From the NCBI RefSeq assembly GCF_000765475.1, contig NZ_JRHO01000014.1, forward strand, positions 885,687 to 949,686: a stretch of DNA of 64,000 nt, in the 5' to 3' direction. The notes under the pieces were generated by a model. The model was given only the letters and a program-made list of their open reading frames with translations, searched no databases and was not told the origin of the DNA. Positions 1 through 64,000 of the stretch are shown in pieces (position 1 is the first letter of the stretch; each line of letters opens with the position of its first letter). This DNA is from Methanococcoides methylutens. Its GTDB lineage: Archaea > Halobacteriota > Methanosarcinia > Methanosarcinales > Methanosarcinaceae. A program made the position numbers and the translations under genes.

Positions 1-501
1 GCAGACAAGATCGTAGAAGCTGTAAAGGGAGGAAAGATCACGCGTTTCGTAGTTATGGCAGGTTGTGACGGAAGGCACAAAGAAAGGGATTACTACACCA
101 AATTCGCAGAAGCTCTTCCTGAAAGTGCGGTCATCCTGACAGCAGGTTGTGCAAAATACCGCTACAACAAGCTCGACCTTGGAGATATCGATGGAATTCC
201 AAGAGTACTCGATGCAGGACAGTGTAATGACTCATACTCCCTTGTTGTCATCGCACAGAAGCTTGCCGAAGCTTTCGGACTTGAGGACATCAATGAACTG
301 CCGGTCTCATACAACATCGCATGGTATGAACAAAAAGCAGTCCTGGTATTGCTCGCACTGCTGCACCTTGGTGTCAAGAACATAACACTTGGACCAACGC
401 TTCCGGCATTCGTCTCTCCGAATGTCCTGAACGTCCTTGTTGAGAACTTCAACATAGCACCAAATACAACCGTCGACGAGGATCTTGAAAGGCTGCTCTA
501 A
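1..501 (+). CDS. hcp: Hybrid cluster protein (hydroxylamine reductase), 3' part
   Basis: The reading frame is open from the first base of the window, so only the last 166 codons are present. The segment carries the C-terminal signatures of hybrid cluster proteins: VVMAGCDG, a TAGCAKYR cysteine motif, and [10 protein letters not shown], which supply cysteine and other ligands to the hybrid Fe-S-O cluster. Members reduce hydroxylamine in vitro and are now mostly linked to nitric oxide and nitrosative stress defence. The later text ([21 protein letters not shown] and GPTLPAF) also fits the family. The N-terminal Fe-S domain lies outside the window, so class and start cannot be judged. Confidence 0.93.
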
Positions 502-663
502 AGCCTTTCCTTCCCCTCCCCTCATCCCCCTTTTTTCCCCACATTTCATCCCCATTCGTTTCATCCATGTGAAACCATTTTTTTTTCTTTTTCCGGTCTG
601 GATTCTGACAATAGAACAAGTTGCTAAAAATTCTTTTATAGCATCATCGAACAACATATTATT
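502..663 (+). promoter_or_regulatory. T-rich terminator region and TATA box before small membrane protein
   Basis: After the hcp stop codon there are several T-runs (around 527-537 and 576-590) that suit archaeal oligo-T termination. A TATA-like box TTTTATA lies at 634-640. Its distance of about 25 bases to position 662 puts the likely transcription start almost at the GTG codon at 664, and no Shine-Dalgarno sequence is visible. This suggests a leaderless transcript for the next gene. Confidence 0.4.
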
Positions 664-1014
664 GTGGAATATACAAGGAATGGGGCCAAAGGCGATCAGA
701 ACAAGGTTTGGAAGATACTGCTTCCAGTTGTAGCAACCATTTTTCTGACAATTGCCGTTTCAATGATAATCTTTTATCAGAATTACTACACCGGGATACT
801 ATATCTGATCACTTCGATATTGTACTTCAGCTCTGCATATCTTATTACCACTGGCAGGGTCAACATGATGAAAAGCTCATTAAATGAGAAGGGAACTCTG
901 GCACTGGGTTTTATCCTGCTCGCAATAGCATTGGCCCTGAACGGACTTTTTTGGGGATTGGGATTCGTCCTGTTCCTGGCAGGCATACTCTCGATCCACA
1001 GGAATAGTAATTGA
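664..1014 (+). CDS. Small integral membrane protein, unknown function
   Basis: This 116-residue protein begins at GTG. A short polar N-terminus (MEYTRNGAKGDQNK) is followed by four hydrophobic stretches at about residues 17-38, 42-62, 76-94 and 95-110, so it is probably a four-helix membrane protein. No enzyme motif is visible and I do not recognise a family. It stands alone between hcp and the radical SAM gene. The absence of a ribosome binding site and the position of an upstream TATA box favour leaderless expression. Confidence 0.6.
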   Translation: MEYTRNGAKGDQNKVWKILLPVVATIFLTIAVSMIIFYQNYYTGILYLITSILYFSSAYLITTGRVNMMKSSLNEKGTLALGFILLAIALALNGLFWGLGFVLFLAGILSIHRNSN

Positions 1015-1136
1015 TCGATCACTGCGAAAGTGGCAAAATATACCGGAAAGAAGCATATATAATAGGCAAATGGTAATTTGTCATCTATACATAATTTAAG
1101 ATCCAAATTGATATCCGGAAAAAGATGGAGATACTG

Positions 1137-2126
1137 ATGAGACCAGAAACAAAAGCCGAGCTTATAGCCGTGGGCAGCCTTGATATAGAACCATCCCTGC
1201 TGGGGAAGATCACAGTTCCGACTGCAGGACCAGGTGCAGGTAAAACAGCGTTCTTCTTCCGCTCCGGCAAACAGAGGGTCAGGCTTGCCCTGAACAAGGA
1301 CTCACCTCTAAAAGCAATTGCAGATGGGGATGAGATCGTCATAATGAGAGATGGCAGGGAGATAGTAAGAGGACAGATCGAGGAAGAGCTTATCCATTGT
1401 CCTGAGCAGGCTTACATAAACATGACAGAGAAGTGTATCTTCGACTGCAAGTTCTGTCCTGTTCCAAAGCTCAACGGCAAGGTCAAGACCATTGAAGAGG
1501 TCCTGGAACTCATAGAAGAAGCAAATGCCACCGGCAAGATGAAGGCCATATCCATTACATCCGGCGTTGATGAATCAGTGGAAAAGGAATTTGAGAGGGC
1601 TATGGAGGTCATCAATGCTGTGAAGAAGTATGGTGTCCCCATCGGTGTTGCAGTTTACCCGACCGCTGACTCCAACAAGCGCATGAAAGAAGCAGGTGTT
1701 GACGAGATCAAGTACAACGTTGAAACAATGGACAGGGAGCTCTACGGGAAGGTCTGTGCCGGGCAGGATATGGAAGAGATATTGAAGGCTCTCAAAGAAG
1801 CTGTTGAGATCTTCGGCAAGAACAAAGTGTGTTCCAACTTCATCATCGGCCTTGGTGAAACGGACGAAGCTGTTGAAAAAGGTATCAGAGAACTGGTATC
1901 CCTGGGAGTGGTACCGATTCTCCGACCTGCAAGCAAGCATCCACTGCGTGAAGGGGAGGTTTTCATTGAAAGGCCTTCAAAAGAAAGGCTGCTTAAGCTT
2001 ACAAGATTGCTTCGCAAGATCCTGGACGAAAACGGACTGCGTGCAGATGTCTTCAAGACAATGTGCCTCCCATGTACAGGGTGTGACATAAATCCCCACA
2101 CTGACCTCTGTGAGGATGAAAAGTAA
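1137..2126 (+). CDS. Radical SAM protein with cysteine-rich C-terminus
   Basis: This is a radical SAM enzyme of 329 residues. The CX3CX2C motif that holds the SAM-binding [4Fe-4S] cluster is CIFDCKFC at about residues 100-107, after a non-TIM-barrel N-terminal region of about 90 residues. The middle of the protein has the usual barrel features, with SITSG and the glycine-rich FIIGLGET near residue 240. The last 20 residues hold CLPCTGC plus one more cysteine, which could bind an auxiliary cluster. ATG at 1137 is preferred because GGAG stands six bases upstream; ATG at 1125 is the alternative. The substrate is unknown. The following gene overlaps its 3' end, so the two are probably cotranscribed. 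Confidence 0.85.
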   Translation: MRPETKAELIAVGSLDIEPSLLGKITVPTAGPGAGKTAFFFRSGKQRVRLALNKDSPLKAIADGDEIVIMRDGREIVRGQIEEELIHCPEQAYINMTEKCIFDCKFCPVPKLNGKVKTIEEVLELIEEANATGKMKAISITSGVDESVEKEFERAMEVINAVKKYGVPIGVAVYPTADSNKRMKEAGVDEIKYNVETMDRELYGKVCAGQDMEEILKALKEAVEIFGKNKVCSNFIIGLGETDEAVEKGIRELVSLGVVPILRPASKHPLREGEVFIERPSKERLLKLTRLLRKILDENGLRADVFKTMCLPCTGCDINPHTDLCEDEK

Positions 2127-2481
2127 AAAGGCAAAAATATACGGGAAACAAATGTCTGGAACAGGAACTGAACCTGCATTCGAAGCTTCCATCGAGATGA
2201 ACGAAGAGGACTTCGAATTTGCAACACCTCCAATGTCAAAAGAGTTCGTAATCCAGACTTTTGAGAAATACGACCTGAGACATATTGTTCTTTTTGGGGA
2301 AGATATGTTCTATGTCTCACAGCAGGATATGGAACCTTTCCACCCGCTATATGTTAAAAGCTCATATCCTGATGATATTGAGCTTATATTCGATTTCATG
2401 ACCATCGAAAGGATACATAAGATCGAATATATCGAAGGCGTTCTAAAACGAAGTCCTATAGAAGAGCATCCGGACATATGA
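2110..2481 (+). CDS. Conserved hypothetical protein overlapping radical SAM gene
   Basis: A soluble acidic protein of up to 123 residues starts at GTG 2110, with in-frame ATG codons at 2116 and 2152, so the exact start is unsettled. The first start overlaps the radical SAM stop by 17 bases, which suggests translational coupling. The body (EEDFEFATPPMSKEFVIQTFEKYDL and onward) mixes aromatic and acidic residues without a known catalytic motif. I do not recognise a family. Linkage to the radical SAM gene makes it a candidate partner or substrate protein, which is inference only. Confidence 0.6.
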   Translation: MRMKSKKAKIYGKQMSGTGTEPAFEASIEMNEEDFEFATPPMSKEFVIQTFEKYDLRHIVLFGEDMFYVSQQDMEPFHPLYVKSSYPDDIELIFDFMTIERIHKIEYIEGVLKRSPIEEHPDI

Positions 2482-2533
2482 CCATGGACAACAATAAAAT
2501 AGGATATCATAGAATACGAAGTGGCGAAGAAAT

Positions 2534-2743
2534 ATGATTGAAAAACTTTACAGATCCCCAATTGCCTACGTTGTACTGGGAGGCATATTGATCAGTGCTT
2601 TCCTTTTCAACAGCATGTTGAAATTTGCAGATGAAGGAAATGCGGTTATGGTTATCCTGATAGGAATTTCCATTGGCATCGTTGCACTATTCATCACAAA
2701 AGCTATAGTCTACCAAAAACATAGCGGCCTTTTTCCAAAATGA
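2534..2743 (+). CDS. Two-helix small membrane protein
   Basis: The 69-residue product has two hydrophobic segments, at about residues 10-30 (YVVLGGILISAFLFNSML) and 38-60 (AVMVILIGISIGIVALFI), separated by a short charged loop. It lies 52 bases after the preceding hypothetical gene on the same strand and may be the last gene of that transcript. No family is recognised. It is convergent with the Mrr-like gene. Confidence 0.5.
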   Translation: MIEKLYRSPIAYVVLGGILISAFLFNSMLKFADEGNAVMVILIGISIGIVALFITKAIVYQKHSGLFPK

Positions 2744-2779
2744 TACATTTTATAAGCAAAAATAATATTATATGCCCGA

Positions 2780-3799
2780 TCAGGCTGAACGCACAGCCTC
2801 ATCGATCTGATTTTTCCATCCTTTTGCGTCATTTACTTCAAATACATGTTTTGTGACAGCCTCACGAACTTCTGAAATAATGAGCTTCTGCCTGCTAAAC
2901 ATCCCGGATCCCGCTACTTCCGACCCAACAATATTCTTCAACTTAAGTTCCAGACTCTCTTCCCCCCCGAGTGCAATGGTGGCAAGCCTGCGGTTTGTCA
3001 GGATAACGAAATTATTTTTTGCCTGCTCCAGCCGGAGAAGTGACTCACCCCTCATGTAATCGGTCTTTAATTGCTCAAGCACATTCAACACCTTCAAGAT
3101 ATCCTTTGGCTGGATACGGATCACTTCGAACTTCTTTTTCCCCACTACAAGAAGGATCTCCTTTTTTAGATTTGAAAACCCAACAAGGTCCCTGACCTCT
3201 ATGCGACGTGATATCTCCGGCTTTTTTGAGAACAGACCACCTGAATTCTGTTCAAAATAGATGTTCCTGTTAGTAATGACCAATGTGAGTCGTGTGCCCT
3301 CAACGGTCGCAGGCTCCCTTAGGTGAACAGATTCACCGGTTTTAAGGACAGCACCGCCTGATGCGATACTGTTCTTTTCAACTCCATCTGAAACGTTCTT
3401 AGCTGCATCCCCGCAATAATGATTGAGCATCGAGACCAATAGCTGACCCTCAATAAGCTTTACATTGTGTTCTGTGGCTTCCCGGTATGCATCTTCAGTG
3501 AACGTGGAAGTCGTGACTATTATGACCCCATCGACTTTTTCCCTATAACGCAGGCTGCTGTATTCCCTGACCTCTTTTACACCTACAGGATTAAGGTAAC
3601 GTTTTACCTGGACAAGCCAGCGATGTGAAAGACCAAAATGCTCAAGCTTTACCTCCACATCCACCCCACCATCCTTTGATCGTGAAGTTACATTTGCCTT
3701 ATATCCCATTTTCCTGAAAAGAAAAGCTACAAGATTTTCAAGATCGAAAGGATCTATTTCAAGAAGCTGATCCAAAGACCAATTTGTGATAGCATTCAT
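2780..3799 (-). CDS. Mrr-type restriction endonuclease domain protein
   Basis: The N-terminal 110 residues form a restriction-endonuclease-like (Mrr_cat) fold: the opening helix DPFDLENLVAFLFRKMGY, then SKDGGVDVEV with the catalytic aspartate, and WLVQVKRY giving the QxK part of the D-(D/E)xK nuclease motif. Mrr-type nucleases cut modified or damaged DNA. Residues 140-339 are a separate region rich in beta strands with two similar halves (VVITNRNIYF and NNFVILTNRRLATI), resembling PH-like or short-repeat domains, but I cannot name it. No methylase or specificity subunit is adjacent, so it is more likely a solitary type IV or repair nuclease. It overlaps the upstream zinc-ribbon gene through ATGA. 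Confidence 0.8.
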   Translation of the reverse strand: MNAITNWSLDQLLEIDPFDLENLVAFLFRKMGYKANVTSRSKDGGVDVEVKLEHFGLSHRWLVQVKRYLNPVGVKEVREYSSLRYREKVDGVIIVTTSTFTEDAYREATEHNVKLIEGQLLVSMLNHYCGDAAKNVSDGVEKNSIASGGAVLKTGESVHLREPATVEGTRLTLVITNRNIYFEQNSGGLFSKKPEISRRIEVRDLVGFSNLKKEILLVVGKKKFEVIRIQPKDILKVLNVLEQLKTDYMRGESLLRLEQAKNNFVILTNRRLATIALGGEESLELKLKNIVGSEVAGSGMFSRQKLIISEVREAVTKHVFEVNDAKGWKNQIDEAVRSA

Positions 3800-3960
3800 T
3801 TATCGACCGTATATGTAAGACCACATTCCGGGCAGGAATATGTGATAGTTGTAATTTCATTGGCTTTCTTTTCAGTACTTGCCATCCATGTACCACAGGT
3901 TATGCATTTCTGGTCAAAGAGTGACCGATCCATCTTTTTATTCTCACCCTTGTCTTTCAT
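3796..3960 (-). CDS. 54-residue zinc-ribbon protein
   Basis: A short gene reads MKDKGENKKMDRSLFDQKC and onward, with two cysteine pairs, CITC at residues 19-22 and CPEC near residue 43, typical of a zinc ribbon. Its TGA overlaps the ATG of the downstream Mrr-like gene (ATGA at 3796-3799), so the two are translationally coupled. The ribbon may bind DNA or protein and assist the nuclease, which is inference from position. Confidence 0.65.
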   Translation of the reverse strand: MKDKGENKKMDRSLFDQKCITCGTWMASTEKKANEITTITYSCPECGLTYTVDK

Positions 3961-4182
3961 GAAAACACCATATTCGATCTTTGAATAAAGATTATAAAAA
4001 GGCTATTCTGAACACAATAAGTGGTTGTGTGTGTTTTGTGAATAACCATACAAAACTTTAAATCATTTCACAACATTAATCTGCAAACGTGTGAAAGTAC
4101 ATGGTAGATTATAATACCATATCAAATATTAATGTTATTACAAAATTTAGAACTGTTCTCACAGGCAGATCAGGTGAGCACA
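3961..4182. promoter_or_regulatory. Divergent promoter region, zinc ribbon and thioredoxin genes
   Basis: This AT-rich gap separates the divergent zinc-ribbon/nuclease pair from the thioredoxin gene. AAACTTTAAATC near 4052-4064 could be a TATA element for the rightward gene. AGGTGA at 4172-4177 is the ribosome binding site that sets the thioredoxin start at 4183. Confidence 0.35.
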
Positions 4183-4575
4183 ATGGATGATTTAGAAAAG
4201 ATCAGACAACAACGATTGGAACAGATCAAAAATAACCTTGAAACAAGGTTATTCCCGGAAAGCCCCATCCATGCCACGGATGCAAACTTTGATGAACTCA
4301 TATCAAAATATCCAGTTGTAGTTATCGATTGCTGGGCAGAATGGTGTGGACCATGCCGAAAACTGGTACCTGTTATTGATGCCCTCGCAAGAGAGATGCA
4401 AGGCAAGATCGTTTTCGGGAAACTGAACACTGATGAGAACCAGATGAGTGCAAGAAAGTTCAATATCACAGCTATTCCCACACTTCTGGTATTCAAAGAT
4501 GGAAACCCGGCCGGACAGATAGTGGGTGCATTCCAGAAAGAACAGCTTGTTGAAAGATTGAACAAACTTATATGA
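4183..4575 (+). CDS. trxA: Thioredoxin
   Basis: This is a 130-residue thioredoxin-fold protein with the standard active site WCGPC (WAEWCGPCRK, residues 48-57) and the cis-proline stretch AIPTLLVFKDG near residue 100. An N-terminal extension of about 25 residues (MDDLEKIRQQRLEQIKNNLE) is charged and helical. ATG 4183 is chosen because AGGTGA lies five bases upstream; the open frame extends to an ATG at 4132 without a binding site. It reduces protein disulfides. It sits 21 bases before the methanogenesis marker 14 gene, so the two are probably cotranscribed. Confidence 0.9.
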   Translation: MDDLEKIRQQRLEQIKNNLETRLFPESPIHATDANFDELISKYPVVVIDCWAEWCGPCRKLVPVIDALAREMQGKIVFGKLNTDENQMSARKFNITAIPTLLVFKDGNPAGQIVGAFQKEQLVERLNKLI

Positions 4576-4596
4576 TAATTACCGGAAGATGATATA

Positions 4597-6033
4597 ATGT
4601 CCCATAAACCAAGATTCGCAGCAAATCCAGGGGTCAGGCTCCTTGACCTTAAATCAAGTTCAAAGCCTTTCTTCATCGTAGCTTCCGTGGAGGTAGGGAA
4701 CACCACCACCAAGTGTATTCTGACAGCCACCAATATGGATGAAGGAAAGACATACCATGTTACAAAGACGGTTAAAATGACGAGGGACGTCAGACCACCA
4801 AAAGCTAATGAAACTGTTTTCGGAAAGACCCTGAACGGAGTGGAACTTACCCGGGAATCAGTTTCTGAGCTTGTCAGTGAAACATTGCTGGAAGCTGTGA
4901 AAAGTGCTCACCTTGACATCGAAACAGACATCAGTTTCGTTGTACGCTCAACAGGAGTTGTTGCAGGATTCGATGCCCCCGAGGAAGTAGGGGAATTCAT
5001 CAAAGCCCTTGCAGATGGATGTTTGATCGCAGGAGTGCCACCAAAGCACATGACACCACCTATGAGTGTGGATAACCTCCCTGAAAAGTTCCAGAAACAC
5101 AGTAAACTGGACAAAGTGTTCTTCGATGGAGCTGTTGCCAGTGTGCTACCGCCTACCGGCGCCACAGGTGTTGAGATAGTTGCCAATGAGATGGAAGGAG
5201 AACTCGCTACCGCAGGTATCAAGGAAGGTGCCAAATGGGTGGATGTGGACTTCCGCAACCCATGCATGTCCATGGACTTTGGAACGACCCTTGATGGCAG
5301 GATCATCAGTCCTGATGAACCATATGCAAAGACCATCGGTAACTTCTGCGGATATGCAGGAGCAATACCCGATGCACTGATAAAAGGTACGGAAACTGTT
5401 GACAGCAGGGTTGGCACTGCACTGGACGTCTTCACTGACATCCATACGGATAAACTTACAATGCTGCTTAAGGGAAAGAACATCAAGGAATACGCAAAGA
5501 AAGTTCTCGATCACATTATCATAGAAAAGGTACCAGAAAGCCGGAATAGATATGGCAGCGTACCTGTAAACCCAAAAGCTGCAAAGGATATCGGAGTTGT
5601 GCTTATAGGATGCGATGTAGGAGATAATGGGTCCGACATGGATAAGCTTTCGATGTTGGGCGGTGAGATCTACAACAAGTACGGCCTCAAAGTCCTCTTT
5701 GCAGTGATAGATGAGGTCATGGCACAGGTCATCTACCGGCTGGTCAAAGTCGCAAAGGAAGAAGGACTCGTGTATCCTGAGACAAGCATAGGAATTACAG
5801 GACGTGCCGGCATCAGTGGCGAGAAGGCAAAGCTTACCTTGAAATACCTGGAAGAGCTCGGACTTCACGACAAGATCGAAGAGAACGTTGTCTTCGTGGA
5901 TGACGGTCTTGCAAGAGGAGCTGCGGTCATGGCAAGGTGCATGAACTCCCTGGGAACCACGTTCAATCCCCTTGGCGGGCATCGCGGTGGGAAATGCATC
6001 CTTGGACAGCGTATGAAACTTCAGAACAAATGA
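4597..6033 (+). CDS. Methanogenesis marker protein 14
   Basis: The 478-residue protein matches methanogenesis marker 14, a family found in methanogens and of unproven function. Sequence cues are the N-terminal SVEVGNTTTKCILTATNM, which looks like the phosphate-1 loop of an ASKHA (sugar kinase/Hsp70/actin) ATPase, the central MSMDFGTTLDGRI, a second phosphate-type loop, and the glycine-rich end NPLGGHRGGKCILGQ. Proteins of this fold often reactivate corrinoid or radical enzymes using ATP, so an activation role in methanogenesis is plausible but inferred. It follows the thioredoxin gene closely and ends at a clear hairpin terminator. Confidence 0.8.
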   Translation: MSHKPRFAANPGVRLLDLKSSSKPFFIVASVEVGNTTTKCILTATNMDEGKTYHVTKTVKMTRDVRPPKANETVFGKTLNGVELTRESVSELVSETLLEAVKSAHLDIETDISFVVRSTGVVAGFDAPEEVGEFIKALADGCLIAGVPPKHMTPPMSVDNLPEKFQKHSKLDKVFFDGAVASVLPPTGATGVEIVANEMEGELATAGIKEGAKWVDVDFRNPCMSMDFGTTLDGRIISPDEPYAKTIGNFCGYAGAIPDALIKGTETVDSRVGTALDVFTDIHTDKLTMLLKGKNIKEYAKKVLDHIIIEKVPESRNRYGSVPVNPKAAKDIGVVLIGCDVGDNGSDMDKLSMLGGEIYNKYGLKVLFAVIDEVMAQVIYRLVKVAKEEGLVYPETSIGITGRAGISGEKAKLTLKYLEELGLHDKIEENVVFVDDGLARGAAVMARCMNSLGTTFNPLGGHRGGKCILGQRMKLQNK

Positions 6034-6040
6034 TATGAAG

Positions 6041-6085
6041 GGCAGGGGAACGATCCTGCCAGTATTTATTTCTATTTTTTTTATT
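6041..6085 (+). terminator. Hairpin and T-tract after methanogenesis marker 14
   Basis: GGCAGG at 6041-6046 pairs with CCTGCC at 6055-6060 across an eight-base loop and is followed by long T-rich runs. It lies eight bases after the stop codon of the marker 14 gene. Confidence 0.65.
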
Positions 6086-6139
6086 TTTATTTTTGGCTTT
6101 ACTTTCAGGTATCTGTTTCAGCTTCTGCTTTTTCGTCCT

Positions 6140-6817
6140 TCAATCTTTAGCTGAAGCCAGTTTCCGTTTTATGGCAGCCTCTATTTCCTGCTTGTGCATC
6201 TCCGAAGATTCATGTATGCCTCCCATGTTTCCCCTGACAGCGCGGCAGGGATACTGGGAAACGATAAGACCGGCCTTTGGACCAGCGTCTTCTACCGGAG
6301 TGCCTACAAGAGCCTCAGCCAGGTGCCAGGTGCTGCCGCAGGGGGCACCTCGTATCACATTCACTTTTGCGATCTTCCCGTCCTTTACCTCAACATCAAG
6401 TACAGGGTTTCCAAAGAAACAAGTGAAATCATCGGTAGCCGGGTCGGATGCCACATTGCAGCAGATCTCATCGACCTCTATGAAGATACCGTACTCTTTT
6501 GATATAGCTTCCAGTTCCTTAACAGGTGCCTTTGAAGCACCTCCCGGGACTATCAGGGCACGCACACCGGCCTTGCCTGCCATGCGGGCTATCTGGGGCG
6601 TAATATCAGGATGCAGGGAATAAGTGATTATGATGTCAGCATCGAATACCTTCGTATCAAAGTCCAGCCCGGAAAAGAATTCCTCGGGCTCATCTATGAA
6701 ATCCGGAAGATAAGCGGGAAGCTCTGCCACTATGACTTCCATATCGGTCTTCGAACGCACAGTCTCGACAAGCCTTGACCCATATTTTCCGCGAAGTATA
6801 ACTCCTATTATTGTCAT
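6140..6817 (-). CDS. DUF166 family protein
   Basis: This 225-residue protein fits DUF166, an archaeal family once labelled thymidylate synthase without good support. Visible features are the start MTIIGVILRGKYGSRL, a conserved VPGGASKAP loop near residue 115, and four or five conserved cysteines including EICCNVASDPATDDFTCFFG and RGAPCGSTWHLAEAL, plus QYPCRAVRG near the end. Such cysteines suggest an Fe-S cluster or metal site. ATG 6817 is preferred over TTG 6823, with AGG upstream. The function is unknown. It is convergent with the marker 14 gene. Confidence 0.75.
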   Translation of the reverse strand: MTIIGVILRGKYGSRLVETVRSKTDMEVIVAELPAYLPDFIDEPEEFFSGLDFDTKVFDADIIITYSLHPDITPQIARMAGKAGVRALIVPGGASKAPVKELEAISKEYGIFIEVDEICCNVASDPATDDFTCFFGNPVLDVEVKDGKIAKVNVIRGAPCGSTWHLAEALVGTPVEDAGPKAGLIVSQYPCRAVRGNMGGIHESSEMHKQEIEAAIKRKLASAKD

Positions 6818-6914
6818 TTTCAATACCTGTCTGTGATATTATTGAAATAGCGATATATTAATATTGTTTACTGTTCAATCTTAGTATTACTTCTAAAATA
6901 TTAAGGTGATATAA

Positions 6915-7043
6915 ATGGAAGATATCGACCAGTCAATGGTATATTTCAGATGTAATATGTGTGATTTTGTATTTCAGGCAGATCCTAACTTCTTTCCAAT
7001 AAAATGTCCCCAGTGCGGTAGTGAAGATACTTCCAGGACATAA
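6915..7043 (+). CDS. 42-residue zinc-ribbon (rubredoxin-like) protein
   Basis: The short frame MEDIDQSMVYFRCNMCDFVF and onward has CNMC at residues 13-16 and CPQC at residues 31-34, a spacing typical of rubredoxin-like zinc or iron knuckles. AAGGTGAT at 6903-6910 is a strong ribosome binding site, which supports translation. The gene ends 91 bases before the thymidylate kinase ATG and probably shares its transcript. Its partner is unknown. Confidence 0.65.
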   Translation: MEDIDQSMVYFRCNMCDFVFQADPNFFPIKCPQCGSEDTSRT

Positions 7044-7134
7044 GGTCAAAGAATACCAGATCTATGAACATACAGTTAAAGGAAATAAGGTCGAAGGATA
7101 TAAAGTTAATAGGACCGAAGGACATTTGACACTC

Positions 7135-7740
7135 ATGAAAGGAAAGCTCATAACACTGGAAGGTATCGATGGGTCGGGTAAATCCACCATCACACGTTTT
7201 TTGAACTCACATCCTTCCTTTTCCAATGCCGTGTTTACAAGGGAACCTACCACAAGCTGGATAGGAGATGCTGTCTACAAAGCCATTGAATCCAATACAG
7301 ACCACCTTGCAGAACTGATGCTTTTCACCGCAGACCATGCAAACCATATTGCAACTCTGATACGTCCGGCACTTGAAGAAGGAAAGATAATAATTTCAGA
7401 CAGGTATTCGGACAGCAGATATGCATACCAGGGCGTTACACTCAGGGAAAAGTTCGATGAGCCCATGGAATGGGTTCAGCAGATCCATGAAGGATGGACA
7501 GTGGTCCCTGACCTTACAATCCTTTTTGACATTGATCCGGAAATTGCAGTCCGTCGCTGTGGTAAAAGAGGGGAACAGACAAAGTTCGAGAAGATCGAGC
7601 TCTTAAATGGAGTCAGAAAGAATTATCTTCGGCTTGCAGAGAAAGAACCTGAAAGGTTCGTCATAATAGATACCGACAGAGACCTTAAAGAAATAGAGAA
7701 CGATGTGTTGCAGGCAATCACATCGATCATGGAAAGTTAA
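7135..7740 (+). CDS. tmk: Thymidylate kinase (dTMP kinase)
   Basis: The enzyme phosphorylates dTMP to dTDP. The 201-residue product starts MKGKLITLEGIDGSGKST, holding the P-loop GIDGSGKS, followed by the FTREPT motif that binds the phosphate, then DRYSDSRYAYQGV, the family's DRY segment, and a lid with arginines around RRCGKRGEQTKFE. The open frame reaches back to GTG 7021, but that would add 38 residues with no family match and would overlap the zinc-ribbon gene, so ATG 7135 is chosen. Its last bases overlap the convergent hypothetical gene by four. Confidence 0.93.
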   Translation: MKGKLITLEGIDGSGKSTITRFLNSHPSFSNAVFTREPTTSWIGDAVYKAIESNTDHLAELMLFTADHANHIATLIRPALEEGKIIISDRYSDSRYAYQGVTLREKFDEPMEWVQQIHEGWTVVPDLTILFDIDPEIAVRRCGKRGEQTKFEKIELLNGVRKNYLRLAEKEPERFVIIDTDRDLKEIENDVLQAITSIMES

Positions 7741-7985
7741 AGACCGTTCGCATCTGCGAACTTTATGAGTGTCTCACCAAGTTCACGTGCGTATTTCGGA
7801 TTTATGTTAAAGCGGCTCCTTTTCTGACCGCTTCTTTCCTTTGCGACCTCAACATATTCACTGTCATACTTCTCGCTTTTTGCAAGGGTCATAGTAAGAT
7901 ACCAGCCACCTGCCATCTTGATCTCCATGTACTCTTCGCCTTCAGCAACATTCGTATTATCTTCTACCGTATTATCTTCTGCCAT
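7737..7985 (-). CDS. Small conserved acidic protein
   Basis: The 82-residue soluble protein begins MAEDNTVEDNTNVAEGEE with a disordered acidic head, followed by a compact part (YMEIKMAGGWYLTMTLAKSE) and a helical end. GGTGAT stands just upstream of ATG 7985, so it is probably expressed. No family with known function is recognised. It is convergent with tmk and shares its last four bases. Confidence 0.6.
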   Translation of the reverse strand: MAEDNTVEDNTNVAEGEEYMEIKMAGGWYLTMTLAKSEKYDSEYVEVAKERSGQKRSRFNINPKYARELGETLIKFADANGL

Positions 7986-8053
7986 ATTATCACCAGATAT
8001 GTAATTTTCAGTTTTTATCTGTTTATTGTAAGTTTAGTTATAAGTTTGTAATT

Positions 8054-8761
8054 TTATTGTAACATTGTAACAGGGATAGAGCCATTGTGTAAAGCTGTAG
8101 CCACCAATGCGCCTTTGATACCTATATCCTCAAGCTGTCCGATGTCTTCTAAGCCCCTTACGCCTCCGCCCAGAAGGACATCGTGTTCACAAACATCTGC
8201 TATCAGACTTAAAAATTGTGCATCAAAACCCGCTGACGTTCCCACCATATCCATGTCAAGGAATATGACATCATTGATATCAAGACCATTAAGCATCTCA
8301 ACGATCTCAAGTGGATCTTTGGGCATAGAAGGGTCTGAAGAGAGTATCACACCATCCTTTTTGTCGATACTGACATTTACCCTGGAAGGGTATTGTGAAG
8401 CTACCTTCGATATCGTGTCAAGTGAAGCTGTCTCTGTCCCCAGTACGGGGTGGTCTGCAAGGTCTATTACGGACATGATATCCTCAAAAGAAGAGACCCC
8501 CGCATCCAGCATGACATTTGTCTGGTCTGAAACAGCCCTGATAACATCGAAGTTGATATCCGGTGCCCCCTGACCCTGAAGGCGGTTAAGGTCTGCAATA
8601 TACACTTCTTCCGGCCTGAGACTGCGAACGATCTCCACAGGATCCGATGTTGTGCATAGCGTACTGGACTCATGTACCGGCCGGTACCTGCGACGGTCTC
8701 CGCCCTGTGCATGAACAGCATTATGATTATATACATCAAATACAAAGACGATTCGAAACAT
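8054..8761 (-). CDS. HisA-like TIM-barrel isomerase homologue
   Basis: This 235-residue protein is related to HisA and HisF phosphosugar isomerases. It has the N-terminal VFDVYNHNAVHAQGG strand and loop, an alternating (beta/alpha)8 pattern with SLDTISK and FLDMDMVGT, and the phosphate-binding VLLGGGVRGLEDI near the end. It differs from genuine HisA in the substrate loops, and it lies divergently 45 bases from the methanofuran gene mfnB rather than among histidine genes. A related gene appears beside formaldehyde and methanofuran genes in some methylotrophs, as far as I recall, so a role in C1 cofactor metabolism is a plausible inference. Confidence 0.75.
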   Translation of the reverse strand: MFRIVFVFDVYNHNAVHAQGGDRRRYRPVHESSTLCTTSDPVEIVRSLRPEEVYIADLNRLQGQGAPDINFDVIRAVSDQTNVMLDAGVSSFEDIMSVIDLADHPVLGTETASLDTISKVASQYPSRVNVSIDKKDGVILSSDPSMPKDPLEIVEMLNGLDINDVIFLDMDMVGTSAGFDAQFLSLIADVCEHDVLLGGGVRGLEDIGQLEDIGIKGALVATALHNGSIPVTMLQ

Positions 8762-8806
8762 ATTTAATCGATACTTTAGTTCATCCTATAAAAAAGAGGC
8801 CAATAT

Positions 8807-9499
8807 ATGAAATTACTCGTAAGTCCCATTAACACTGAAGAAGCGATGTCTGCACTAAATGGCGGAGCAGATGTAATTGATATCAAGAACCCAAAGGAAG
8901 GCTCATTAGGTGCAAATTTCCCATGGGTCATCAGAGATGTGAAGGAGGCAATTGAGGGTAAAAGACCTATCAGTGCCGCACTCGGTGACTTTAATTTCAA
9001 GCCCGGCACCGCAGCACTTGCCGCATATGGGGCTGCATCTGCAGGTGCAGACTATGTGAAGATCGGTCTCTATGACGTAAAGACCGAAGACCAGGCACTT
9101 GAAATGATGACCGGTATCGCTGAATCCGTAAAAGGAATGGATATCAAGGTCGTTGCCTGTGGATATTCCGACTATGAGCGTATCGACTCCATCGATCCGA
9201 AGTTACTCCCTGCCATTGGAGAGAAAGCAGGTGTAGACCTAGTTATGGTCGACACTGGTGTCAAGGACGGTCGCTCCACCTTCGAGTTCATGAACGAAGA
9301 GGACCTTGTTGAGTTCGTTAACGATGCACACGCACGCGGACTTGAGACCGCAATTGCAGGAACCATCAAGTTCGATGACATACCTGCATTAAAGCGCATC
9401 CAGCCTACCATCATTGGTGTGCGCGGCATTGTCTGTGGCGGAGACCGCAGCACTACCATCAAGCAGGAGCTTGTTGAGAAATTAAAGAGTGAGATCTGA
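8807..9499 (+). CDS. mfnB: (5-formylfuran-3-yl)methyl phosphate synthase
   Basis: MfnB condenses two glyceraldehyde-3-phosphate molecules into 4-hydroxymethyl-2-furaldehyde phosphate, the furan core of methanofuran. The 230-residue TIM barrel matches the family (DUF556). Lys27 in DIKNPKEGSLG and Lys85 in YVKIGLY fall at the positions of the catalytic lysines reported for the Methanocaldococcus enzyme, and VMVDTGVKDG at about 146-155 holds the conserved aspartate. The end GVRGIVCGGDRSTTI provides the phosphate site. AGAGG precedes the start. It is divergent from the HisA-like gene and stands alone on its strand. Confidence 0.92.
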   Translation: MKLLVSPINTEEAMSALNGGADVIDIKNPKEGSLGANFPWVIRDVKEAIEGKRPISAALGDFNFKPGTAALAAYGAASAGADYVKIGLYDVKTEDQALEMMTGIAESVKGMDIKVVACGYSDYERIDSIDPKLLPAIGEKAGVDLVMVDTGVKDGRSTFEFMNEEDLVEFVNDAHARGLETAIAGTIKFDDIPALKRIQPTIIGVRGIVCGGDRSTTIKQELVEKLKSEI

Positions 9500-9646
9500 T
9501 AGGTCTCATACTATTTTTCTTTTGCAGAAGCTCTTCTGCATCATCTTTTATTTATACTATTACTGTAGAATTTACTTTGTAGTGGGTTTTGTATTCATCG
9601 CCCCTGGCACTGCCTTTCCTTCAATGCTCCACTACAGGTGATCGAT

Positions 9647-11845
9647 ATGTCAGAAGACCTTATTGTTCGTGTTGCAGAAGCAAACCACCGTGATGCAGGC
9701 AGAGGCATCGCCAGACTTTCCAATGCGCTTATGCAAAGAATTGGTGCAGTAAGTGGGGACATCATCGAGATAAAGAGTAAAAAGAAGACCTATGCAAGGG
9801 TCCTGCCGGCAAACCTTGATGATGATGGGAAAGATATCATCCGCATCGACGGCAACCTGAGAAGTAATGCAAGTGTTGGCATCGACGATCAGGTAACTGT
9901 AAGGAGAATTATTGAAAAGGAAGCTGAAAGAATAACTCTTGCACCTACCAGGCCCTTCGCCCAGGAAAGGCTTTCACGCTCAATACACCGAAATCTGGAA
10001 GGGCGACCCCTGGAAAGAGGACAGCGTGTCAGGATAGAGACCGTTAACAACCCTCTTACCTTTATTGTCAAGTCAACAGTACCCCCGGGCCCCGTTGTTG
10101 TAGGTCGTACAACCCACATCATAATGGACAAGCCAATTGCTGAAACAGATATCAATGAAGGGGTGTCCTATGAGGATATCGGCGGCTTGAAACGTGAACT
10201 GGGGCTGATGCGCGAGATGATAGAACTTCCTCTGCGCCATCCGGAACTTTTTGACAAACTTGGTGTCGACCCTCCAAAAGGAGTACTGCTCTACGGCCCT
10301 CCCGGCACAGGCAAGACAATGATAGCAAAAGCGGTTGCCAGTGAAAGTGAAGCGAACTTCATACCGATCAGCGGCCCTGAGATCATATCCAAATACTACG
10401 GCGAGAGTGAGCAGAAGCTCCGTGAGATATTTGAAAACGCGGAAAAGGAAGGACCATCCATCATCTTCATCGACGAGATCGATTCCATCGCACCAAAGCG
10501 TGACGACGTTGTCGGAGAAGTGGAAAGAAGGGTTGTCGCCCAGTTGCTCTCACTTATGGACGGATTGAAGAGCAGAGGAAAAGTGATAGTTATAGCAGCC
10601 ACGAACCGCCCGAACTCCATTGACCAGGCATTGCGCCGAGGTGGCCGTTTCGATCGTGAGATCGAGATAGGAATACCTGACAGGGGCGGACGGCTGCAGA
10701 TACTCTACGTCCATACCCGAGGAATGCCGATAGAAAAAAGCATGCGTCTTGATATGATCGCCGATATGACTCACGGTTTCGTAGGAGCCGACATGTCATC
10801 CTTATGCAAGGAAGCAGCAATGCATGCCCTTCGCAGGATGCTCCCTCTGATTAGTATAGAGGAGGAGATCCCACCCGAGATAATGGAACAGCTGGAGGTC
10901 ACTGAAGCTGATTTTATCGAAGCGCACCGGAACATCGAACCATCTGCGCTCAGGGAAGTGTTCGTTGAGGTCCCGCATGTCATGTGGGATGACATCGGTG
11001 GACTGGAGCAGGCAAAGCAGGAACTGATCGAAGCTGTGGAATGGCCTCTGAAGTACCCGGACATGTTCGAAAGTCTGAACACCAGTCCTCCAAGAGGCAT
11101 ACTGCTTTTCGGACCACCTGGAACGGGAAAGACACTTCTTGCAAAAGCTGTTGCAAACGAAAGTGAGGCTAATTTTATCAGTATAAAGGGACCAGAACTT
11201 CTCAGCAAGTACGTTGGAGAATCCGAGAAAGCGGTCCGTGAAACATTCAGAAAAGCCAAACAGGCAGCTCCAACGGTTATTTTCTTTGATGAGCTTGACT
11301 CCATGGTCCCAAAACGGGGAATGGGGCTTGAATCACAGGCAACTGAACGTGTTGTTAGCCAGATACTTACTGAGATCGATGGTATAGAGGAGATGAAGGA
11401 CATTGTGGTCGTTGCTGCAACCAACCGTCCGGACATTATCGATCCTGCACTTTTAAGACCCGGTCGTTTTGACAGGCTCATCTATGTAAAAGCACCTGAA
11501 AGGGAAGAACGTGTCAAGATCTTCAACATCCATCTTGCCGGTAAACCTCTTTCAGATGATATCAGCCCTTCCGAACTTGCTGATATGACACAAGGTTATG
11601 TTGGTGCAGATATCGAAGCGGTTTGCAGGGAAGCTGCAATGATGGCATTGAGAGAGAACATCAAACCGAAAATGACAAAGGAAGAAATTTATGAAGCAGC
11701 CAGAAGGATAGTGCTTCAGACATCACATTTCAGGAAAGCAATATCGCGCGTCAAGCCCTCTACATCAAATCGTGAGATGGAGATGTATGTCGAAACTGCC
11801 TGTATGTTCTCAAGATCATCAGAATCGGAAGAGAATGAAGACTGA
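9647..11845 (+). CDS. CDC48/VAT-type AAA+ ATPase
   Basis: This is an unfoldase with two AAA modules, related to archaeal VAT and eukaryotic p97, which unfolds proteins for the proteasome. The 732 residues show an N-terminal double-psi barrel ([20 protein letters not shown]), then module D1 with Walker A GPPGTGKT at about residue 217 and Walker B FIDEIDS, and D2 with GPPGTGKT at about 489 and FFDELDS. Second-region-of-homology arginines occur in both ([11 protein letters not shown] and [10 protein letters not shown]). ATG 9647 has AGGTGAT upstream; GTG 9638 is the longer alternative. The C-terminus ends with an acidic SESEENED tail rather than the HbYX motif used to dock onto proteasomes. Confidence 0.93.
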
Positions 11846-11902
11846 GGGAAAAGAGAATAAGAGTCTAAATACAGATATTGTATCACTCAAGGGGGAGTAA
11901 CA

Positions 11903-12598
11903 ACGTTAAGACAAAGATTTGTAATAGATACTACCGCTCTGACCGACCTTCAGACTCGGGAAATGATGGGAATTGAGGATCTTTGTGAGGGGATGCGCAC
12001 AATACTGGAACTAATAGCAGAATCAAGGCTTCATCTACAGATAAGCTGTTATGTTCCATTCCCGTCCGTATACAAGGAACTTCATGAGTTTGCAAAGAAC
12101 AACGATTGTGACGATGAGGTCATTGCAAAGATAGATACATGGCTTGTCAAAAAAGCACCGGACAGGCATGATGTGAAGATACCATCCCATATTTTCCACG
12201 AGTATGTTGCATATATGCGCGAGCGCATCAACAAAGGTATGAACGTAGCAGAAGAAGCCATCAGGGAAGCATCTGTACAATGCCTTTCTGTCAATCCCGA
12301 AACTGATACCGGCTATGATATGGACAATGTGATCGATCGCGAGCTTATTGGTGGCATTGTAGGTAAGTTCAGGAACAAGTACCGTTCAGCACTTCGCTAT
12401 GGCATTCTTGACAGCGCACCTGATATTGATGTGCTGCTTCTTGCAAAGGAGCTGGATGCAGCAGTTGTTGCAAGTGATTATGGTATCCAGAAATGGGCAG
12501 AACAGCTTGGTGTCAGGTTCGTACCCGCAACAACATTTCCCATGATGCTTCAGGAATACCTTAAGCACACGCCTTCTAACGGGAACGATAAAAAGTGA
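11903..12598 (+). CDS. PIN-domain RNA ligase partner protein (UPF0278), near-cognate ACG start
   Basis: The family is a PIN-fold, VapC-like protein often associated with archaeal RNA ligase. The first canonical ATG is at 11963, but the frame is open upstream and encodes [14 protein letters not shown], the family's conserved N-terminus with the first acidic residue of the PIN site. No ATG, GTG or TTG occurs in that stretch. GGGGGAG at 11891-11897 lies five bases before ACG 11903, so an ACG start giving about 231 residues is proposed. The C-terminal acidic residues are in [17 protein letters not shown] and ASDYGI. It follows cdc48 on the same strand. Confidence 0.75.
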
Positions 12599-12601
12599 GC
12601 T

Positions 12602-13447
12602 TTACGCACCAACGATGAACGAGACCAATGCGAAAAGCATTGCGAACTTGAATAGTTTTGAAGAGCGTGCAGCATCATTCTTTCCAAGTATCTGATAGAC
12701 CGCTATGAGGAAGAAGATGTCTGCAATTGCCACAACGAAAAGGTATCTTTCGTTCAGTATTGATTGAAGATAGGGCACAGGGCTTGCCAGCATGGCTATA
12801 AGACCAAAAACTGCTGCCACATAGGATGCTTTCTTTGAACCGATAAGGATCGGTAATGTTCTTGCACCTTCTTTTTTGTCGCCTTCCACATCCTCGATAT
12901 CCTTTACGATCTCACGAGCGATGGTAGCAAGCGTTGCCAGCAGGAAAAGAACAACTACTGCCTGAAGACCTTCCATACCGAAAACTGCACCGCCAAAAAG
13001 AAAGGTGGAACCTGTAAGATAACCTACCGAAGCATTGCCGAAGAAGGGAGTTCGTTTCAGGCTCTTTGCGTAGAGTATCAGAACCAGTGAATTGAGCATG
13101 GCAATGATGCCACAAAGCACATTGACAAGAAATGCCATTGCGATCCCTACACCAAAAAGTATGAGAGAGAAATAAAGGGCACTCTTTAATGAAACCCTAC
13201 CAGAGGGGATCGGCCTTGAAGGCTTGTTCACGGTATCTATGTCGATATCAAAATAATCGTTAAGCCCGTTTCCGGCACCTGTGACGAAAAAGACAATGAA
13301 AAAGACAAGCGATGCATCATAAAATGAAAGTGAGGCAGCTGAACCTGCTGATGAGAGAATGTTGTATGCTATCAGGACACCAACCAGTGCAGCAAAAGCC
13401 GCCATTGCACAATTGCCGGCACGCATCAGTTCAAGGTAGGATCGCAT
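12602..13447 (-). CDS. Digeranylgeranylglyceryl phosphate synthase (UbiA family)
   Basis: The enzyme adds the second geranylgeranyl chain to geranylgeranylglyceryl phosphate, a committed step of archaeal ether-lipid synthesis. The 281-residue polytopic protein has the UbiA aspartate-rich motif [18 protein letters not shown] at about residues 64-80, which binds the prenyl diphosphate through magnesium, and the second motif [19 protein letters not shown] at about 188-206. Seven to nine hydrophobic helices are visible. Length and motifs fit archaeal DGGGP synthase. The nadA gene lies 23 bases upstream on the same strand, so cotranscription is likely. Confidence 0.88.
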
Positions 13448-13470
13448 ATTTATAGCCCCATTAAATGAAG

Positions 13471-14391
13471 TTACCTGCTGCGCTTGACCTCTAACATGCG
13501 GTCAAGGGAACGTTTTGCACCCAGACGGATATCTTCCGATACTGTCACAACATGTTCCATGTTCTCCAGTGAACGCAGTACTGCTTCCAGGTTGATCATC
13601 TTCATGTCAGAGCAAAAGGCAAATCTGGAAACTGGATAGAATCTTTTTTCGGGGTTCTCAAGTTCCAGCTGGTGCATTATTCCCTGCTCTGTGGAAATGA
13701 TAAAATCATTGCATGAAGAATCCTTTGCATACTTCAACATACCTGTGGTACTGAACACATGATCTGCCTCCTCAAGTACCTGGGAACGGCATTCGGGATG
13801 TGCCATCATTTCTGCATCCGGATGATCGTGCATTGCCATCAGAGCATCTTCTTCAAGGATCTGGTTGTGCACAGGGCAGTAACCGTTCCACGGAATTATC
13901 TTCTTTTCAGTGTGTTTTGCAACATAAGCTGCAAGGTTCTTGTCCGGAACAAAGATGATCTCATCGGCATCCAATGAGTTCACAACTTCCACCGCATTGG
14001 CCGAGGTACAGCAGATATCACTTTCAGCCTTGACATCGGCCCTCGTGTTAACATAGCAGACCACCATTGCATCAGGATGCTTTTTCTTCATCTCACGAAG
14101 AGATGGTACATCCACCATTGCCGCCATGGGACAATTCGCATCTGCATCAGGCATAAGAACCATCTTTTCAGGAGAGAGGACAGCAGCGCTTTCAGCCATG
14201 AAGCTTACACCACAAAACACGATCACATCGGCATCCTGATCGACTGCTTCCTGACTCAATCCAAGAGAGTCGCCTACAAAATCTGCAATATCCTGAACTT
14301 CATCACGTGCATAGCAATGAGCCAGGATAACGGCATTGCGCTCTTTTTTTAACGATCTGATCTTATTAATGATGGTTTGCCTGTCCTGCAT
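13471..14391 (-). CDS. nadA: Quinolinate synthase
   Basis: NadA condenses iminoaspartate with dihydroxyacetone phosphate to quinolinate and needs a [4Fe-4S] cluster. The 306-residue protein shows the repeated three-domain pattern: [26 protein letters not shown] at the start, [11 protein letters not shown] with a cluster cysteine near residue 82, [25 protein letters not shown] and AHPECRSQV, then the closing CSDMKMI. These fit archaeal NadA. It lies 23 bases upstream of the DGGGP synthase gene and about 108 bases downstream of nadX on the same strand. A spaced direct repeat upstream may be a regulator site. Confidence 0.93.
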
Positions 14392-14413
14392 ATGATCACT
14401 TGATTTTTCAATT

Positions 14414-14461
14414 TTGTAGCGGTTACGACATGTTAATGTATGTTAATGGACCGAGCTACAA
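14414..14461 (-). promoter_or_regulatory. Direct and inverted repeats upstream of nadA
   Basis: TGTTAATG occurs at 14431-14438 and again at 14441-14448, so the copies are exactly ten bases apart, about one helical turn. They are enclosed by the perfect inverted pair TTGTAGC (14414-14420) and GCTACAA (14455-14461). The element stands 23 to 70 bases upstream of the nadA start and is a good candidate for a regulator site or leader hairpin. Confidence 0.35.
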
Positions 14462-14498
14462 TAACTAAGGATTAAACATTTTTGCCCCAAGGGACCTA

Positions 14499-15314
14499 TT
14501 ATGTACCTACCTGAAGCGGAGATGCGATCTTCTTTAACGTAGATATTGCTGACAAGGCAGCCAGGTAACTTGTTTTAGGGTTTGTCGGGGCCGGGACGTT
14601 CTCCACTCGGCTTGTGAACATTCCGAACTCCCCTTCCACGGTAATTTCATGGATGTTCCTTGAAAGCGCAGGATTTGCAACGATCCTGACCTTCGTTCTA
14701 TCAAAACCGATGCCTGCAATGCTCAGGGAAGCTGCAACGTTAACGTTGGCAGGAAAAGCTTTGACAGCTTCTGATGCCATACCATCAAATATCACGGTCT
14801 TTCCTGTGATAGCATCAAGGTCTATGTTGTTCTGGATAACATAGGGCGCTCCGGCAAGGCTTCTGGGATGCTTCTCCGTAGTCAGTGTCACCGAATAGAT
14901 CGTTTTTGCAGATGCGGATTTTAAGCCATCCAGACCTGCAATTGCTCCTGAGGGCAGGTATATCTTGCAGTCATACTCCTTTGCAAGGTCAGTGGTAGTT
15001 TTAAGGAGATTCTGATCAGCAAAAGCTCCTACACTTATAGACATTACATCACATTTCGCATGAAGGGCAGTAGGAACTACTTCGTAGACTGCCTGCTGGG
15101 AGGCACATTCTACCACAAGGTCAACGTGCTTTACCATCTCTACGATCTCAAGAACTTTCGGATCCACGTTCCTGAGCTGTTCTTTCAAATCAATTGTTGC
15201 CTGTTCGTGTCTGTCATACACTGCATACAGTTCGACATCTATGTGGCCGGAATCGATAGCTTTGCAAAGTTCGGTACCGATAGCTCCACATCCGAACACT
15301 CCGATCTTTAGCAT
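14499..15314 (-). CDS. nadX: L-aspartate dehydrogenase
   Basis: NadX oxidises aspartate to iminoaspartate, feeding NadA, and replaces the flavin enzyme NadB in many archaea. The 271-residue protein begins with a dinucleotide-binding motif GVFGCGAIGTEL, followed by VVECASQQAVYE, SVGAFADQNLL and YLPSGAIAGLDGLK, which match the family, and the C-terminal half contains the catalytic-domain text FPANVNVAASLSIAG. It lies upstream of nadA on the same strand and divergent from nadC, giving a complete aspartate-to-nicotinate-mononucleotide route. Confidence 0.92.
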   Translation of the reverse strand: MLKIGVFGCGAIGTELCKAIDSGHIDVELYAVYDRHEQATIDLKEQLRNVDPKVLEIVEMVKHVDLVVECASQQAVYEVVPTALHAKCDVMSISVGAFADQNLLKTTTDLAKEYDCKIYLPSGAIAGLDGLKSASAKTIYSVTLTTEKHPRSLAGAPYVIQNNIDLDAITGKTVIFDGMASEAVKAFPANVNVAASLSIAGIGFDRTKVRIVANPALSRNIHEITVEGEFGMFTSRVENVPAPTNPKTSYLAALSAISTLKKIASPLQVGT

Positions 15315-15449
15315 TCTGGACTCCTTATGAATATTTTATTAATTAGATAATGGTTAGTTGAATATCGGCCGACCCATAGGTTCGACCATGGTATTCCAAA
15401 ATACTCTAAAAGCATATAAACCTCTTGAGGCATTAATATATGTGGTAAT
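15315..15449. promoter_or_regulatory. Shared nadX/nadC promoter region
   Basis: The 135-base divergent gap holds a TATA-like element GCATATAAA near 15411-15419 for nadC, with transcription expected to start about 15440, giving a very short leader. GGTTCGACCATGG and CGGCCGACC near the middle are GC-rich against the background and might bind a regulator, but no clean palindrome spans them. Confidence 0.35.
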
Positions 15450-16286
15450 ATGATACTGAACTGTGAGATAGAACGATTCATCAGTGAAGATCTTGGGGCT
15501 AACGATATTTCCTGCACCCTTGTTCCTGAAACAAAGATCAATGCGATAATTTTTGCAAAAGAGGATTGTGTTGTCGCAGGGATCGAAGTTGCACAAAAGA
15601 TAATGGAATACTTTGGTATCCAGACACATACTGAACTTGTGGAAGGGAATGAGATCAAAGCAGGGGATACGATATTTAAAGTAACTGGAAACTCCGTAGC
15701 AATATTACGTGCCGAACGCCTTGTCCTGAACTTCCTGGGACATCTGACCGGAATTGCAACACTGACCCACAGATATGTACAGACCGTCAGGCAGTATTCG
15801 GATACAAAGGTGGCCGGGACCAGGAAAACAACCCCAGGGATCAGAAAGTTCGAAAAGCTTGCCATTATTGCAGGTGGAGGAGATCCTCACAGGTTCGATC
15901 TCTCAGATGCCATTATGATCAAGGACAACCACAGGAACGCCATGGGTCTTGAGAACGCGATCATTTCCGCCAAAGAACTGGCAGGATTCACACAGAAGAT
16001 AGATGTGGAGGTCGAAACCGCAGAAGATGCCATCACAGCGGCACGACTGGGTGTAGACATTATAATGTTCGACAACATGTTACCCGGACAGGTGATCCAT
16101 ACGCTGGAAGAATTGAAGCGTAAAGGGGTCAGGGACGATGTCATCATTGAGGTTTCAGGAGGTATAAACCTGGACAACATTTCAGAATATGCCAAGACAG
16201 GCGTTGATGTGATATCTGTGGGTTCACTGGTGCATAAAGCAGAGTGGACGGATATCAGTCTTGAATTGGTAGAAACTGATATGTGA
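15450..16286 (+). CDS. nadC: Nicotinate-nucleotide pyrophosphorylase (carboxylating)
   Basis: NadC (quinolinate phosphoribosyltransferase) converts quinolinate and PRPP to nicotinate mononucleotide. The 278 residues match the family: SEDLGANDISC at the N-terminus, RAERLVLNFLGHLTGIATLT, then AGTRKTTPGIRKFEKLA with the substrate-binding arginine and lysines, HRFDLSDAIMIKDNH, and barrel strands VEVETAEDA, IMFDNM and EVSGGINLDNI. The last residues GVDVISVGSLVH fit the phosphate site. It is divergent from nadX. Confidence 0.95.
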   Translation: MILNCEIERFISEDLGANDISCTLVPETKINAIIFAKEDCVVAGIEVAQKIMEYFGIQTHTELVEGNEIKAGDTIFKVTGNSVAILRAERLVLNFLGHLTGIATLTHRYVQTVRQYSDTKVAGTRKTTPGIRKFEKLAIIAGGGDPHRFDLSDAIMIKDNHRNAMGLENAIISAKELAGFTQKIDVEVETAEDAITAARLGVDIIMFDNMLPGQVIHTLEELKRKGVRDDVIIEVSGGINLDNISEYAKTGVDVISVGSLVHKAEWTDISLELVETDM

Positions 16287-16395
16287 TGCCATTATCACAA
16301 ACTATTTATTGGATTCTTATATTGTATTGATGCTGGTGGAGTATATACTCTAAAAAAACTAATAAATAGCAATTTACTTCTGCGTCGAGGGAATT

Positions 16396-17646
16396 ATGTT
16401 TCGGTCTAAAAATTTGTTTGTGACGATAGTGGCGATAGCATTGATAGCTTTGATTTTCACATCGAGTGCATCTGCCAAAGAGGTCTTGTTCAACGGAAGC
16501 ATAGAGGAAGGAGACGGATACCAGATCAATAATATAGTGATCGATGTTGCCGAGGTGTTCGTAGATGCTGGCACCTGTGTTTTCAAAGTATATGACCAGG
16601 ATGAACTGATACATGACAAAATGCTTAACGAGGAAGACTCGTTCTCTTTTGACGTGGAAGAAGGAACTATAGAATTCACACTGGACGCCGTGATCGGAGG
16701 AATGGTGCCACGTGCAACAATGTCAATTACCATAGATGATGACGATGCAGTTTACCTGGATAAGATAGTTGATGGTGGCCAGGATAAGGCAGAATTCTCA
16801 GGTACACCTGAACTGAAGATCACAAAGGAAGTAAGTTCCTATAGCGTAGAACAGGGCGATGTTGTCACAATCAAAGTAGTGGTCAGGAACGACGGAGATG
16901 GAAGAGCTACTGAGGTTCGTTTTACTGATCCGAAGCCTGCCGGATTCATCTTGCAGGAGATTACCCTTGAAGAAGCAGGTCCAATGTCAATAGACAAATA
17001 TGAAGAAAGGACCATTTTCCTGTATAAACTCCAGGCAAATGAACCAGGTACATTTGAACTTAAACCCACTGTTGCAACATTCTCCAATGAAGCAGATCTG
17101 GACTTCCCGCAGGCTACCTCGAACAGACCTGTTGTTACGGTCACTGGCGAAGAAAAGGTCGCAGAACTTGAGTTCTCTACTTCAATGAACACCAGAAGCG
17201 TGCAAAGAGGTGATGATGTAGAGGTCACGATAAATATAAGGAACATCGGTGAAGCATCTGCAAATGGTGTCTTATTGAACATCCAGATCCCCGAAGGACT
17301 TGATTTTGAAGGCAGCAGCGATAACATTGAAATGATCAATAATGTACCAAAAGTATATATTGAGAACTTTGGCCTGAATCAGGAAAAAGAGATCAAATAC
17401 AATATCAAGCCAACTGAAGTGGGAACTTATACAATTACAACAGAATATTCATACCAGTATGACAGTGGCAGTTCCAAAGGACCAGAGGTTGTCAGCGGAG
17501 AGCTAACTACAAACGCACTCACTGTGGTAAAAGGTGAATATGATGTGCTTTTCGAACAGCCTTTGTATGTGTATGCCATCCCATTAGTGTTCATTCTTGC
17601 AATCGGAGGATGGGTCTTCTACCGTTCCAGGCAATACAAATACTAA
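16396..17646 (+). CDS. Secreted, membrane-anchored CARDB/DUF11-like surface protein
   Basis: The 416-residue protein has a signal peptide (FVTIVAIALIALIFTSSASA, cleavage near residue 28) and a C-terminal membrane segment (PLYVYAIPLVFILAIGGWVFY) followed by a basic tail, so it is anchored with the bulk outside. Two immunoglobulin-like modules at about residues 137-225 and 255-365 carry the typical opening VEQGDVVTIKVVVRNDGDGRA and VQRGDDVEVTINIRNIGEASA, matching the CARDB/DUF11 group. It is probably a cell-surface structural or adhesion protein. It lies 56 bases before the tubulin-like GTPase gene on the same strand. Confidence 0.75.
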   Translation: MFRSKNLFVTIVAIALIALIFTSSASAKEVLFNGSIEEGDGYQINNIVIDVAEVFVDAGTCVFKVYDQDELIHDKMLNEEDSFSFDVEEGTIEFTLDAVIGGMVPRATMSITIDDDDAVYLDKIVDGGQDKAEFSGTPELKITKEVSSYSVEQGDVVTIKVVVRNDGDGRATEVRFTDPKPAGFILQEITLEEAGPMSIDKYEERTIFLYKLQANEPGTFELKPTVATFSNEADLDFPQATSNRPVVTVTGEEKVAELEFSTSMNTRSVQRGDDVEVTINIRNIGEASANGVLLNIQIPEGLDFEGSSDNIEMINNVPKVYIENFGLNQEKEIKYNIKPTEVGTYTITTEYSYQYDSGSSKGPEVVSGELTTNALTVVKGEYDVLFEQPLYVYAIPLVFILAIGGWVFYRSRQYKY

Positions 17647-17702
17647 TCACCGACTAACTTCATAATTAACATTTCAAGAGAGATAAAATCTGGAGGAATT
17701 AT

Positions 17703-18809
17703 TTGCTCAATATACTTGTCATAGGAAATGGTCAATGTGGTAACCGTATCCTTGATGCGATAAACAAAGAGGCTTTTGGTGGTAAAAGCAAATTTGCAAA
17801 GTTCTACTCACAGCAGAAATACAAGAGCAATGTTGAGACAATCGCGATCAACACTGCAATGAACGACCTGAAAGAAATGAGGTTCACCAAAGCAAAGGAC
17901 AGATTGCATATCCCTCACCTTCACGGAGTCGGTGCAAACCGCAATGTTGGCAAGCATGTCTTTGAAGATAACAAAGCAAACATCATGCGCCAGATCGAGG
18001 AAAGGGGAAACTTCGATATCGGCTTTGTGCTCACGTCTGCATCAGGCGGAACAGGATCATCCTTTACACCTCCGCTTATCGAGGAACTGAAGAAGAACTA
18101 TGATTTCCCGATCTATGCGGTCGTCGTCCTCCCTTTCAGGGAAGAGGGCACGCTCTACCTTCAGAATGCGGCATTCTGCCTGAAGGATATACGTGATAGC
18201 GGAGTTGACGGTATTATACTTGCTGACAACCAGTTCCTAAAACAAATGGGAGGAGATGTACAGTCAGCATACAACACCATCAATGATATGATCGCAAAGC
18301 GCATCCTATTCCTTCTCGATGCACTGGATAGCGAAATGATGATGGTGACCGATCTTGGTGACTTCAAGACTGTTATGAGTGGTGGTGCAGGGCTTGCAAC
18401 CATCGGATTCTATGAAGCAGATAAGGGAATGCCGATCAAGTCAACGATACAGAAAGCACTTTCACCTTCAGGACTTCTGTTCTCCACTGATGTGTACAAG
18501 GAAGGCAGCAGGGCAATGGTCATCATAAAGGGTGACAAGTCATACCTGAGCATTGACGAGATATCCACAGAAGTTGAAAAATTGTCATCATCTGTAGGTC
18601 ATGTTTTCAAAGGTATCATTGTCAGGAAAGGAGAAAGTCCCCAAGTACTTGCTGTGCTGACACTGGAAGTTGCAGAAGAACTTGAGAACCTTTATTCTGT
18701 TGCCGTAGATGCGATCCATCAGGAACGCGAAAAGAAAACAAGGGTTACCGAGCAGAAAGGAGTCGATCGGGCATTCTCCCAGATCGATGGGCTTGAGCCT
18801 GATTATTAA
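17703..18809 (+). CDS. Tubulin/FtsZ superfamily GTPase (CetZ-like)
   Basis: The 368-residue protein belongs to the tubulin/FtsZ/CetZ superfamily, cytoskeletal GTPases. Near the N-terminus it reads GNGQCGNRILDAIN, which resembles the tubulin GQCGNQI loop more than the FtsZ version. The GTP signature is SASGGTGSSF at about residues 116-125. The region VTDLGDFKTVMSGGAG corresponds to the T7 loop with aspartates that complete the neighbouring active site. TTG 17703 is used because GGAGG stands six bases upstream and the protein begins correctly with LNILVIGNGQ. CetZ proteins control cell shape in haloarchaea; the role here is inferred. A hairpin terminator follows. Confidence 0.85.
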   Translation: MLNILVIGNGQCGNRILDAINKEAFGGKSKFAKFYSQQKYKSNVETIAINTAMNDLKEMRFTKAKDRLHIPHLHGVGANRNVGKHVFEDNKANIMRQIEERGNFDIGFVLTSASGGTGSSFTPPLIEELKKNYDFPIYAVVVLPFREEGTLYLQNAAFCLKDIRDSGVDGIILADNQFLKQMGGDVQSAYNTINDMIAKRILFLLDALDSEMMMVTDLGDFKTVMSGGAGLATIGFYEADKGMPIKSTIQKALSPSGLLFSTDVYKEGSRAMVIIKGDKSYLSIDEISTEVEKLSSSVGHVFKGIIVRKGESPQVLAVLTLEVAEELENLYSVAVDAIHQEREKKTRVTEQKGVDRAFSQIDGLEPDY

Positions 18810-18817
18810 ACATTCTA

Positions 18818-18862
18818 AAATATCCCTTTAAGGGATATTTCATACTATTATTACTTTTTTTA
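18818..18862 (+). terminator. Hairpin terminator after the tubulin-like gene
   Basis: AAATATCCC at 18818-18826 pairs with GGGATATTT at 18832-18840 across TTTAA, and a run of seven T bases follows near 18855. It lies nine bases after the stop codon. Confidence 0.7.
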
Positions 18863-19006
18863 ACTGCATATCGACTGTTCATAGTCAGCTATTACAGGAA
18901 TTGAGAATCCATCAAAAGCTATTTGCTCATGAGAGAGCACCATTCATTATAAATAATCCCGGAAAGAAAAAAGGAATGGCAAGACCTAAAACAAAGCAGG
19001 CATAGC

Positions 19007-19690
19007 ATGAGCAGTGAACCCAACATAATCGAGATACGAGACCTTACCAAGATATATACCGATGGGCTTGGGGTCAAAGCACTTGACGGACTGAACATGA
19101 CCGTTAAACGCGGAGAGTTCCTTTCAATAATCGGCCCTTCCGGGTCAGGAAAGAGCACTTTACTTCATATGATAGGCATACTGGATACCCCTACCAGCGG
19201 GATCATCCTGATAGACGGGGAAAATGTAACTACGATGTCTGACAAGGAACGTTCCAGTGCACGCAACGAGATGCTTGGCTTTATTTTCCAGTACCATCAC
19301 CTGCTGCCTGACTTTTCTGCACTTGAAAATGTCATGATGCCCCTTTTGATAGCAGGTAAAAGTAAGCGTGAAGCTGAAAAGATAGCAAGCGATATTCTGA
19401 AAGAGGTCGGTCTTGAAGAAAGGATGGATCACAGGCCCAACCAACTCTCAGGAGGCCAGAACCAGAGGGTTGCAGTAGCCCGTGCACTGGCAAATGATCC
19501 AAAGATAGTAATAGGTGATGAACCTACGGGCAATCTGGACAGCCATTCCAGTGATAAGATATATGAGCTTCTAAGAAAGCTTAACAAAGAGCATGATCAG
19601 ACCTTCATTCTTGTGACACATGACGAGAGCATGGCCGCAAAGACTGACCGTATCGTGCGGATAGTAGATGGGAAAATAGTCAATGAATGA
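19007..19690 (+). CDS. ABC transporter ATP-binding protein, LolD/MacB type
   Basis: The 227-residue protein is a single ABC ATPase with Walker A GPSGSGKST near residue 45, a Q-loop (FQYHHLLPDF), the signature LSGGQNQR at about 146-153 and Walker B VIGDEPTGNLDS. The GNLDS and LLP motifs are typical of the LolD/MacB/FtsE branch, which drives lipoprotein or macrolide-type exporters. No permease gene lies next to it, so its membrane partner must be elsewhere. It is followed 15 bases later by the DUF296 gene. Confidence 0.85.
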   Translation: MSSEPNIIEIRDLTKIYTDGLGVKALDGLNMTVKRGEFLSIIGPSGSGKSTLLHMIGILDTPTSGIILIDGENVTTMSDKERSSARNEMLGFIFQYHHLLPDFSALENVMMPLLIAGKSKREAEKIASDILKEVGLEERMDHRPNQLSGGQNQRVAVARALANDPKIVIGDEPTGNLDSHSSDKIYELLRKLNKEHDQTFILVTHDESMAAKTDRIVRIVDGKIVNE

Positions 19691-19705
19691 ACTAATGGTG
19701 AAAAT

Positions 19706-20152
19706 ATGGAATATAGTAAAGGAAATATAGGACGTGTCTTTACCGTAAGGATAGACACTGGAGAAGACCTGCTAAAGGAACTCGAAGGACTTGCTGAAAA
19801 AGAAAGTATCGGATCTGCATTTTTTATCCTGCTGGGTGCTGTGGCTAAAGGGAACCTTGTCATCGGTCCAAAAGAAAATGCAATCCCACCTGAGCCTATG
19901 TGGGTTAATTACACCGACCCGAATGAAGTGATAGGGGTCGGAAATATCTTTTCAGAGGAAGGAAGACCAAAGATACATCTTCACACTGCTGCCGGTCGTG
20001 GCGATAGTGTGAATGTTGGATGCATGCGTGGAGAAAGTGAAGCTTTCATGGTGCTGGAAGTATTTATATTGGAAATATCCGGCATGGACGCTAATCGCGT
20101 TTTTGATACTGCAAAAGGATTTGCCCCAATTATATTTGAAGCAACAAAATAA
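19706..20152 (+). CDS. PPC domain (DUF296) protein
   Basis: The 148-residue protein is a single PPC/DUF296 domain. These form trimers and bind DNA in plants (AT-hook proteins) but their role in archaea is unclear. Indicators are the opening GRVFTVRIDTGEDLLKELE, the GSAFFILLGAV strand and the conserved HLHTAAGRGD with paired histidines that can hold zinc. It has no AT-hook. It follows the ABC ATPase gene by 15 bases, suggesting one transcript. Confidence 0.8.
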   Translation: MEYSKGNIGRVFTVRIDTGEDLLKELEGLAEKESIGSAFFILLGAVAKGNLVIGPKENAIPPEPMWVNYTDPNEVIGVGNIFSEEGRPKIHLHTAAGRGDSVNVGCMRGESEAFMVLEVFILEISGMDANRVFDTAKGFAPIIFEATK

Positions 20153-20179
20153 GAAAAGATAAGACCCTGAGATTCGATA

Positions 20180-20533
20180 TTAAGTGGTCATTTTCAGAAG
20201 ATCCTGAATGACCAACATCTTTTCTTTGTTCATTTTCAGTATCTTTTCCTCATATACCTTGATTATATCTGCAAAATCCACTTTCAGAGAATAGTATTTT
20301 GCAGGCCTACCCCTGCACTTTGTTCTTTTATCATCTCTTTCATCTATCCATCCACGTTCGTGAAGCACCCGCATGGCAACGCTTACCTCCGGTTGCCTCA
20401 GCCCGGTAGCTCTCTCGATTTCCTGTGAGCTCAATTCTTCTACATTGAAAAGACAGGCGATCGAAAGTGCTTCGATCCTCGGAACATCAATGCTTTGTAA
20501 AAGTGATGATACCTCATACGCTTCATCATCCAT
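20180..20533 (-). CDS. Winged-helix transcriptional regulator
   Basis: The 117-residue protein has a winged-helix core: RIEALSIACLFNVEELSSQEIERATGLRQPEVSVAMRVLHERGWIDE places the recognition helix at about residues 45-62, and GRPAKYYSLKVDF forms the wing with the GRP motif common in archaeal ArsR-like and TrmB-like regulators. The tail EEKILKMNKEKMLVIQDLLK may dimerise as a coiled coil. It is convergent with the DUF296 gene and divergent from enolase. Its target is unknown. Confidence 0.75.
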   Translation of the reverse strand: MDDEAYEVSSLLQSIDVPRIEALSIACLFNVEELSSQEIERATGLRQPEVSVAMRVLHERGWIDERDDKRTKCRGRPAKYYSLKVDFADIIKVYEEKILKMNKEKMLVIQDLLKMTT

Positions 20534-20710
20534 TAAAATAATATTCTCACTCCCTACTTACAATATTAATACTACAACAATATAAATTTATGCTGTGAGA
20601 ATATTGAGCATACAAGGAAATTATAATATTAAAACCCTGAAACAACAAATGCGGTAACGATATATACTGTAATGTACGATTGGTCAATAGAACGTTCTAA
20701 TGGTGGAAAC

Positions 20711-21988
20711 ATGAGCTATATTGGCGAAGAAGCAAAGTATACAATTGAAAAAGTACATGCCAGAGAAATCCTCGATTCCAGAGGAAATCCTACTGTTGAA
20801 GTCGATATCTACACTGGCCGCGGATTTGGAAGGGCAAGTGTACCTTCAGGAGCATCGACCGGAAGTAATGAAGCACTCGAACTAAGGGATAAAGATGCTG
20901 ACCGTTACAACGGGAAAGGCGTACTTGATGCAGTTGAAAATGTGAACGCAACCTTTGCAAAGGAACTGCTTGGAATGGACGTTCGCAACCAGCGTGAGAT
21001 CGACGAGTTGATGATCGCACTGGATGGAACCGATAACAAGATGACATTTGGTGCCAATGCGATCCTGGGTGTTTCCATGGCCGTTGCAAAAGCAGCTGCT
21101 GATTCACTTAACATGTCACTTTACCGCTACCTTGGCGGAACCAACGCATTCGCAATGCCTGTACCGACCATGAACGTGCTCAACGGTGGAAAGCACGCCG
21201 GCAACGAGCTCTCAATTCAGGAGTTCATGATACAGCCAAAGGGAGCAGATACTTATTCCAATGCTTTGAGAATGGGAACCGAGACCTACCACGCACTTGG
21301 CAAGGTACTTGAAGATAAATACGGAGCATCCGCAACCAACGTCGGGTATGAAGGAGGATATGCACCACCGATCTCAATGACATCCGATGCACTGGATGCC
21401 CTTGTATCTGCCATTGATGAAGCAGGATATACCGAATCCGAGATCACAATCGGCCTTGATGCTGCTGCATCAGAGTTCTTTGAAGATGGCAAATATTCCA
21501 TCGATGGAAATATGCTCACACCTGCTGAACTTGTTGATTATTACCTTGAACTTGTCGACACCTATCCGATACTTTCCATTGAAGACCCATTCCATGAGGA
21601 ATCATTCGAGGACTTTGCAACACTTACCAGTGAAGCATGGGATACCATCATCGTAGGCGATGACCTGTTCGTGACAAACGTGGAACGTCTTGCAAAAGGT
21701 GTTGAAATGGATGCTGCTAACGCACTCCTGCTCAAGATCAACCAGATAGGTACGATCTCCGAGTCATTTGATGCCGCAAACCTTGCACTGCGCAATGGAT
21801 ACAGCGTTGTGGTAAGCCACCGTTCCGCTGAGACCGAAGATCCAATGATCGCAGACATTTCCGTTGCAATCGGTGCTGACCTTATCAAGACGGGAGCACC
21901 TGCAAGAAGTGAGCGCACTGCAAAATACAACCAGTTACTCAGAATAGAAGAAGATCTCGGAGATTCTGCACGTTACGTGCAGCTCTGA
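20711..21988 (+). CDS. eno: Enolase
   Basis: Enolase interconverts 2-phosphoglycerate and phosphoenolpyruvate. The 425 residues match throughout: AREILDSRGNPTVEVD, PSGASTGSNEALELRD, catalytic and metal residues in the barrel (IEDPFHEE, VGDDLFVT) and the signature LLLKINQIGTISE with SHRSAETED near the end. ATG 20711 has GGTGG upstream; ATG 20672 would add 13 residues. The gene is single, with a T-rich terminator after the stop. Confidence 0.96.
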   Translation: MSYIGEEAKYTIEKVHAREILDSRGNPTVEVDIYTGRGFGRASVPSGASTGSNEALELRDKDADRYNGKGVLDAVENVNATFAKELLGMDVRNQREIDELMIALDGTDNKMTFGANAILGVSMAVAKAAADSLNMSLYRYLGGTNAFAMPVPTMNVLNGGKHAGNELSIQEFMIQPKGADTYSNALRMGTETYHALGKVLEDKYGASATNVGYEGGYAPPISMTSDALDALVSAIDEAGYTESEITIGLDAAASEFFEDGKYSIDGNMLTPAELVDYYLELVDTYPILSIEDPFHEESFEDFATLTSEAWDTIIVGDDLFVTNVERLAKGVEMDAANALLLKINQIGTISESFDAANLALRNGYSVVVSHRSAETEDPMIADISVAIGADLIKTGAPARSERTAKYNQLLRIEEDLGDSARYVQL

Positions 21989-22085
21989 TCTTTTTTACTT
22001 TACTTAAGATTTATTTTTACTTTATTTTAAGAATTAAATCGTTTCTGAATTGATCTTAAATTCTTTTTGGCTTAATTTTCTAAAT

Positions 22086-24821
22086 TTAAAAATCAAAGAG
22101 GGAACTCTGCGTTTTCTGATCCACCTGTTGAGCAGATGCTTCAGTTCCCCTACAGGTCCTTCTTACAGTTTCGACCTTTTCTTCAGGAGAGGTGTCGAAA
22201 TCAAAGAGACCTTTTTGTTTTGAATCATGATTCAGGGTAGCCATATCGACCCCAAAGACACCAAGAATACGCTCTACAGGAGGCAGCATCTGCTTCTGTA
22301 TGTAATAATCCACATCCAGGGTTATATTGTGCTCACGCACATATTCGGGATCCTCTGCCCGGTCTACGAAAAGACCTTTCCCTGCAGTAATAACAAATGG
22401 TATCCTCTCACCAATCGGCGGGCGAATGCCTGTACGTCTCTCTATGTTCTCCACCACGGTAAGGTGGGGTTGTTTGTTCTTGTAGCTTGAAGGAGACTTG
22501 GAGAAACTCTTTGTAAGCACAAGGTCCTCAACAATATCAGCGTCCTTTTGCACATCCAGATTGCGCACCCTGTCGACAAGTTCCCTTACATGGCTCACAG
22601 AACCGTCAATGTCACCTTCTTTTAGCACAAGTTCCAGCACCCTGTTAAGCATCTTGGATGTTAGCTCACACCAGTCCCTGCGCACAGTTTCAAGTCCCTT
22701 TACCTTTATCGAATCTTTCCAGCCATCATTCGTTGGCTCAAAGATCCACTGTGCATATCTTTTCTTGGCTATCAGAAGAACACGCTTTGCAGCTGCCTCA
22801 AATTCAAGTTCCATGGGATCTGGCAATGATGCTGTAACAATGCTTGCAACCTTTCTACCCACCAATGCAGAGTCTTCAAGTGAGAACTCGCCTTCTGGGA
22901 ACTCTTCGTCACAATCGTTCTTACAATGAACAAAAACACTGTCCGTATCACCGTAAGCTACAGAGAGTTTTACGACCTTATCATCCTCTCCGATATCACC
23001 GGCCTCATCTGTCAGATAAGCTATATTGTCCCTGAGAATTATCCTGCCGATCTTGTTGCAGACGATGTCCTCGGTCCTTGCTATGTTACCCCTGCCTATA
23101 CTCGTCACAGAATTGGCCATCTGGAGGCTGTAGAGCCTTGCACGGGCATAGCCTGAATAACCATAGAAACTGTTGAGAAGTATCTTCAGAGCAAGCTGTG
23201 TTGCATCAAGAACACGGTATTCACCTTCATCGCTCGCCTTTTTCATTAATTGCTTTGTTTTGGTCCTCTGGTCAAGCAAATGTTCCAGAACTGAAGGAAC
23301 GACACCTTTAAAGATATCAGGCTTAACGAACTCACCCTTTGAAGGAGACCTGATGATGTCTTCTTCAGGATATGTCCCGGGTTTTACAACAGTTGTATAG
23401 CAGAGGTTGTGAGCCATCATAATGGTAGGATAAAGAGATTTGTAGTCCAGAACGATAACATTCTCATGCAACCCTTTCTCCGGCTCAAGAACCGCACCAC
23501 CTTTAAGGTTCTCATTCTGCTTGCGCCTGAAAGCTGAAGTTTCATCATCCGGTTTTGTGGACATTACCCTACCCTGTTTACCAAACTCGGTCATCAGGAT
23601 ATGTTCCACCATATTGGTCTGTCCGCCACTGACCGTATCCTGAAGCAGAATACCACTGACCCTTGATAAAGCAATATATTTGTCCAGAAGCTTAAGCTCA
23701 AGCAAAAGCTCGAGGGCAAGCTCGGAGTCACGCCTGGAATAATCTATGAACTTCAGGAGTTTCTCACCGGAATCATTCCAGTGCTCTTCCATATCAGCCG
23801 GTGCAACGTCCAGTTTTTCCCTGTCAAGCAGTTCCTTTGAAACATTACGCAGAGTATACCTTTTCAGGCTGAACTGTTGCCTGATAAGAGGAAGCGCATC
23901 CACGACCACCCTTCCGGGTATCGATACCATTGTACGGCTTATGATCTTGCGATAGCTTAACTGCCTTGAATCCCTTCCCACAACCGGTTTTATACCGGCA
24001 CCGGATTCGTTCAGGGTGTTCACCCTGTCCACGATATAGGGAACATCAAAATCATTGATGTTATAGCCAGTGATCACATCAGGATCATATTCCGTGATGA
24101 TCTCAAAGAACCGGTTAAGAAGGTCAGCTTCTTCCACGAACATCTCCACATCATCGTCAACACCTTCTACTTCTTTCTTGACCAGTATAATGGTACTGTG
24201 GCCCTTGTAAGCCGGCTCAAAGGCAAAACTTACCATAATAATAGGAGAAACATCCGGTGTAGGCATACCACCGTCATGAGGCAGGCATTCAATGTCAAAG
24301 GCCATATACTTCAATGGTGCGTTAGCGATCCTGTCAACTTCGGTCAACTCTGAAGCCCTCATGACATGGTCGCAGAGCAGATCATTTTTAGATACATCGG
24401 CACCATTTCCTGCGGACACCCATCCCATGCCTTTGAAACCCTTGTCTATAAGGAACCTGTTCCTGAACAGAATATCCGTTTCATAGATCTCATTCACACC
24501 CAGCATTCCTGCTACTTCATCCCTTATCTCAGGAACATTGCGCGGGTCGAATGTGGTGACCTTTAGCATGGGTTGTTTTGTTTCCTGGTAGCCTATAGGC
24601 TCGAACCTCTCGACCACTTCAATGTCCTTTACGACATCGAACCTTTCCTTTATTGTCTGCCCCAGCTTCTGGAGATCCCCTGATGCACTAAGATAAAAAT
24701 AAGGCTCAAATCCCGGAACAAGACAGCAGACGCTCTCCCCATCGTCAGACCTGCCAAAAAGACGTACTACAGGTCGATCATCTTCACGGAAATAATCTGC
24801 ATCCAGGATCTGGAAATTCAT
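22086..24821 (-). CDS. polB: Family B DNA polymerase
   Basis: This replicative polymerase has 911 residues with intact proofreading and polymerase sites: exonuclease motif I FDIECLP near residue 174, Exo II YNINDFDVPYI, Exo III DYSRRDSELALEL, then Pol A DYKSLYPTIM near 457, Pol B NSFYGYSGYA, and Pol C YGDTDSVF near 622. The N-terminus FQILDADYF fits archaeal PolB. The protein ends QSSLFDF, a PCNA-interacting motif at the very C-terminus, and another similar motif QKGLFDF lies about 40 residues earlier. A TATA-like element (CATATATTATG on the minus strand) lies close to the start, so the mRNA leader is short. Confidence 0.95.
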   Translation of the reverse strand: MNFQILDADYFREDDRPVVRLFGRSDDGESVCCLVPGFEPYFYLSASGDLQKLGQTIKERFDVVKDIEVVERFEPIGYQETKQPMLKVTTFDPRNVPEIRDEVAGMLGVNEIYETDILFRNRFLIDKGFKGMGWVSAGNGADVSKNDLLCDHVMRASELTEVDRIANAPLKYMAFDIECLPHDGGMPTPDVSPIIMVSFAFEPAYKGHSTIILVKKEVEGVDDDVEMFVEEADLLNRFFEIITEYDPDVITGYNINDFDVPYIVDRVNTLNESGAGIKPVVGRDSRQLSYRKIISRTMVSIPGRVVVDALPLIRQQFSLKRYTLRNVSKELLDREKLDVAPADMEEHWNDSGEKLLKFIDYSRRDSELALELLLELKLLDKYIALSRVSGILLQDTVSGGQTNMVEHILMTEFGKQGRVMSTKPDDETSAFRRKQNENLKGGAVLEPEKGLHENVIVLDYKSLYPTIMMAHNLCYTTVVKPGTYPEEDIIRSPSKGEFVKPDIFKGVVPSVLEHLLDQRTKTKQLMKKASDEGEYRVLDATQLALKILLNSFYGYSGYARARLYSLQMANSVTSIGRGNIARTEDIVCNKIGRIILRDNIAYLTDEAGDIGEDDKVVKLSVAYGDTDSVFVHCKNDCDEEFPEGEFSLEDSALVGRKVASIVTASLPDPMELEFEAAAKRVLLIAKKRYAQWIFEPTNDGWKDSIKVKGLETVRRDWCELTSKMLNRVLELVLKEGDIDGSVSHVRELVDRVRNLDVQKDADIVEDLVLTKSFSKSPSSYKNKQPHLTVVENIERRTGIRPPIGERIPFVITAGKGLFVDRAEDPEYVREHNITLDVDYYIQKQMLPPVERILGVFGVDMATLNHDSKQKGLFDFDTSPEEKVETVRRTCRGTEASAQQVDQKTQSSLFDF

Positions 24822-24926
24822 GGAACTACTTAATGTGAAGACATAATATATGCTTTGTTGTCAAGAGCAAAACAAAAAATAATACTGAAGCAAAAACAAA
24901 TAAAATAAGATCAATGAAAGGCAAAG

Positions 24927-25035
24927 TGCCCGGAGCGTGACTCGAACACGCGACCTCCAGATTTCTCAGGAGATTTGGACGCTCGGTTAAAAGTCCCTAT
25001 GAGTCTGGCGCCCCAACCAACTAGGCTATCCGGGC
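24927..25035 (-). tRNA. tRNA-Met (CAU, elongator) with intron
   Basis: A cloverleaf folds with acceptor stem GCCCGGA/TCCGGGC, D stem GCCT/GGGC, anticodon stem CCAGA/TCTGG and T arm GCGTG-TTCGAGT-CACGC. The anticodon loop CTCATA continues into a 35-base intron at 24963-24997 (between positions 37 and 38), after which exon 2 resumes A-TCTGG. The splice sites lie in a bulge-helix-bulge: CTCA pairs with TGAG, with three-base bulges TAG and AAA on either side and GGA pairing with TCC. The mature loop is CTCATAA. No CCA is encoded. TTTAATA upstream may be the TATA box. Confidence 0.9.
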
Positions 25036-25119
25036 ATTGCAGCACCTAAATGGACATAGTGGTATTAAAGTGTATCGATTGATTGCGTTATCTCTTAAAC
25101 TTTTTAAAAAAGGACCGGA

Positions 25120-25659
25120 TCAGAATCCGGTCGCTTCAGCAAGACCTAATACTTTCGTGTTGTCATCAGTATTACCTTTGACAAGATACACGAAGTTCTC
25201 ATTTGTCCATACATAGTGATAACGCGGGACCTGTTCACCATTTGATGTAATGTATTTTGTGATAAGCGTTGCATTATGATCATTGAATGATTCTTCTACG
25301 AACCTCTCAACTATAAGATCCGGGAAACCAGCCTTGTAGGTAGTTGTAAACTGTTCTGCAGCATCATTACTTTCAAGCTCAATAGCTGTAATGAAATAGT
25401 CCACAGAATCAAGCTGATATATACCTTCAGAAGCCTGAACGATACCAGATACATCCGCATAGTCTGATTTTAGATCTTCGACTTCAAGGGAGCGAGCACC
25501 AAGGTATTCGAAACCTTCAGGAATATTTTCCAGCACTACCCCATCAACACTAAGATTAGCAGTTGTTACGGGATCTTCCGGCTCAGCCGGTTCTGTACAT
25601 CCTGACATTGCAACAAGTAGCAACGCAATGAGAGAAATCATCAATACCTTCATTTTCAT
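25120..25659 (-). CDS. Putative lipoprotein
   Basis: The 179-residue protein has a lipoprotein signal: MKMKVLMISLIALLLVAMSGC with a lipobox VAMSGC at residues 16-21, followed by a proline- and acid-rich linker (TEPAEPEDPVTTA). The remainder is a compact beta-rich domain (GFEYLGARSLEVEDLKSDY), with no cysteine and no catalytic motif. It is probably tethered to the outer face of the membrane. It lies between the tRNA and the S-layer-like gene and its function is unknown. Confidence 0.7.
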   Translation of the reverse strand: MKMKVLMISLIALLLVAMSGCTEPAEPEDPVTTANLSVDGVVLENIPEGFEYLGARSLEVEDLKSDYADVSGIVQASEGIYQLDSVDYFITAIELESNDAAEQFTTTYKAGFPDLIVERFVEESFNDHNATLITKYITSNGEQVPRYHYVWTNENFVYLVKGNTDDNTKVLGLAEATGF

Positions 25660-25751
25660 CTTAAATACCTCATTTTTGTAAATTGAATGAGATACAATAA
25701 GCTTATAGGTATTTTAATTTATCGAAAAGTCTGACAAAAAAAAGAAAAGTT

Positions 25752-25771
25752 AGAAGGGTTTGCACCCTTCT
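25752..25771 (-). terminator. Terminator of the S-layer-like gene
   Basis: AGAAGGGT at 25752-25759 pairs with ACCCTTCT at 25764-25771 across a four-base loop. Read on the minus strand it is followed by long T-runs, and it lies just after the stop codon of the S-layer-like gene. Confidence 0.7.
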
Positions 25772-25785
25772 TAGATTTTAGTTAT

Positions 25786-26940
25786 TTAGTTCCTTCTGAC
25801 GAAGTATGCTACTGCAAGGAGACCTGCAATTGCGAAGACTGCTTCGAAACCAGGTACTGTCTCGTCGCCTTCATCATCTTCAACAGGCTCTTCGACTACT
25901 GGCTCTTCGACAACAGGCTCTTCGACTGTTTCGTTGTCAACTGTTTCGTTGTCAGCTGGCTCTACAGGCTCTACAGGCTCTACAGGCTCTACAGGCTCTA
26001 CAGGCTCTTCACCATCGATTGTTACCTCGGTGAAGAGGAACCATCTTACGGTGTCCTCAGCTGCCCTGATGCTAATTCCATCAGTGAGGTCAAGGGTGTC
26101 GTCATCTGGCATGTCAAGTTCGTTATCTTCGTTGCTCAGATCGATTTGGTCAACAATGGTGGTTACTTCAAGCTCACCGAACTCATCGCCATCTTCAACG
26201 ATCACTGGGTCATCAGAGATCTGGAAGATACCTTCGATGACACAGAGACTGTCTACCTGTCCCTGGAATACCTCATCGACGTGGATCATGATTACAGGAA
26301 CATCATCGATATCGTTGAGGTCCATCTCATAGTACCAGGTCTTAGGACCTGCATCTTCGCCCACAACATCTGTGCTGATGATCTTGTCTTCTACGAAGTC
26401 GCCGTCCTTGGTGATCTCGAGCCATACCTTGTTACCGTCAACATCGATCTGCTTTGGTGTAACTGCATAGCCGTCTGCAAGCTCAAGGGACTCGCCGGTT
26501 CTCATGGTGTAACTCTCGTCATCGTCCATAAGGACCTTGGAGAGTGTGTCGACATTGTTTGTCAATGCAGCTGTGTCATATCCAACTACAAAGAACTCTT
26601 CTGCAAGGAAGCCGATCTTTGCAAACTCATATGGGTCAGCGTCATCTTCTGCAACATCAAAATCAAATTCTGGTGTCTGGAAAGGCTGTGGAATTGCAGT
26701 GTATGCGACACCTGTGTCCTCAAGGATTGTACCATCAGCTTCGACGGTAAGTGTTAAGGTTTCAGAAGTGTCACCTTCATCAAGGTCATACCAGAAGCCT
26801 GCGAAGTTGTTAGCATCCCATGTAAAGACTGGGAGATCTGTTACTTCACCGCGGACTTCATAAGAGTCTACTGCGCTAGCTACTGATACAAAGCTCAGTA
26901 CCATAAGAGCAGCAAGTGCGATTGCTGTAAATCTTTTCAT
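25786..26940 (-). CDS. S-layer-type protein with PGF-CTERM anchor
   Basis: The 384-residue protein begins with a signal peptide (MKRFTAIALAALMVLSFVSVASA) and matches the single-domain end of the methanosarcinal S-layer family (DUF1608): VRGEVTDLPVFTWDANNFAGFWYDLDEG and KIGFLAEEFFVVGYD. After the domain come proline/glutamate repeats (EPV units at about residues 315-330, NETV and EEPV repeats), and the last 25 residues read PGFEAVFAIAGLLAVAYFVRRN, a PGF-CTERM sorting signal: a PGF triplet, a hydrophobic helix and a basic end, processed by archaeosortase A. A GGAGG ribosome binding site stands before the start. It is likely part of the cell envelope. Confidence 0.88.
   Translation of the reverse strand: MKRFTAIALAALMVLSFVSVASAVDSYEVRGEVTDLPVFTWDANNFAGFWYDLDEGDTSETLTLTVEADGTILEDTGVAYTAIPQPFQTPEFDFDVAEDDADPYEFAKIGFLAEEFFVVGYDTAALTNNVDTLSKVLMDDDESYTMRTGESLELADGYAVTPKQIDVDGNKVWLEITKDGDFVEDKIISTDVVGEDAGPKTWYYEMDLNDIDDVPVIMIHVDEVFQGQVDSLCVIEGIFQISDDPVIVEDGDEFGELEVTTIVDQIDLSNEDNELDMPDDDTLDLTDGISIRAAEDTVRWFLFTEVTIDGEEPVEPVEPVEPVEPVEPADNETVDNETVEEPVVEEPVVEEPVEDDEGDETVPGFEAVFAIAGLLAVAYFVRRN
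25958..26007 (-). repeat. Nine-base tandem repeat coding for EPV units
   Basis: The unit GGCTCTACA recurs five times in perfect register at 25958-26002, with a sixth partial copy. It encodes the Glu-Pro-Val linker of the S-layer-like protein. Copies are identical at the DNA level, so unit number may vary by slippage. Confidence 0.9.
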
Positions 26941-27470
26941 TATTTTCCTCCATTATTTTAAATATATTAAAGAGTGAGAATCAAGATAAACGTATTAACG
27001 TGTATCAGTCCCCCAAACAACGCACGAAGTTTCGTTCATTGCCGAAGGAGATATAATCACCCTCTTAATCCCGTCATATTGGATTACAACTGTCTAATAA
27101 GTTAATTGCCTATTAAATCTTTTGTGGTCTCATTTAAGACATTTATCGCAATGCAAAGGTAAATATCGATGCAAATAACGGTAAATGTCGATGATTATCC
27201 AGGGGATTTAATATAAAATGCTCAAAAATCACCTACTATAATTCGTAGATTGTCGATTTTATCAAAATTAACATTTTTGTTGTTATGTCCAATGTTGCAA
27301 TACGTGGCTATCCTCAATAAATTTATATGTACAGCGTGTTAATTATTATTATAATAACAGTGAAACCTGTTGTGTCATATAATTACTATAATAATTCAAA
27401 TGTGCCTCATAGTTGGCAGATAATGGTCTCAAACTAAGTGCACACTAATATAATGAGGAGTGAAAATATA
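26941..27470. promoter_or_regulatory. Long divergent intergenic region, S-layer and KaiC genes
   Basis: No gene is visible in this 530-base AT-rich stretch. For the rightward KaiC-like gene a TATA element ATTTATATG lies at 27321-27329, predicting a leader of about 120 bases that includes the palindromic TTATTATAATAA near 27345. For the leftward S-layer gene GATTATATC near 27052 read on the minus strand is a possible TATA, giving a leader of roughly 90 bases that includes CGAAACTTCG, a short hairpin. Long leaders suit abundant S-layer mRNA, but this is inference. Confidence 0.4.
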
Positions 27471-28256
27471 ATGTTCGAAGGGTCAGCCTCTGAAGAGATA
27501 TCAATGGAAGATGAAATGAACAGGGTCAAGACCGGCATTCCCGGATTTGATGAACTTTGTGGAGGAGGAATTATCCGCGATCGTACATACCTTATATCAG
27601 GTACATCAGGTGCGGGAAAAACAAACTTTTCCGTCCAGTACATATATAATGGCATTACAAAATACGGTGAGAACGGTATTATCGTCGCAACAGAAGAGAG
27701 ACCGGAACAGATCAGGGAGAATGTACTCAAATTCGGATGGGACCTTCAGGCACTGGAAGATGAAGGTAAACTTATCATCATAGATGCATGTTCCACCAAG
27801 ATCGGCATTCCATCACAGGAAAAATATGTCGATGTCAGGCCCTTTGACACTCGCTCAATGATGGACCAGATTATTGCAGCTCAGGAAGAGATCAATGCAA
27901 AAAGAGCTCTTGTTGACTCTACAACTTCCATCAGTTTCTACCTGCACGATCCTGGAAAGATCCGTGTGGAACTTCTCAAGCTCAGTACGACCCTGGAAGT
28001 TATAGGACTTACCTCACTGATGACATGTGAGATAGTAAATGAAAAAGAGCCTTCGAGGTTCGGTGTGGAGACTTTCGTAACAGATGGCACCTTCGTGCTT
28101 CATTACGACATGCGTGAAACGGTCCGCACCCGCACTATTGAGGTATTCAAGATGCGTGGTTCAGACCATAGCAAAAAGCTACATCCATATGATATTACTT
28201 CAGAAGGTTTTGTTATACACCCACACGAAGAAGTATATGCCCCATCCTCATTCTGA
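27471..28256 (+). CDS. KaiC-like RecA-superfamily ATPase
   Basis: The 261-residue protein is a single KaiC/RadA-type ATPase domain. It starts with the KaiC-like hallmark VKTGIPGFDELCGGGI, then Walker A GTSGAGKT at about residue 45, the IVATEERPEQIRENV motif and Walker B ALVDSTTSI. Archaeal single-domain KaiC proteins act as signalling ATPases, often with taxis or surface-appendage genes, but no such gene is adjacent. ATG 27471 is chosen because GAGGAGTGA lies seven bases upstream; the frame extends to GTG 27438. A hairpin follows the gene. Confidence 0.8.
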   Translation: MFEGSASEEISMEDEMNRVKTGIPGFDELCGGGIIRDRTYLISGTSGAGKTNFSVQYIYNGITKYGENGIIVATEERPEQIRENVLKFGWDLQALEDEGKLIIIDACSTKIGIPSQEKYVDVRPFDTRSMMDQIIAAQEEINAKRALVDSTTSISFYLHDPGKIRVELLKLSTTLEVIGLTSLMTCEIVNEKEPSRFGVETFVTDGTFVLHYDMRETVRTRTIEVFKMRGSDHSKKLHPYDITSEGFVIHPHEEVYAPSSF

Positions 28257-28296
28257 TAACTATCCGGGCACCATAGTAGTATAAAAGAAAGACACG

Positions 28297-28325
28297 GGCA
28301 TCTTGAAAGATATTTAAAAGATGCC
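28297..28325 (+). terminator. Bidirectional hairpin between convergent genes
   Basis: GGCATCTT at 28297-28304 pairs with AAGATGCC at 28318-28325. It lies about 40 bases after the KaiC-like stop and 20 bases after the end of the convergent zinc-ribbon gene, so it can serve both. Confidence 0.5.
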
Positions 28326-28345
28326 TGAAAATACATACGGAAAGA

Positions 28346-28489
28346 TCAGAGATCAGGGTAGGTCTCTTCGTTACCACAGTCTATACACTTGTAGATCACA
28401 AGCTGGCGACCAAAATTGTCGTGTCTTTTGATCGTAGGAAATCTCCAGCGATTCATCCTTCCTTGACATACGGAACATCTGTAGTTCAT
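28346..28489 (-). CDS. 47-residue zinc-ribbon protein
   Basis: The short frame begins MNYRCSVCQGRMNRW and contains CSVC at residues 5-8 and CIDC at residues 35-38, a four-cysteine zinc ribbon. The basic middle (RWRFPTIKRHDN) suggests nucleic acid binding. It lies between the KaiC-like gene (convergent) and the P-type ATPase on the same strand, 83 bases upstream of the latter's stop. No function is known. Confidence 0.6.
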   Translation of the reverse strand: MNYRCSVCQGRMNRWRFPTIKRHDNFGRQLVIYKCIDCGNEETYPDL

Positions 28490-28572
28490 TTTATTTCACC
28501 AATTGAAATTCTAAATGCCTTTTATAAGCATGTTTTACATTGATCAGCGACATATATTAGGTTTACTCTAAT

Positions 28573-31263
28573 TCATATTCCACTACTTGCCAGTATTTTC
28601 TTTATTGCTTCAGCAATAAAAAGTGTTGCAAACGCTGCGGAGATAGGAACGATCCATTCAGCCGGTCCAAGAGCTGCGAGCTCAAATAGATTTCCAAGAT
28701 ATGGAACATACATTACTGTCAATGTCAGCAGGAATGTGCTGGCAACACCTACAAGCATCAATTTGTTAGTGAAAAGACCAACACTAAAAGCTGATCTTGT
28801 CAGTGACCTGAACACGAATGGAATGAAAAGTATCATACTGACGATGGTCGCAAAGGTCATGGTACGTGCTCTTTCGATGTTACCCACCGGATCGGAGAAC
28901 AGGAATACAAGGAAGCATACCAGACCCATGACCAAAGCAATACTGACCACAAGCAATAGGTTTCTTTTCTTGAGTATCCTCTCCCCTGGCTTGCGGGGCT
29001 TTTCATACATCACTTCATCCCTTACCGGATCAAGACCGAGTGCAATTGCAGGCATGATCTCGTCGAACATATTGATGAACAATATCTGCAACGCCAGAAG
29101 TGGGATCAGGTCAAATCCCAGAAGCGTTATTCCCAGCAATATGAGGATTACCTCGGTAAAGTTCCTTGAGACCAGGTAAGTTGTGAACTTCTCGATGTTC
29201 TCATAAATACCACGACCGCGTTTTACAGCTTCCACTATTGTCTCGAAATTATCATCCTGCAAGACCATCAGGCTGGACTCTTTAGCAACATCAGTACCTT
29301 TAATTCCCATGGAGATCCCGATATCAGCTTTCTTCAGTGCCGGCGCATCGTTGACACCATCACCAGTCATTGCAACAACATGACCCCGGTTCTGCAGTGC
29401 CTGCACGATCCTGAGCTTTTGTTCAGGCATGACCCTTGCATAGACACTGACACCTTCAACCACAGAATTGAATTCCTCATCATCAAGGGACAGGAGCTCA
29501 CTTCCTGTTATAGCACCATCATCTATAATGTGCCTGAGCTTACCGTCCATCTGATCCACAGTACCATCATAATCAGCAGACAGCCCGATCTTCTTCCCGA
29601 TAGCCTTTGCGGTTTCCTCATTGTCCCCGGTTATCATCACGACCCTGATACCTGCCTGATTGCAAAGGGCTATCGCATCCTTCGCTTCTTTCCGTTCAGG
29701 ATCGATTATGGCCACAAGCCCAAGGAATGTCAACTTGTTCTCGGAGTCCTCCACAGGCAAACCTTCAGGAAGTTTCCTGTATGATATTCCAAGCACACGG
29801 TATGCAGAACGTCCAAGCTCGGTGTTCTGATCTAATATCCTGGCCAGATCATCATCGTTCAGGTCATGGATACCATCATCCCTTTCAATGGATACACATT
29901 TTTCAAGAACAAATTCCGGTGCACCTTTACAGAAAGCTATCCTGCCTTCATCGGTCTTGTGAATGGTAGTCATGAGTTTTCTTTCAGATGTGAACATGAT
30001 CTCATGCAGTTTTTCATACTCAGAATCCAGATCATCTTTCCAGATATCGGCTTTCGAAGCCGCAACGATCAATGAGATTTCAGTAGGGTCACCTACCACA
30101 TCCCACCTGCCCTGCCGCTGCACCATGGAAGAATTGTTGCATAATGCTGCTGCCTTTAACAGCATACCAAGAGTGGGGTTCTTCTCAACCTCCACAGCCC
30201 CATCATCCTTTGACAGGGAACCCTCCGGGTCGTATCCCACACCGGTAAGATCAAAGAACTCACCACCAGCGAATATCTTCTGGACGGTCATCTCGTTCTT
30301 TGTCAGAGTTCCGGTCTTATCAGTACATATCACCGTTGTGGAACCAAGGGTCTCAACACCAAGCATCTTCCTGATTATTGCATTATGTTTTGCCATTCGA
30401 TGCATGCCATATGCCAGTGTGATGGTCATGGTCAGAGGCAGACCTTCGGGAACCGCTGCCACTGCCAGTGCAAGAGCTATTATCAGCATCTCTTCGGTAG
30501 GTGCACCAGTAAAGTAACCAAACATAAAAGTGAGACCTGATGCAACAAGGGCAATAATAGCAAGACTTTTGGCAAGGTCAGCTATCTTTTCCTGAAGAGG
30601 TGTACGGGCTTCGTTCTCCTGTATCATGCCTGCGATCATTCCAAGCCTGCTCTGCATACCCACAGCAGTGACAACAGCCCTGCATTTTCCACGGACTATC
30701 TGTGTGCCTGAAAAGAGAAGATCACCCGGTCCTTTTTCTACAGACATGCTCTCCCCGGTAATGGCGGATTCATCCATCTTCAAACCCTGAACCTCAAACA
30801 CAAAACCATCAGCTGCAATCTTGTCACCGGTTTCAAGGACCATTATGTCTCCCACAACAACGCTCCTTGTGGGAATCTCGATCACAACCCCACCCCTTAC
30901 AACATGGGTTACCGACTGGACCATTTTCTTAAGAGCTTCCATGGCTTTCTCGGCCTTGAACTCCTGAACAAAACCAAGAACCACAACAAAAGCAATTATG
31001 ATCACAATTACCCAGAAGTTCACAACCTCATCTATTGTTAATGAGATGATGGCTGCTGCCAGGAGTACCCAGACAATGAAATTCGCGAACTGCCTCATCA
31101 AAACCTTAAGAGGAGTTACTTTTGTTTTTTCTTCCAGTTCATTAAAACCATATTCAAGCAACCTGTTTGCAGCTTCTTCTTCTGAAAGGCCCTCTCTTGA
31201 AGTGTTCAGGTCTGCAAGAACAGAATCAATATCAGCATTTTCATAATCCATCAGTAAACCCAC
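28573..31263 (-). CDS. P-type cation-transporting ATPase (P2A/Ca2+ type)
   Basis: The 896-residue protein is a P-type ATPase of the SERCA/PMR1 branch. It begins with the cation ATPase N-terminal domain (SREGLSEEEAANRLLEYGFNEL), has the TGES actuator motif (AITGESMSVEK), M4 ion-site AVPEGLPLTMT, the phosphorylation site DKTGTLT near residue 315, KGAPE nucleotide loop, MTGDGVNDAPALKKADIG hinge, and four further C-terminal helices. PEGL in M4 and the SLTRSAF-type C-terminus suit Ca2+ (or Mn2+) export; sodium/potassium types cannot be excluded from sequence alone. It stands alone on its strand. Confidence 0.9.
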   Translation of the reverse strand: MGLLMDYENADIDSVLADLNTSREGLSEEEAANRLLEYGFNELEEKTKVTPLKVLMRQFANFIVWVLLAAAIISLTIDEVVNFWVIVIIIAFVVVLGFVQEFKAEKAMEALKKMVQSVTHVVRGGVVIEIPTRSVVVGDIMVLETGDKIAADGFVFEVQGLKMDESAITGESMSVEKGPGDLLFSGTQIVRGKCRAVVTAVGMQSRLGMIAGMIQENEARTPLQEKIADLAKSLAIIALVASGLTFMFGYFTGAPTEEMLIIALALAVAAVPEGLPLTMTITLAYGMHRMAKHNAIIRKMLGVETLGSTTVICTDKTGTLTKNEMTVQKIFAGGEFFDLTGVGYDPEGSLSKDDGAVEVEKNPTLGMLLKAAALCNNSSMVQRQGRWDVVGDPTEISLIVAASKADIWKDDLDSEYEKLHEIMFTSERKLMTTIHKTDEGRIAFCKGAPEFVLEKCVSIERDDGIHDLNDDDLARILDQNTELGRSAYRVLGISYRKLPEGLPVEDSENKLTFLGLVAIIDPERKEAKDAIALCNQAGIRVVMITGDNEETAKAIGKKIGLSADYDGTVDQMDGKLRHIIDDGAITGSELLSLDDEEFNSVVEGVSVYARVMPEQKLRIVQALQNRGHVVAMTGDGVNDAPALKKADIGISMGIKGTDVAKESSLMVLQDDNFETIVEAVKRGRGIYENIEKFTTYLVSRNFTEVILILLGITLLGFDLIPLLALQILFINMFDEIMPAIALGLDPVRDEVMYEKPRKPGERILKKRNLLLVVSIALVMGLVCFLVFLFSDPVGNIERARTMTFATIVSMILFIPFVFRSLTRSAFSVGLFTNKLMLVGVASTFLLTLTVMYVPYLGNLFELAALGPAEWIVPISAAFATLFIAEAIKKILASSGI

Positions 31264-31434
31264 TCAGAATAAAATATGTTACAATAGTATTTCTTAATTT
31301 GCCACCGGAATTATCAGAAAGATCCGGACTTTTACATTCAAAATCCCTTTAGGTAAAATTAAATAACTTAACATACCATCTTTTTTTACCATTAATGAAA
31401 TTTGATGAATCATTATACTATAGGAGAAAACAAC

Positions 31435-31887
31435 ATGCAATGCCAATGTAATCCAGAGATCAAAGAGCGTATTAGTGAATACCTGAAAAACCATCCATAC
31501 CTGAATCTTGCTACCGTCAGCCCTGAAGGAAAACCAATGGTCCATAGCATGGGTTATGCTTCAGCAGGACCTGTTGTCTACATGGGAACAGGCAAGGACA
31601 CAAGAAAATACCAGAATATAGAAAAGAACCCTTCAGTTGCATTCACCGTAGATGAAGACAGTCTCGATGTGTTCAACATAACAGGCGTGCAAATGGAAGG
31701 AAAGGCATCCTTTGTCACTGACGAAGATGAAATACAGACCTATTTCCAGTTAGTTATGGAAAAATATCCATTTGCAAAAGATATGCCAAAGAACCCTGAT
31801 AACAGGATAATAAAGATCGAACCAACAAAAGCTTTCTTCCTTGACTACAGTGTAGAATTCGGATTCAGGTACGAAGTCGAGTACTGA
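31435..31887 (+). CDS. Pyridoxamine 5'-phosphate oxidase-like flavin protein
   Basis: The 150-residue protein has the split-barrel fold of FMN- or F420-binding pyridoxamine-phosphate-oxidase relatives: YLNLATVSPEGKPMVHSMGY near residues 20-40, VVYMGTGKDTRKYQNIEKNPSVAFTV and the closing IIKIEPTKAFFLDYS. Such proteins bind flavin or deazaflavin and reduce or protect unknown substrates. A leading CQC motif (MQCQCNPEI) is unusual. AGGAG lies eight bases before ATG 31435; the frame extends to ATG 31402. It is convergent with the triple-PAS gene. Confidence 0.8.
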   Translation: MQCQCNPEIKERISEYLKNHPYLNLATVSPEGKPMVHSMGYASAGPVVYMGTGKDTRKYQNIEKNPSVAFTVDEDSLDVFNITGVQMEGKASFVTDEDEIQTYFQLVMEKYPFAKDMPKNPDNRIIKIEPTKAFFLDYSVEFGFRYEVEY

Positions 31888-31972
31888 CTTCGCAACCCTT
31901 TTTACCGTTTATTATCTTTCCCCTACACTTTTTGTTTTTACTTTGATACCTGCTATCCTTTGGCCCTCTTAA

Positions 31973-33268
31973 TTAACAGCCCTTTTCCTTTCGTTCCGTA
32001 ATATCCTGGATAACACCCTGATAGTTGGTCACAACACCTTCGTCGTCACGCTGGACAAAGGTCCGCTCTTCCACCCATCGCTCTTCTCCTGACTTTGTTC
32101 TTATCCGATATTCCTTAACAAAGACCTTGCCACCCTCATTGCAGATGTCCGAAAGTTCCATCTGCACCTCAGGCAGGTCCTCAGGATTGATTATGTTACC
32201 ATAAAGAAGATCACCGGATAGGAAATCATCAGCAGTATATCCGAACTGGGTTATGTTATCTGAAACAAATTCAACAGGCCAGAGCTCTTTTTCATCCTCA
32301 AGGCCGGTCTTCCAGAGGAAAGCGACCACAGGACTGTGGTTAACGATCGTCTCGAGTGCTCGCTTCCTGTCCAGCAGTTCAGCCTGCTTCTCCAGTGCAA
32401 CTTTGAGTGCGATCTCACTTTCTTTCTGTTTTGTGATATCCTGGACAATTCCCTGGAAGTGAGTTGGATTCCCATGCTTGTCTCTGAGAATGAAGGTCTT
32501 CTCATCTACCCACAATAACTTCCCATCTTTTGTTACCACACGATATTCCTGGGCATAGTTATCGCTGCCATCCTCACACTTTTCCGCAAGTGTATCCTTT
32601 ACCATCTCATAATCATCCGGATGGACAAGGTCACCATAAACAATACGACCAAGGACGAAATCCTCAGCTGAATAACCAAGCTTTGAAACGTTCTCAGAAG
32701 CATAATCAGCAGGCCAGAATTCCTCAGCTCTCCACAGGAACACCATGGTAGAGCTATTGTTAATGATATCTTCCAGGGACCTTTGTCTCCTCAGTACTTC
32801 CTCATAGGCCAGGTCATTGTACTTCTGTTCTGTTATATCAAAAATAGTACCCTGGTAATGGGTCACGTTACCAGCCTCATCACGCTGGATATAGGTCCTC
32901 TCATCGACCCAGCGCACATCCCCGGATTTCAAAATGATCCTGTATTCCTGGTCAAAGAAATCTGCACCCTGCCTGCAACGCTGTTTCAGAGCTTCTTCCA
33001 CCATCTTCAGGTCATCCGGATGAACTATATCACCATAAAGAAGACGACCGGAAACGAAGTCCTCTACTGTGTAACCAAGAAGACTTACGTTGCCTGAAAC
33101 ATATTCCACAGGCCATTTTTCCTCGGGAGCGTCGTTCGCCGTCCATAGAAAAGCAATGACTGGACTGTTATCTATTATTTTTTCAAGTGTTTCTTTTCTG
33201 TCAAGAACCTTACCCAATGCACTTTTAGAACCACTGATTTCATTTTTGCCTGATATATTAGATTCCAT
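31973..33268 (-). CDS. Protein of three tandem PAS-PAC modules
   Basis: The 431-residue soluble protein consists almost wholly of three near-identical PAS modules of about 130 residues (residues 25-155, 160-290 and 293-425). Each has the pattern PVEYVSGNVSLLGYTVEDFV, HPDDL, EYRI...GEVRWVDERTYIQRDE and a closing DITEQK or DITERK, the PAC end. The modules are separated by short helices (VLRRQRSLEDII). It ends without a kinase, GGDEF or other output domain and without membrane helices. It may be a sensor subunit acting through another protein. The copies look like recent internal duplication. Confidence 0.85.
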   Translation of the reverse strand: MESNISGKNEISGSKSALGKVLDRKETLEKIIDNSPVIAFLWTANDAPEEKWPVEYVSGNVSLLGYTVEDFVSGRLLYGDIVHPDDLKMVEEALKQRCRQGADFFDQEYRIILKSGDVRWVDERTYIQRDEAGNVTHYQGTIFDITEQKYNDLAYEEVLRRQRSLEDIINNSSTMVFLWRAEEFWPADYASENVSKLGYSAEDFVLGRIVYGDLVHPDDYEMVKDTLAEKCEDGSDNYAQEYRVVTKDGKLLWVDEKTFILRDKHGNPTHFQGIVQDITKQKESEIALKVALEKQAELLDRKRALETIVNHSPVVAFLWKTGLEDEKELWPVEFVSDNITQFGYTADDFLSGDLLYGNIINPEDLPEVQMELSDICNEGGKVFVKEYRIRTKSGEERWVEERTFVQRDDEGVVTNYQGVIQDITERKEKGC

Positions 33269-33320
33269 GTACTATCCCCATTAAATTAACACTTTATAAT
33301 TTATTATTAGTTTAGTGAGT

Positions 33321-34493
33321 TTAAGTATTGATCGATTTTGTTCTCTCCTTAGACTTAATCGCTATTTTCAAAAGTACAGGTGATACGAAAATAGATACTG
33401 CAACCATTAGGACAATGGCTGAAAAGATATCATCACCTATGATGCCCATTTCCTTTCCGATAGATATCAAAACCAGCTCCACTCCCGCCCTTGGCATTAC
33501 ACCTACCCCGAATATCAGGCTGTCATAATTGTCAAATCCGATAAGTCGGCCCCCTGCAAACCCACCAACCAGCTTGCCGGCAAGAGCCAGAAAGACCACA
33601 GCTACAGAGAACAGACCAACCGTTTGTAAAGTGGCAATATTTACGGACAGTCCTATGAAGGCGAAAAAGATCGGTACAAAAATACCGTATGCAATCCCTG
33701 TAACCTTACTTTGCACATGCTCGATCTTCGCATGGGAGATATCCGATATCATTACCCCGCCAATGAAGGCACCTATCACAGCATGAAGACCAAAGACCTC
33801 CGCAAGATAGGCGGAAAAGAGAGCCACCATTATCACAAATGCAAAGATGGACTCCTTAATGTGCATTTTATGTACGTAGGCAAAAAGCACAGGGAAGAAC
33901 TTTACCCTGAAAATGAGCATTATTGCCACAAAAGTAACTATCTTCAATAAAATGAACAATATTTGCACAGCTGAAGGGAACTGGTCATATGTTGCCATTG
34001 TGACTACAATAGAAAGAAGAAATATGCCTATGATATCATCGAATATTGATGAGCTCAGCATCATGGAACCGGGTTTACTTGACAGGTAATCCATATCTAT
34101 CAACGTCCTGACAACTACCCCAATGCTGGTAGGACTGAATGCCACTCCCATAAAGACACTTGTCAGAGTGCTGAACTGGAAATACATTCCAAGCAGGAAG
34201 CCGGCAGAAAAGGCCACCAATATCTGAGAGATACTTGCTATTGATGCTTTTTTGGATGATTCCCTCAGGTCGCGAAGATGAACTTCCTTATAACCTGCAG
34301 TGAACAAAAGGAAAATAGCCCCCATTTCAGCAAGGAATGTGATGATCTCTGATTCCTGATGTATCAGAAATGTTCCAAGAACCACACCGGAAAGCAATTC
34401 GCCAAGAATGGAAGGAAAGCCAACTCTTTCGAACAGTTCACCAAAGACCTTTGCCAGAAGAAGTATCATCAGTATATAGAAGAGAACTTCCAT
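33321..34493 (-). CDS. Cation/proton antiporter (CPA2/NapA-KefB family)
   Basis: The 390-residue protein has 12 to 13 hydrophobic helices typical of CPA2 sodium or potassium/proton exchangers: ELFERVGFPSILGELLSGVVLG, MGAIFLLFTAGYKEV, FSPTSIGVVVRTLIDMDYLSS with the FDDIIGI aspartate pair (SSSIFDDIIGIFLL near residue 150), which is the ion site, and HAVIGAFIGGVMISD. A C-terminal regulatory domain is absent. Its start overlaps the CBS gene stop by one base, so the CBS protein is probably its regulator. Confidence 0.85.
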   Translation of the reverse strand: MEVLFYILMILLLAKVFGELFERVGFPSILGELLSGVVLGTFLIHQESEIITFLAEMGAIFLLFTAGYKEVHLRDLRESSKKASIASISQILVAFSAGFLLGMYFQFSTLTSVFMGVAFSPTSIGVVVRTLIDMDYLSSKPGSMMLSSSIFDDIIGIFLLSIVVTMATYDQFPSAVQILFILLKIVTFVAIMLIFRVKFFPVLFAYVHKMHIKESIFAFVIMVALFSAYLAEVFGLHAVIGAFIGGVMISDISHAKIEHVQSKVTGIAYGIFVPIFFAFIGLSVNIATLQTVGLFSVAVVFLALAGKLVGGFAGGRLIGFDNYDSLIFGVGVMPRAGVELVLISIGKEMGIIGDDIFSAIVLMVAVSIFVSPVLLKIAIKSKERTKSINT

Positions 34494-35011
34494 TACCCAG
34501 ACCCTCTTAACTTGTATACCTCTTTAAGGATATCGGGTTTGCATATGATACCTACAAGCTTCCCATCTTCAACAACACAAACACGGTCCATCTTGTGTTT
34601 GAGCATCATGTCAGCTGCCTCACAAAGAGGCTCATTTGAAGACATCGATACCGGATGAGGGATCATTATGTCCTTTGCTGTCCCACCCTGGGCTACCACT
34701 GCAGCATGATGTGTGTGATCCAGTCTTGGAGTTCTCTCCACAAGAAGGATACGAAGCATTACATCCTGATCGATTATGCCCACAAGTTCATAATTGTCAT
34801 TCACCACAGGATATGTATGAAAATGATGTTTGCTAAAAATATTCAGGATCTCATCTAACGGATAATCCTCATGGATCGTTACAACATCTTTTGTCATAAC
34901 CTGTTCTATCAATTTCTCGTTACAACTTTCAGAAAAAGACCGAACACATTGTGTACAATCTTCATTTCCAGCATCTTTCACAGCTTTCCTCCCCTTGAAG
35001 CTATAATGCAT
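34493..35011 (-). CDS. CBS domain pair protein
   Basis: The 172-residue protein has two CBS domains at about residues 40-95 (VMTKDVVTIHEDYPLDEILNIFSKHHFHTYPVVN) and 112-170 (IMIPHPVSMSSNEPLCEAADMMLKHKMDRVCVVED). Pairs bind adenosine nucleotides and regulate transporters. It precedes the antiporter gene with a one-base overlap, which supports regulation of that transporter by nucleotide level. The N-terminal 35 residues have a CTQCVRSFSESC cysteine cluster that is unusual for the family. Confidence 0.85.
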   Translation of the reverse strand: MHYSFKGRKAVKDAGNEDCTQCVRSFSESCNEKLIEQVMTKDVVTIHEDYPLDEILNIFSKHHFHTYPVVNDNYELVGIIDQDVMLRILLVERTPRLDHTHHAAVVAQGGTAKDIMIPHPVSMSSNEPLCEAADMMLKHKMDRVCVVEDGKLVGIICKPDILKEVYKLRGSG

Positions 35012-35155
35012 GGGAAATACCCATGTAAATTATTCATTTCATCCTACAAATATTAGTTGTATTATTAAGTATATCCAGAAAGCTACCGCTACAACCAGGC
35101 CAAAATAAAAAAATAGAAAATAAAAAAGAAATGAAATAGTAGAAAGAGGGGGACA
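35012..35155. other. Intergenic stretch between CBS and cbiO genes
   Basis: A 144-base AT-rich gap with A-rich runs around 35100-35140. No gene is visible. The stretch before 35012 may hold the CBS-antiporter promoter. Confidence 0.4.
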
Positions 35156-36478
35156 TTAAAGGTCCAGTTCATCCCTTTCAATATTTGCAAGAGACATTTG
35201 AATAGCTATTCCACTGTTCTCGGCGTATTCGTCGATACGTTTCACAGCATGTTCTACCATTCCGCCTGAGGTCATTATCAGGGATCTCTTACCACAAAGT
35301 GCCATAAGTATGGACTTATCGATAACACCGGAAGTTATCTGAAGGTCGATCATCTTGTTTTCAGCAAGTGTCTTGCTCTTTTTACCCATTGCACCGATAC
35401 TGTCAATATCTTCTTCAGCAACAACTTTACGGAAAGATTCCTCGTCATAGATATCCGTGTTATAGATGACAATACCACCGGACTTTATTCCATGCCTTGT
35501 CATTTCTGCAATAGCATGCCCTTCAGGATGGATATGCAGGACCTTTGCATTGACTGCCTCATAAGGACTGCTGATAGCATATTCACCGTGCATGACACCG
35601 AGATTGATAATGTCACCTTCCTTTACATCAGGTGATACTTCTATCCACATCAACTCAGGAGGCTTGAAGGAATTTACCAGTTCAGGAACACTTGTAGGGA
35701 ACCTGTTACGAATTGCAAGGTTCCTTCTTTCAAGTTCGCTATAGATCTCCAGTGTGCGAGGCTGTCTTAGATAGGATTTCCTCAGAAGGTCAGCATCCCT
35801 GAAAACATCTTCAGGTAGACCTTCGCCTATTATGTTCCCCTCTGTCATGAAATATACGTAATCTGCCCAGCTATAGGCAAGTTCCACATCATGAGTTGAA
35901 ATTATCATGGTGGTACCGTTGTGATTAAGTTCATTCAGAAGATCAAGGATCTCATCCGCACCAACAGGATCAAGGTTCGCTAATGGTTCATCAAGGATCA
36001 TCACTTCGGGGTCCATCGAGCAAACACCTGCAATAGCAACCCTTTTTTTCTGTCCTCCGCTCAAATGGTGGGGAGGTTTATCCTTGAATTCGGTTATACC
36101 GATATATTCGAGGGTATGATTGACCTTCTCTTCAACTTCCTCTTTTGAATAACCGAGGTTCGTTGGCCCAAAACCTACATCCTGATAGACTGTAGGAGCA
36201 AATATCTGGTCATCCGAGTTCTGGAAAACGATGCCCACACTTTTCCGCACCTCACGCAGGGACTTTGCATCGTATTCCATGGGTTTTCCATGGAAATATA
36301 CCGCGCCTTCTTTAGGTTTGAGGGTACCGTTCAACAGCATGAAAAGAGTTGATTTACCGGAACCGTTCTTTCCGACAAAAGCTATTTTCTTACCTTTTTT
36401 TATCTTTACATCAACGCCTTTTATAGCCTGGGTCCCATCGTGGTAGGAATACTTCAAGCCTTTTGTTTCCAATATCAT
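35156..36478 (-). CDS. cbiO: Energy-coupling factor ATPase CbiO with C-terminal extension
   Basis: CbiO powers cobalt uptake with CbiQ and CbiM. The first 270 residues are a normal ECF ATPase: Walker A GKNGSGKS near residue 37, [22 protein letters not shown] near 143, and Walker [15 protein letters not shown]. Residues 280-440 form an added domain absent from typical CbiO (about 270 residues): [42 protein letters not shown] and [20 protein letters not shown] do not recognise it. The gene lies 20 bases after cbiQ. Cobalt is preferred over nickel because corrin genes follow, but transport specificity is inferred. Confidence 0.9.
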
Positions 36479-36498
36479 CAGTTTTACCTCCGAGACCT

Positions 36499-37281
36499 TT
36501 AGAATATAGAAATATCATCAGTCAAATACCACAACACCAGAATCGCGGAAAAGTAGATGCCTGTGAGCATCAATTCTGTTGCCCTGACAGGCCTTTTTTC
36601 CTCAAAGAAGAGGATTCTTCCATCATAACAACGTGCACTCATGGAAATGAAGATCTTCTCTCCCTGCTCCCATGACCTTATGAAAAGAGTTGTTGCAAGC
36701 ATGGCAAGTGAATTAAGACCAGTTCTCCAGTCCTTGTATCCAAGCCTTACGGACTGTGCATACCTGATACCCCATGCAACCTCCAGGAAAACAAAGATGT
36801 AACGATACATCATCATGGATAATTCAATTAAAGAATCAGGCAACTTTGTAGCCTTCAGGACTGAGAACAACTCTACCATAGGTGTTGTCAGTGCAAGGAA
36901 GAAAAGGCATGACATACCACTGAGTGTCCTTGAAAATACCAGCAATGCCATATCAAGTCCACCTGTATTTACACCAAGTCGATAATTAAAAATATCAAAT
37001 CCGAAAAGCTCAGTTCCGGAACCAAAGAAAAATGCTATGATGATAACACTTAAGATAACAAAAACAGCAGGAGCAGACAGGAGTTTCAGGTAAAATCCGG
37101 CAGGGATCTTCGCAAAATAAACCGTTGCAAAACTCATGCATAAAGCTACAGTAAAAGGTAGAATGAAGGATTGTGAAGAAACCCCCATTAAAAGACCAAA
37201 AGTAATGATAGCGAGTTTAAGCCAGTTGTTTCGATACCTTAACGGACTTACCAAAGCATAGTCATCAAGAATATTTGTCAT
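36499..37281 (-). CDS. cbiQ: Cobalt ECF transporter membrane subunit
   Basis: The 260-residue protein is the coupling transmembrane (T) component of the energy-coupling factor transporter. It has about six hydrophobic helices, an early [20 protein letters not shown] and the conserved [42 protein letters not shown] near residues 185-225, whose two ARG-type coupling helices dock to the ATPase. It sits between cbiN upstream and cbiO downstream. Confidence 0.9.
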
Positions 37282-37398
37282 ATCATGTTCACGCCGTTAA
37301 TTTCGTTTTATTTAGCAATTATTAATGTGATTTAGTACATAGGAAAAAGAATAGAAAAAGGTGATCCTTAACGAGGACCACCATAGAGATAAACAGTC

Positions 37399-37701
37399 TT
37401 ATTCAGACTGTTGCTTGCCTTTGTAATATCCGAAGAAGTAACCAAGGACAATTGCGCCGATAGCAGCCTGAAGTGCAAAGAGAAGACTCTCGGTTTCTCC
37501 TCCAGGAGGTTCGAACTTTACAGAGTTGACCCATGAATCGCCTGTCCACTCTTCGTATTCGCCGTCTGTTATCTCAGCGATGACATCTTCTGCCTGACCG
37601 TCAGCACCACCAAACTCGGAGTCCGGGTTTGCTGCCATTCCATAGAAGAATGATGCTACGAACAAAATAGCTATTACTGCAAATATTGCTTCACCTTTCA
37701 T
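37399..37701 (-). CDS. cbiN: Cobalt transport protein CbiN
   Basis: The 100-residue subunit has two membrane helices (residues 6-24 and 79-94) enclosing an acidic extracellular loop (NPDSEFGGADGQAEDVIAEI), as expected for CbiN, which loads metal into CbiM. Its first four bases overlap cbiM (ATGA-like junction), so translation is coupled. A 117-base gap separates it from cbiQ. Confidence 0.88.
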   Translation of the reverse strand: MKGEAIFAVIAILFVASFFYGMAANPDSEFGGADGQAEDVIAEITDGEYEEWTGDSWVNSVKFEPPGGETESLLFALQAAIGAIVLGYFFGYYKGKQQSE

Positions 37702-38393
37702 TGGCTAGCCCCCTTGATCTTATCAAGGACTGATTCTGAAATAACATTGAGCTGTAAAAGTGCGTCGCTCTTTACCTGTATAACGTACTTGAAGATAAGA
37801 GCTGTCAGTGCACCTTCCATGATAGCCAGAGGAACCTGGGTTGTTGCGAATACCAGCATGAACGCTTTAAGTGACGCTGCAACTCCACCAACCTCTGCCG
37901 GGAAAGCTAAAGCAAGCTCAACAGAAGTTACTACATAAGTGATCCAGTCTGCAAATGTGGCAGCAAGGAAAACGACAACATAGAAGTTGATGTTAGCTTT
38001 CATACCTGCCTTGTAGATGACATATGCTGCAACCGGGCCAATGATACCCATTGATGCGACATTTGCACCGAGTGTTGTAAGACCACCGTGTGCCAGGAAA
38101 ATTGCCTGGTAAAGCAGTACTATTGTACTCAGGACCGCTGCAATTGCAGGACCGAAAAGAATAGCTGCCATTCCTGTTCCTGTTGGATGTGAAGAACTAC
38201 CCGTAACAGATGGCATTTTCAAAGATGAAAGTACAAAGACGAATGCTCCCGCTACTGCCAGTAAAGGCAATAGTTCGCGCTTTTCAGCTACAAGTTTGTT
38301 CAACCTGTAGATACCAAAGAAAATTACTGGTATAGAGAACACAAACCATAGTTGCCACCATGGTGATGGTAAAAATCCCTCGAATATATGCAT
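37698..38393 (-). CDS. cbiM: Cobalt uptake substrate-specific protein CbiM
   Basis: The 231-residue S component begins MHIFEGFLP, fitting the MHI(x)nG metal-binding N-terminus in which Met1 and His2 chelate cobalt or nickel, and has six to seven helices with a conserved SSSHPTGTGMAAILFGPAIAAVLS near residue 63. Order cbiM-cbiN-cbiQ-cbiO on one strand is the standard ECF cobalt operon. Upstream are a TATA box and a palindrome that may regulate it. Confidence 0.92.
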   Translation of the reverse strand: MHIFEGFLPSPWWQLWFVFSIPVIFFGIYRLNKLVAEKRELLPLLAVAGAFVFVLSSLKMPSVTGSSSHPTGTGMAAILFGPAIAAVLSTIVLLYQAIFLAHGGLTTLGANVASMGIIGPVAAYVIYKAGMKANINFYVVVFLAATFADWITYVVTSVELALAFPAEVGGVAASLKAFMLVFATTQVPLAIMEGALTALIFKYVIQVKSDALLQLNVISESVLDKIKGASQ

Positions 38394-38430
38394 TTTAACA
38401 CTCCATTCCTGATTTATAATGAATTATTAT

Positions 38431-38503
38431 ATCTAGCTAGATGAATTTATCTAAATCAATATAACTTGATTTGGATATTCCTACAAGGAAAACTTTATAT
38501 AAA
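38431..38503 (-). promoter_or_regulatory. TATA box and palindromic candidate operator of cbiMNQO
   Basis: TTTATATAAAG on the minus strand (38493-38503) is a strong archaeal TATA box; transcription should start near 38468. The perfect 12-base palindrome ATCTAGCTAGAT lies at 38431-38442, downstream of that start and 38 to 49 bases before the cbiM ATG. Such placement could block transcription when occupied. The binding protein is unknown; no vitamin B12 riboswitch structure is visible. Confidence 0.45.
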
Positions 38504-38611
38504 TACCTTGAGCTAAATTGTATGAGTTTTTTAGATAATACAGTTTACAAATATTACCATTATTACTACTAAAATAAGAAAAAAATCAAAAAAAGTAAGA
38601 ATTTGTAAGTA

Positions 38612-39193
38612 TTACCTTACAACTACAACACAATGAAGAACTGATTCCGCTTTTGGCGGCTCATCCACAGTTCCGCCTGCAATACGTTCCTCAGGATAAC
38701 CGAAGTTCTCGCATACATAAAGTTTTGCATCCACACCCATTTCTTTCAGCACTTCAGCAACCTCTGCAACACCAAAAGTGTCAGCAGGAAGCATGAAAAT
38801 ATCCTTCCCCAGTTCGATCTCCTGGATAAATGCCTTCTTTGCAGGTGCAGGGTCACGTCCATGTGCCGTTATTGCAGTTATGTTCGAGAGGCTGACACCC
38901 AATCGGGAACATGCGACCTGAATGGAAGAAATTCCCGGAATGATCCGATCCCCTTCAGTGGCAAACTTACCAAGTCCGGAGAACATGGGATCGCCTGTGG
39001 AAAGCACTACCGCGTCATCAGGCAGCTCGTGCAAGGCCTTGTAATTCTTGATTATCTTTGCCTCACATTCAATGTAAGGTTCAGCGATCTCAAGGGACCG
39101 CTTCGAACCATAGACCACCGATGCGTTGCGTATGGCTTCGATGGCTTCCAATGTCAACATGTTCGGCCCGACGCCGACCCCTGCGATTATCAT
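38612..39193 (-). CDS. cbiE: Cobalt-precorrin-7 (C5)-methyltransferase
   Basis: CbiE methylates C-5 of the corrin macrocycle using SAM. The 193-residue protein has the tetrapyrrole methylase fold: [21 protein letters not shown], the SAM loop [14 protein letters not shown] near residue 65, and [16 protein letters not shown]. CbiT (C15 methyltransferase and decarboxylase) is not fused, unlike CobL. Its ATG overlaps the cbiD stop by four bases, so they are cotranslated. Confidence 0.9.
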
Positions 39194-40212
39194 TTCTTCT
39201 CACCGCTGTCCATAAGGACGGTGCCGTCCCTGTCCACCACAACAATGCGTGCACCTTTGCCTTTCTCAACCGTCCTGGCAAACGCACGTTTAATGTGTTC
39301 TCCTTCAGGTTCCACCTCGATCATCTCAGAGACCGTTGCAAAACCGCTGTCCTTGAGCATATCAGGATCTCCCCATTTCAGGACCAGGCCAGGCAGGCCA
39401 CAAATGGCTACCTCACCGGTGGTGGAATCCAGGAATTCGGAGATACGGCTTCCGGCAAGAACCACCGTATAGTCAGGGAACAGCATTGTAGAATAACGGA
39501 TACCTATGCGACCGGTGGTAAGAACGACCTTTGAAGCTTCACGTACAAGATCACTCTTCATTTCACCAAGGTGATCGTTCCAGGGCTCAACAAAACCTGT
39601 GGTCCCGAGAATTGAGATGCCACCCTCGACACCTATACGGCTGTTCAGGGTCTGCTTTGCGATCTCAGCACCTCTCGGAAGGGATAGCTCCACTTCAACA
39701 CCTTTGATACCGATCTCTTCCACAGCCTCTGCAACTGCATCTTTTATCTGCTGCATTGGTTTCGGGTTGATGGCAGGATAGCCTTTTTTGGACTGCAGGC
39801 CGCCTCTTGTGACGATCCCTATGCCCTCGCCGGCAGTTATATTGATCTTGTCAGATTCAACCGCCCTTGCCTCGAACTCAAGGCCACGGGTGATATCAGA
39901 CTCATGGTCGTTTTTCAGTTTAACAGCAACAGCATGGCCATCTTTTGCCTTGACATCCATGACAGCACGAAGTCCTACAGGTGTGGGAACTGAGACCTTG
40001 TCCACATCCTTCCTGAGTGACAGAACAGCTGCTTTGGCCGCAACGGTAGCAGTGGTTCCTGTGGTATAGCCCCTCTGGAGCACTGAACCATCACTAAGCA
40101 CCACCAGCATCCCGCTCTTTATACCCTCTTCAAGCTCAGCGCGGGGCATTGTTGATTTATTGATCCACTCTTCCGGGATCTTTGATTTGTTAACAGGATC
40201 GATAATTGACAT
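39190..40212 (-). CDS. cbiD: Cobalt-precorrin-5B (C1)-methyltransferase
   Basis: CbiD methylates C-1 in the anaerobic (early cobalt) corrin pathway. The 340 residues begin with [18 protein letters not shown], the family's threonine-rich region, followed by conserved [24 protein letters not shown] and [29 protein letters not shown]. The length fits. It is followed directly by cbiE and supplies methylcorrinoid synthesis for methanogenesis. The cbiM operon lies further downstream on the same strand. Confidence 0.92.
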
Positions 40213-40265
40213 TGTCAGTTATTCAATATCTTATAGTTATAAAAGTTACCGACAAACCAGCAAAC

Positions 40266-42149
40266 TTATCCTGTCCTTTTGAACAGTTTATCAAGTTCTG
40301 CCCGGCTAAAAGATATCATGGTCGGTCGACCATGCGGACATGTGTATGGATTATCTGCCATATCCAACTGCTTCAGAAGGCTCTCCATTTGCCCCATACT
40401 GCAACCAGCCCCCGCTTTTATAGCTGCACGGCATGCCATGGTCTTGCAGAGGTTATCGAACATCCCGGTATCATTCTTCACCCTGCCTGTGGAAAGCAGG
40501 TCTATTATAATATCATGGATCAGCTCAGCACTCTCCATCTTTCCAAGAAGAGCCGGAACAGTGGTGACCACATAGCTGTTCGGACCAAATTCCGATATTG
40601 CAAAGCCCATTTCCTCGAGATACGGTATGTACTCCTCAAGCAGAACCTTTTCCTTTGATGTGAGGTCAAGCGTTACCGGTGTTATAAGCTCCTGCCAGCC
40701 GGAACTGCTGATGTTGCATATCTGCTCGTACATCACCCTCTCATGCGCAGCATGCTGGTCAACTATGACAAGACCATCTTCCAGCTCCACTATAATATAT
40801 AGCTCGTTGACCTGACCTACTATTCTTGCCTTATCAAGACCTGTAGGTGCTCTTTCAGGTTTCTTTGGGGTCTTTGAAAGCACCCTTTCAGAATGCTTCA
40901 GGCGCTTTTCCGTATCCCTGGCAGTGAAATGATAGGTTTCTTCCTCTTCCTTTATCAACGGAGAGATCTTTTTCTCAGGAACAGGAACCTCCAGTTCAAA
41001 CTTCTCTTGAGGAATTTGAACTTCAGCCTCAGCTTTAGATATATCTTCCAGTTTTTCTTCCGGTATCTCTCTGGCCTTTTCCACAAAAACGGCCTGTACC
41101 GGCTTTTTCTCCGGCAAACTGATTTCAGGCACCAGCTGCTCGACCTTCAATGCATTTTCCACAGCAAGAGTGACTGCATCGCAGACCTCACGCTCATGGC
41201 TCATCCTCACATATCTTTTGGCAGGATGGACATTGACATCCACCTCACTGAGGTCGAGTTCAAGATCAAGGACAGATGCCGGGAAACGGCCCTTTGGCAT
41301 AAGATTGTAATAACCAAGCCTCACCGCATTGCTGATGCTCTTTGAGGATATGCCCCTGCCGTTTATGAAAAAGTATTGCAGGTCTGTCCCGCTGCGGCTG
41401 AGTTCAGGTTTTGAGATGTAACCGGATATTTTCACTATATCCGACTTGAATTCAACAGGAATCAGCTTCTTTGCAGATTCACTTCCAAGCAAGTAGACGA
41501 TGCTGTCAAAAATGTCACCCGATGTAGGGGAGCGTACCAGCACCTTGCCGTCGCTTATGAGAGTGAATGAGATCTCAGGATGACCAAAGGCATGCCTTGT
41601 GACAACATCAGTGATGTGTGCAAGCTCGGTACGCATGCTTTTCAGGTACTTCTTCCTGGCCGGTGTATTATAAAACAATGATTCCACAGCTATCGTGGTC
41701 CCGGGTGCTGCACCAACCTCCAACACGTTCTCTATTGAGCCACCACTAACAACCACCTTTGTTCCGGAAATACTGTCCTTTTGCCGGGTTGTCAGGTAAA
41801 CCTTTGCGACCGCTGCAATGGAAGAGAGAGCCTCGCCCCTGAAACCCAGAGTGAGCACCTTTTCGAGATCATCGATATGCAAGATCTTGCTGGTGGCATG
41901 CTTCGTGAACGCAAGGGTGGAGTCCTCCCGGGACATGCCTTTCCCGTTATCGGTAACCATGATGAGGTCCGTTCCAGCCCCCTTCACTTCCACTCGAATT
42001 TCAGTAGCACCCGCGTCAATGGAATTGTCCAGAAGCTCTTTCACAACCGATGCCGGTCGCTCTACGACCTCGCCTGCAGCTATCTTGTTGATGGTAGCCT
42101 CATCCAGCACATGGATCCTACTGCTTGATTGTGAGCCCTCTTCTGTCAT
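40266..42149 (-). CDS. mutL: DNA mismatch repair protein MutL
   Basis: The 627-residue protein has the GHKL ATPase end: AGEVVERPASVVKELLDNSIDAGA near residue 23, DNGKGM near 65 and GFRGEALSSI, and a C-terminal half with the metal-binding endonuclease motif VDQHAAHERVMYE near residue 462, which marks nicking MutL, together with CPHGRPT near the end. The acidic linker at 330-400 is variable. It begins immediately after the mutS stop. MutL is rare in archaea outside Methanosarcinales and haloarchaea, where it was probably acquired from bacteria. Confidence 0.95.
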   Translation of the reverse strand: MTEEGSQSSSRIHVLDEATINKIAAGEVVERPASVVKELLDNSIDAGATEIRVEVKGAGTDLIMVTDNGKGMSREDSTLAFTKHATSKILHIDDLEKVLTLGFRGEALSSIAAVAKVYLTTRQKDSISGTKVVVSGGSIENVLEVGAAPGTTIAVESLFYNTPARKKYLKSMRTELAHITDVVTRHAFGHPEISFTLISDGKVLVRSPTSGDIFDSIVYLLGSESAKKLIPVEFKSDIVKISGYISKPELSRSGTDLQYFFINGRGISSKSISNAVRLGYYNLMPKGRFPASVLDLELDLSEVDVNVHPAKRYVRMSHEREVCDAVTLAVENALKVEQLVPEISLPEKKPVQAVFVEKAREIPEEKLEDISKAEAEVQIPQEKFELEVPVPEKKISPLIKEEEETYHFTARDTEKRLKHSERVLSKTPKKPERAPTGLDKARIVGQVNELYIIVELEDGLVIVDQHAAHERVMYEQICNISSSGWQELITPVTLDLTSKEKVLLEEYIPYLEEMGFAISEFGPNSYVVTTVPALLGKMESAELIHDIIIDLLSTGRVKNDTGMFDNLCKTMACRAAIKAGAGCSMGQMESLLKQLDMADNPYTCPHGRPTMISFSRAELDKLFKRTG

Positions 42150-44810
42150 TTATTCCTCCGCGTTCTTTCCCGCTCGCTTCTGAAGTTCACAGAGCTTGTT
42201 CAAAGCATCCATGGGTGTCATATTGTTGACATCAAGCTCTTTAATTTCCTCGACCATAGGATCCTTTTCAACAGGTGTTGATCCTTCAGGATCGAAAAGC
42301 ATGAGCTGTGTATATTGTGCCGACCTTCTTTTTTTGCCACCCTTTGAGCTGCTCTCCTTGCTGATGGAACTTTCATCCTCAATATCCTGCAGTATTTCCC
42401 TTGCCCTCTGGGTAACCTTGTGAGGTACACCTGCAAGCCGGGCGACATGTATTCCGTAGCTCTTGTCCGTGGCCCCGGGTACGATCTTGCGCAGGAACAC
42501 GAGGTCATCGCCATCTTCTTTCACTGCAATATGATAATTCTTCACCCTTTTCAGGTCGGACGAGATGTTGGTAAGCTGGTGGTAATGCGTGGCAAAAAGT
42601 GAGCGTACACCGACTCGCCCTTTGTTGTGAATATACTCAACCACGGCCTTCGCTATGCTGTAGCCGTCATAGGTACTGGTTCCTCTTCCGATCTCATCAA
42701 GAAGTACAAGGCTTTTCGGGGTGGCGTTGTTCAGGATATTGGCAAGCTCCACCATCTCCACCATGAAAGTACTCTGCCCACTCGCAAGGTCATCAAAAGC
42801 CCCGACCCTTGTGAACACCCTGTCCACGATACCAATGGAAGCATGGGAGGCAGGTACGAATGAACCTGCCTGTGCCATTATAACTATAAGTGAGACCTGA
42901 CGCATGAAAGTGGATTTTCCTGCCATGTTTGGTCCTGTTATCAGCAGGAACTGGTTTTCCACACAGTCCATTTCCGCATCATTGGGAACGAATCCACCGG
43001 GCACCGATCTCTCTACCACAGGATGCCTGCCCTCGCGTATCAGTAACTTACAATCAGAACTGATGTTAGGCCTGACGAAATTATTGTTCACCGAGACCTC
43101 TGCAAGGCTTGCAACACAATCCAGCTGCCCTATCAGGCCTGCGATGGTCTGCAACTGTGATGAATAGGAGGCAACATTGGAAGTTATATCTGAGAATATC
43201 TCGTACTCCAGCGCCGTGATCTTCTCATCCGCAGAGAGGATGACATTCTCCCATTCCTTGAGTTCCGGGGTGTAGAATCTTTCCGCATTCCTCATGGTCT
43301 GCTTGCGTATGTAATCATCAGGGACCTGCGAGATGTTCGCTTTTGTGACCTCGATGTAATATCCGAATACCTTGTTGTAACCAACCTTGAGCGACTTGAT
43401 ACCGGTTCTGTCACGCTCTTTCTGCTGGAATGAGGCTATCCATGACTTACCACCTTTGGACATTTCCTTGAGCTCATCCAGAGCCTCGTCATAGCCCGCT
43501 TTGATCATTCCTCCTTCCCTGACACTTACCGGTGGCTCCTCCACTATGGAACTGTCTATCAGCTCCACGAGGCTGTCAAGCTGGGCAAATCCCAGAAGGC
43601 CACCCCTGATGCTTTGAAGCATCTCGCAGAGGTCATCTTCCCCAAGGCTTTCCACTAGCAAAGGCACTGACTCAAGGGACCGTTTTAGTGCAATAAGGTC
43701 ACGTGCATTGGAATTACCATACATGATCCTTCCAATAAGGCGCTCAATATCCTTTACAAAGGTAAGATGGGACCTGATATCGAACCGGATCATGGTACCG
43801 TTTGCCAGCGCCTCCACTGCATCGAGACGGTAGTTGATGGCATCCACATCGATAAGCGGCTTTAAGAGCCATTTCTGAAGCAGCCTGCCTCCCATTGGTG
43901 TTTTGGTATCATCCAGCACTTTCAGTATGGAAGTATCGCTTCCTTCCCCGCGCACGTTCTTCACGATCTCAAGATTACGCAAAGTGATGGAGTCCAGAAC
44001 CATGAACTCAGAATCTGAATACGTCTTCAGCTCACTAACATGCCCGAGTTCCCTCATCTGTGTGATCAATGCATACTCAAGGGCAGCCCCTGCAGAGGAT
44101 ATTGCGTAGGGCAGGCCATCACAGCCCATACCCTCAAGGGTTGAGACCTTGAAGTGCTCCTTAAGCTTCTTCTCAGAGGTCCCGATATCAAATGCCTCTT
44201 CCTCGAACTCATGAACCACGATCTTGAGCTCGCTGAGCCTGTCAGCGATATGTTTGTCAGAATACATTTCTGGAGGGAGGATACATTCCGATGGCCTCAT
44301 CCTTGCGGCCTCGCTGGCTATCCTGTCATACGGAGGTGCATCAGCAAACTGGGTTGTCAGGAACTCTCCTGTGGATACATCAAGAAATGAGACCCCATAG
44401 TTCCCTTCCCCGCCTGAGACAGACATGAGATAATTATTGGATGAATCCGTGAACATTGAACTGTCAATGGCAGTGCCCGGTGTTACAACTCTGACGACAC
44501 CACGCTTGACAACACCCTTTGCCTTCTTCGGATCCTCAAGCTGCTCACAGATAGCTACCTTGTAGCCCTTTTTTATCAGACGCGGGAGATAGTTATCGAT
44601 AGCATGATAGGGAATACCTGCAAGAGGCATCCTTTCACCATCCTTGTCCTTGCCCCGCGTGGTAAGCGTTATTTCAAGTTCCTGCGCAATTGTCTTTGCA
44701 TCTTCCCCGAAGGACTCATAGAAATCCCCCATCCTGAAGAAGATCAGTGCATCGCTATGTTGCTGCTTGGCCTCATAGTACTGTTTCATTGCAGGTGTTA
44801 ATTTATTCAT
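42150..44810 (-). CDS. mutS: DNA mismatch repair protein MutS
   Basis: The 886-residue ATPase recognises mispairs with MGDFYESF near residue 28 (the phenylalanine that wedges into mismatches), and has core connector and clamp domains, Walker A GPNMAGKST, and a signature dimer motif LVLLDEIGRGTSTYDG. ATG 44810 is chosen because GGAG precedes it; the longer frame starts at 44873. It lies directly upstream of mutL, ATG and TAA adjacent, in an operon. The bacterial MutS1 type suggests transfer from bacteria to ancestors of the Methanosarcinales. Confidence 0.95.
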   Translation of the reverse strand: MNKLTPAMKQYYEAKQQHSDALIFFRMGDFYESFGEDAKTIAQELEITLTTRGKDKDGERMPLAGIPYHAIDNYLPRLIKKGYKVAICEQLEDPKKAKGVVKRGVVRVVTPGTAIDSSMFTDSSNNYLMSVSGGEGNYGVSFLDVSTGEFLTTQFADAPPYDRIASEAARMRPSECILPPEMYSDKHIADRLSELKIVVHEFEEEAFDIGTSEKKLKEHFKVSTLEGMGCDGLPYAISSAGAALEYALITQMRELGHVSELKTYSDSEFMVLDSITLRNLEIVKNVRGEGSDTSILKVLDDTKTPMGGRLLQKWLLKPLIDVDAINYRLDAVEALANGTMIRFDIRSHLTFVKDIERLIGRIMYGNSNARDLIALKRSLESVPLLVESLGEDDLCEMLQSIRGGLLGFAQLDSLVELIDSSIVEEPPVSVREGGMIKAGYDEALDELKEMSKGGKSWIASFQQKERDRTGIKSLKVGYNKVFGYYIEVTKANISQVPDDYIRKQTMRNAERFYTPELKEWENVILSADEKITALEYEIFSDITSNVASYSSQLQTIAGLIGQLDCVASLAEVSVNNNFVRPNISSDCKLLIREGRHPVVERSVPGGFVPNDAEMDCVENQFLLITGPNMAGKSTFMRQVSLIVIMAQAGSFVPASHASIGIVDRVFTRVGAFDDLASGQSTFMVEMVELANILNNATPKSLVLLDEIGRGTSTYDGYSIAKAVVEYIHNKGRVGVRSLFATHYHQLTNISSDLKRVKNYHIAVKEDGDDLVFLRKIVPGATDKSYGIHVARLAGVPHKVTQRAREILQDIEDESSISKESSSKGGKKRRSAQYTQLMLFDPEGSTPVEKDPMVEEIKELDVNNMTPMDALNKLCELQKRAGKNAEE

Positions 44811-44873
44811 TCTTGCTCCACGCTGAATTGGTCTGGTGAATTTATCAGTTTGTTGGTATTTTTGTTTTTGCAT

Positions 44874-45320
44874 TGCAGATGTATCCCCGAGCCACTTCGA
44901 CCTGCGAAAAATGTCTGCAATCTAGCCCCCGATGTACATCAATTCCTGCACATAAGGATCATTTTAAAGATAGGTATCAATGCATTCTTCGAAAACGGAA
45001 ATAATCTTTTCTATAAACGAGTCAATTTTATCGTTATCAGAATGGCCAAAATTAATCAAAAAATTGCTCACCTGTTATCTGGAGCTGGAAGCTTGAAATG
45101 AGATATGGAGGCGTTTTAGCCACATATAGATATCAAATGACATAATTTCACTATGAAGCTAAAATTAGCGAAGTACTGAAGTAGGATGTTATTTTGGTTT
45201 CCTGATTTCTGCCACAATTTTACTGTAAAAATAGGATGTTCTTGTGTTTTCAACTGTTCTCTTTCAGTTGGATGATGTGGACAGAATATATTTATAATGT
45301 GATATCGCTAGGAATATAAT
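44874..45320. other. Gene-poor stretch upstream of mutS
   Basis: No gene is visible in this AT-rich region. It holds the mutS promoter side and, near 45095-45300, AT-rich sequence before a structured element. Short open frames do not have family features or ribosome binding sites. Confidence 0.4.
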
Positions 45321-45405
45321 GCGACATCTTAAAGATGTTAGCGGGGTTCAGCCAGTCTTGACGGAATAACTGAATCTCCGTGCCCGAAAGGCAGGGTTAG
45401 TCTTG
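45321..45405 (+). ncRNA. Structured element resembling an IS605/TnpB right-end RNA
   Basis: The sequence contains a hairpin ACATCTT/AAGATGT at 45324-45338, a stem TTCAG (45346-45351)/CTGAA (45370-45374) and a loop stem TGCC-CGAA-AGGCA near 45381-45393, flanked by AATCTCCGTGCCCGAAAGG. As I recall, the motif 'ACTGAATCTCCGTGCCCGAAAGGGC...' is common at the 3' ends of archaeal TnpB-bearing IS605 elements, where it encodes the guide-type omegaRNA. No tnpB is present nearby, so this would be a solo remnant. The motif here has one G fewer in the final stem. Confidence 0.4.
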
Positions 45406-45468
45406 TTGTTTGTACTATATAAGCGTAGCTTTGCCTTTGGAGCAAAAATAAACAAATGAGGTAAAGAC

Positions 45469-46035
45469 ATGAAGAACAAAACAAAAGCTAAGAAACTTAT
45501 ATTTGGAAGTATTTTTATATGTTTGGTGGTGTTAATTAGCATATCACCAGTTTCTGCATACACTTTGAATAACTTATGGTGGCAATATGAGAACGCTGCA
45601 TTTACAACAGATTCTTCAGTTCCAAGTTCGTGGTCATATTCTATAACACAAAGTCTAAGTGAGTGGAATGATGCTGATTCTGATTTTTACTTCTACCAGT
45701 TAGGTGGACAGAATAACAAATTCTTATATGATTCCCTTGGATCAACAACGACTACTTTAGCAACAACAAAGAAGTGGAAATACACCGACACTTCCTACTT
45801 ATCGAGATGTGAAATAACCTTTAATAGTGATAAGAGTTGGTCGACTACGGGAGAATCAACCAAATTTGATGTACAGAGCGCGGCTACTCATGAATTGGGA
45901 CACTGTCTGAGTCTGGGCCATTCGGGTGTTACTGATGCTACGATGTACGACACCATGGCAAAAGGTGAGACTAAGAAAAGAACTCTTCACGCAGACGATG
46001 AATGTGGAATAATAGCTATTTATGGAAACGCATGA
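45469..46035 (+). CDS. Secreted matrixin-like zinc metalloprotease
   Basis: The 188-residue protein has a signal peptide (LIFGSIFICLVVLISISPVSA, cleavage near residue 32) and the metzincin zinc site HELGHCLSLGH at residues 141-151, whose three histidines bind zinc and whose glutamate is catalytic. The following DATMYDTMAKGE supplies the methionine turn. It is a small secreted endopeptidase of the M10-like group. TATA-like CTATATAAG near 45415 and GAGGT near 45459 support expression. Its neighbour 10 bases on is a membrane-anchored partner. Confidence 0.85.
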   Translation: MKNKTKAKKLIFGSIFICLVVLISISPVSAYTLNNLWWQYENAAFTTDSSVPSSWSYSITQSLSEWNDADSDFYFYQLGGQNNKFLYDSLGSTTTTLATTKKWKYTDTSYLSRCEITFNSDKSWSTTGESTKFDVQSAATHELGHCLSLGHSGVTDATMYDTMAKGETKKRTLHADDECGIIAIYGNA

Positions 46036-46045
46036 GGGGATTATA

Positions 46046-46657
46046 ATGAACAATAAAAATACAGGAAGATATGTAATAATTGTAATTGGAATATTTTCCT
46101 TGGTGGTTATCGGCGCTTTGTTATTAGATAATACTTCTCAAACTGAATTGCCAAACAATGATGGGGCTGTAACTATTGAGTCTAGTGGATTACAAGAAGA
46201 AATAAGTTATGAAGAAATGGCAGAGAGATCGAATCTCATTATCATAGGTACAGTCAAAGAGATAGAGCCAAGTAAATGGAATACTCCCGATGGCAAAAGA
46301 CCAGGTGAATTGATAGAAGATTTCAAATCCAGTGATGAGATTTATACAGATGTAATTGTAACAGTAGATGACACTCTCAAAAATTCACATAATTCAAAAG
46401 AAATTGTTGTAAGATTACGTGGTGGAACTGTTGGCGAGGATACTATGATTATAGAGGATATACCTTCCTTCAAATCCGGTGAAAAAGTATTACTCTATTT
46501 GATCGAAGATACTTATCCACACACCAAAGCCATTGGTCCTGAACACTATGTGGTCATAGGATATGGTAAATTTACACTGACCGATGATGGTAAAGCCATT
46601 GGAGTACGTAAGTCTGTGGATTTGGAGGAACTGTTGAGCACAATTAATGTCACTTAA
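46046..46657 (+). CDS. Membrane-anchored protein paired with the protease
   Basis: The 203-residue protein has one N-terminal membrane anchor (IIVIGIFSLVVIGALLL) and a soluble domain beginning EISYEEMAERSNLIIIGTVKEIEPSKW, with beta strands IVVRLRGGTVGEDTM and GEKVLLYLIEDT. I do not recognise the family. ATG 46046 follows GAGGGG; it begins 10 bases after the protease stop. It may be an inhibitor, chaperone or substrate of the protease, which is inference from linkage. Confidence 0.6.
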   Translation: MNNKNTGRYVIIVIGIFSLVVIGALLLDNTSQTELPNNDGAVTIESSGLQEEISYEEMAERSNLIIIGTVKEIEPSKWNTPDGKRPGELIEDFKSSDEIYTDVIVTVDDTLKNSHNSKEIVVRLRGGTVGEDTMIIEDIPSFKSGEKVLLYLIEDTYPHTKAIGPEHYVVIGYGKFTLTDDGKAIGVRKSVDLEELLSTINVT

Positions 46658-46667
46658 CTAAATTTGG

Positions 46668-46695
46668 GGTGACATTGCTCACCTTTGTTTCTTTT
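46668..46695 (+). terminator. Hairpin terminator of the protease pair
   Basis: GGTGA at 46668-46672 pairs with TCACC at 46679-46683 and is followed by a T-rich tail (TTTGTTTCTTTTTTT). It lies 11 bases after the stop codon. Confidence 0.6.
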
Positions 46696-46741
46696 TTTGA
46701 AATAGTGGTATGCAAAGTAGCTCAAGGTTCCATAAAATACA

Positions 46742-46802
46742 GGTATTGATGATCAGGGCAGTACATATCAATCTCAAGCTTGATTCGCTGGATAAAATTA
46801 TA
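46742..46802. repeat. Diverged repeat copy A beside transposase remnant
   Basis: This short segment and the one at 47288-47356 are alike when read on the minus strand: NFIQRIKLEIDMYC here compares with DLIQKMKIELGVYY there, and nucleotide identity is visible at AGTACA, CTGGAT and ATTATAGTAACAC versus ATCACAACATCAC. They flank the transposase fragment in the same orientation and are probably coding remnants of the same family of elements. Confidence 0.35.
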
Positions 46803-47178
46803 GTAACACTTTCCGTGGCAAACATTCTTTATTTTTAAATAGATCCAATGTTCTCTTGAAAATTCGATCAATTATTGCTGAATAGATTCGAGTAACAAAT
46901 TTTTGAAGTGTAGTAAAATGAGGCACTTTGGTTAATCCAAGTTTAGTCTGGATAGAACTCATCAATTCAACAAGATCAACAAAATCCCTGTAATCTTCTC
47001 CTAAATATTCCTTAAACAAAACCAACGTCAATAGCTGATGTTGTGTGTATGTTTGTTTGGAATATTTGCAGCTGTAGAGTGGCAGGTGTGAATACCGTGT
47101 TACTTGCAATCCTATATCAATAAAATTTAAGCACTTGTTAGACAAAACACAATCATCCCCTTGTGTTTTTGGTTGCAA
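46798..47178 (-). pseudogene. Broken DDE transposase, N-terminal fragment
   Basis: Only the first 126 residues remain of a transposase of the IS5-like group: YTQHQLLTLVLFKEYLGEDYRDFVDLVELM and KLGLTKVPHFTTLQKFVTRI is the usual N-terminal text, and the frame ends after RTLDLFKNKECLPRK before the first catalytic aspartate. No terminal inverted repeats can be made out. Flanking at about 46742-46802 and 47288-47356 are two diverged copies of a related sequence. The insertion is old and not active. Confidence 0.75.
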
Positions 47179-47287
47179 ACAATCACAGGGGACTTATTCT
47201 TACAAAAAATGCAATGAATCAGTAGGATTTAGAAATAGGATTTCTACAGAGCTGAAAGATCAAAACATTAAACCTTAGCAAAATACC

Positions 47288-47356
47288 AATGCTGCCAATC
47301 CAAATAGTACACACCCAGCTCGATCTTCATTTTCTGGATCAGATCACAACATCACT
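47288..47356. repeat. Diverged repeat copy B beside transposase remnant
   Basis: This is the partner of the segment at 46742-46802 in the same orientation, about 545 bases away. Together they indicate a decayed element or a tandem pair of insertions. No intact gene is present between 47179 and 47538. Confidence 0.35.
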
Positions 47357-47538
47357 TGCAGCTACTCCAAATGTTTTTTCAGTAACTTAACTAAAGCGTC
47401 TGAACATCCTATATTTGAGTGTTGATTTGAAAGGTCCCTGAAGAGAGAAGGGGGTCAGTGGAGAAATATTGGTCCTGAAAAAAGACTAATGCAAGAGTAA
47501 TGCGGAGAGGGGAATCCACACTACCCTTTTAAAATGTG

Positions 47539-47877
47539 TCACTCCGAGAAAGCAAGGTATCCCGGAACTACAAGGTTTGCTACCGGTACGATCATCAGGA
47601 CGCCTATCCATTTTGACCTGCCAAGATTGCCTGCCATTTCACCCCAGATGTACATCAATACAAGGACATTGACGTATGGGATCAGCATACCAAGGAAATA
47701 CCACAGGGACTTCCTTGCGATCCTGCACATGAGTACGACGTTAAGGATAGGTAACCATGCCATCCAGCTATTCTCCGTATTGGTTTTTATTGCAATCATT
47801 TGCAGCGAATAGGAATAGTATACATATAGTCCAAAAACTAACACAATAAAAATTAAAATCAAAGTTTCATCAAACAT
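47539..47877 (-). CDS. Small polytopic membrane protein (DUF5684-like)
   Basis: The 112-residue protein has four hydrophobic helices; the middle MAWLPILNVVLMCRIARKSLWYFLGMLIPYVNVLVLMYIWGEMAGNLGRSKWIGVLMIVPVANL resembles DUF5684, with the recurring pattern of W, P, N and V residues. The function is unknown. It lies between the transposase remnant and the alpha-2-macroglobulin gene, on the latter's strand. Confidence 0.55.
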   Translation of the reverse strand: MFDETLILIFIVLVFGLYVYYSYSLQMIAIKTNTENSWMAWLPILNVVLMCRIARKSLWYFLGMLIPYVNVLVLMYIWGEMAGNLGRSKWIGVLMIVPVANLVVPGYLAFSE

Positions 47878-48219
47878 TTATTATCAGTCCATTACTTATT
47901 TTGCAAACATCTCAAATATGGTCACAAAAATATCACAGATTGTTCTCAAAAATTCAGCTGCTGCAGTACTAATTCCCTTCATTCAATTTCCTCAGCTTCT
48001 TGTGAGTCATAGATGATATTCACAATATAGACGAATCCGTCTATTTTTCGACGCGCTGAATACATGATAACTGTATATAAATTTTAGCTCCAAAATACAA
48101 CGCTTTCAATGTGTCCTCAATAAAAGCAGTAGCACTTGTAATGCTCAAAAAAGAGAAAAGAAAAAGAAAACAGCAGGAAAACAACATAGCCTGCTGCTTT
48201 TTAAAAAATAAGGGAAGGA
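47878..48219. other. Gene-free stretch downstream of the A2M gene
   Basis: No gene is visible. The right end contains a strong hairpin described separately. Repeated A-rich runs near 48145-48170 lie on the plus strand, giving a T-rich tail when read on the minus strand. Confidence 0.4.
48171..48196 (-). terminator. Terminator of the alpha-2-macroglobulin gene
   Basis: CAGCAGG at 48171-48177 pairs with CCTGCTG at 48190-48196. On the minus strand it is followed by T-rich tract (TTTTCTTTTTCTTTTC), so it is a clear terminator 24 bases after the stop codon at 48220. Confidence 0.75.
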
Positions 48220-51200
48220 TCATGTCACATTAATATCCATTCCCTTTGCCTCGGCCTTCACATCCGGGTTGTAGTATGAGTAGGCACTGCTCTCCTGCAC
48301 CATTGCCTTGACCGGGAACATGGCCCTCATCTGCAATGAGAAGTTCATTTCCTCACCGGCCATCATCTCATCGATATAGAGCACGACCTTGCGGCCTGCG
48401 ATCTCATAGCGCGTGATGGTGCCATCCTCCTTGAGCGCTTCAAGGCTTGCAGGTACCGGTGTGAATCCTGTTGGTACCGCAATATCAACTATCATCATAC
48501 CGCTGGACTCGACAACTCCCCGGATACCCGGCATTCCGTTGTACTTCAGGCGTACATCGACGTTCACGATGTCATCCACAACCACATCGGTTGAATCGTA
48601 TTCAACATCCAGCTCGATCTCCTCATGCTCGATGACTTCCGGAAGGATCACATTGAACTTCCTGACAAGCTGGTAGTTGAGCTCTCCGCTTCCCTCCAGA
48701 GTCATGTTGACACTTTCCACACCTTCAGGGACCTCGATGATGTTGACCACATCGTAGTTCTCGGATGTGACCCTGAGGCTCTTGAGCTCCTCACCATCTC
48801 CGGTCACGGTTATGGTAGCATCCACGTCCCTTCCTGCAGTTGCTGCAGCAGTCATCAGTGCCCTGAACGCCATGACGGTATCCTGGGTGCTTGAGAATCC
48901 TCCGTTGGAATTACGCTGTGCTGCGATCCATTTGAGGGATGAGCTTGCTGCAGGGTCATTGACCTCTATCAGGGCAAGGGTTGCATAGGCTGTGGTCTCA
49001 ACGTTCTTGCTTGAAACAGGATAGATGCCATAGCCACCGTATTCGTAAGGTTCCGGAACCACGTCATCATAACCCCAGTACATGCCGTTCTCATCTTCCT
49101 TTGCCATTGCAAGAAGCTTGGTTCTTGCCTCGTCTGCCCTCTCGCTCTCAAGCTTTTCAAGGGCAAGCGTTCCAATTGCAAGAGTGTATGGATCATCCTG
49201 GGCATCGAGGTTTTCTTCCAGATAACTCAGAGCACCGTTCATGACCTCATCAGTGGCATAGCCGTACTCATCCAGTGCAAGGGTGACGTATGCTGTCAGG
49301 GCATAGGTACCACTGAGACCACCCATCATGTCCTGGTGAATAACGAATCCCACGGATTCCCAGGAACCGTCCTCCTTCTGGTGTGAGATGATCCAGTCCG
49401 CTGCTTCACTGAGAATGTTCTCGTCAATGGTGGTAACATCCCTGGCACCGCTGAACTGTGAGAGTACGAACGCTGTAAGCCACAGGCTGCCTTCAGGATC
49501 GCTTTCACCGAATGCGGAGAAGGCACCGTCCGAATGCCTGAAGGTCAGCTCCCTCTGGTAGCCGGTGATTATGTAGGTCTGTGCCTTGGCCTCGATCTCC
49601 GGGTTCTGCTGTCCGGTAGCCTTGAGGTATCTCAGCACTTCCACATCGGTTGAGAACAGCATCATGTTCTGCTCACCACAGCCGTATGGCATGCCCAGAA
49701 GGTCATCCACACCGGTAATGGTCTGTGCCACAATGCTTGGTGTAAAGCTCACCAGCACCTTTTCGGAATCAGGCACGATGTCCACAGGCAGAGTGGTATC
49801 CAGTTCAACGGAACCCTCTTTGAGGATGCCATTGTCCACGATCTCCCTTGTGACACCTTCAGCCTCGACGATGACTGTCTTGCGAACAGCATCGGCCTTC
49901 TCTGTGGTCTGTCCTGTCAGCTCCACCTCCTGGACACCTACTTCCGTGGGCCTGATTGTAAAGCTTGCATGGGTCACACTGTTGGCGTCCACACTGACCT
50001 TTACCACATCCTCGCCCACCAGATCGAACCAGTCCGCACCGGAAAGTGTCAGCTGTACGTCCTGAGGTTTGTCAAGATAGTTGTAGACCTGCACCTGTAC
50101 AGGGAACTCTTCGCCACGAATTACGGCATATGGAAGGTCAGGGTCTATGAAGAAGTCCTGGAAAACTGTCAGGCCTGCTTCGGATATTCCAATACCTTCC
50201 GGACTGGAGGACACTGCATGCAGCCTCCAGGTGGTGATGGAATCCGGTGCGTTCAGGTCAAGGGAAGCCAGTCCGCTCTCATCCGTCATGATATCAGGCA
50301 TCCAGATCCATGTTTCAGGGAAGAACTGCCTTACCCTTTCCGGCTCTGCAAGTGGAGTTCCTGCACCTGAATCAGTTGGCTCCATAGGGGCTGCTGCAGG
50401 TTCTTCCATCATAACTTCTTCCTCAACCATTTCCATGTCATCCATTGCGAACATGCGGTCGACAAAGCCGCCGTCTTCCACTTCGGCCTGACCTTTAGGA
50501 ACATCAAGTCCGCCGGATGCCAGGACTATCAGTCCTGCATCATCAATCACATCACCTGCGGTCTCTTGATACCAGTAATAATTTGGATGAGCCTCTACCT
50601 GTGGCTCCATGAACCTGATCTCAAGCTCATCGAAGACCTGCTTCAGGTTGAGCCTGCCCTCGCTCAGTGCATAGACCGATTCATCGACTATGGAAAGGCC
50701 GATCATGGACTGAGTACCTGCATCCAGTTCCACTGAGACATTATCTCCGGGAGCTACCGTGTCCTTATCGAATCCCGATGACAGGTCCACTTGAGTGCTG
50801 AACTGCACATCGAATGGCAGGCTGTCGGCGGAAACCTCACTGTTCGGATTAATCATGTAGGCGACCACTTTTGCAGTGGGGCTCATCTGCGGTGTTACCG
50901 GGATGCTGATCTGTGGTTCATCGCTGGTAGCAGAATATACGGTCCTGCCGTTTGCGAACACATCATAGAACACCGTTCCCTTGTTGGTGGAATATACCTT
51001 GAAGACGATGTTCTCTCCAACCTCAGGTGTGCCCTCACTCACCTGGCTCAGGTGAAGGAAGCTCGCACTCGGGGAGTATACGGAATTCAGATGATCGGAA
51101 ACGTCGACGCCTTCCGAGCTGGCAGAGATGTCCACCTCAAGAGTATCCTCAGGTACTTCCAGTGCCACAAGAGCAACACCGTTCTCAGTGCTGACAATCT

Positions 51201-52431
51201 GCTTCTGCTCGTCCCGGTCATAGTTATCATCAAGGAAGCTCACAACAAGACTTACGTCCTTCTCCAGTGGTTCTCCTCCGGGGTCCTTTGTGACTATCAG
51301 GACCTGAAGCGGCATACCCGGCTTGATGGAATCGGACTCAGGTATCATCTGGAGAACAAGCTCTTCCTGCGCGATGGTAAGCAGTTCAGTGGTTTCCTCG
51401 CTATGCCCACCGGTGTCTGTTACGGTAACATTGAGCATAACACTGCCCTGTCCACCGGAACCAAAGGTACCTGCAACATACTCTGTGGGTGGAAGCTCGA
51501 ACTCCACAGAGCCTTCCTCAAGTGAGCCGCTGAAGGTAGCATACTCCTCCCACACACCCACATACTTCATGGCCTCGATCTCGACGTCACCTTCGACATC
51601 CTTTCCAAAGAAGTACTGTGCAGAGACCGTTCCTGTGATGGGGTCATCCACAAGGAACCAGCTCTTCTCGGTTGAAGCTTCCACATCGAACTTCGGAAGC
51701 ACATATTTCTCCACCCTGATGTCCACCTGTGACATGGATGAGCCTGAAGTTGCCTTTATTTTCCAGGTACCAAGGTTCAGCTCGGAGGCCAGCGGCAGGT
51801 CAAAATAGGCAACACCGTACTCGTTGGTGGTAAGATCATCCTTGAAGACCTTCACTCCCTTGGCATCCGATATCTCCACGGTGGTGTTCTGGACAACAGG
51901 AACAAGGTTGTTGTTCAAAGAAAGAAGCCTCACATGGATGGTCTGCCCGGGCTTGTAGATCGGCTTATCGGTCTCTATGAAGATAGGATTATTCTGCACG
52001 ACCTTTATGGTCGTCTCAAAGCCGGATTCCGCACCCACCGGAGTTGCAGTAAGCGTGTAACTGCCTTCCTCGACCTCCGGGACATCGAACTTCGCAACCG
52101 AGTTACCGGAATCTGATGTAGCGGCCTTTACCAGCGGGACCACCTCACCTGAAGCACTGGTAAGCGTGTACTCAACACAACGGCTCACAGGAGCATCACC
52201 AAGGAAGGACGACATGGTGACAGAGGTCTCCCCACCCGAGAAGAATGCCTTCGGGACAAGTATCAGGTACTCATCCTCTGAGGAATAGGTACCTCCTTCT
52301 TCACAGGACAAAGCCTCGTTGGCTGGTGGATAATCCACATCCTCATCCTGGCCTATACAGCCTGCCATCACAATACATGACAGCAGGAACAATACGATGA
52401 ACGATTTTTGCACAATTGCTACAGATCTCAT
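48220..52431 (-). CDS. Alpha-2-macroglobulin family lipoprotein with complement-type thioester
   Basis: The 1403-residue protein has a lipobox (CIVMAGC, cysteine at residue 25), so it is anchored outside the membrane. Macroglobulin repeats follow, including IFIETDKPIYKPGQTIHVRLL near 152, an acidic methionine-rich segment at about 665-695 (MVEEEVMMEEPAAAPMEP) in the bait position, and FFPETWIWMPDI with PDSITTWRLHAVSSSPEGIGISE, the eukaryotic-type text. The thioester motif is GCGEQ with Cys918 and Gln921. His1032 within VIHQDMMGG, 114 residues later, matches the catalytic histidine context of complement C3. The terpenoid-like helical domain continues to about 1170, then a receptor-like beta domain. 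Expected role: covalent trapping of proteases or other targets at the surface. Confidence 0.9.
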   Translation of the reverse strand: MRSVAIVQKSFIVLFLLSCIVMAGCIGQDEDVDYPPANEALSCEEGGTYSSEDEYLILVPKAFFSGGETSVTMSSFLGDAPVSRCVEYTLTSASGEVVPLVKAATSDSGNSVAKFDVPEVEEGSYTLTATPVGAESGFETTIKVVQNNPIFIETDKPIYKPGQTIHVRLLSLNNNLVPVVQNTTVEISDAKGVKVFKDDLTTNEYGVAYFDLPLASELNLGTWKIKATSGSSMSQVDIRVEKYVLPKFDVEASTEKSWFLVDDPITGTVSAQYFFGKDVEGDVEIEAMKYVGVWEEYATFSGSLEEGSVEFELPPTEYVAGTFGSGGQGSVMLNVTVTDTGGHSEETTELLTIAQEELVLQMIPESDSIKPGMPLQVLIVTKDPGGEPLEKDVSLVVSFLDDNYDRDEQKQIVSTENGVALVALEVPEDTLEVDISASSEGVDVSDHLNSVYSPSASFLHLSQVSEGTPEVGENIVFKVYSTNKGTVFYDVFANGRTVYSATSDEPQISIPVTPQMSPTAKVVAYMINPNSEVSADSLPFDVQFSTQVDLSSGFDKDTVAPGDNVSVELDAGTQSMIGLSIVDESVYALSEGRLNLKQVFDELEIRFMEPQVEAHPNYYWYQETAGDVIDDAGLIVLASGGLDVPKGQAEVEDGGFVDRMFAMDDMEMVEEEVMMEEPAAAPMEPTDSGAGTPLAEPERVRQFFPETWIWMPDIMTDESGLASLDLNAPDSITTWRLHAVSSSPEGIGISEAGLTVFQDFFIDPDLPYAVIRGEEFPVQVQVYNYLDKPQDVQLTLSGADWFDLVGEDVVKVSVDANSVTHASFTIRPTEVGVQEVELTGQTTEKADAVRKTVIVEAEGVTREIVDNGILKEGSVELDTTLPVDIVPDSEKVLVSFTPSIVAQTITGVDDLLGMPYGCGEQNMMLFSTDVEVLRYLKATGQQNPEIEAKAQTYIITGYQRELTFRHSDGAFSAFGESDPEGSLWLTAFVLSQFSGARDVTTIDENILSEAADWIISHQKEDGSWESVGFVIHQDMMGGLSGTYALTAYVTLALDEYGYATDEVMNGALSYLEENLDAQDDPYTLAIGTLALEKLESERADEARTKLLAMAKEDENGMYWGYDDVVPEPYEYGGYGIYPVSSKNVETTAYATLALIEVNDPAASSSLKWIAAQRNSNGGFSSTQDTVMAFRALMTAAATAGRDVDATITVTGDGEELKSLRVTSENYDVVNIIEVPEGVESVNMTLEGSGELNYQLVRKFNVILPEVIEHEEIELDVEYDSTDVVVDDIVNVDVRLKYNGMPGIRGVVESSGMMIVDIAVPTGFTPVPASLEALKEDGTITRYEIAGRKVVLYIDEMMAGEEMNFSLQMRAMFPVKAMVQESSAYSYYNPDVKAEAKGMDINVT

Positions 52432-52505
52432 TTTAGCACTCCCGTAAATTCGATTATTATTATCTAAAGAGAAAATTGGAGCCTATACGGTATATACTTA
52501 GCTTA

Positions 52506-52527
52506 AACTTCGAAACTGTTCGAAGTT
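52506..52527. promoter_or_regulatory. Perfect inverted repeat upstream of the A2M gene
   Basis: AACTTCGAA at 52506-52514 and TTCGAAGTT at 52519-52527 form a nine-base perfect inverted repeat with a four-base spacer. It lies about 75 to 96 bases upstream of the A2M start, in the region expected to hold its promoter, and may be a regulator site or hairpin. Confidence 0.4.
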
Positions 52528-52699
52528 ATAGGAGAGATGAATAGGGGAGAGGGGAAGCAATCGTATTCTCTCGTCCCTCGATCGCAATGTCGAGTACCAA
52601 GCGGATATTCGTAGAAATGGTAATTCCTGGAAGGGTACCCTGACGGTGCATTTTGCGAAGAAGTACTGGTGGATTTTTTTTGGCAAATGTCCTCCTACC

Positions 52700-53041
52700 T
52701 CATTTCTTTTTCAAAGACTCTATATATGCCTGCTTTCTTTCCTTCTTGCCAAACTTAAAACATACGCACTCGTCATCAAATCGATTTCGGAGTATGTTCA
52801 ACCGTTCTTGTAATTTGTTGATGTCTTCTTTTCCGTACAGTTTGTATTCTTCAATCAGTCTCAATTGATCAACTAGGTGCACATAAGTGTCCAACACTTT
52901 GTTTGAACATGTACTAATTTGGCACTCGAAGTCTTTAAAGAGCCAATCTTCGAATTCTTCAAATGTCATGGTCTCGGTTCTGGATCTTAATATGGAATCC
53001 ACGTATTCTTCTGTTGTCATACCATTACATTCTGTTTTCAC
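52700..53041 (-). CDS. Hypothetical acidic helical protein
   Basis: The 113-residue protein begins MKTECNGMTTEEYVDSILRSR and is mostly helical and charged (EFEDWLFKDFECQISTCSNKVLDTYVHLVDQLRLIEEYKLYGKEDI), with a basic end (KKERKQAYIESLKKK). GTG 53041 or ATG 53020 is the start; no clear ribosome binding site is visible. Its codon use is more AT-rich than neighbouring core genes. I do not recognise a family. It is divergent from the membrane protein at 53132. Confidence 0.5.
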   Translation of the reverse strand: MKTECNGMTTEEYVDSILRSRTETMTFEEFEDWLFKDFECQISTCSNKVLDTYVHLVDQLRLIEEYKLYGKEDINKLQERLNILRNRFDDECVCFKFGKKERKQAYIESLKKK

Positions 53042-53131
53042 TTTGATAAATAGTTTTTAGGGCTGAAACTATTGCATGCAAGTTAAATATTTATACCAAG
53101 TCGATTTTTATTAACTGTTTACTTTTTACAG

Positions 53132-53977
53132 GTGTTTGATTTGGAGCTTTTGGGGCTGGAACCTAGTGATTTAATTTATCCTTTGGCAGCGATTGCTACA
53201 TTGCTAATAAAAAATGTGTACCTTGGTATATGGCACGAGCGTAAAGTCAAAAAAGAACGACGTGAATTGTGGATTGATACATTATGTGTCGATGAAACAA
53301 TTGCTACATGTCTAGAAGATTTCGAGAATTTGATGCGTTCTCACGGCAAAGGTTCATCTCTTGTCAAATGGATTGCAGTAATCGCTGGGTTCGTGATTCC
53401 AATCTTGATTATTAAGCCTCCGAGTGTATCAATGGACGAAGTCCTCACTTTACTTACTATCAATTGGTATTTGCTTGTGCCAGCAATTTTGCTAATGTTT
53501 TTCACAAATTCATTAGTATTATACGACCGTAATCTCATTCGAAATTCGAAATATGTTGCAACTGGATATCATAGTCTATATCAGTTTGCATTCGCTAGCA
53601 ATGTGTTTATTTTTTGGTTAGGTGTATTAATTATAGTAGAGTTCCCTCAAGAATTTATCATCGATACTGAATTGCATATATCTTTCCTTGCATCTTACTT
53701 GTTTCTTATATTCAGTTATCTTCTTTCCAAAAGCAGTTTGAATTATTATGGACAACATTTAGCCGGTCAACTGAATTATAAATATGTTGACGATTACCCT
53801 GCAATCACAATTAAAACCAAAGAGAACAGGCTCCACGGTGTGATACAGGACATATTTGATGAAGACTTAGTATTTTTGTCGACGGGAACTTGCCATGAAG
53901 TTGTCGAATGGGAAAATGTGTCAATTCTGAGAATACATGAGAAGAATTGGATTGATACAACCCTATCTGATTTTTGA
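53132..53977 (+). CDS. Hypothetical membrane protein with four helices
   Basis: The 281-residue protein has about five hydrophobic stretches: LIYPLAAIATLLIKNVYL, WIAVIAGFVIPILII, WYLLVPAILLMFFTNSLVL, VFIFWLGVLIIVEF and FLASYLFLIFSYLL, with a soluble C-terminus (KENRLHGVIQDIFDEDLVFLSTGTCHEVVEWENVSILRI) that could be an LSm- or PRC-like beta domain. TATA-like AATATTTATACC near 53085-53096 puts transcription about 53118, so the GTG start at 53132 has almost no leader. No family is recognised. Its AT-rich composition resembles its divergent neighbour. Confidence 0.55.
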   Translation: MFDLELLGLEPSDLIYPLAAIATLLIKNVYLGIWHERKVKKERRELWIDTLCVDETIATCLEDFENLMRSHGKGSSLVKWIAVIAGFVIPILIIKPPSVSMDEVLTLLTINWYLLVPAILLMFFTNSLVLYDRNLIRNSKYVATGYHSLYQFAFASNVFIFWLGVLIIVEFPQEFIIDTELHISFLASYLFLIFSYLLSKSSLNYYGQHLAGQLNYKYVDDYPAITIKTKENRLHGVIQDIFDEDLVFLSTGTCHEVVEWENVSILRIHEKNWIDTTLSDF

Positions 53978-54168
53978 AATCTTGTATCATCAGAGAATAA
54001 TTCCTGAACTCTTATTTTGTTTTATTATTTTTTAAACAAGTATTTAAACCCTGTCTCAATTCGATATTGGTATCGATTCTTGCTTCACAGCCCTTCCACA
54101 TGGCTATATCATGCAGAAGGTGATGTCCGCTACGACTACGAGCGTGTAGCGTGGTTCAAAAAGAAAGC

Positions 54169-54726
54169 TCAGTCCAGCAGATGCACACCTGCTGACTTTG
54201 CCTCCTCCAGAAGTTTAGTATCTTTCACAACGTCGCGTGGAAGATCAAATCCTGCGACGACCAGCCCATCCTTGATCTCCATTCCGAAGAAGGTCTTCAG
54301 GGTTTCAGCGAACTCATCGGTCACACTCTCATAGGATGACTTATCAGGATCTCCCTGGGACCTTACGATCATAGCCTTCTTTTCTTTAGGGATCCTCGGG
54401 TTCAAATCAGCATCAACAAGTGCATAACAGCGGTCAAGGAAAAGCCTCATCTGGCCTGAGAACTGCAGGAAATAGATCGGGGCACCGAAGACGAAACCAT
54501 CTGCTTCCTCTATCTTGGTGTAGACCCCTGTCATTTCATCCTTGAGCTTGCATTCCGGCATCACATTACAGAAACCACATCCCTGACAGCCCTTGAAGTT
54601 CAGGTCATTGATGTAGATCGTTTCCGTCTCAGCGCCGCTCTCTGCAACGCCTTCAAGCACTTTCTGTACTACCGTGTCCGTGGTCCCGTTCTTACGGGGA
54701 CTTCCTATAATACCCAATACTTTCAT
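54169..54726 (-). CDS. isf: Iron-sulfur flavoprotein (NADPH-dependent FMN reductase family)
   Basis: The 185-residue protein has a flavodoxin-like fold, starting MKVLGIIGSPRKNGTTD with the FMN phosphate loop, followed by the compact cysteine motif C47-X2-C50-X2-C53-X5-C59 that binds a [4Fe-4S] cluster in Isf. GFVFGAPIYFLQFSGQMRLFLDRCY gives the FMN ring site. Isf-type proteins transfer electrons and reduce oxygen or peroxide in methanogens. It is a single gene. Confidence 0.9.
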   Translation of the reverse strand: MKVLGIIGSPRKNGTTDTVVQKVLEGVAESGAETETIYINDLNFKGCQGCGFCNVMPECKLKDEMTGVYTKIEEADGFVFGAPIYFLQFSGQMRLFLDRCYALVDADLNPRIPKEKKAMIVRSQGDPDKSSYESVTDEFAETLKTFFGMEIKDGLVVAGFDLPRDVVKDTKLLEEAKSAGVHLLD

Positions 54727-54828
54727 GATTCCACATCCTGAGATAATAATACATATGTAGATTTTTTATGCATAAAGTTATCTAAGGATTTCAGCATCTA
54801 TTTCACAGGACGCAAAAGTGAGAACAAA

Positions 54829-55020
54829 ATGACAGACGAAAAGCACAGGGGCCAAAAGCAGAAAGAGAAGCAAGATCAAGAGCTGCTTGATGATGAAGAT
54901 CTCGATGAACTCATGGTAAAGACAGCACGATCACAGATCCGATCGGACTACAGGCGCAGCCTCGGATGCGAGAACTCCCGAAGGTGCATGGACCTGAAGA
55001 AAACAAAAAAAGATGAATGA
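54829..55020 (+). CDS. Small highly charged protein
   Basis: The 63-residue hydrophilic product (MTDEKHRGQKQKEKQDQELLDDEDLDELMV and onward) has a helix of alternating charges and two cysteines near the end (LGCENSRRC). It is divergent from isf and convergent with the ABC-2 permease. No family is recognised, and expression rests on the start context only. Confidence 0.4.
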   Translation: MTDEKHRGQKQKEKQDQELLDDEDLDELMVKTARSQIRSDYRRSLGCENSRRCMDLKKTKKDE

Positions 55021-55058
55021 ACCTGCTCATTCTATCTCAAAATAGAAAAAACCGGTTT

Positions 55059-55850
55059 TCAGACAACCAGTCTTTTCTTCATCATATTGACCGAGACCAC
55101 GAAACCTATTGCACAGACAACTATTATCCACAGGAGATTTCCCAGCAGGAACCATCCCGGTGCTCCAAAGGTCAGTGCCCTTATTATGATCACAACGTGG
55201 GTCAGTGGCAATATTGCCAGTGCGATGTACTGGATGATCTCAGGCAGTACGTTCAGGGGGAAGAACGTTCCACTGAAGAGGAACATCGGCGTAATGAAAA
55301 GCAGTATGGGATAATTGATGGACATTATGTTCGGGGTGACCGCTGCAATGGTCATTCCAAGGCATGCGAAGAGCAGGCCCGCAAGGAAAGCGAACGGTAT
55401 GACCAGCAGTGAATGTGGAAAACTGATGAGCCCGAACAATGCAATCACAGGAAGCATCAAAGTTGCACTTATCGTGCTTCGGGTAGCTCCCCAAAGAAGT
55501 TCTCCGATTATAACGTCCTCGATGCTCAAAGGTGTTGCAATGATGGAATCGAAGGTCTTCTGGTAATACATCCTCACATAGGACCCATAGCTGCATTCGA
55601 AGAAAGCACCATACATCACAGAAACAGAGATCAACGCCGGAGCTATGAACTTCGCATAGGGCACACCGTCTATCTCCTCTATGAACAGCCCAAGCCCGAA
55701 CCCCATGGCAAACAGGTAGAGCAGAGGCTCAATGAACGGCGGCAAAAAATTGAGCTTGACGTTCTTCATGAAAACGTCCTTGTTACGTCGCCAGACCTTG
55801 ATCGCACCCGGTGTCAACTCCGGGATCTTGAAATACATACCTATGTCCAT
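55059..55850 (-). CDS. ABC-2 type transporter permease
   Basis: The 263-residue protein has six membrane helices of the ABC-2 class: an N-terminal NVKLNFLPPFIEPLLYLFAMGFGLGLFIEEIDG, then SYGSYVRMYYQKTFDSIIATPLSIEDVIIGELLWGATRS with the conserved coupling helix, and SGTFFPLNVLPEIIQYIALAILPLTHVVIIIRAL near residue 200. Exporters of this kind carry drugs, polysaccharides or lipids. It starts six bases after the ATPase stop, so both belong to one transporter. Confidence 0.88.
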   Translation of the reverse strand: MDIGMYFKIPELTPGAIKVWRRNKDVFMKNVKLNFLPPFIEPLLYLFAMGFGLGLFIEEIDGVPYAKFIAPALISVSVMYGAFFECSYGSYVRMYYQKTFDSIIATPLSIEDVIIGELLWGATRSTISATLMLPVIALFGLISFPHSLLVIPFAFLAGLLFACLGMTIAAVTPNIMSINYPILLFITPMFLFSGTFFPLNVLPEIIQYIALAILPLTHVVIIIRALTFGAPGWFLLGNLLWIIVVCAIGFVVSVNMMKKRLVV

Positions 55851-55856
55851 CCAATC

Positions 55857-56765
55857 TCACTCCCTCAGTTTCCTGCCAGTAAGCTTCAGGAACACATCCT
55901 CAAGCGTCGATGCCCTTGCAGTGACACTGGTAAGCTTACACTCCGATAGCAAATGGTCCGTCACTTCTTGGGGTTTATCAGTATAAATCTGTACTTCATC
56001 CCCGAGGATCTCATAGTTCGCCTGATGCTTATCAAGACATGAAATAACATTAGGATCAGCTTCGGTTTCCACTATGGCAGGACCTATGTTCTCACTGATC
56101 ATTTCTTCAGGACTGCCTTCCACCAGTATCTTGCCATTATCCATGATCACGAGCCGATCACACAGCTGGGAAGCTTCCTCAAGGTAATGCGTGGTAAGCA
56201 CAATGGTCACCCCTTCCTTCTTAAGCCCCTTGAGCTTATCCCACATCAAATGCCTTGACTGCGGGTCCAGCCCCACCGTAGGCTCATCCAGTATCAGCAT
56301 CCTGGGTCTGTTAATCAATGCTCGTGCAAGCACCAGCCGCCTCTTCATACCACCCGACAGGGATTCGGTCATAGTATCGCGCTTCTCCTCCAGATGCACG
56401 AACTCAAGAAGCTCGTCCACTCTCCTTCTGGCCTCACTTTCAGGAATGTCAAAATATCGTGAAAAAACAAGGAGATTCTCATAAACAGTAAAATCAGGAT
56501 CAAGATTGTTCTCCTGCGGAACAACACCCATATTGAACTTGATCTCACGCTGGTGATCGTTCACATCCATCCCGAAAACCTCCAGCTTACCTGAGGTCAT
56601 CGGAGAGATGCACTGTATCATACGCATGGTAGTGGTCTTGCCCGCACCATTGGGTCCCAGGAAACCGAACACTTCTCCCTCTTCCACAGAAAAGGCCACA
56701 GAATCCACGGCCAGAAAGTCTCCGAATACCTTCTTCAAATCCTCAGCTACGATAACAGCAGTAAT
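55857..56765 (-). CDS. ABC-2 type transporter ATPase, probable ATT start
   Basis: The 302-residue ATPase has Walker A GPNGAGKTT, LSGGMKRR signature and Walker B MLILDEPTVGLDP, matching DrrA/NodI-like exporter ATPases, with a C-terminal domain (IVETEADPNVISCLDKH). The nearest conventional start is TTG 56738, which would delete the first strand. The frame is open upstream and encodes TAVIVAEDL, the expected family N-terminus, without ATG, GTG or TTG. GGTGAT lies five bases before ATT at 56765-56763, so an ATT start is proposed. It is followed closely by the permease gene. Confidence 0.85.
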   Translation of the reverse strand: MTAVIVAEDLKKVFGDFLAVDSVAFSVEEGEVFGFLGPNGAGKTTTMRMIQCISPMTSGKLEVFGMDVNDHQREIKFNMGVVPQENNLDPDFTVYENLLVFSRYFDIPESEARRRVDELLEFVHLEEKRDTMTESLSGGMKRRLVLARALINRPRMLILDEPTVGLDPQSRHLMWDKLKGLKKEGVTIVLTTHYLEEASQLCDRLVIMDNGKILVEGSPEEMISENIGPAIVETEADPNVISCLDKHQANYEILGDEVQIYTDKPQEVTDHLLSECKLTSVTARASTLEDVFLKLTGRKLRE

Positions 56766-56918
56766 GATACATCACCAATCCTTATTCTTAATAAATAATT
56801 GTGATGAGACTTGATATAGGTTTCTCGGATATGTAAAATCCTCAAACAAAATAAACTGATAATTTTATCGTGCCTGTCAGGGTTGTATTTTTAGTTCATT
56901 TAAAGACTTCTACAGAGC

Positions 56919-57116
56919 TCATTCTTCATCAAAAATAAATACATCCTCTATCTTTGAATCAAAAACCTTTGCAATGGTATAGGCTAATTTCAGAGAAGGG
57001 TTGTACTTTCCCTTTTCCAGAAACAGGATCGTTTCTCTCCTGACCCCGACCCTTTTCGCAAGCTCGTCCTGCGTAAGATTATATCTGGCCCGGAGTTCTT
57101 TGATTCTGGTTTTCAT
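56919..57116 (-). CDS. XRE-family HTH regulator
   Basis: The 65-residue protein is a minimal Cro/C1-type helix-turn-helix: [60 protein letters not shown]. This small HTH is typical of those linked to membrane proteins in archaea. Its ATG overlaps the stop of the DUF2178 gene (ATGA at 57113-57116), so it is the third gene of a coupled cassette and probably autoregulates it. Confidence 0.88.
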
Positions 57117-57520
57117 GGATCTGTCTCATAGCCTTTCTTATCATAATACCATCTCAGAATATTCCATGAACCCAACGCGATAATGGCCAAAGGCCCACTC
57201 ACATCCTTGTAAAGTATTTCGGTGGACCAGTTTGCCATTGTCAGGATTCCCAGACACATTACAAGTATCAAGAAGGCATGGTACCCTGCTTTTTCATTAG
57301 TTCTTACAGTCCTTTCATCACGGATAAAGTATTCCCGGGGTTTTGTAGCGGTGTACAGGAATATTACCGTGAGCATTAAACCCATAAAAATCAATGATGC
57401 ACCGGCCCCGTAGAACTGGAATTGCCACAGAACCAGACCCAACAGCAGCATTCCCAGAATTGTAGCCAAACCCCGCAGAGTGTGTTTGTCTTTTCTTATT
57501 TTCATAGAACTTACCCTCAA
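57113..57520 (-). CDS. DUF2178-type membrane protein
   Basis: The 135-residue protein has four helices and a basic N-terminus ([27 protein letters not shown]). [29 protein letters not shown] carries the motif seen in DUF2178, a family of archaeal membrane proteins of unknown role. It overlaps the upstream DUF2178 gene and the downstream HTH gene by four bases at each end. Confidence 0.7.
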
Positions 57521-57846
57521 ATTTCTTTTGAACTGTAGTGGCGACGGAAAGTTATCAGCGATATCATTAAGGTAAAAAATAATATTGATATAGATTGACC
57601 TGTTTCTATTTTGAACAACTCAAAAAGATCTCCCCAGAGAATCACAGCCATTGCCAATAGTAGCACAATAATCGAGCTATTTGCAGCTTTTCCTGCCACC
57701 TTCTCTGTTCTTTCATCCTGTTCAGGTTCTCCAGATTTTTTACGCCCCCGGTTAACAATTAAAAATCCTATCGTAACTCCAACGATTACTCCTATAAAGC
57801 TGATTATATCCACTGCCATTATATTTTCTCCATATGTTTTAGGCAA
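57517..57846 (-). CDS. DUF2178 membrane protein, single repeat
   Basis: The 109-residue protein has helices at about 10-30, 55-78 and 85-100, and the DUF2178 core EPEQDERTEKVAGKAANSSIIVLLLAMAVILWGDLFELFKIETGQSISILFF. It closely resembles the second half of the protein at 58004-58555, so the genes arose by duplication. It is coupled to its downstream neighbour. Confidence 0.7.
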   Translation of the reverse strand: MPKTYGENIMAVDIISFIGVIVGVTIGFLIVNRGRKKSGEPEQDERTEKVAGKAANSSIIVLLLAMAVILWGDLFELFKIETGQSISILFFTLMISLITFRRHYSSKEI

Positions 57847-58003
57847 TTCAAATTTAGTATCAGAGAGATTTTACAAAACAGAAGTGCATTCATATTTTTA
57901 TAAAGTCCTTTGGTGAATCGATCTATTTTTGTTAGGATTGGAAGGCACATTGCCAGCTCCGGAAAGTATGCTTTGATTCCCTGATCTGCATCCAGATCTC
58001 TCC

Positions 58004-58555
58004 TTAAAATTCCTTTGAATTGTAGTAGGTGACAAAGCCCAGCATTGATAGCATCAAAACCGGAAACAGTATTGCCAGCGTTTCGCGTGTTTCCAGTTTG
58101 AACAAACCAAAAATATCGCCCCAGAGAATTATAGCACATGCAGCCATCAGCACAACAATCGTGGATTTTGCAGCTTTTCCTGTCACTTTTTCTGTACGCT
58201 CATCATGTTCAGGCTCTCCGGTTTTTTTTAGCCTGAAATCGTAAATAGAGGACATTAAAGCTCCAGTAATCAGTAAAACCGGAAATATTATTGCCAGCGC
58301 TTCATGTGTTTCTGATTTGAACAAACCTAAAGTGTCTCCAGAGATTATCATATCCCAGAGAATCAAAGCAGATAGCATCATTAACACAGCAATCGTACAT
58401 ATTACGACTATTCCTCTCACTTTTTCTGTCCTTGTCCTTCCACCATGCTCATAATATCCGGTTCTTTTACGCCAGATGCTGTATATGGAGTGAACCATAA
58501 TTCCTATTGAAATTCCAATAATTCCCGGCACAAAGCTGACTATATCCGCTTCCAT
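58004..58555 (-). CDS. DUF2178 membrane protein with two internal repeats
   Basis: The 183-residue protein contains two copies of the DUF2178 unit: GRTRTEKVRGIVVICTIAVLMML through ETHEALAIIFPVLL, and HDERTEKVTGKAAKSTIVVLMAAC through ETRETLAILFPVLM. Each copy has two helices, so there are about five in all. It is separated by 157 bases from the next DUF2178 gene, whose unit it resembles, pointing to recent tandem duplication. Function is unknown. Confidence 0.7.
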   Translation of the reverse strand: MEADIVSFVPGIIGISIGIMVHSIYSIWRKRTGYYEHGGRTRTEKVRGIVVICTIAVLMMLSALILWDMIISGDTLGLFKSETHEALAIIFPVLLITGALMSSIYDFRLKKTGEPEHDERTEKVTGKAAKSTIVVLMAACAIILWGDIFGLFKLETRETLAILFPVLMLSMLGFVTYYNSKEF

Positions 58556-58902
58556 TTGTCCATCTCCATGAAAGTTATCTAATTCAAACTATATATTAGA
58601 TATATACAACATCTGTCATTTATAGTTAATGCCATCTCGTTTTTTTAAGATGAAATGAGAGAAAGTAAAGAAGAAGCTGTGGAAGAAGAGATTCCTGCAA
58701 TACCCCTCAGGAATCTGGTATCACCTCTTGCAATGCTAGCTGTATTTGGATAGCGTCACTAAATTGGAATAGCCAACAAAAGCTGCATTGAGACCATAAA
58801 GAAACCGGTAGTTAGAATGATGGAAAACAATAAAAGAAAAAGTACATCAACAAATTTTCGGAATCAAACAAAAACAGAATGTATCAAATGAAAATTAACC
58901 AA
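58556..58902. other. Intergenic region upstream of the DUF2178 cassette
   Basis: No recognised gene. A 32-codon frame at 58655-58753 (MRESKEEAVEEEIPAIPLRN onward) is short, has no clear ribosome binding site and may be a decayed gene start. The rest is AT-rich. Confidence 0.35.
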
Positions 58903-58936
58903 AGTCCGCTTGAGCGGAGCGAAAAGGACGCGGACT
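58903..58936. ncRNA. GC-rich structured element beside tRNA-Pro
   Basis: AGTCCGC at 58903-58909 pairs with GCGGACT at 58930-58936, and alternatively CCGC (58906-58909) pairs with GCGG (58914-58917). The surrounding sequence to 58955 (GCCGAGTCGCAATTCGGG) is also GC-rich in an AT-rich gap. It lies just downstream of tRNA-Pro on the minus strand and may be a structured RNA or processing element. Confidence 0.3.
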
Positions 58937-58959
58937 GCCGAGTCGCAATTCGGGTTTGA

Positions 58960-59034
58960 TGGGGCCGCTGAGATTTGAACTCAAGTCGCAAGACCCCCAG
59001 CCTTGCAGGATGGACCAGGCTACCCTACGGCCCC
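58960..59034 (-). tRNA. tRNA-Pro (GGG)
   Basis: Read on the minus strand the sequence folds as a cloverleaf: acceptor GGGGCCG with CGGCCCC, a D arm with GTAGCCTGGTC, anticodon stem CAAGG/TCTTG with loop CTGGGGG containing the GGG anticodon at the proper position, and a T arm ending TTGAGTTCAAATCTCA. The discriminator is A. No CCA is encoded and no intron is present. Confidence 0.92.
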
Positions 59035-59114
59035 ACGGGGTCGAACTATAATAAGACTTTTCAGTATATCATTCTTTCTGAAAAAAAGCTAAAAAAGAAT
59101 GCGAAAGTGAAGCT

Positions 59115-59834
59115 TTAAGCTTTCTCCCACTGCTCATACGCATCCACAATCTCCTGTCCTTCAAGGAACACGAGGTCATGCAGACGGGCATATTCCATTG
59201 CATCTTCTCTGGAAAGGGCCTTGCCGCTGGCATCATCAAGCATCTCACAGACCACCATTGCAGGTGTGACATCCGCCATCTTTGCGATCGCAATGGAGAG
59301 TTCGGTCTGTCCCCTGCGCTCATGGACCAGCCTGTCAGCTGCACGCAGAAGTGCAACGTGGCCAGGTGTACGGAACTCAGAGCCGAAATCGATATTTTCG
59401 CCATCAAGGACCTTTTCGGTGATATTTGAAAGCTCGTTTATGGTCAGTGCCCTGTCATTGTCAGGGATTCCTGTTCGTGTTCTCCTGTGGTTCACCCATA
59501 TGGAGAATGAAGAGCGGCTGTCGTAGGCAAGATCTCCGCCCCTTTCAACGGTAGTGCCAAGGGCAGGGTAGTTCTCGACCTCATCGCGCAGAATATCGGA
59601 AATGAATGGAAGTCCAAGCTTTTCAGAAGATTCACTGTCAAGCGCTACACAGATCAGTCCGCCACCGTCCCTGCGCATCCAGCGCACGTCATCAGGAGTG
59701 ACAGCTCCTGCAGCGATCACAAAATCAGTCTCTCCTTCACGGCTGTCGGAATCGAAGATGAAGAACATCTCGCCGTTCTGCGCGGCCTTCAATGCTTTAT
59801 TGATGTTATCAGTGTAATTTTCATTGGAACTCAT
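59115..59834 (-). CDS. ribB: 3,4-dihydroxy-2-butanone 4-phosphate synthase
   Basis: RibB converts ribulose 5-phosphate into the four-carbon precursor of riboflavin. The 239 residues show FDSDSREGETDFVIAAG near 26 with the acidic metal ligands, WMRRDGGGLICVAL, then STNVH-like SIWVNHRRTRTGIPDNDRALT and the closing HVALLRAADRLVHERRGQTELSIAIAKMA with the catalytic histidine and glutamate. ATG 59834 is preferred; GTG 59852 would overlap the upstream riboflavin kinase gene. It forms an operon with that gene. Confidence 0.93.
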   Translation of the reverse strand: MSSNENYTDNINKALKAAQNGEMFFIFDSDSREGETDFVIAAGAVTPDDVRWMRRDGGGLICVALDSESSEKLGLPFISDILRDEVENYPALGTTVERGGDLAYDSRSSFSIWVNHRRTRTGIPDNDRALTINELSNITEKVLDGENIDFGSEFRTPGHVALLRAADRLVHERRGQTELSIAIAKMADVTPAMVVCEMLDDASGKALSREDAMEYARLHDLVFLEGQEIVDAYEQWEKA

Positions 59835-59838
59835 AGGA

Positions 59839-60510
59839 TCACTCACATGCACTTCGGTCTTCTATTGTAATCTTTACTTCATCCCCGTCCTTGAGATTAA
59901 GTGTCTCCCTGAGATGGACAGGGGATATGATCTCCAGCAGGTCATGGGGGTAATGTGAACGTTCAGGTGTCACCACTGCACCGGGGATGCCTTCAACCTC
60001 CACAAAATAGCAATTGCAGCTTCCAAAAGTACGCTGACCGTTGGTAAAACCGGAAATTTGTATCATATCCTTCCGGCCGGTGTTCTTCTGTACGTCTGCA
60101 CTATGATCGGTAAGTCTCACATTAAGCGTACCCGGATAAGGTACGAAATCCAGCTTTTCCTCGAACTGGGAGCGGTAACCTTCCTGAGCGATGTAGTACT
60201 GGCCTTCACCAAGCCCTGTTATCACATTTCCGTACAGCTCCACCTTCTTTTCATCTCCACAGAAGATGTGTCTGTAATCACTGTATTCCCTCTCAAGCCA
60301 TGTACGACCTTCATCGGTTATGGAGATCATCTGGCCTTCAGGGATGATGCTGCGTTTGATCAGGCCTTCCTCCTCAAGCTGTTTTAACGTTCTTGCAGCT
60401 GTCTTGGAACTGGTGGAAGTGTATTTGGTAAACTCACTGGACGAGATCTTCACAGGTCTCTTGAGTGCGCCCAAAAGGGCCAGGTGTTTCAAGGAATTTA
60501 TGCGATGCAT
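59839..60510 (-). CDS. rbkR: CTP-dependent riboflavin kinase with HTH domain (RbkR)
   Basis: The 223-residue protein combines an N-terminal winged helix (HLALLGALKRPVKISSSEFTKYTSTSSKTAARTLKQLEEEGLIKRS, residues 9-52) with a C-terminal CTP-dependent riboflavin kinase, seen in GLGEGQYYIAQEGYRSQF and FVPYPGTLNVRL with the CTP and magnesium residues. RbkR proteins regulate riboflavin genes and make FMN. ATG 60510 is preferred: a longer frame from 60546 would place its start inside the operator repeats. It is directly upstream of ribB. Confidence 0.9.
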   Translation of the reverse strand: MHRINSLKHLALLGALKRPVKISSSEFTKYTSTSSKTAARTLKQLEEEGLIKRSIIPEGQMISITDEGRTWLEREYSDYRHIFCGDEKKVELYGNVITGLGEGQYYIAQEGYRSQFEEKLDFVPYPGTLNVRLTDHSADVQKNTGRKDMIQISGFTNGQRTFGSCNCYFVEVEGIPGAVVTPERSHYPHDLLEIISPVHLRETLNLKDGDEVKITIEDRSACE

Positions 60511-60528
60511 TTTCAGGACCTTTGTTGG

Positions 60529-60558
60529 CTCAAATATGAGATGCATCTCAAATATGAG
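60529..60558 (-). promoter_or_regulatory. Tandem palindromic operator of rbkR-ribB
   Basis: CTCAAATATGAG occurs twice, at 60529-60540 and 60547-60558, exactly 18 bases apart, joined by ATGCAT, so the centre TGAGATGCATCTCA (60537-60550) is a perfect palindrome. The element is 19 to 48 bases upstream of the rbkR start. The arrangement suits dimeric binding by the winged helix of RbkR itself and repression by flavin level. The exact binding motif in this organism is not verified. Confidence 0.6.
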
Positions 60559-60701
60559 ATGAAAGGAAATAAATGTTTTGTTGAACCAGCTGTAATTCAG
60601 AATGCTTTATAATACAATAAAGATATATTTGGTTACAGATTCCGAATGCTATACGCATAGCGGAATACAAAGTAATCGCCTTGTTCCTGAGGAGAAGGAT
60701 A

Positions 60702-61580
60702 ATGGTATACAGATTGTGCAAAGAGGGGGAGAACAGACCGGATTCCAATGGCTGGCGTTTGAAGCTCTACAAATTGATATTTGAATCCTATTCACCTTAT
60801 GGAAAATATTTTGATGTTGCCTTGATCGCAGCGATCGTTCTGAGTGTTATCGTAGTAATGCTCGACAGTGTCCACTCGATCAGCAGTGTTCACCATGAGA
60901 AGCTCTACATGGCAGAACTGATATTCACTGCCCTGTTTACCATTGAGTATTTCCTGAGGATCATTAGTGTCAAAAGCAAAGTACGTTATGCAACCAGTTT
61001 TTTTGGTGTCATCGATCTTCTTGCCATAATTCCAACTTATTTTAGCATGCTTCTGCCAGGAAGCCAGTATCTGCTAATAATAAGAGTATTGCGATTGCTA
61101 AGGATATTCAGGGTGCTCAAACTTGTCCAGTACCTCTCAGAGGCCGAAATACTGGTACAGGCCCTTAAAGACAGCAGTAAAAAAATAACTGTTTTCACAT
61201 TTACTGTCATGAACCTTGTAATAATACTAGGTTCCATTATGTATGTCATTGAAGGAGAGCAAAACGGATTTACAAGCATCCCACGAAGCATCTTCTGGGC
61301 TGTAACAACACTGACAACTGTGGGATACGGGGATCTGGTACCTGTTACTCCACTTGGGCAGGCAATGGCATCCGTTGTAATGTTACTCGGTTATTCCATA
61401 ATAGCGGTTCCCACAGGCATCATTACCCATTCTATTATTAACAGGAGCATGGATGCCATGCCTGTAGAGATAGCAGAAGAGATGAAGGATGTTGCAGTGA
61501 ACATCGTATGCCACAACTGTGGCTTGCTGGGTCACGATACTGATGCTTATTACTGTAAATACTGCGGAGCCAAACTTTGA
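60702..61580 (+). CDS. Voltage-gated-like potassium channel with zinc-ribbon tail
   Basis: The 292-residue protein has six membrane helices with an S4 voltage sensor (RVLRLLRIFRVLKLVQY near residues 127-143) and the selectivity filter TVGYGD near residue 206 before S6. The cytoplasmic end carries a zinc ribbon CHNC-X11-CKYC (residues 270-288), unusual for a bacterial or archaeal Kv channel. ATG 60702 follows GAGGAGAAGG; the longer frame starts at 60681. It ends 31 bases before the helical-repeat membrane protein. Confidence 0.9.
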   Translation: MVYRLCKEGENRPDSNGWRLKLYKLIFESYSPYGKYFDVALIAAIVLSVIVVMLDSVHSISSVHHEKLYMAELIFTALFTIEYFLRIISVKSKVRYATSFFGVIDLLAIIPTYFSMLLPGSQYLLIIRVLRLLRIFRVLKLVQYLSEAEILVQALKDSSKKITVFTFTVMNLVIILGSIMYVIEGEQNGFTSIPRSIFWAVTTLTTVGYGDLVPVTPLGQAMASVVMLLGYSIIAVPTGIITHSIINRSMDAMPVEIAEEMKDVAVNIVCHNCGLLGHDTDAYYCKYCGAKL

Positions 61581-61611
61581 AAAATACCTTAAGATAAAGG
61601 ATAGTGTTAAT

Positions 61612-63204
61612 ATGGAGATCCTACTCACCACAATTATCGATACCGCCATGGTAATAGGTCTGACAGCAGCTTTCCTTTTCGCTGACATGATGATACGCCA
61701 CAACCTGAAAATGGACCTGTCAGGTATTGGTTCAGATCTTGCGATAGGAGCCTTTTCAGTTCAGATATCAGTAATAGCAGCATTGCTGACAGCTGAGGTT
61801 ACGCCAGAGATCGCCACCGACGGTATGCTTCTAGCTCTCTTTGGTTCCCTGTGGGCAACTACCCTGTGGCAAAGTTCGAAAAGGAAAAAGATCAATTACA
61901 CGGTATCATTCCTGATAGGCACCGCCATATTTTCTATTTCTGTGGCCCATCTGCTGGAGCTTCATGACCCTTCATTACTAGGACTTGTAGTTGCAGTTGC
62001 TGTGATCCTGGGTTATATCGGATCAACCATAACAAAGAATCTCTATAACGAATCCATCGTGAAAGAGTTCGATGGAATTCTGGGGAAAGTTACCTCTTAC
62101 GACCTGATAGAGATCTCAGCAAAACAAACAGCAAGAGATGTAGATGATCCATTGTCTCCGGTTGTTGATAGCATTAGATGCGCTATCAGGAACAATGATG
62201 AAGATAAGTTTAGAACAGGATTTCAAAAGATCACCACCGTTACAAAGAATCTCATGACGGGTGTAAAGGAAACCACGGAAATTACCAGACACGTGAATTT
62301 ACATTTGCTTGAAATGGGACTCATTGCATTAGAAAAGGATAGCGAGGCAACAAAACATATTGTCAATTCCATAGGTACTATCGGAGCTTCAGCCTCAAAC
62401 CACGGAAGTCAGGCAGGTGCTATCGAATCCCTGGCAGCAATACTGTCTCTTTTCGGAGCGGCAAAAAGAAAACACAAACAAGGTATACAACACCAGTTTG
62501 CAGAATCTGCAGGAGACATCGTAAGTACAGCTGCAAAAATGAAACATGAAAGTGCAGTGGAAAAAGGTCTGCTAATGTTCAGGGAGATAGGGGACAACGC
62601 TGTGTTTTCAGGGGACACATCCACAATGACAGCAGTAAATGAAGAAATGCTGGAAATTGCAAGGATAGCAGCAAGCAAGGAATATACGACCTATGCCAGA
62701 TCGATCGTAATCACAATGCGCGATATCGGTACTAAGGCCCTGAGACTGGAAAGCAACGAAAGACAGGATGCTTTCAAAAAACTGATGGACTCCTTCAGGA
62801 AAATGGGTAAAATCATGTCCCACAGGGATGTACTGGAAGTGGTCTGGGCAATGCGTGATCTTGGAATTGCAGCCTCACACGAGCATCTTGGAGATGAAAC
62901 CTCGAGGACCATAACAGAACTCGAAGAAGTTGGAGCTACAGCTCTTAAGGACGAATCGTATGAAAAGGCTGATGAAATGGTCCAGCAGGTCATTATTTCA
63001 CTTCAGGAGATATGCATATCTTCAATGCGTTCAGAACTCACAGTGCCTGTCAGTGCAGTTGGAACTGCTTTTTCAAGAATAGAAAAATACGATGAAGCTG
63101 CAAGCATGATACAGGATTCTGTAATGGATATTGCAGAATACAAAACAGGCGATGATAAGTTTTATCAGATCTTTTTAGAGAAATATGACGGGGAAGTTTA
63201 CTAA
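61612..63204 (+). CDS. Membrane protein with helical-repeat cytoplasmic domain
   Basis: The 530-residue protein has five N-terminal helices (TTIIDTAMVIGLTAAFLFAD, AIGAFSVQISVIAALLTAEV, ATDGMLLALFGSLWATTLW, NYTVSFLIGTAIFSISVAHLL, SLLGLVVAVAVILGYIGSTI) and a long soluble part of about 380 residues made of 40-50-residue helical units, seen as recurring endings MREIGDNAV, MRDIGTKAL, MRDLGIAAS and LEEVGATAL. It resembles a scaffold of HEAT- or TPR-like repeats. It follows the potassium channel gene by 31 bases, so the two are probably cotranscribed and may act together. I do not recognise the family. Confidence 0.65.
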   Translation: MEILLTTIIDTAMVIGLTAAFLFADMMIRHNLKMDLSGIGSDLAIGAFSVQISVIAALLTAEVTPEIATDGMLLALFGSLWATTLWQSSKRKKINYTVSFLIGTAIFSISVAHLLELHDPSLLGLVVAVAVILGYIGSTITKNLYNESIVKEFDGILGKVTSYDLIEISAKQTARDVDDPLSPVVDSIRCAIRNNDEDKFRTGFQKITTVTKNLMTGVKETTEITRHVNLHLLEMGLIALEKDSEATKHIVNSIGTIGASASNHGSQAGAIESLAAILSLFGAAKRKHKQGIQHQFAESAGDIVSTAAKMKHESAVEKGLLMFREIGDNAVFSGDTSTMTAVNEEMLEIARIAASKEYTTYARSIVITMRDIGTKALRLESNERQDAFKKLMDSFRKMGKIMSHRDVLEVVWAMRDLGIAASHEHLGDETSRTITELEEVGATALKDESYEKADEMVQQVIISLQEICISSMRSELTVPVSAVGTAFSRIEKYDEAASMIQDSVMDIAEYKTGDDKFYQIFLEKYDGEVY

Positions 63205-63279
63205 ATCCTGCCTTACTTTTTTAAGGCCAATGGAATGTCTGGACGTCGAAGAGTATAATTTTGTACAAATATTATGCGA

Positions 63280-63876
63280 TCAACTATGTTCAGTAATAAC
63301 TTTTTCAAATTCATCCGGTTTCTCAGGATAAAATACAAAACTTCGATTCTTTGTATTTACTTTGAGTAAAGTGGAATGTTTGAGCCTTCTCTCCAGATTA
63401 AAAAATAGTGCGATGAATAAAGAAATTAACATCGATTGTGAGAGGATTAAGCGAATTAATGCATCCATTGGAGCATGCTGTATCTGATACATTTGGATAT
63501 CAGAAAATACACCATAGAAAAGATAGACCGACATACCTACCATAATCAGGTACCATATATATCTAAACGTAAAATGATAGTTACGTTTGATCAAGGTTTC
63601 TGTTATGTCTTTCTTATTCAGGATTGTGGAACCAAAAAAGGGACGGTGAATTTTTACCATATCGTTTGTCAACTCCACAGTAGTGCGATCCCATAGAATT
63701 AAGGCCACAACTCCCAGATACCATGTAACATAGGCTAAGATTTCAAAACCATCGATGAAGATACCCAGAACAAAAAAGAAAAATGCTATCATTAGAAGAC
63801 TTATCATCTTCACAAGACTGTGATCTCTGGCTATATCCACGCGAATTATATTCCCCGGACCGGGTTGCACATCCAT
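63280..63876 (-). CDS. Hypothetical membrane protein with PH-like region
   Basis: The 198-residue protein begins MDVQPGPGNIIRVDIARDH with a basic-aromatic N-terminus, has two helices at about 25-60 (MISLLMIAFFFFVLGIFIDGFEILAYVTWYLGVVALILW), then a loop (TTVELTNDMVKIHRPFFGSTILNKKDI) that looks like a PH-like beta segment, and two more helices near 115-165. GGAGAT precedes ATG 63876; the frame extends to GTG 63957. The function is unknown. It is convergent with the helical-repeat gene. Confidence 0.55.
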   Translation of the reverse strand: MDVQPGPGNIIRVDIARDHSLVKMISLLMIAFFFFVLGIFIDGFEILAYVTWYLGVVALILWDRTTVELTNDMVKIHRPFFGSTILNKKDITETLIKRNYHFTFRYIWYLIMVGMSVYLFYGVFSDIQMYQIQHAPMDALIRLILSQSMLISLFIALFFNLERRLKHSTLLKVNTKNRSFVFYPEKPDEFEKVITEHS

Positions 63877-64000
63877 TTTGAATCTCCGCATTTTATTAAC
63901 AATGCCTCTTTGTTCTTCAACTGCTTTATTATTATACAAAAAATACCAGAACTTCACAGAATTATTTTAGCTTATTATATTAAAATCAAGAAACTATATA

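What the first reader, a model, noticed from the sequence alone, without database searches (positions are those of the whole stretch)
48220..52431. Complement-like alpha-2-macroglobulin in a methanogen
The archaeal lipoprotein carries GCGEQ (Cys918, Gln921) and, 114 residues on, VIHQDMMGG with His1032. As I recall, human complement C3 reads VIHQEMIGG at its catalytic histidine, about 116 residues after the thioester cysteine. The surrounding text (FFPETWIWMPDI, PDSITTWRLHA, DLPYAVIRGEEF) is also of the metazoan kind. This predicts a fast, hydroxyl-reactive thioester that labels nearby surfaces, rather than only trapping proteases.
Basis: partly seen in the sequence, partly recalled or inferred. 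Interest (0 to 1): 0.82.

Follow-up and report, generated by a model that had tools for sequence, protein, structure and literature searches.

The report
Animal-type macroglobulin protease trap in methanogens
This methane-producing microbe carries on its surface a large protein built like animal alpha-2-macroglobulin, most likely a spring-loaded trap that chemically glues itself to attacking proteases; the complement-like histidine is real, but ordinary protease inhibitors of this family have it too.

Summary
Window 48220-52431 (-) encodes a 1403-aa lipoprotein of the alpha-2-macroglobulin (A2M) superfamily. Cys918, Gln921 and His1032 align with the thioester and catalytic His of human C3 (spacing 114 here, 116 in C3) and are invariant in 31 archaeal orthologues. 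The interpretation "complement-like" does not hold. The same His is in A2ML1, CD109, TEP1 and C4B, so it marks hydroxyl-reactive chemistry, not complement; human A2ML1 has it and is a protease inhibitor. The protein scores much higher against A2M, A2ML1 and CD109 than against C3/C4, and has no anaphylatoxin or C345C domain. Its bait region is disordered and hypervariable, with nearly all indels: the mark of a protease trap. The gene is in 11/11 genomes of its genus, at a conserved place near mutS, and in about a third of the order. Relatives in Archaeoglobi-like sulfate reducers share the animal-type architecture. In thioester-domain trees the archaeal proteins lie outside the animal clade. 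A 2021 paper already reported such homologues in a Methanolobus, read as bacterial acquisitions; close bacterial relatives could not be sampled, so the origin stays open. Verdict: new member of a known kind, with an interesting evolutionary position.

The parts
48220..52431 (-). alpha-2-macroglobulin-type lipoprotein gene, 1403 aa (P0001)
52357..52368 (-). lipobox MAGC; Cys25 is the predicted lipid-anchored residue
   Evidence: kept in the orthologues of families f1 and f3; family f2 has a hydrophobic N-terminal anchor instead
50614..52281 (-). MG1 to first part of MG6 (residues 51-606), macroglobulin ring; Pfam MG2, MG3, MG4, A2M_BRD
50332..50613 (-). bait region (residues 607-700): acidic, predicted disordered, hypervariable with indels
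49867..50331 (-). end of MG6 and MG7 (residues 701-855), with FFPETWIWMPD and DLPYAVIRGEEF; Pfam A2M
48847..49716 (-). thioester domain (residues 906-1195), Pfam TED_complement; model matches C3d at 2.5 A over 275 residues
49669..49683 (-). GCGEQ: Cys918-Gln921 internal thioester site
49318..49344 (-). VIHQDMMGG with catalytic His1032
48223..48531 (-). MG8 / A2M_recep domain (residues 1301-1403), with AYSYYNP that probably shields the thioester
   Evidence: shielding is inferred from the role of MG8 in family structures (PMC9156758)

Best explanation
A membrane-anchored, single-chain, animal-type alpha-2-macroglobulin that acts as a covalent protease trap at the archaeal cell surface. Secreted and lipid-anchored through Cys25, it holds a buried Cys918-Gln921 thioester at the TED/MG8 interface. 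A protease that cuts the exposed, variable bait region (607-700) triggers a rearrangement of the MG7-CUB-TED-MG8 half and exposes the thioester. His1032 attacks it to form an acyl-imidazole that reacts quickly with amines or hydroxyls of the nearest protein, normally the cutting protease, which is tied down and sterically blocked, as in A2ML1. Shown here: domain make-up, intact catalytic residues, predicted fold, anchor, conservation, bait hypervariability. Inferred: thioester formation, triggering, the target and the protective role.
For: Full A2M domain set, with the animal-type MG3, MG4 and A2M_recep models. Best solved relatives are A2M 416, A2ML1 391 and CD109 382 bits, against C3 281; thioester domain alone CD109 178, A2M 173, A2ML1 164, C4 117, C3 111. 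AlphaFold model of residues 700-1403 matches native C3, TEP1, A2M and A2ML1 at Z 39-41 and C3d at 2.5 A. Catalytic residues invariant in 31 orthologues. Bait region: 50% pairwise identity against about 88% on both sides in genus g4, 16.8 indel positions per pair against 0-1 elsewhere, dN/dS 0.18-0.24 against 0.05-0.07; modelled as disordered. Lipobox or hydrophobic anchor kept. A2ML1, a monomer with the same His, inhibits proteases only through covalent conjugation, by amine or hydroxyl groups (PMC9156758).
Against: No biochemistry: thioester formation, bait cleavage and inhibition are untested for any archaeal member in the papers I could search. Bait hypervariability could also reflect relaxed constraint in a linker. 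The own genome carries a monomethylamine methyltransferase, so the organism probably grows on the amine that opens A2M thioesters. No protease target is known.
Confidence: 0.75

Rival explanations
1. Complement- or TEP-like opsonin: after cleavage by a dedicated own convertase, the hydroxyl-reactive thioester labels sugars on nearby cells, viruses or the cell's own S-layer.
For: His aligned with C3 and TEP1; native-state fold like C3 and TEP1; hydroxyl reactivity is plausible.
Against: No anaphylatoxin or C345C domain; no conserved convertase or receptor gene beside it, only unrelated neighbours; lipid-anchored, so it cannot diffuse far; bait evolves fast, whereas a dedicated cleavage site should be conserved; thioester-domain trees disfavour grouping with C3/C4 (AU p 0.005-0.026).
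Confidence: 0.1
2. A2M-like scaffold turned to another use in the cell envelope (adhesion, S-layer tethering, chaperoning), with the thioester used for constitutive covalent anchoring.
For: Single-copy gene in a stable genomic place, and methylamine would open an unprotected thioester.
Against: A hypervariable bait in the exact place of the A2M bait region and strict retention of Cys, Gln and His fit trapping better.
Confidence: 0.12
3. Recent gene transfer from an animal explains the metazoan look.
For: High similarity to animal A2M proteins.
Against: Animals form one group (97/92) that excludes all archaeal proteins; archaeal diversity spans three families of the order plus two families of dsrA-positive, mcrA-negative relatives; shared synteny with mutS across the family; AU p 0.028-0.048 against archaea inside animals.
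Confidence: 0.04

Closest known systems
Human A2ML1 (monomeric A2M-family protease inhibitor)
   Same: Same domain order, GCGEQ plus catalytic His, single chain; PDB match 391 bits. It inhibits through covalent conjugation (PMC9156758).
   Different: Archaeal protein is lipid-anchored, has an acidic bait region of other sequence, and only Cys918 beyond residue 85; no activity shown.
CD109 (membrane-anchored A2M-family protein)
   Same: Best match of the thioester domain (178 bits, 37% identity), VIHSELQGG at the His, membrane-anchored.
   Different: Anchor is an N-terminal lipid, not a C-terminal GPI anchor (anchor type of CD109 from general knowledge).
Archaeal A2M homologues of Makarova et al. 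2021 (e.g. WP_015053894.1, Methanolobus psychrophilus; PMC8416519)
   Same: Almost certainly the same family: Methanosarcinales A2M with intact CxEQ.
   Different: That paper read them as acquired from bacteria; the passages read do not treat the His, the bait variability or the animal-type architecture.
Bacterial type-I A2M (E. coli YfhM/ECAM, Salmonella)
   Same: Lipoprotein protease trap with a thioester.
Complement C3/C4
   Same: Thioester fold, GCGEQ and His (C3, C4B).
   Different: No anaphylatoxin, no C345C, no basic chain-processing site here; lower similarity than A2M/CD109.

Membership tests
A2M superfamily (animal-type architecture) | MG1-MG6 with bait insert, MG7, CUB-TED, MG8 | tested here: met
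   Pfam MG2, MG3, MG4, A2M_BRD, A2M, TED_complement, A2M_recep all over cut-off; fold match of the C-terminal half
A2M superfamily (animal-type architecture) | CGEQ thioester motif | tested here: met
   GCGEQ 917-921, invariant in 31 orthologues
A2M superfamily (animal-type architecture) | internal thioester actually formed | not testable with these tools
   needs purified protein
A2M protease inhibitors | variable, exposed bait region inserted in MG6 | tested here: met
A2M protease inhibitors | inhibition of a protease after bait cleavage | not testable with these tools
   no activity data
Complement C3/C4/C5 | anaphylatoxin (ANATO) domain in the MG6 insert | tested here: not met
   no Pfam match; insert modelled as disordered; no cysteine between 85 and 918
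Complement C3/C4/C5 | C-terminal C345C/NTR domain | tested here: not met
   protein ends with MG8; no Pfam match
Complement C3/C4/C5 | basic tetrapeptide for chain processing | tested here: not met
   no run of three or more K/R
Hydroxyl-reactive thioester proteins (C3, C4B, TEP1, A2ML1, CD109 residue pattern) | His about 110-116 residues after the thioester Cys | tested here: met
   His1032, same column
Bacterial type-I A2M (ECAM-like) | bacterial MG domain models (bMG5, bMG10) | tested here: not met
   none in P0001; control Meiothermus A2M hits bMG5 and bMG10 but not MG3/MG4/A2M_recep
Bacterial animal-type A2M (GCGEQ) | archaeal proteins nested among bacterial ones in a tree | not tested
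   no such bacterial sequences reachable

The most novel reading that the evidence does not exclude
The complete animal-type macroglobulin, including the thioester plus catalytic His on which complement depends, existed in prokaryotes (archaea such as Methanosarcinales and Archaeoglobi-like lineages, perhaps with bacteria) before animals, and animal A2M, CD109, TEP and complement C3/C4 descend from such a gene, so that C3-type chemistry began as an anchored protease trap.
Probability: 0.25. Interest if true: 0.75.

Novelty: new member of a known kind. Interest (0 to 1): 0.42.

Why it matters
It moves attention from "complement in a methanogen" to a testable point: the hydroxyl-reactive thioester with its His is not specific to complement and is kept in free-living archaea. 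It offers simple anchored models of the A2M family, and a puzzle: an external thioester in cells that probably feed on methylamine, the reagent used to destroy such thioesters.

Tried and rejected
Viral contigs gave no relative with two different alignments; phages none. Plasmids gave only distant Deinococcota and Gemmatimonadota proteins of another type, none with the Archaeoglobi-like query. The one genome-contig scan returned only archaeal relatives, and the genome search cannot be centred on a plasmid locus, so bacterial GCGEQ proteins could not be added to the tree. An operon or partner-gene reading was rejected: neighbours differ between genera apart from mutS, mutL and an ABC-transporter ATPase cluster several kb away. 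The matrixin protease gene 2.2 kb away was considered as a cognate protease and rejected as a conserved partner: no relative in any fetched locus. Animal sequences for the tree were copied from printed HMMER alignments; the C3 fragment was first recalled and then found identical to the PDB chain. TEP1 and C4B alignments were drawn out with hybrid queries; only the database rows were used.

Full report
What is there. The frame at 48220-52431 on the minus strand encodes 1403 residues. The genome is a 2.5-Mb methanogen (mcrA and mtmB present); the nearest named relative is Methanococcoides vulcani, 91% identical in this protein, so Methanococcoides is the likely genus. Pfam finds MG2, MG3, MG4, the bait-region domain, A2M, TED_complement and A2M_recep, all over their cut-offs. 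The lipobox MAGC predicts a lipid anchor. The genome has one such gene.

The motif. Human C3 was checked against the PDB chain: VIHQEMIGG, 116 residues after the cysteine; here 114. In a nine-protein alignment His1032 shares its column with the His of C3, C4B, CD109, A2ML1 and TEP1; only human A2M has Asn. All 31 aligned archaeal orthologues keep G, C, G, E, Q and the His.

Why the His does not mean complement. It occurs on both sides of the family. A2ML1, a monomeric inhibitor, forms an acyl-imidazole through that His, reacts with amines and hydroxyls, and needs the covalent bond to inhibit proteases (PMC9156758). TEP1 has the His too (PMC5489563). The prediction of hydroxyl reactivity is therefore sound as inference; the step from there to surface labelling is not.

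Overall likeness. Whole protein: A2M 416 bits, A2ML1 391, CD109 382, C3 281. Thioester domain alone: CD109 178, A2M 173, A2ML1 164, TEP1 132, C4 about 117, C3 about 111. Identity of the domain is 36-39% to every animal protein, so the ranking partly reflects that C3 and C4 evolve fast. Complement marks are missing: no ANATO, no C345C, no basic processing site, no cysteine between residues 85 and 918.

Structure. A model of residues 700-1403 from 28 archaeal sequences (mean pLDDT 75) matches native C3, TEP1, A2M and A2ML1 at Z 39-41, and isolated C3d at 2.5 A over 275 residues. These Z values are tied and do not favour C3 over A2M. A second model, residues 358-860 (mean pLDDT 66), has the stretch that corresponds to about 586-710 below pLDDT 50, with no folded domain there; its best matches are A2M-family proteins but with low TM-scores.

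The bait region. Within the genus and within the next genus (g4, probably Methanolobus, inferred), residues 607-700 are, apart from the signal peptide and N-terminal linker, the least conserved part: 71% and 50% pairwise identity against roughly 79-94% for most other domains (MG4 is also low, 79% and 62%), with nearly all indels. dN/dS is 0.18 and 0.24 against 0.05-0.07 elsewhere. That is relaxed or diversifying evolution, not proof of positive selection. It fits a bait facing changing proteases and speaks against one dedicated cleavage site.

Distribution and context. Found in 11 of 11 genomes of the genus and in 70 of 186 of the order at E 0.001, a few of these fragments or weak. mutS lies downstream in most family loci, so the gene is old in the family; no partner gene is conserved immediately beside it. 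Relatives with the same animal-type domain set occur in three genomes of two other families of the phylum that carry dsrA and lack mcrA, hence Archaeoglobi-like sulfate reducers. Two of these three lie on short contigs of draft genomes (L083, L084), so contamination is not excluded there; L085 lies on a 72-kb contig of a 99% complete genome.

Trees. With distant CxEQ proteins as outgroup, animals are one group (97/92) and the archaeal proteins lie outside; the dsrA-bearing f9 pair is their nearest neighbour (96/95). Without outgroup, archaea and animals are two sides of one branch (92/91). Holding archaea with C3/C4 is rejected (AU p 0.005 and 0.026); holding them with CD109/A2M/A2ML1/TEP1 to the exclusion of C3/C4 is disfavoured (0.028, 0.048); one archaeal clade is not rejected (0.091). 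The groups were partly chosen after seeing the first tree, the domain gives under 300 columns, and the outgroup is far away, so the root is weak. Bacterial GCGEQ proteins, which I know from general knowledge to exist, are absent from the sample; this is the main gap.

Literature. Makarova and others (2021, PMC8416519) listed A2M homologues with intact CxEQ in archaea, including Methanolobus psychrophilus WP_015053894.1, and judged several from Methanomicrobia to be acquired from bacteria. My data add that these proteins are of animal type in their domain models, unlike the bacterial Meiothermus control with bMG5 and bMG10 and unlike E. coli YfhM. This does not exclude a bacterial donor with animal-type architecture.

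Mechanism. Best reading: an anchored covalent protease trap, A2ML1- or CD109-like. An odd point is diet: the genome has a monomethylamine methyltransferase, and methylamine opens these thioesters (PMC3328433; PMC12939704). Either natural concentrations are low, the site is well shielded, or the trap is lost when methylamine is abundant. This is testable.

Noticed in passing
45469-46035 (+): Small secreted matrixin-type metalloprotease (PF00413) with HELGHCLSLGH, 2.2 kb from the A2M gene; no relative found beside A2M in other genomes.
   Followed up: partly
46022-46657 (+): Secreted protein without Pfam match; relatives lie near the A2M gene in six genomes of another genus, several copies in one, some as lipoproteins.
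   Followed up: partly
G000:C5:118412-119761 (own genome, outside the window): Monomethylamine methyltransferase (MtmB) gene, plus further partial matches; the organism probably uses methylamine, the classic thioester-opening reagent.
   Followed up: partly
L085:6957-10802 (-): Animal-type A2M with GFIHHRDMMGG in a dsrA-positive, mcrA-negative archaeon; its thioester domain (with that of L084) is the nearest archaeal one to the animal clade.
   Followed up: partly
L089:4245-9449 (+): A second, very different archaeal TED protein type (GCPEQ) with a cohesin domain and no A2M macroglobulin domains found by Pfam.
   Followed up: no
57113-58555 (-): Two neighbouring DUF2178-like membrane proteins, one of them just under the family's cut-off.
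   Followed up: no
16396-17646 (+): Protein with DUF11 repeats and a marginal match to the bacterial A2M MG10 model.
   Followed up: no
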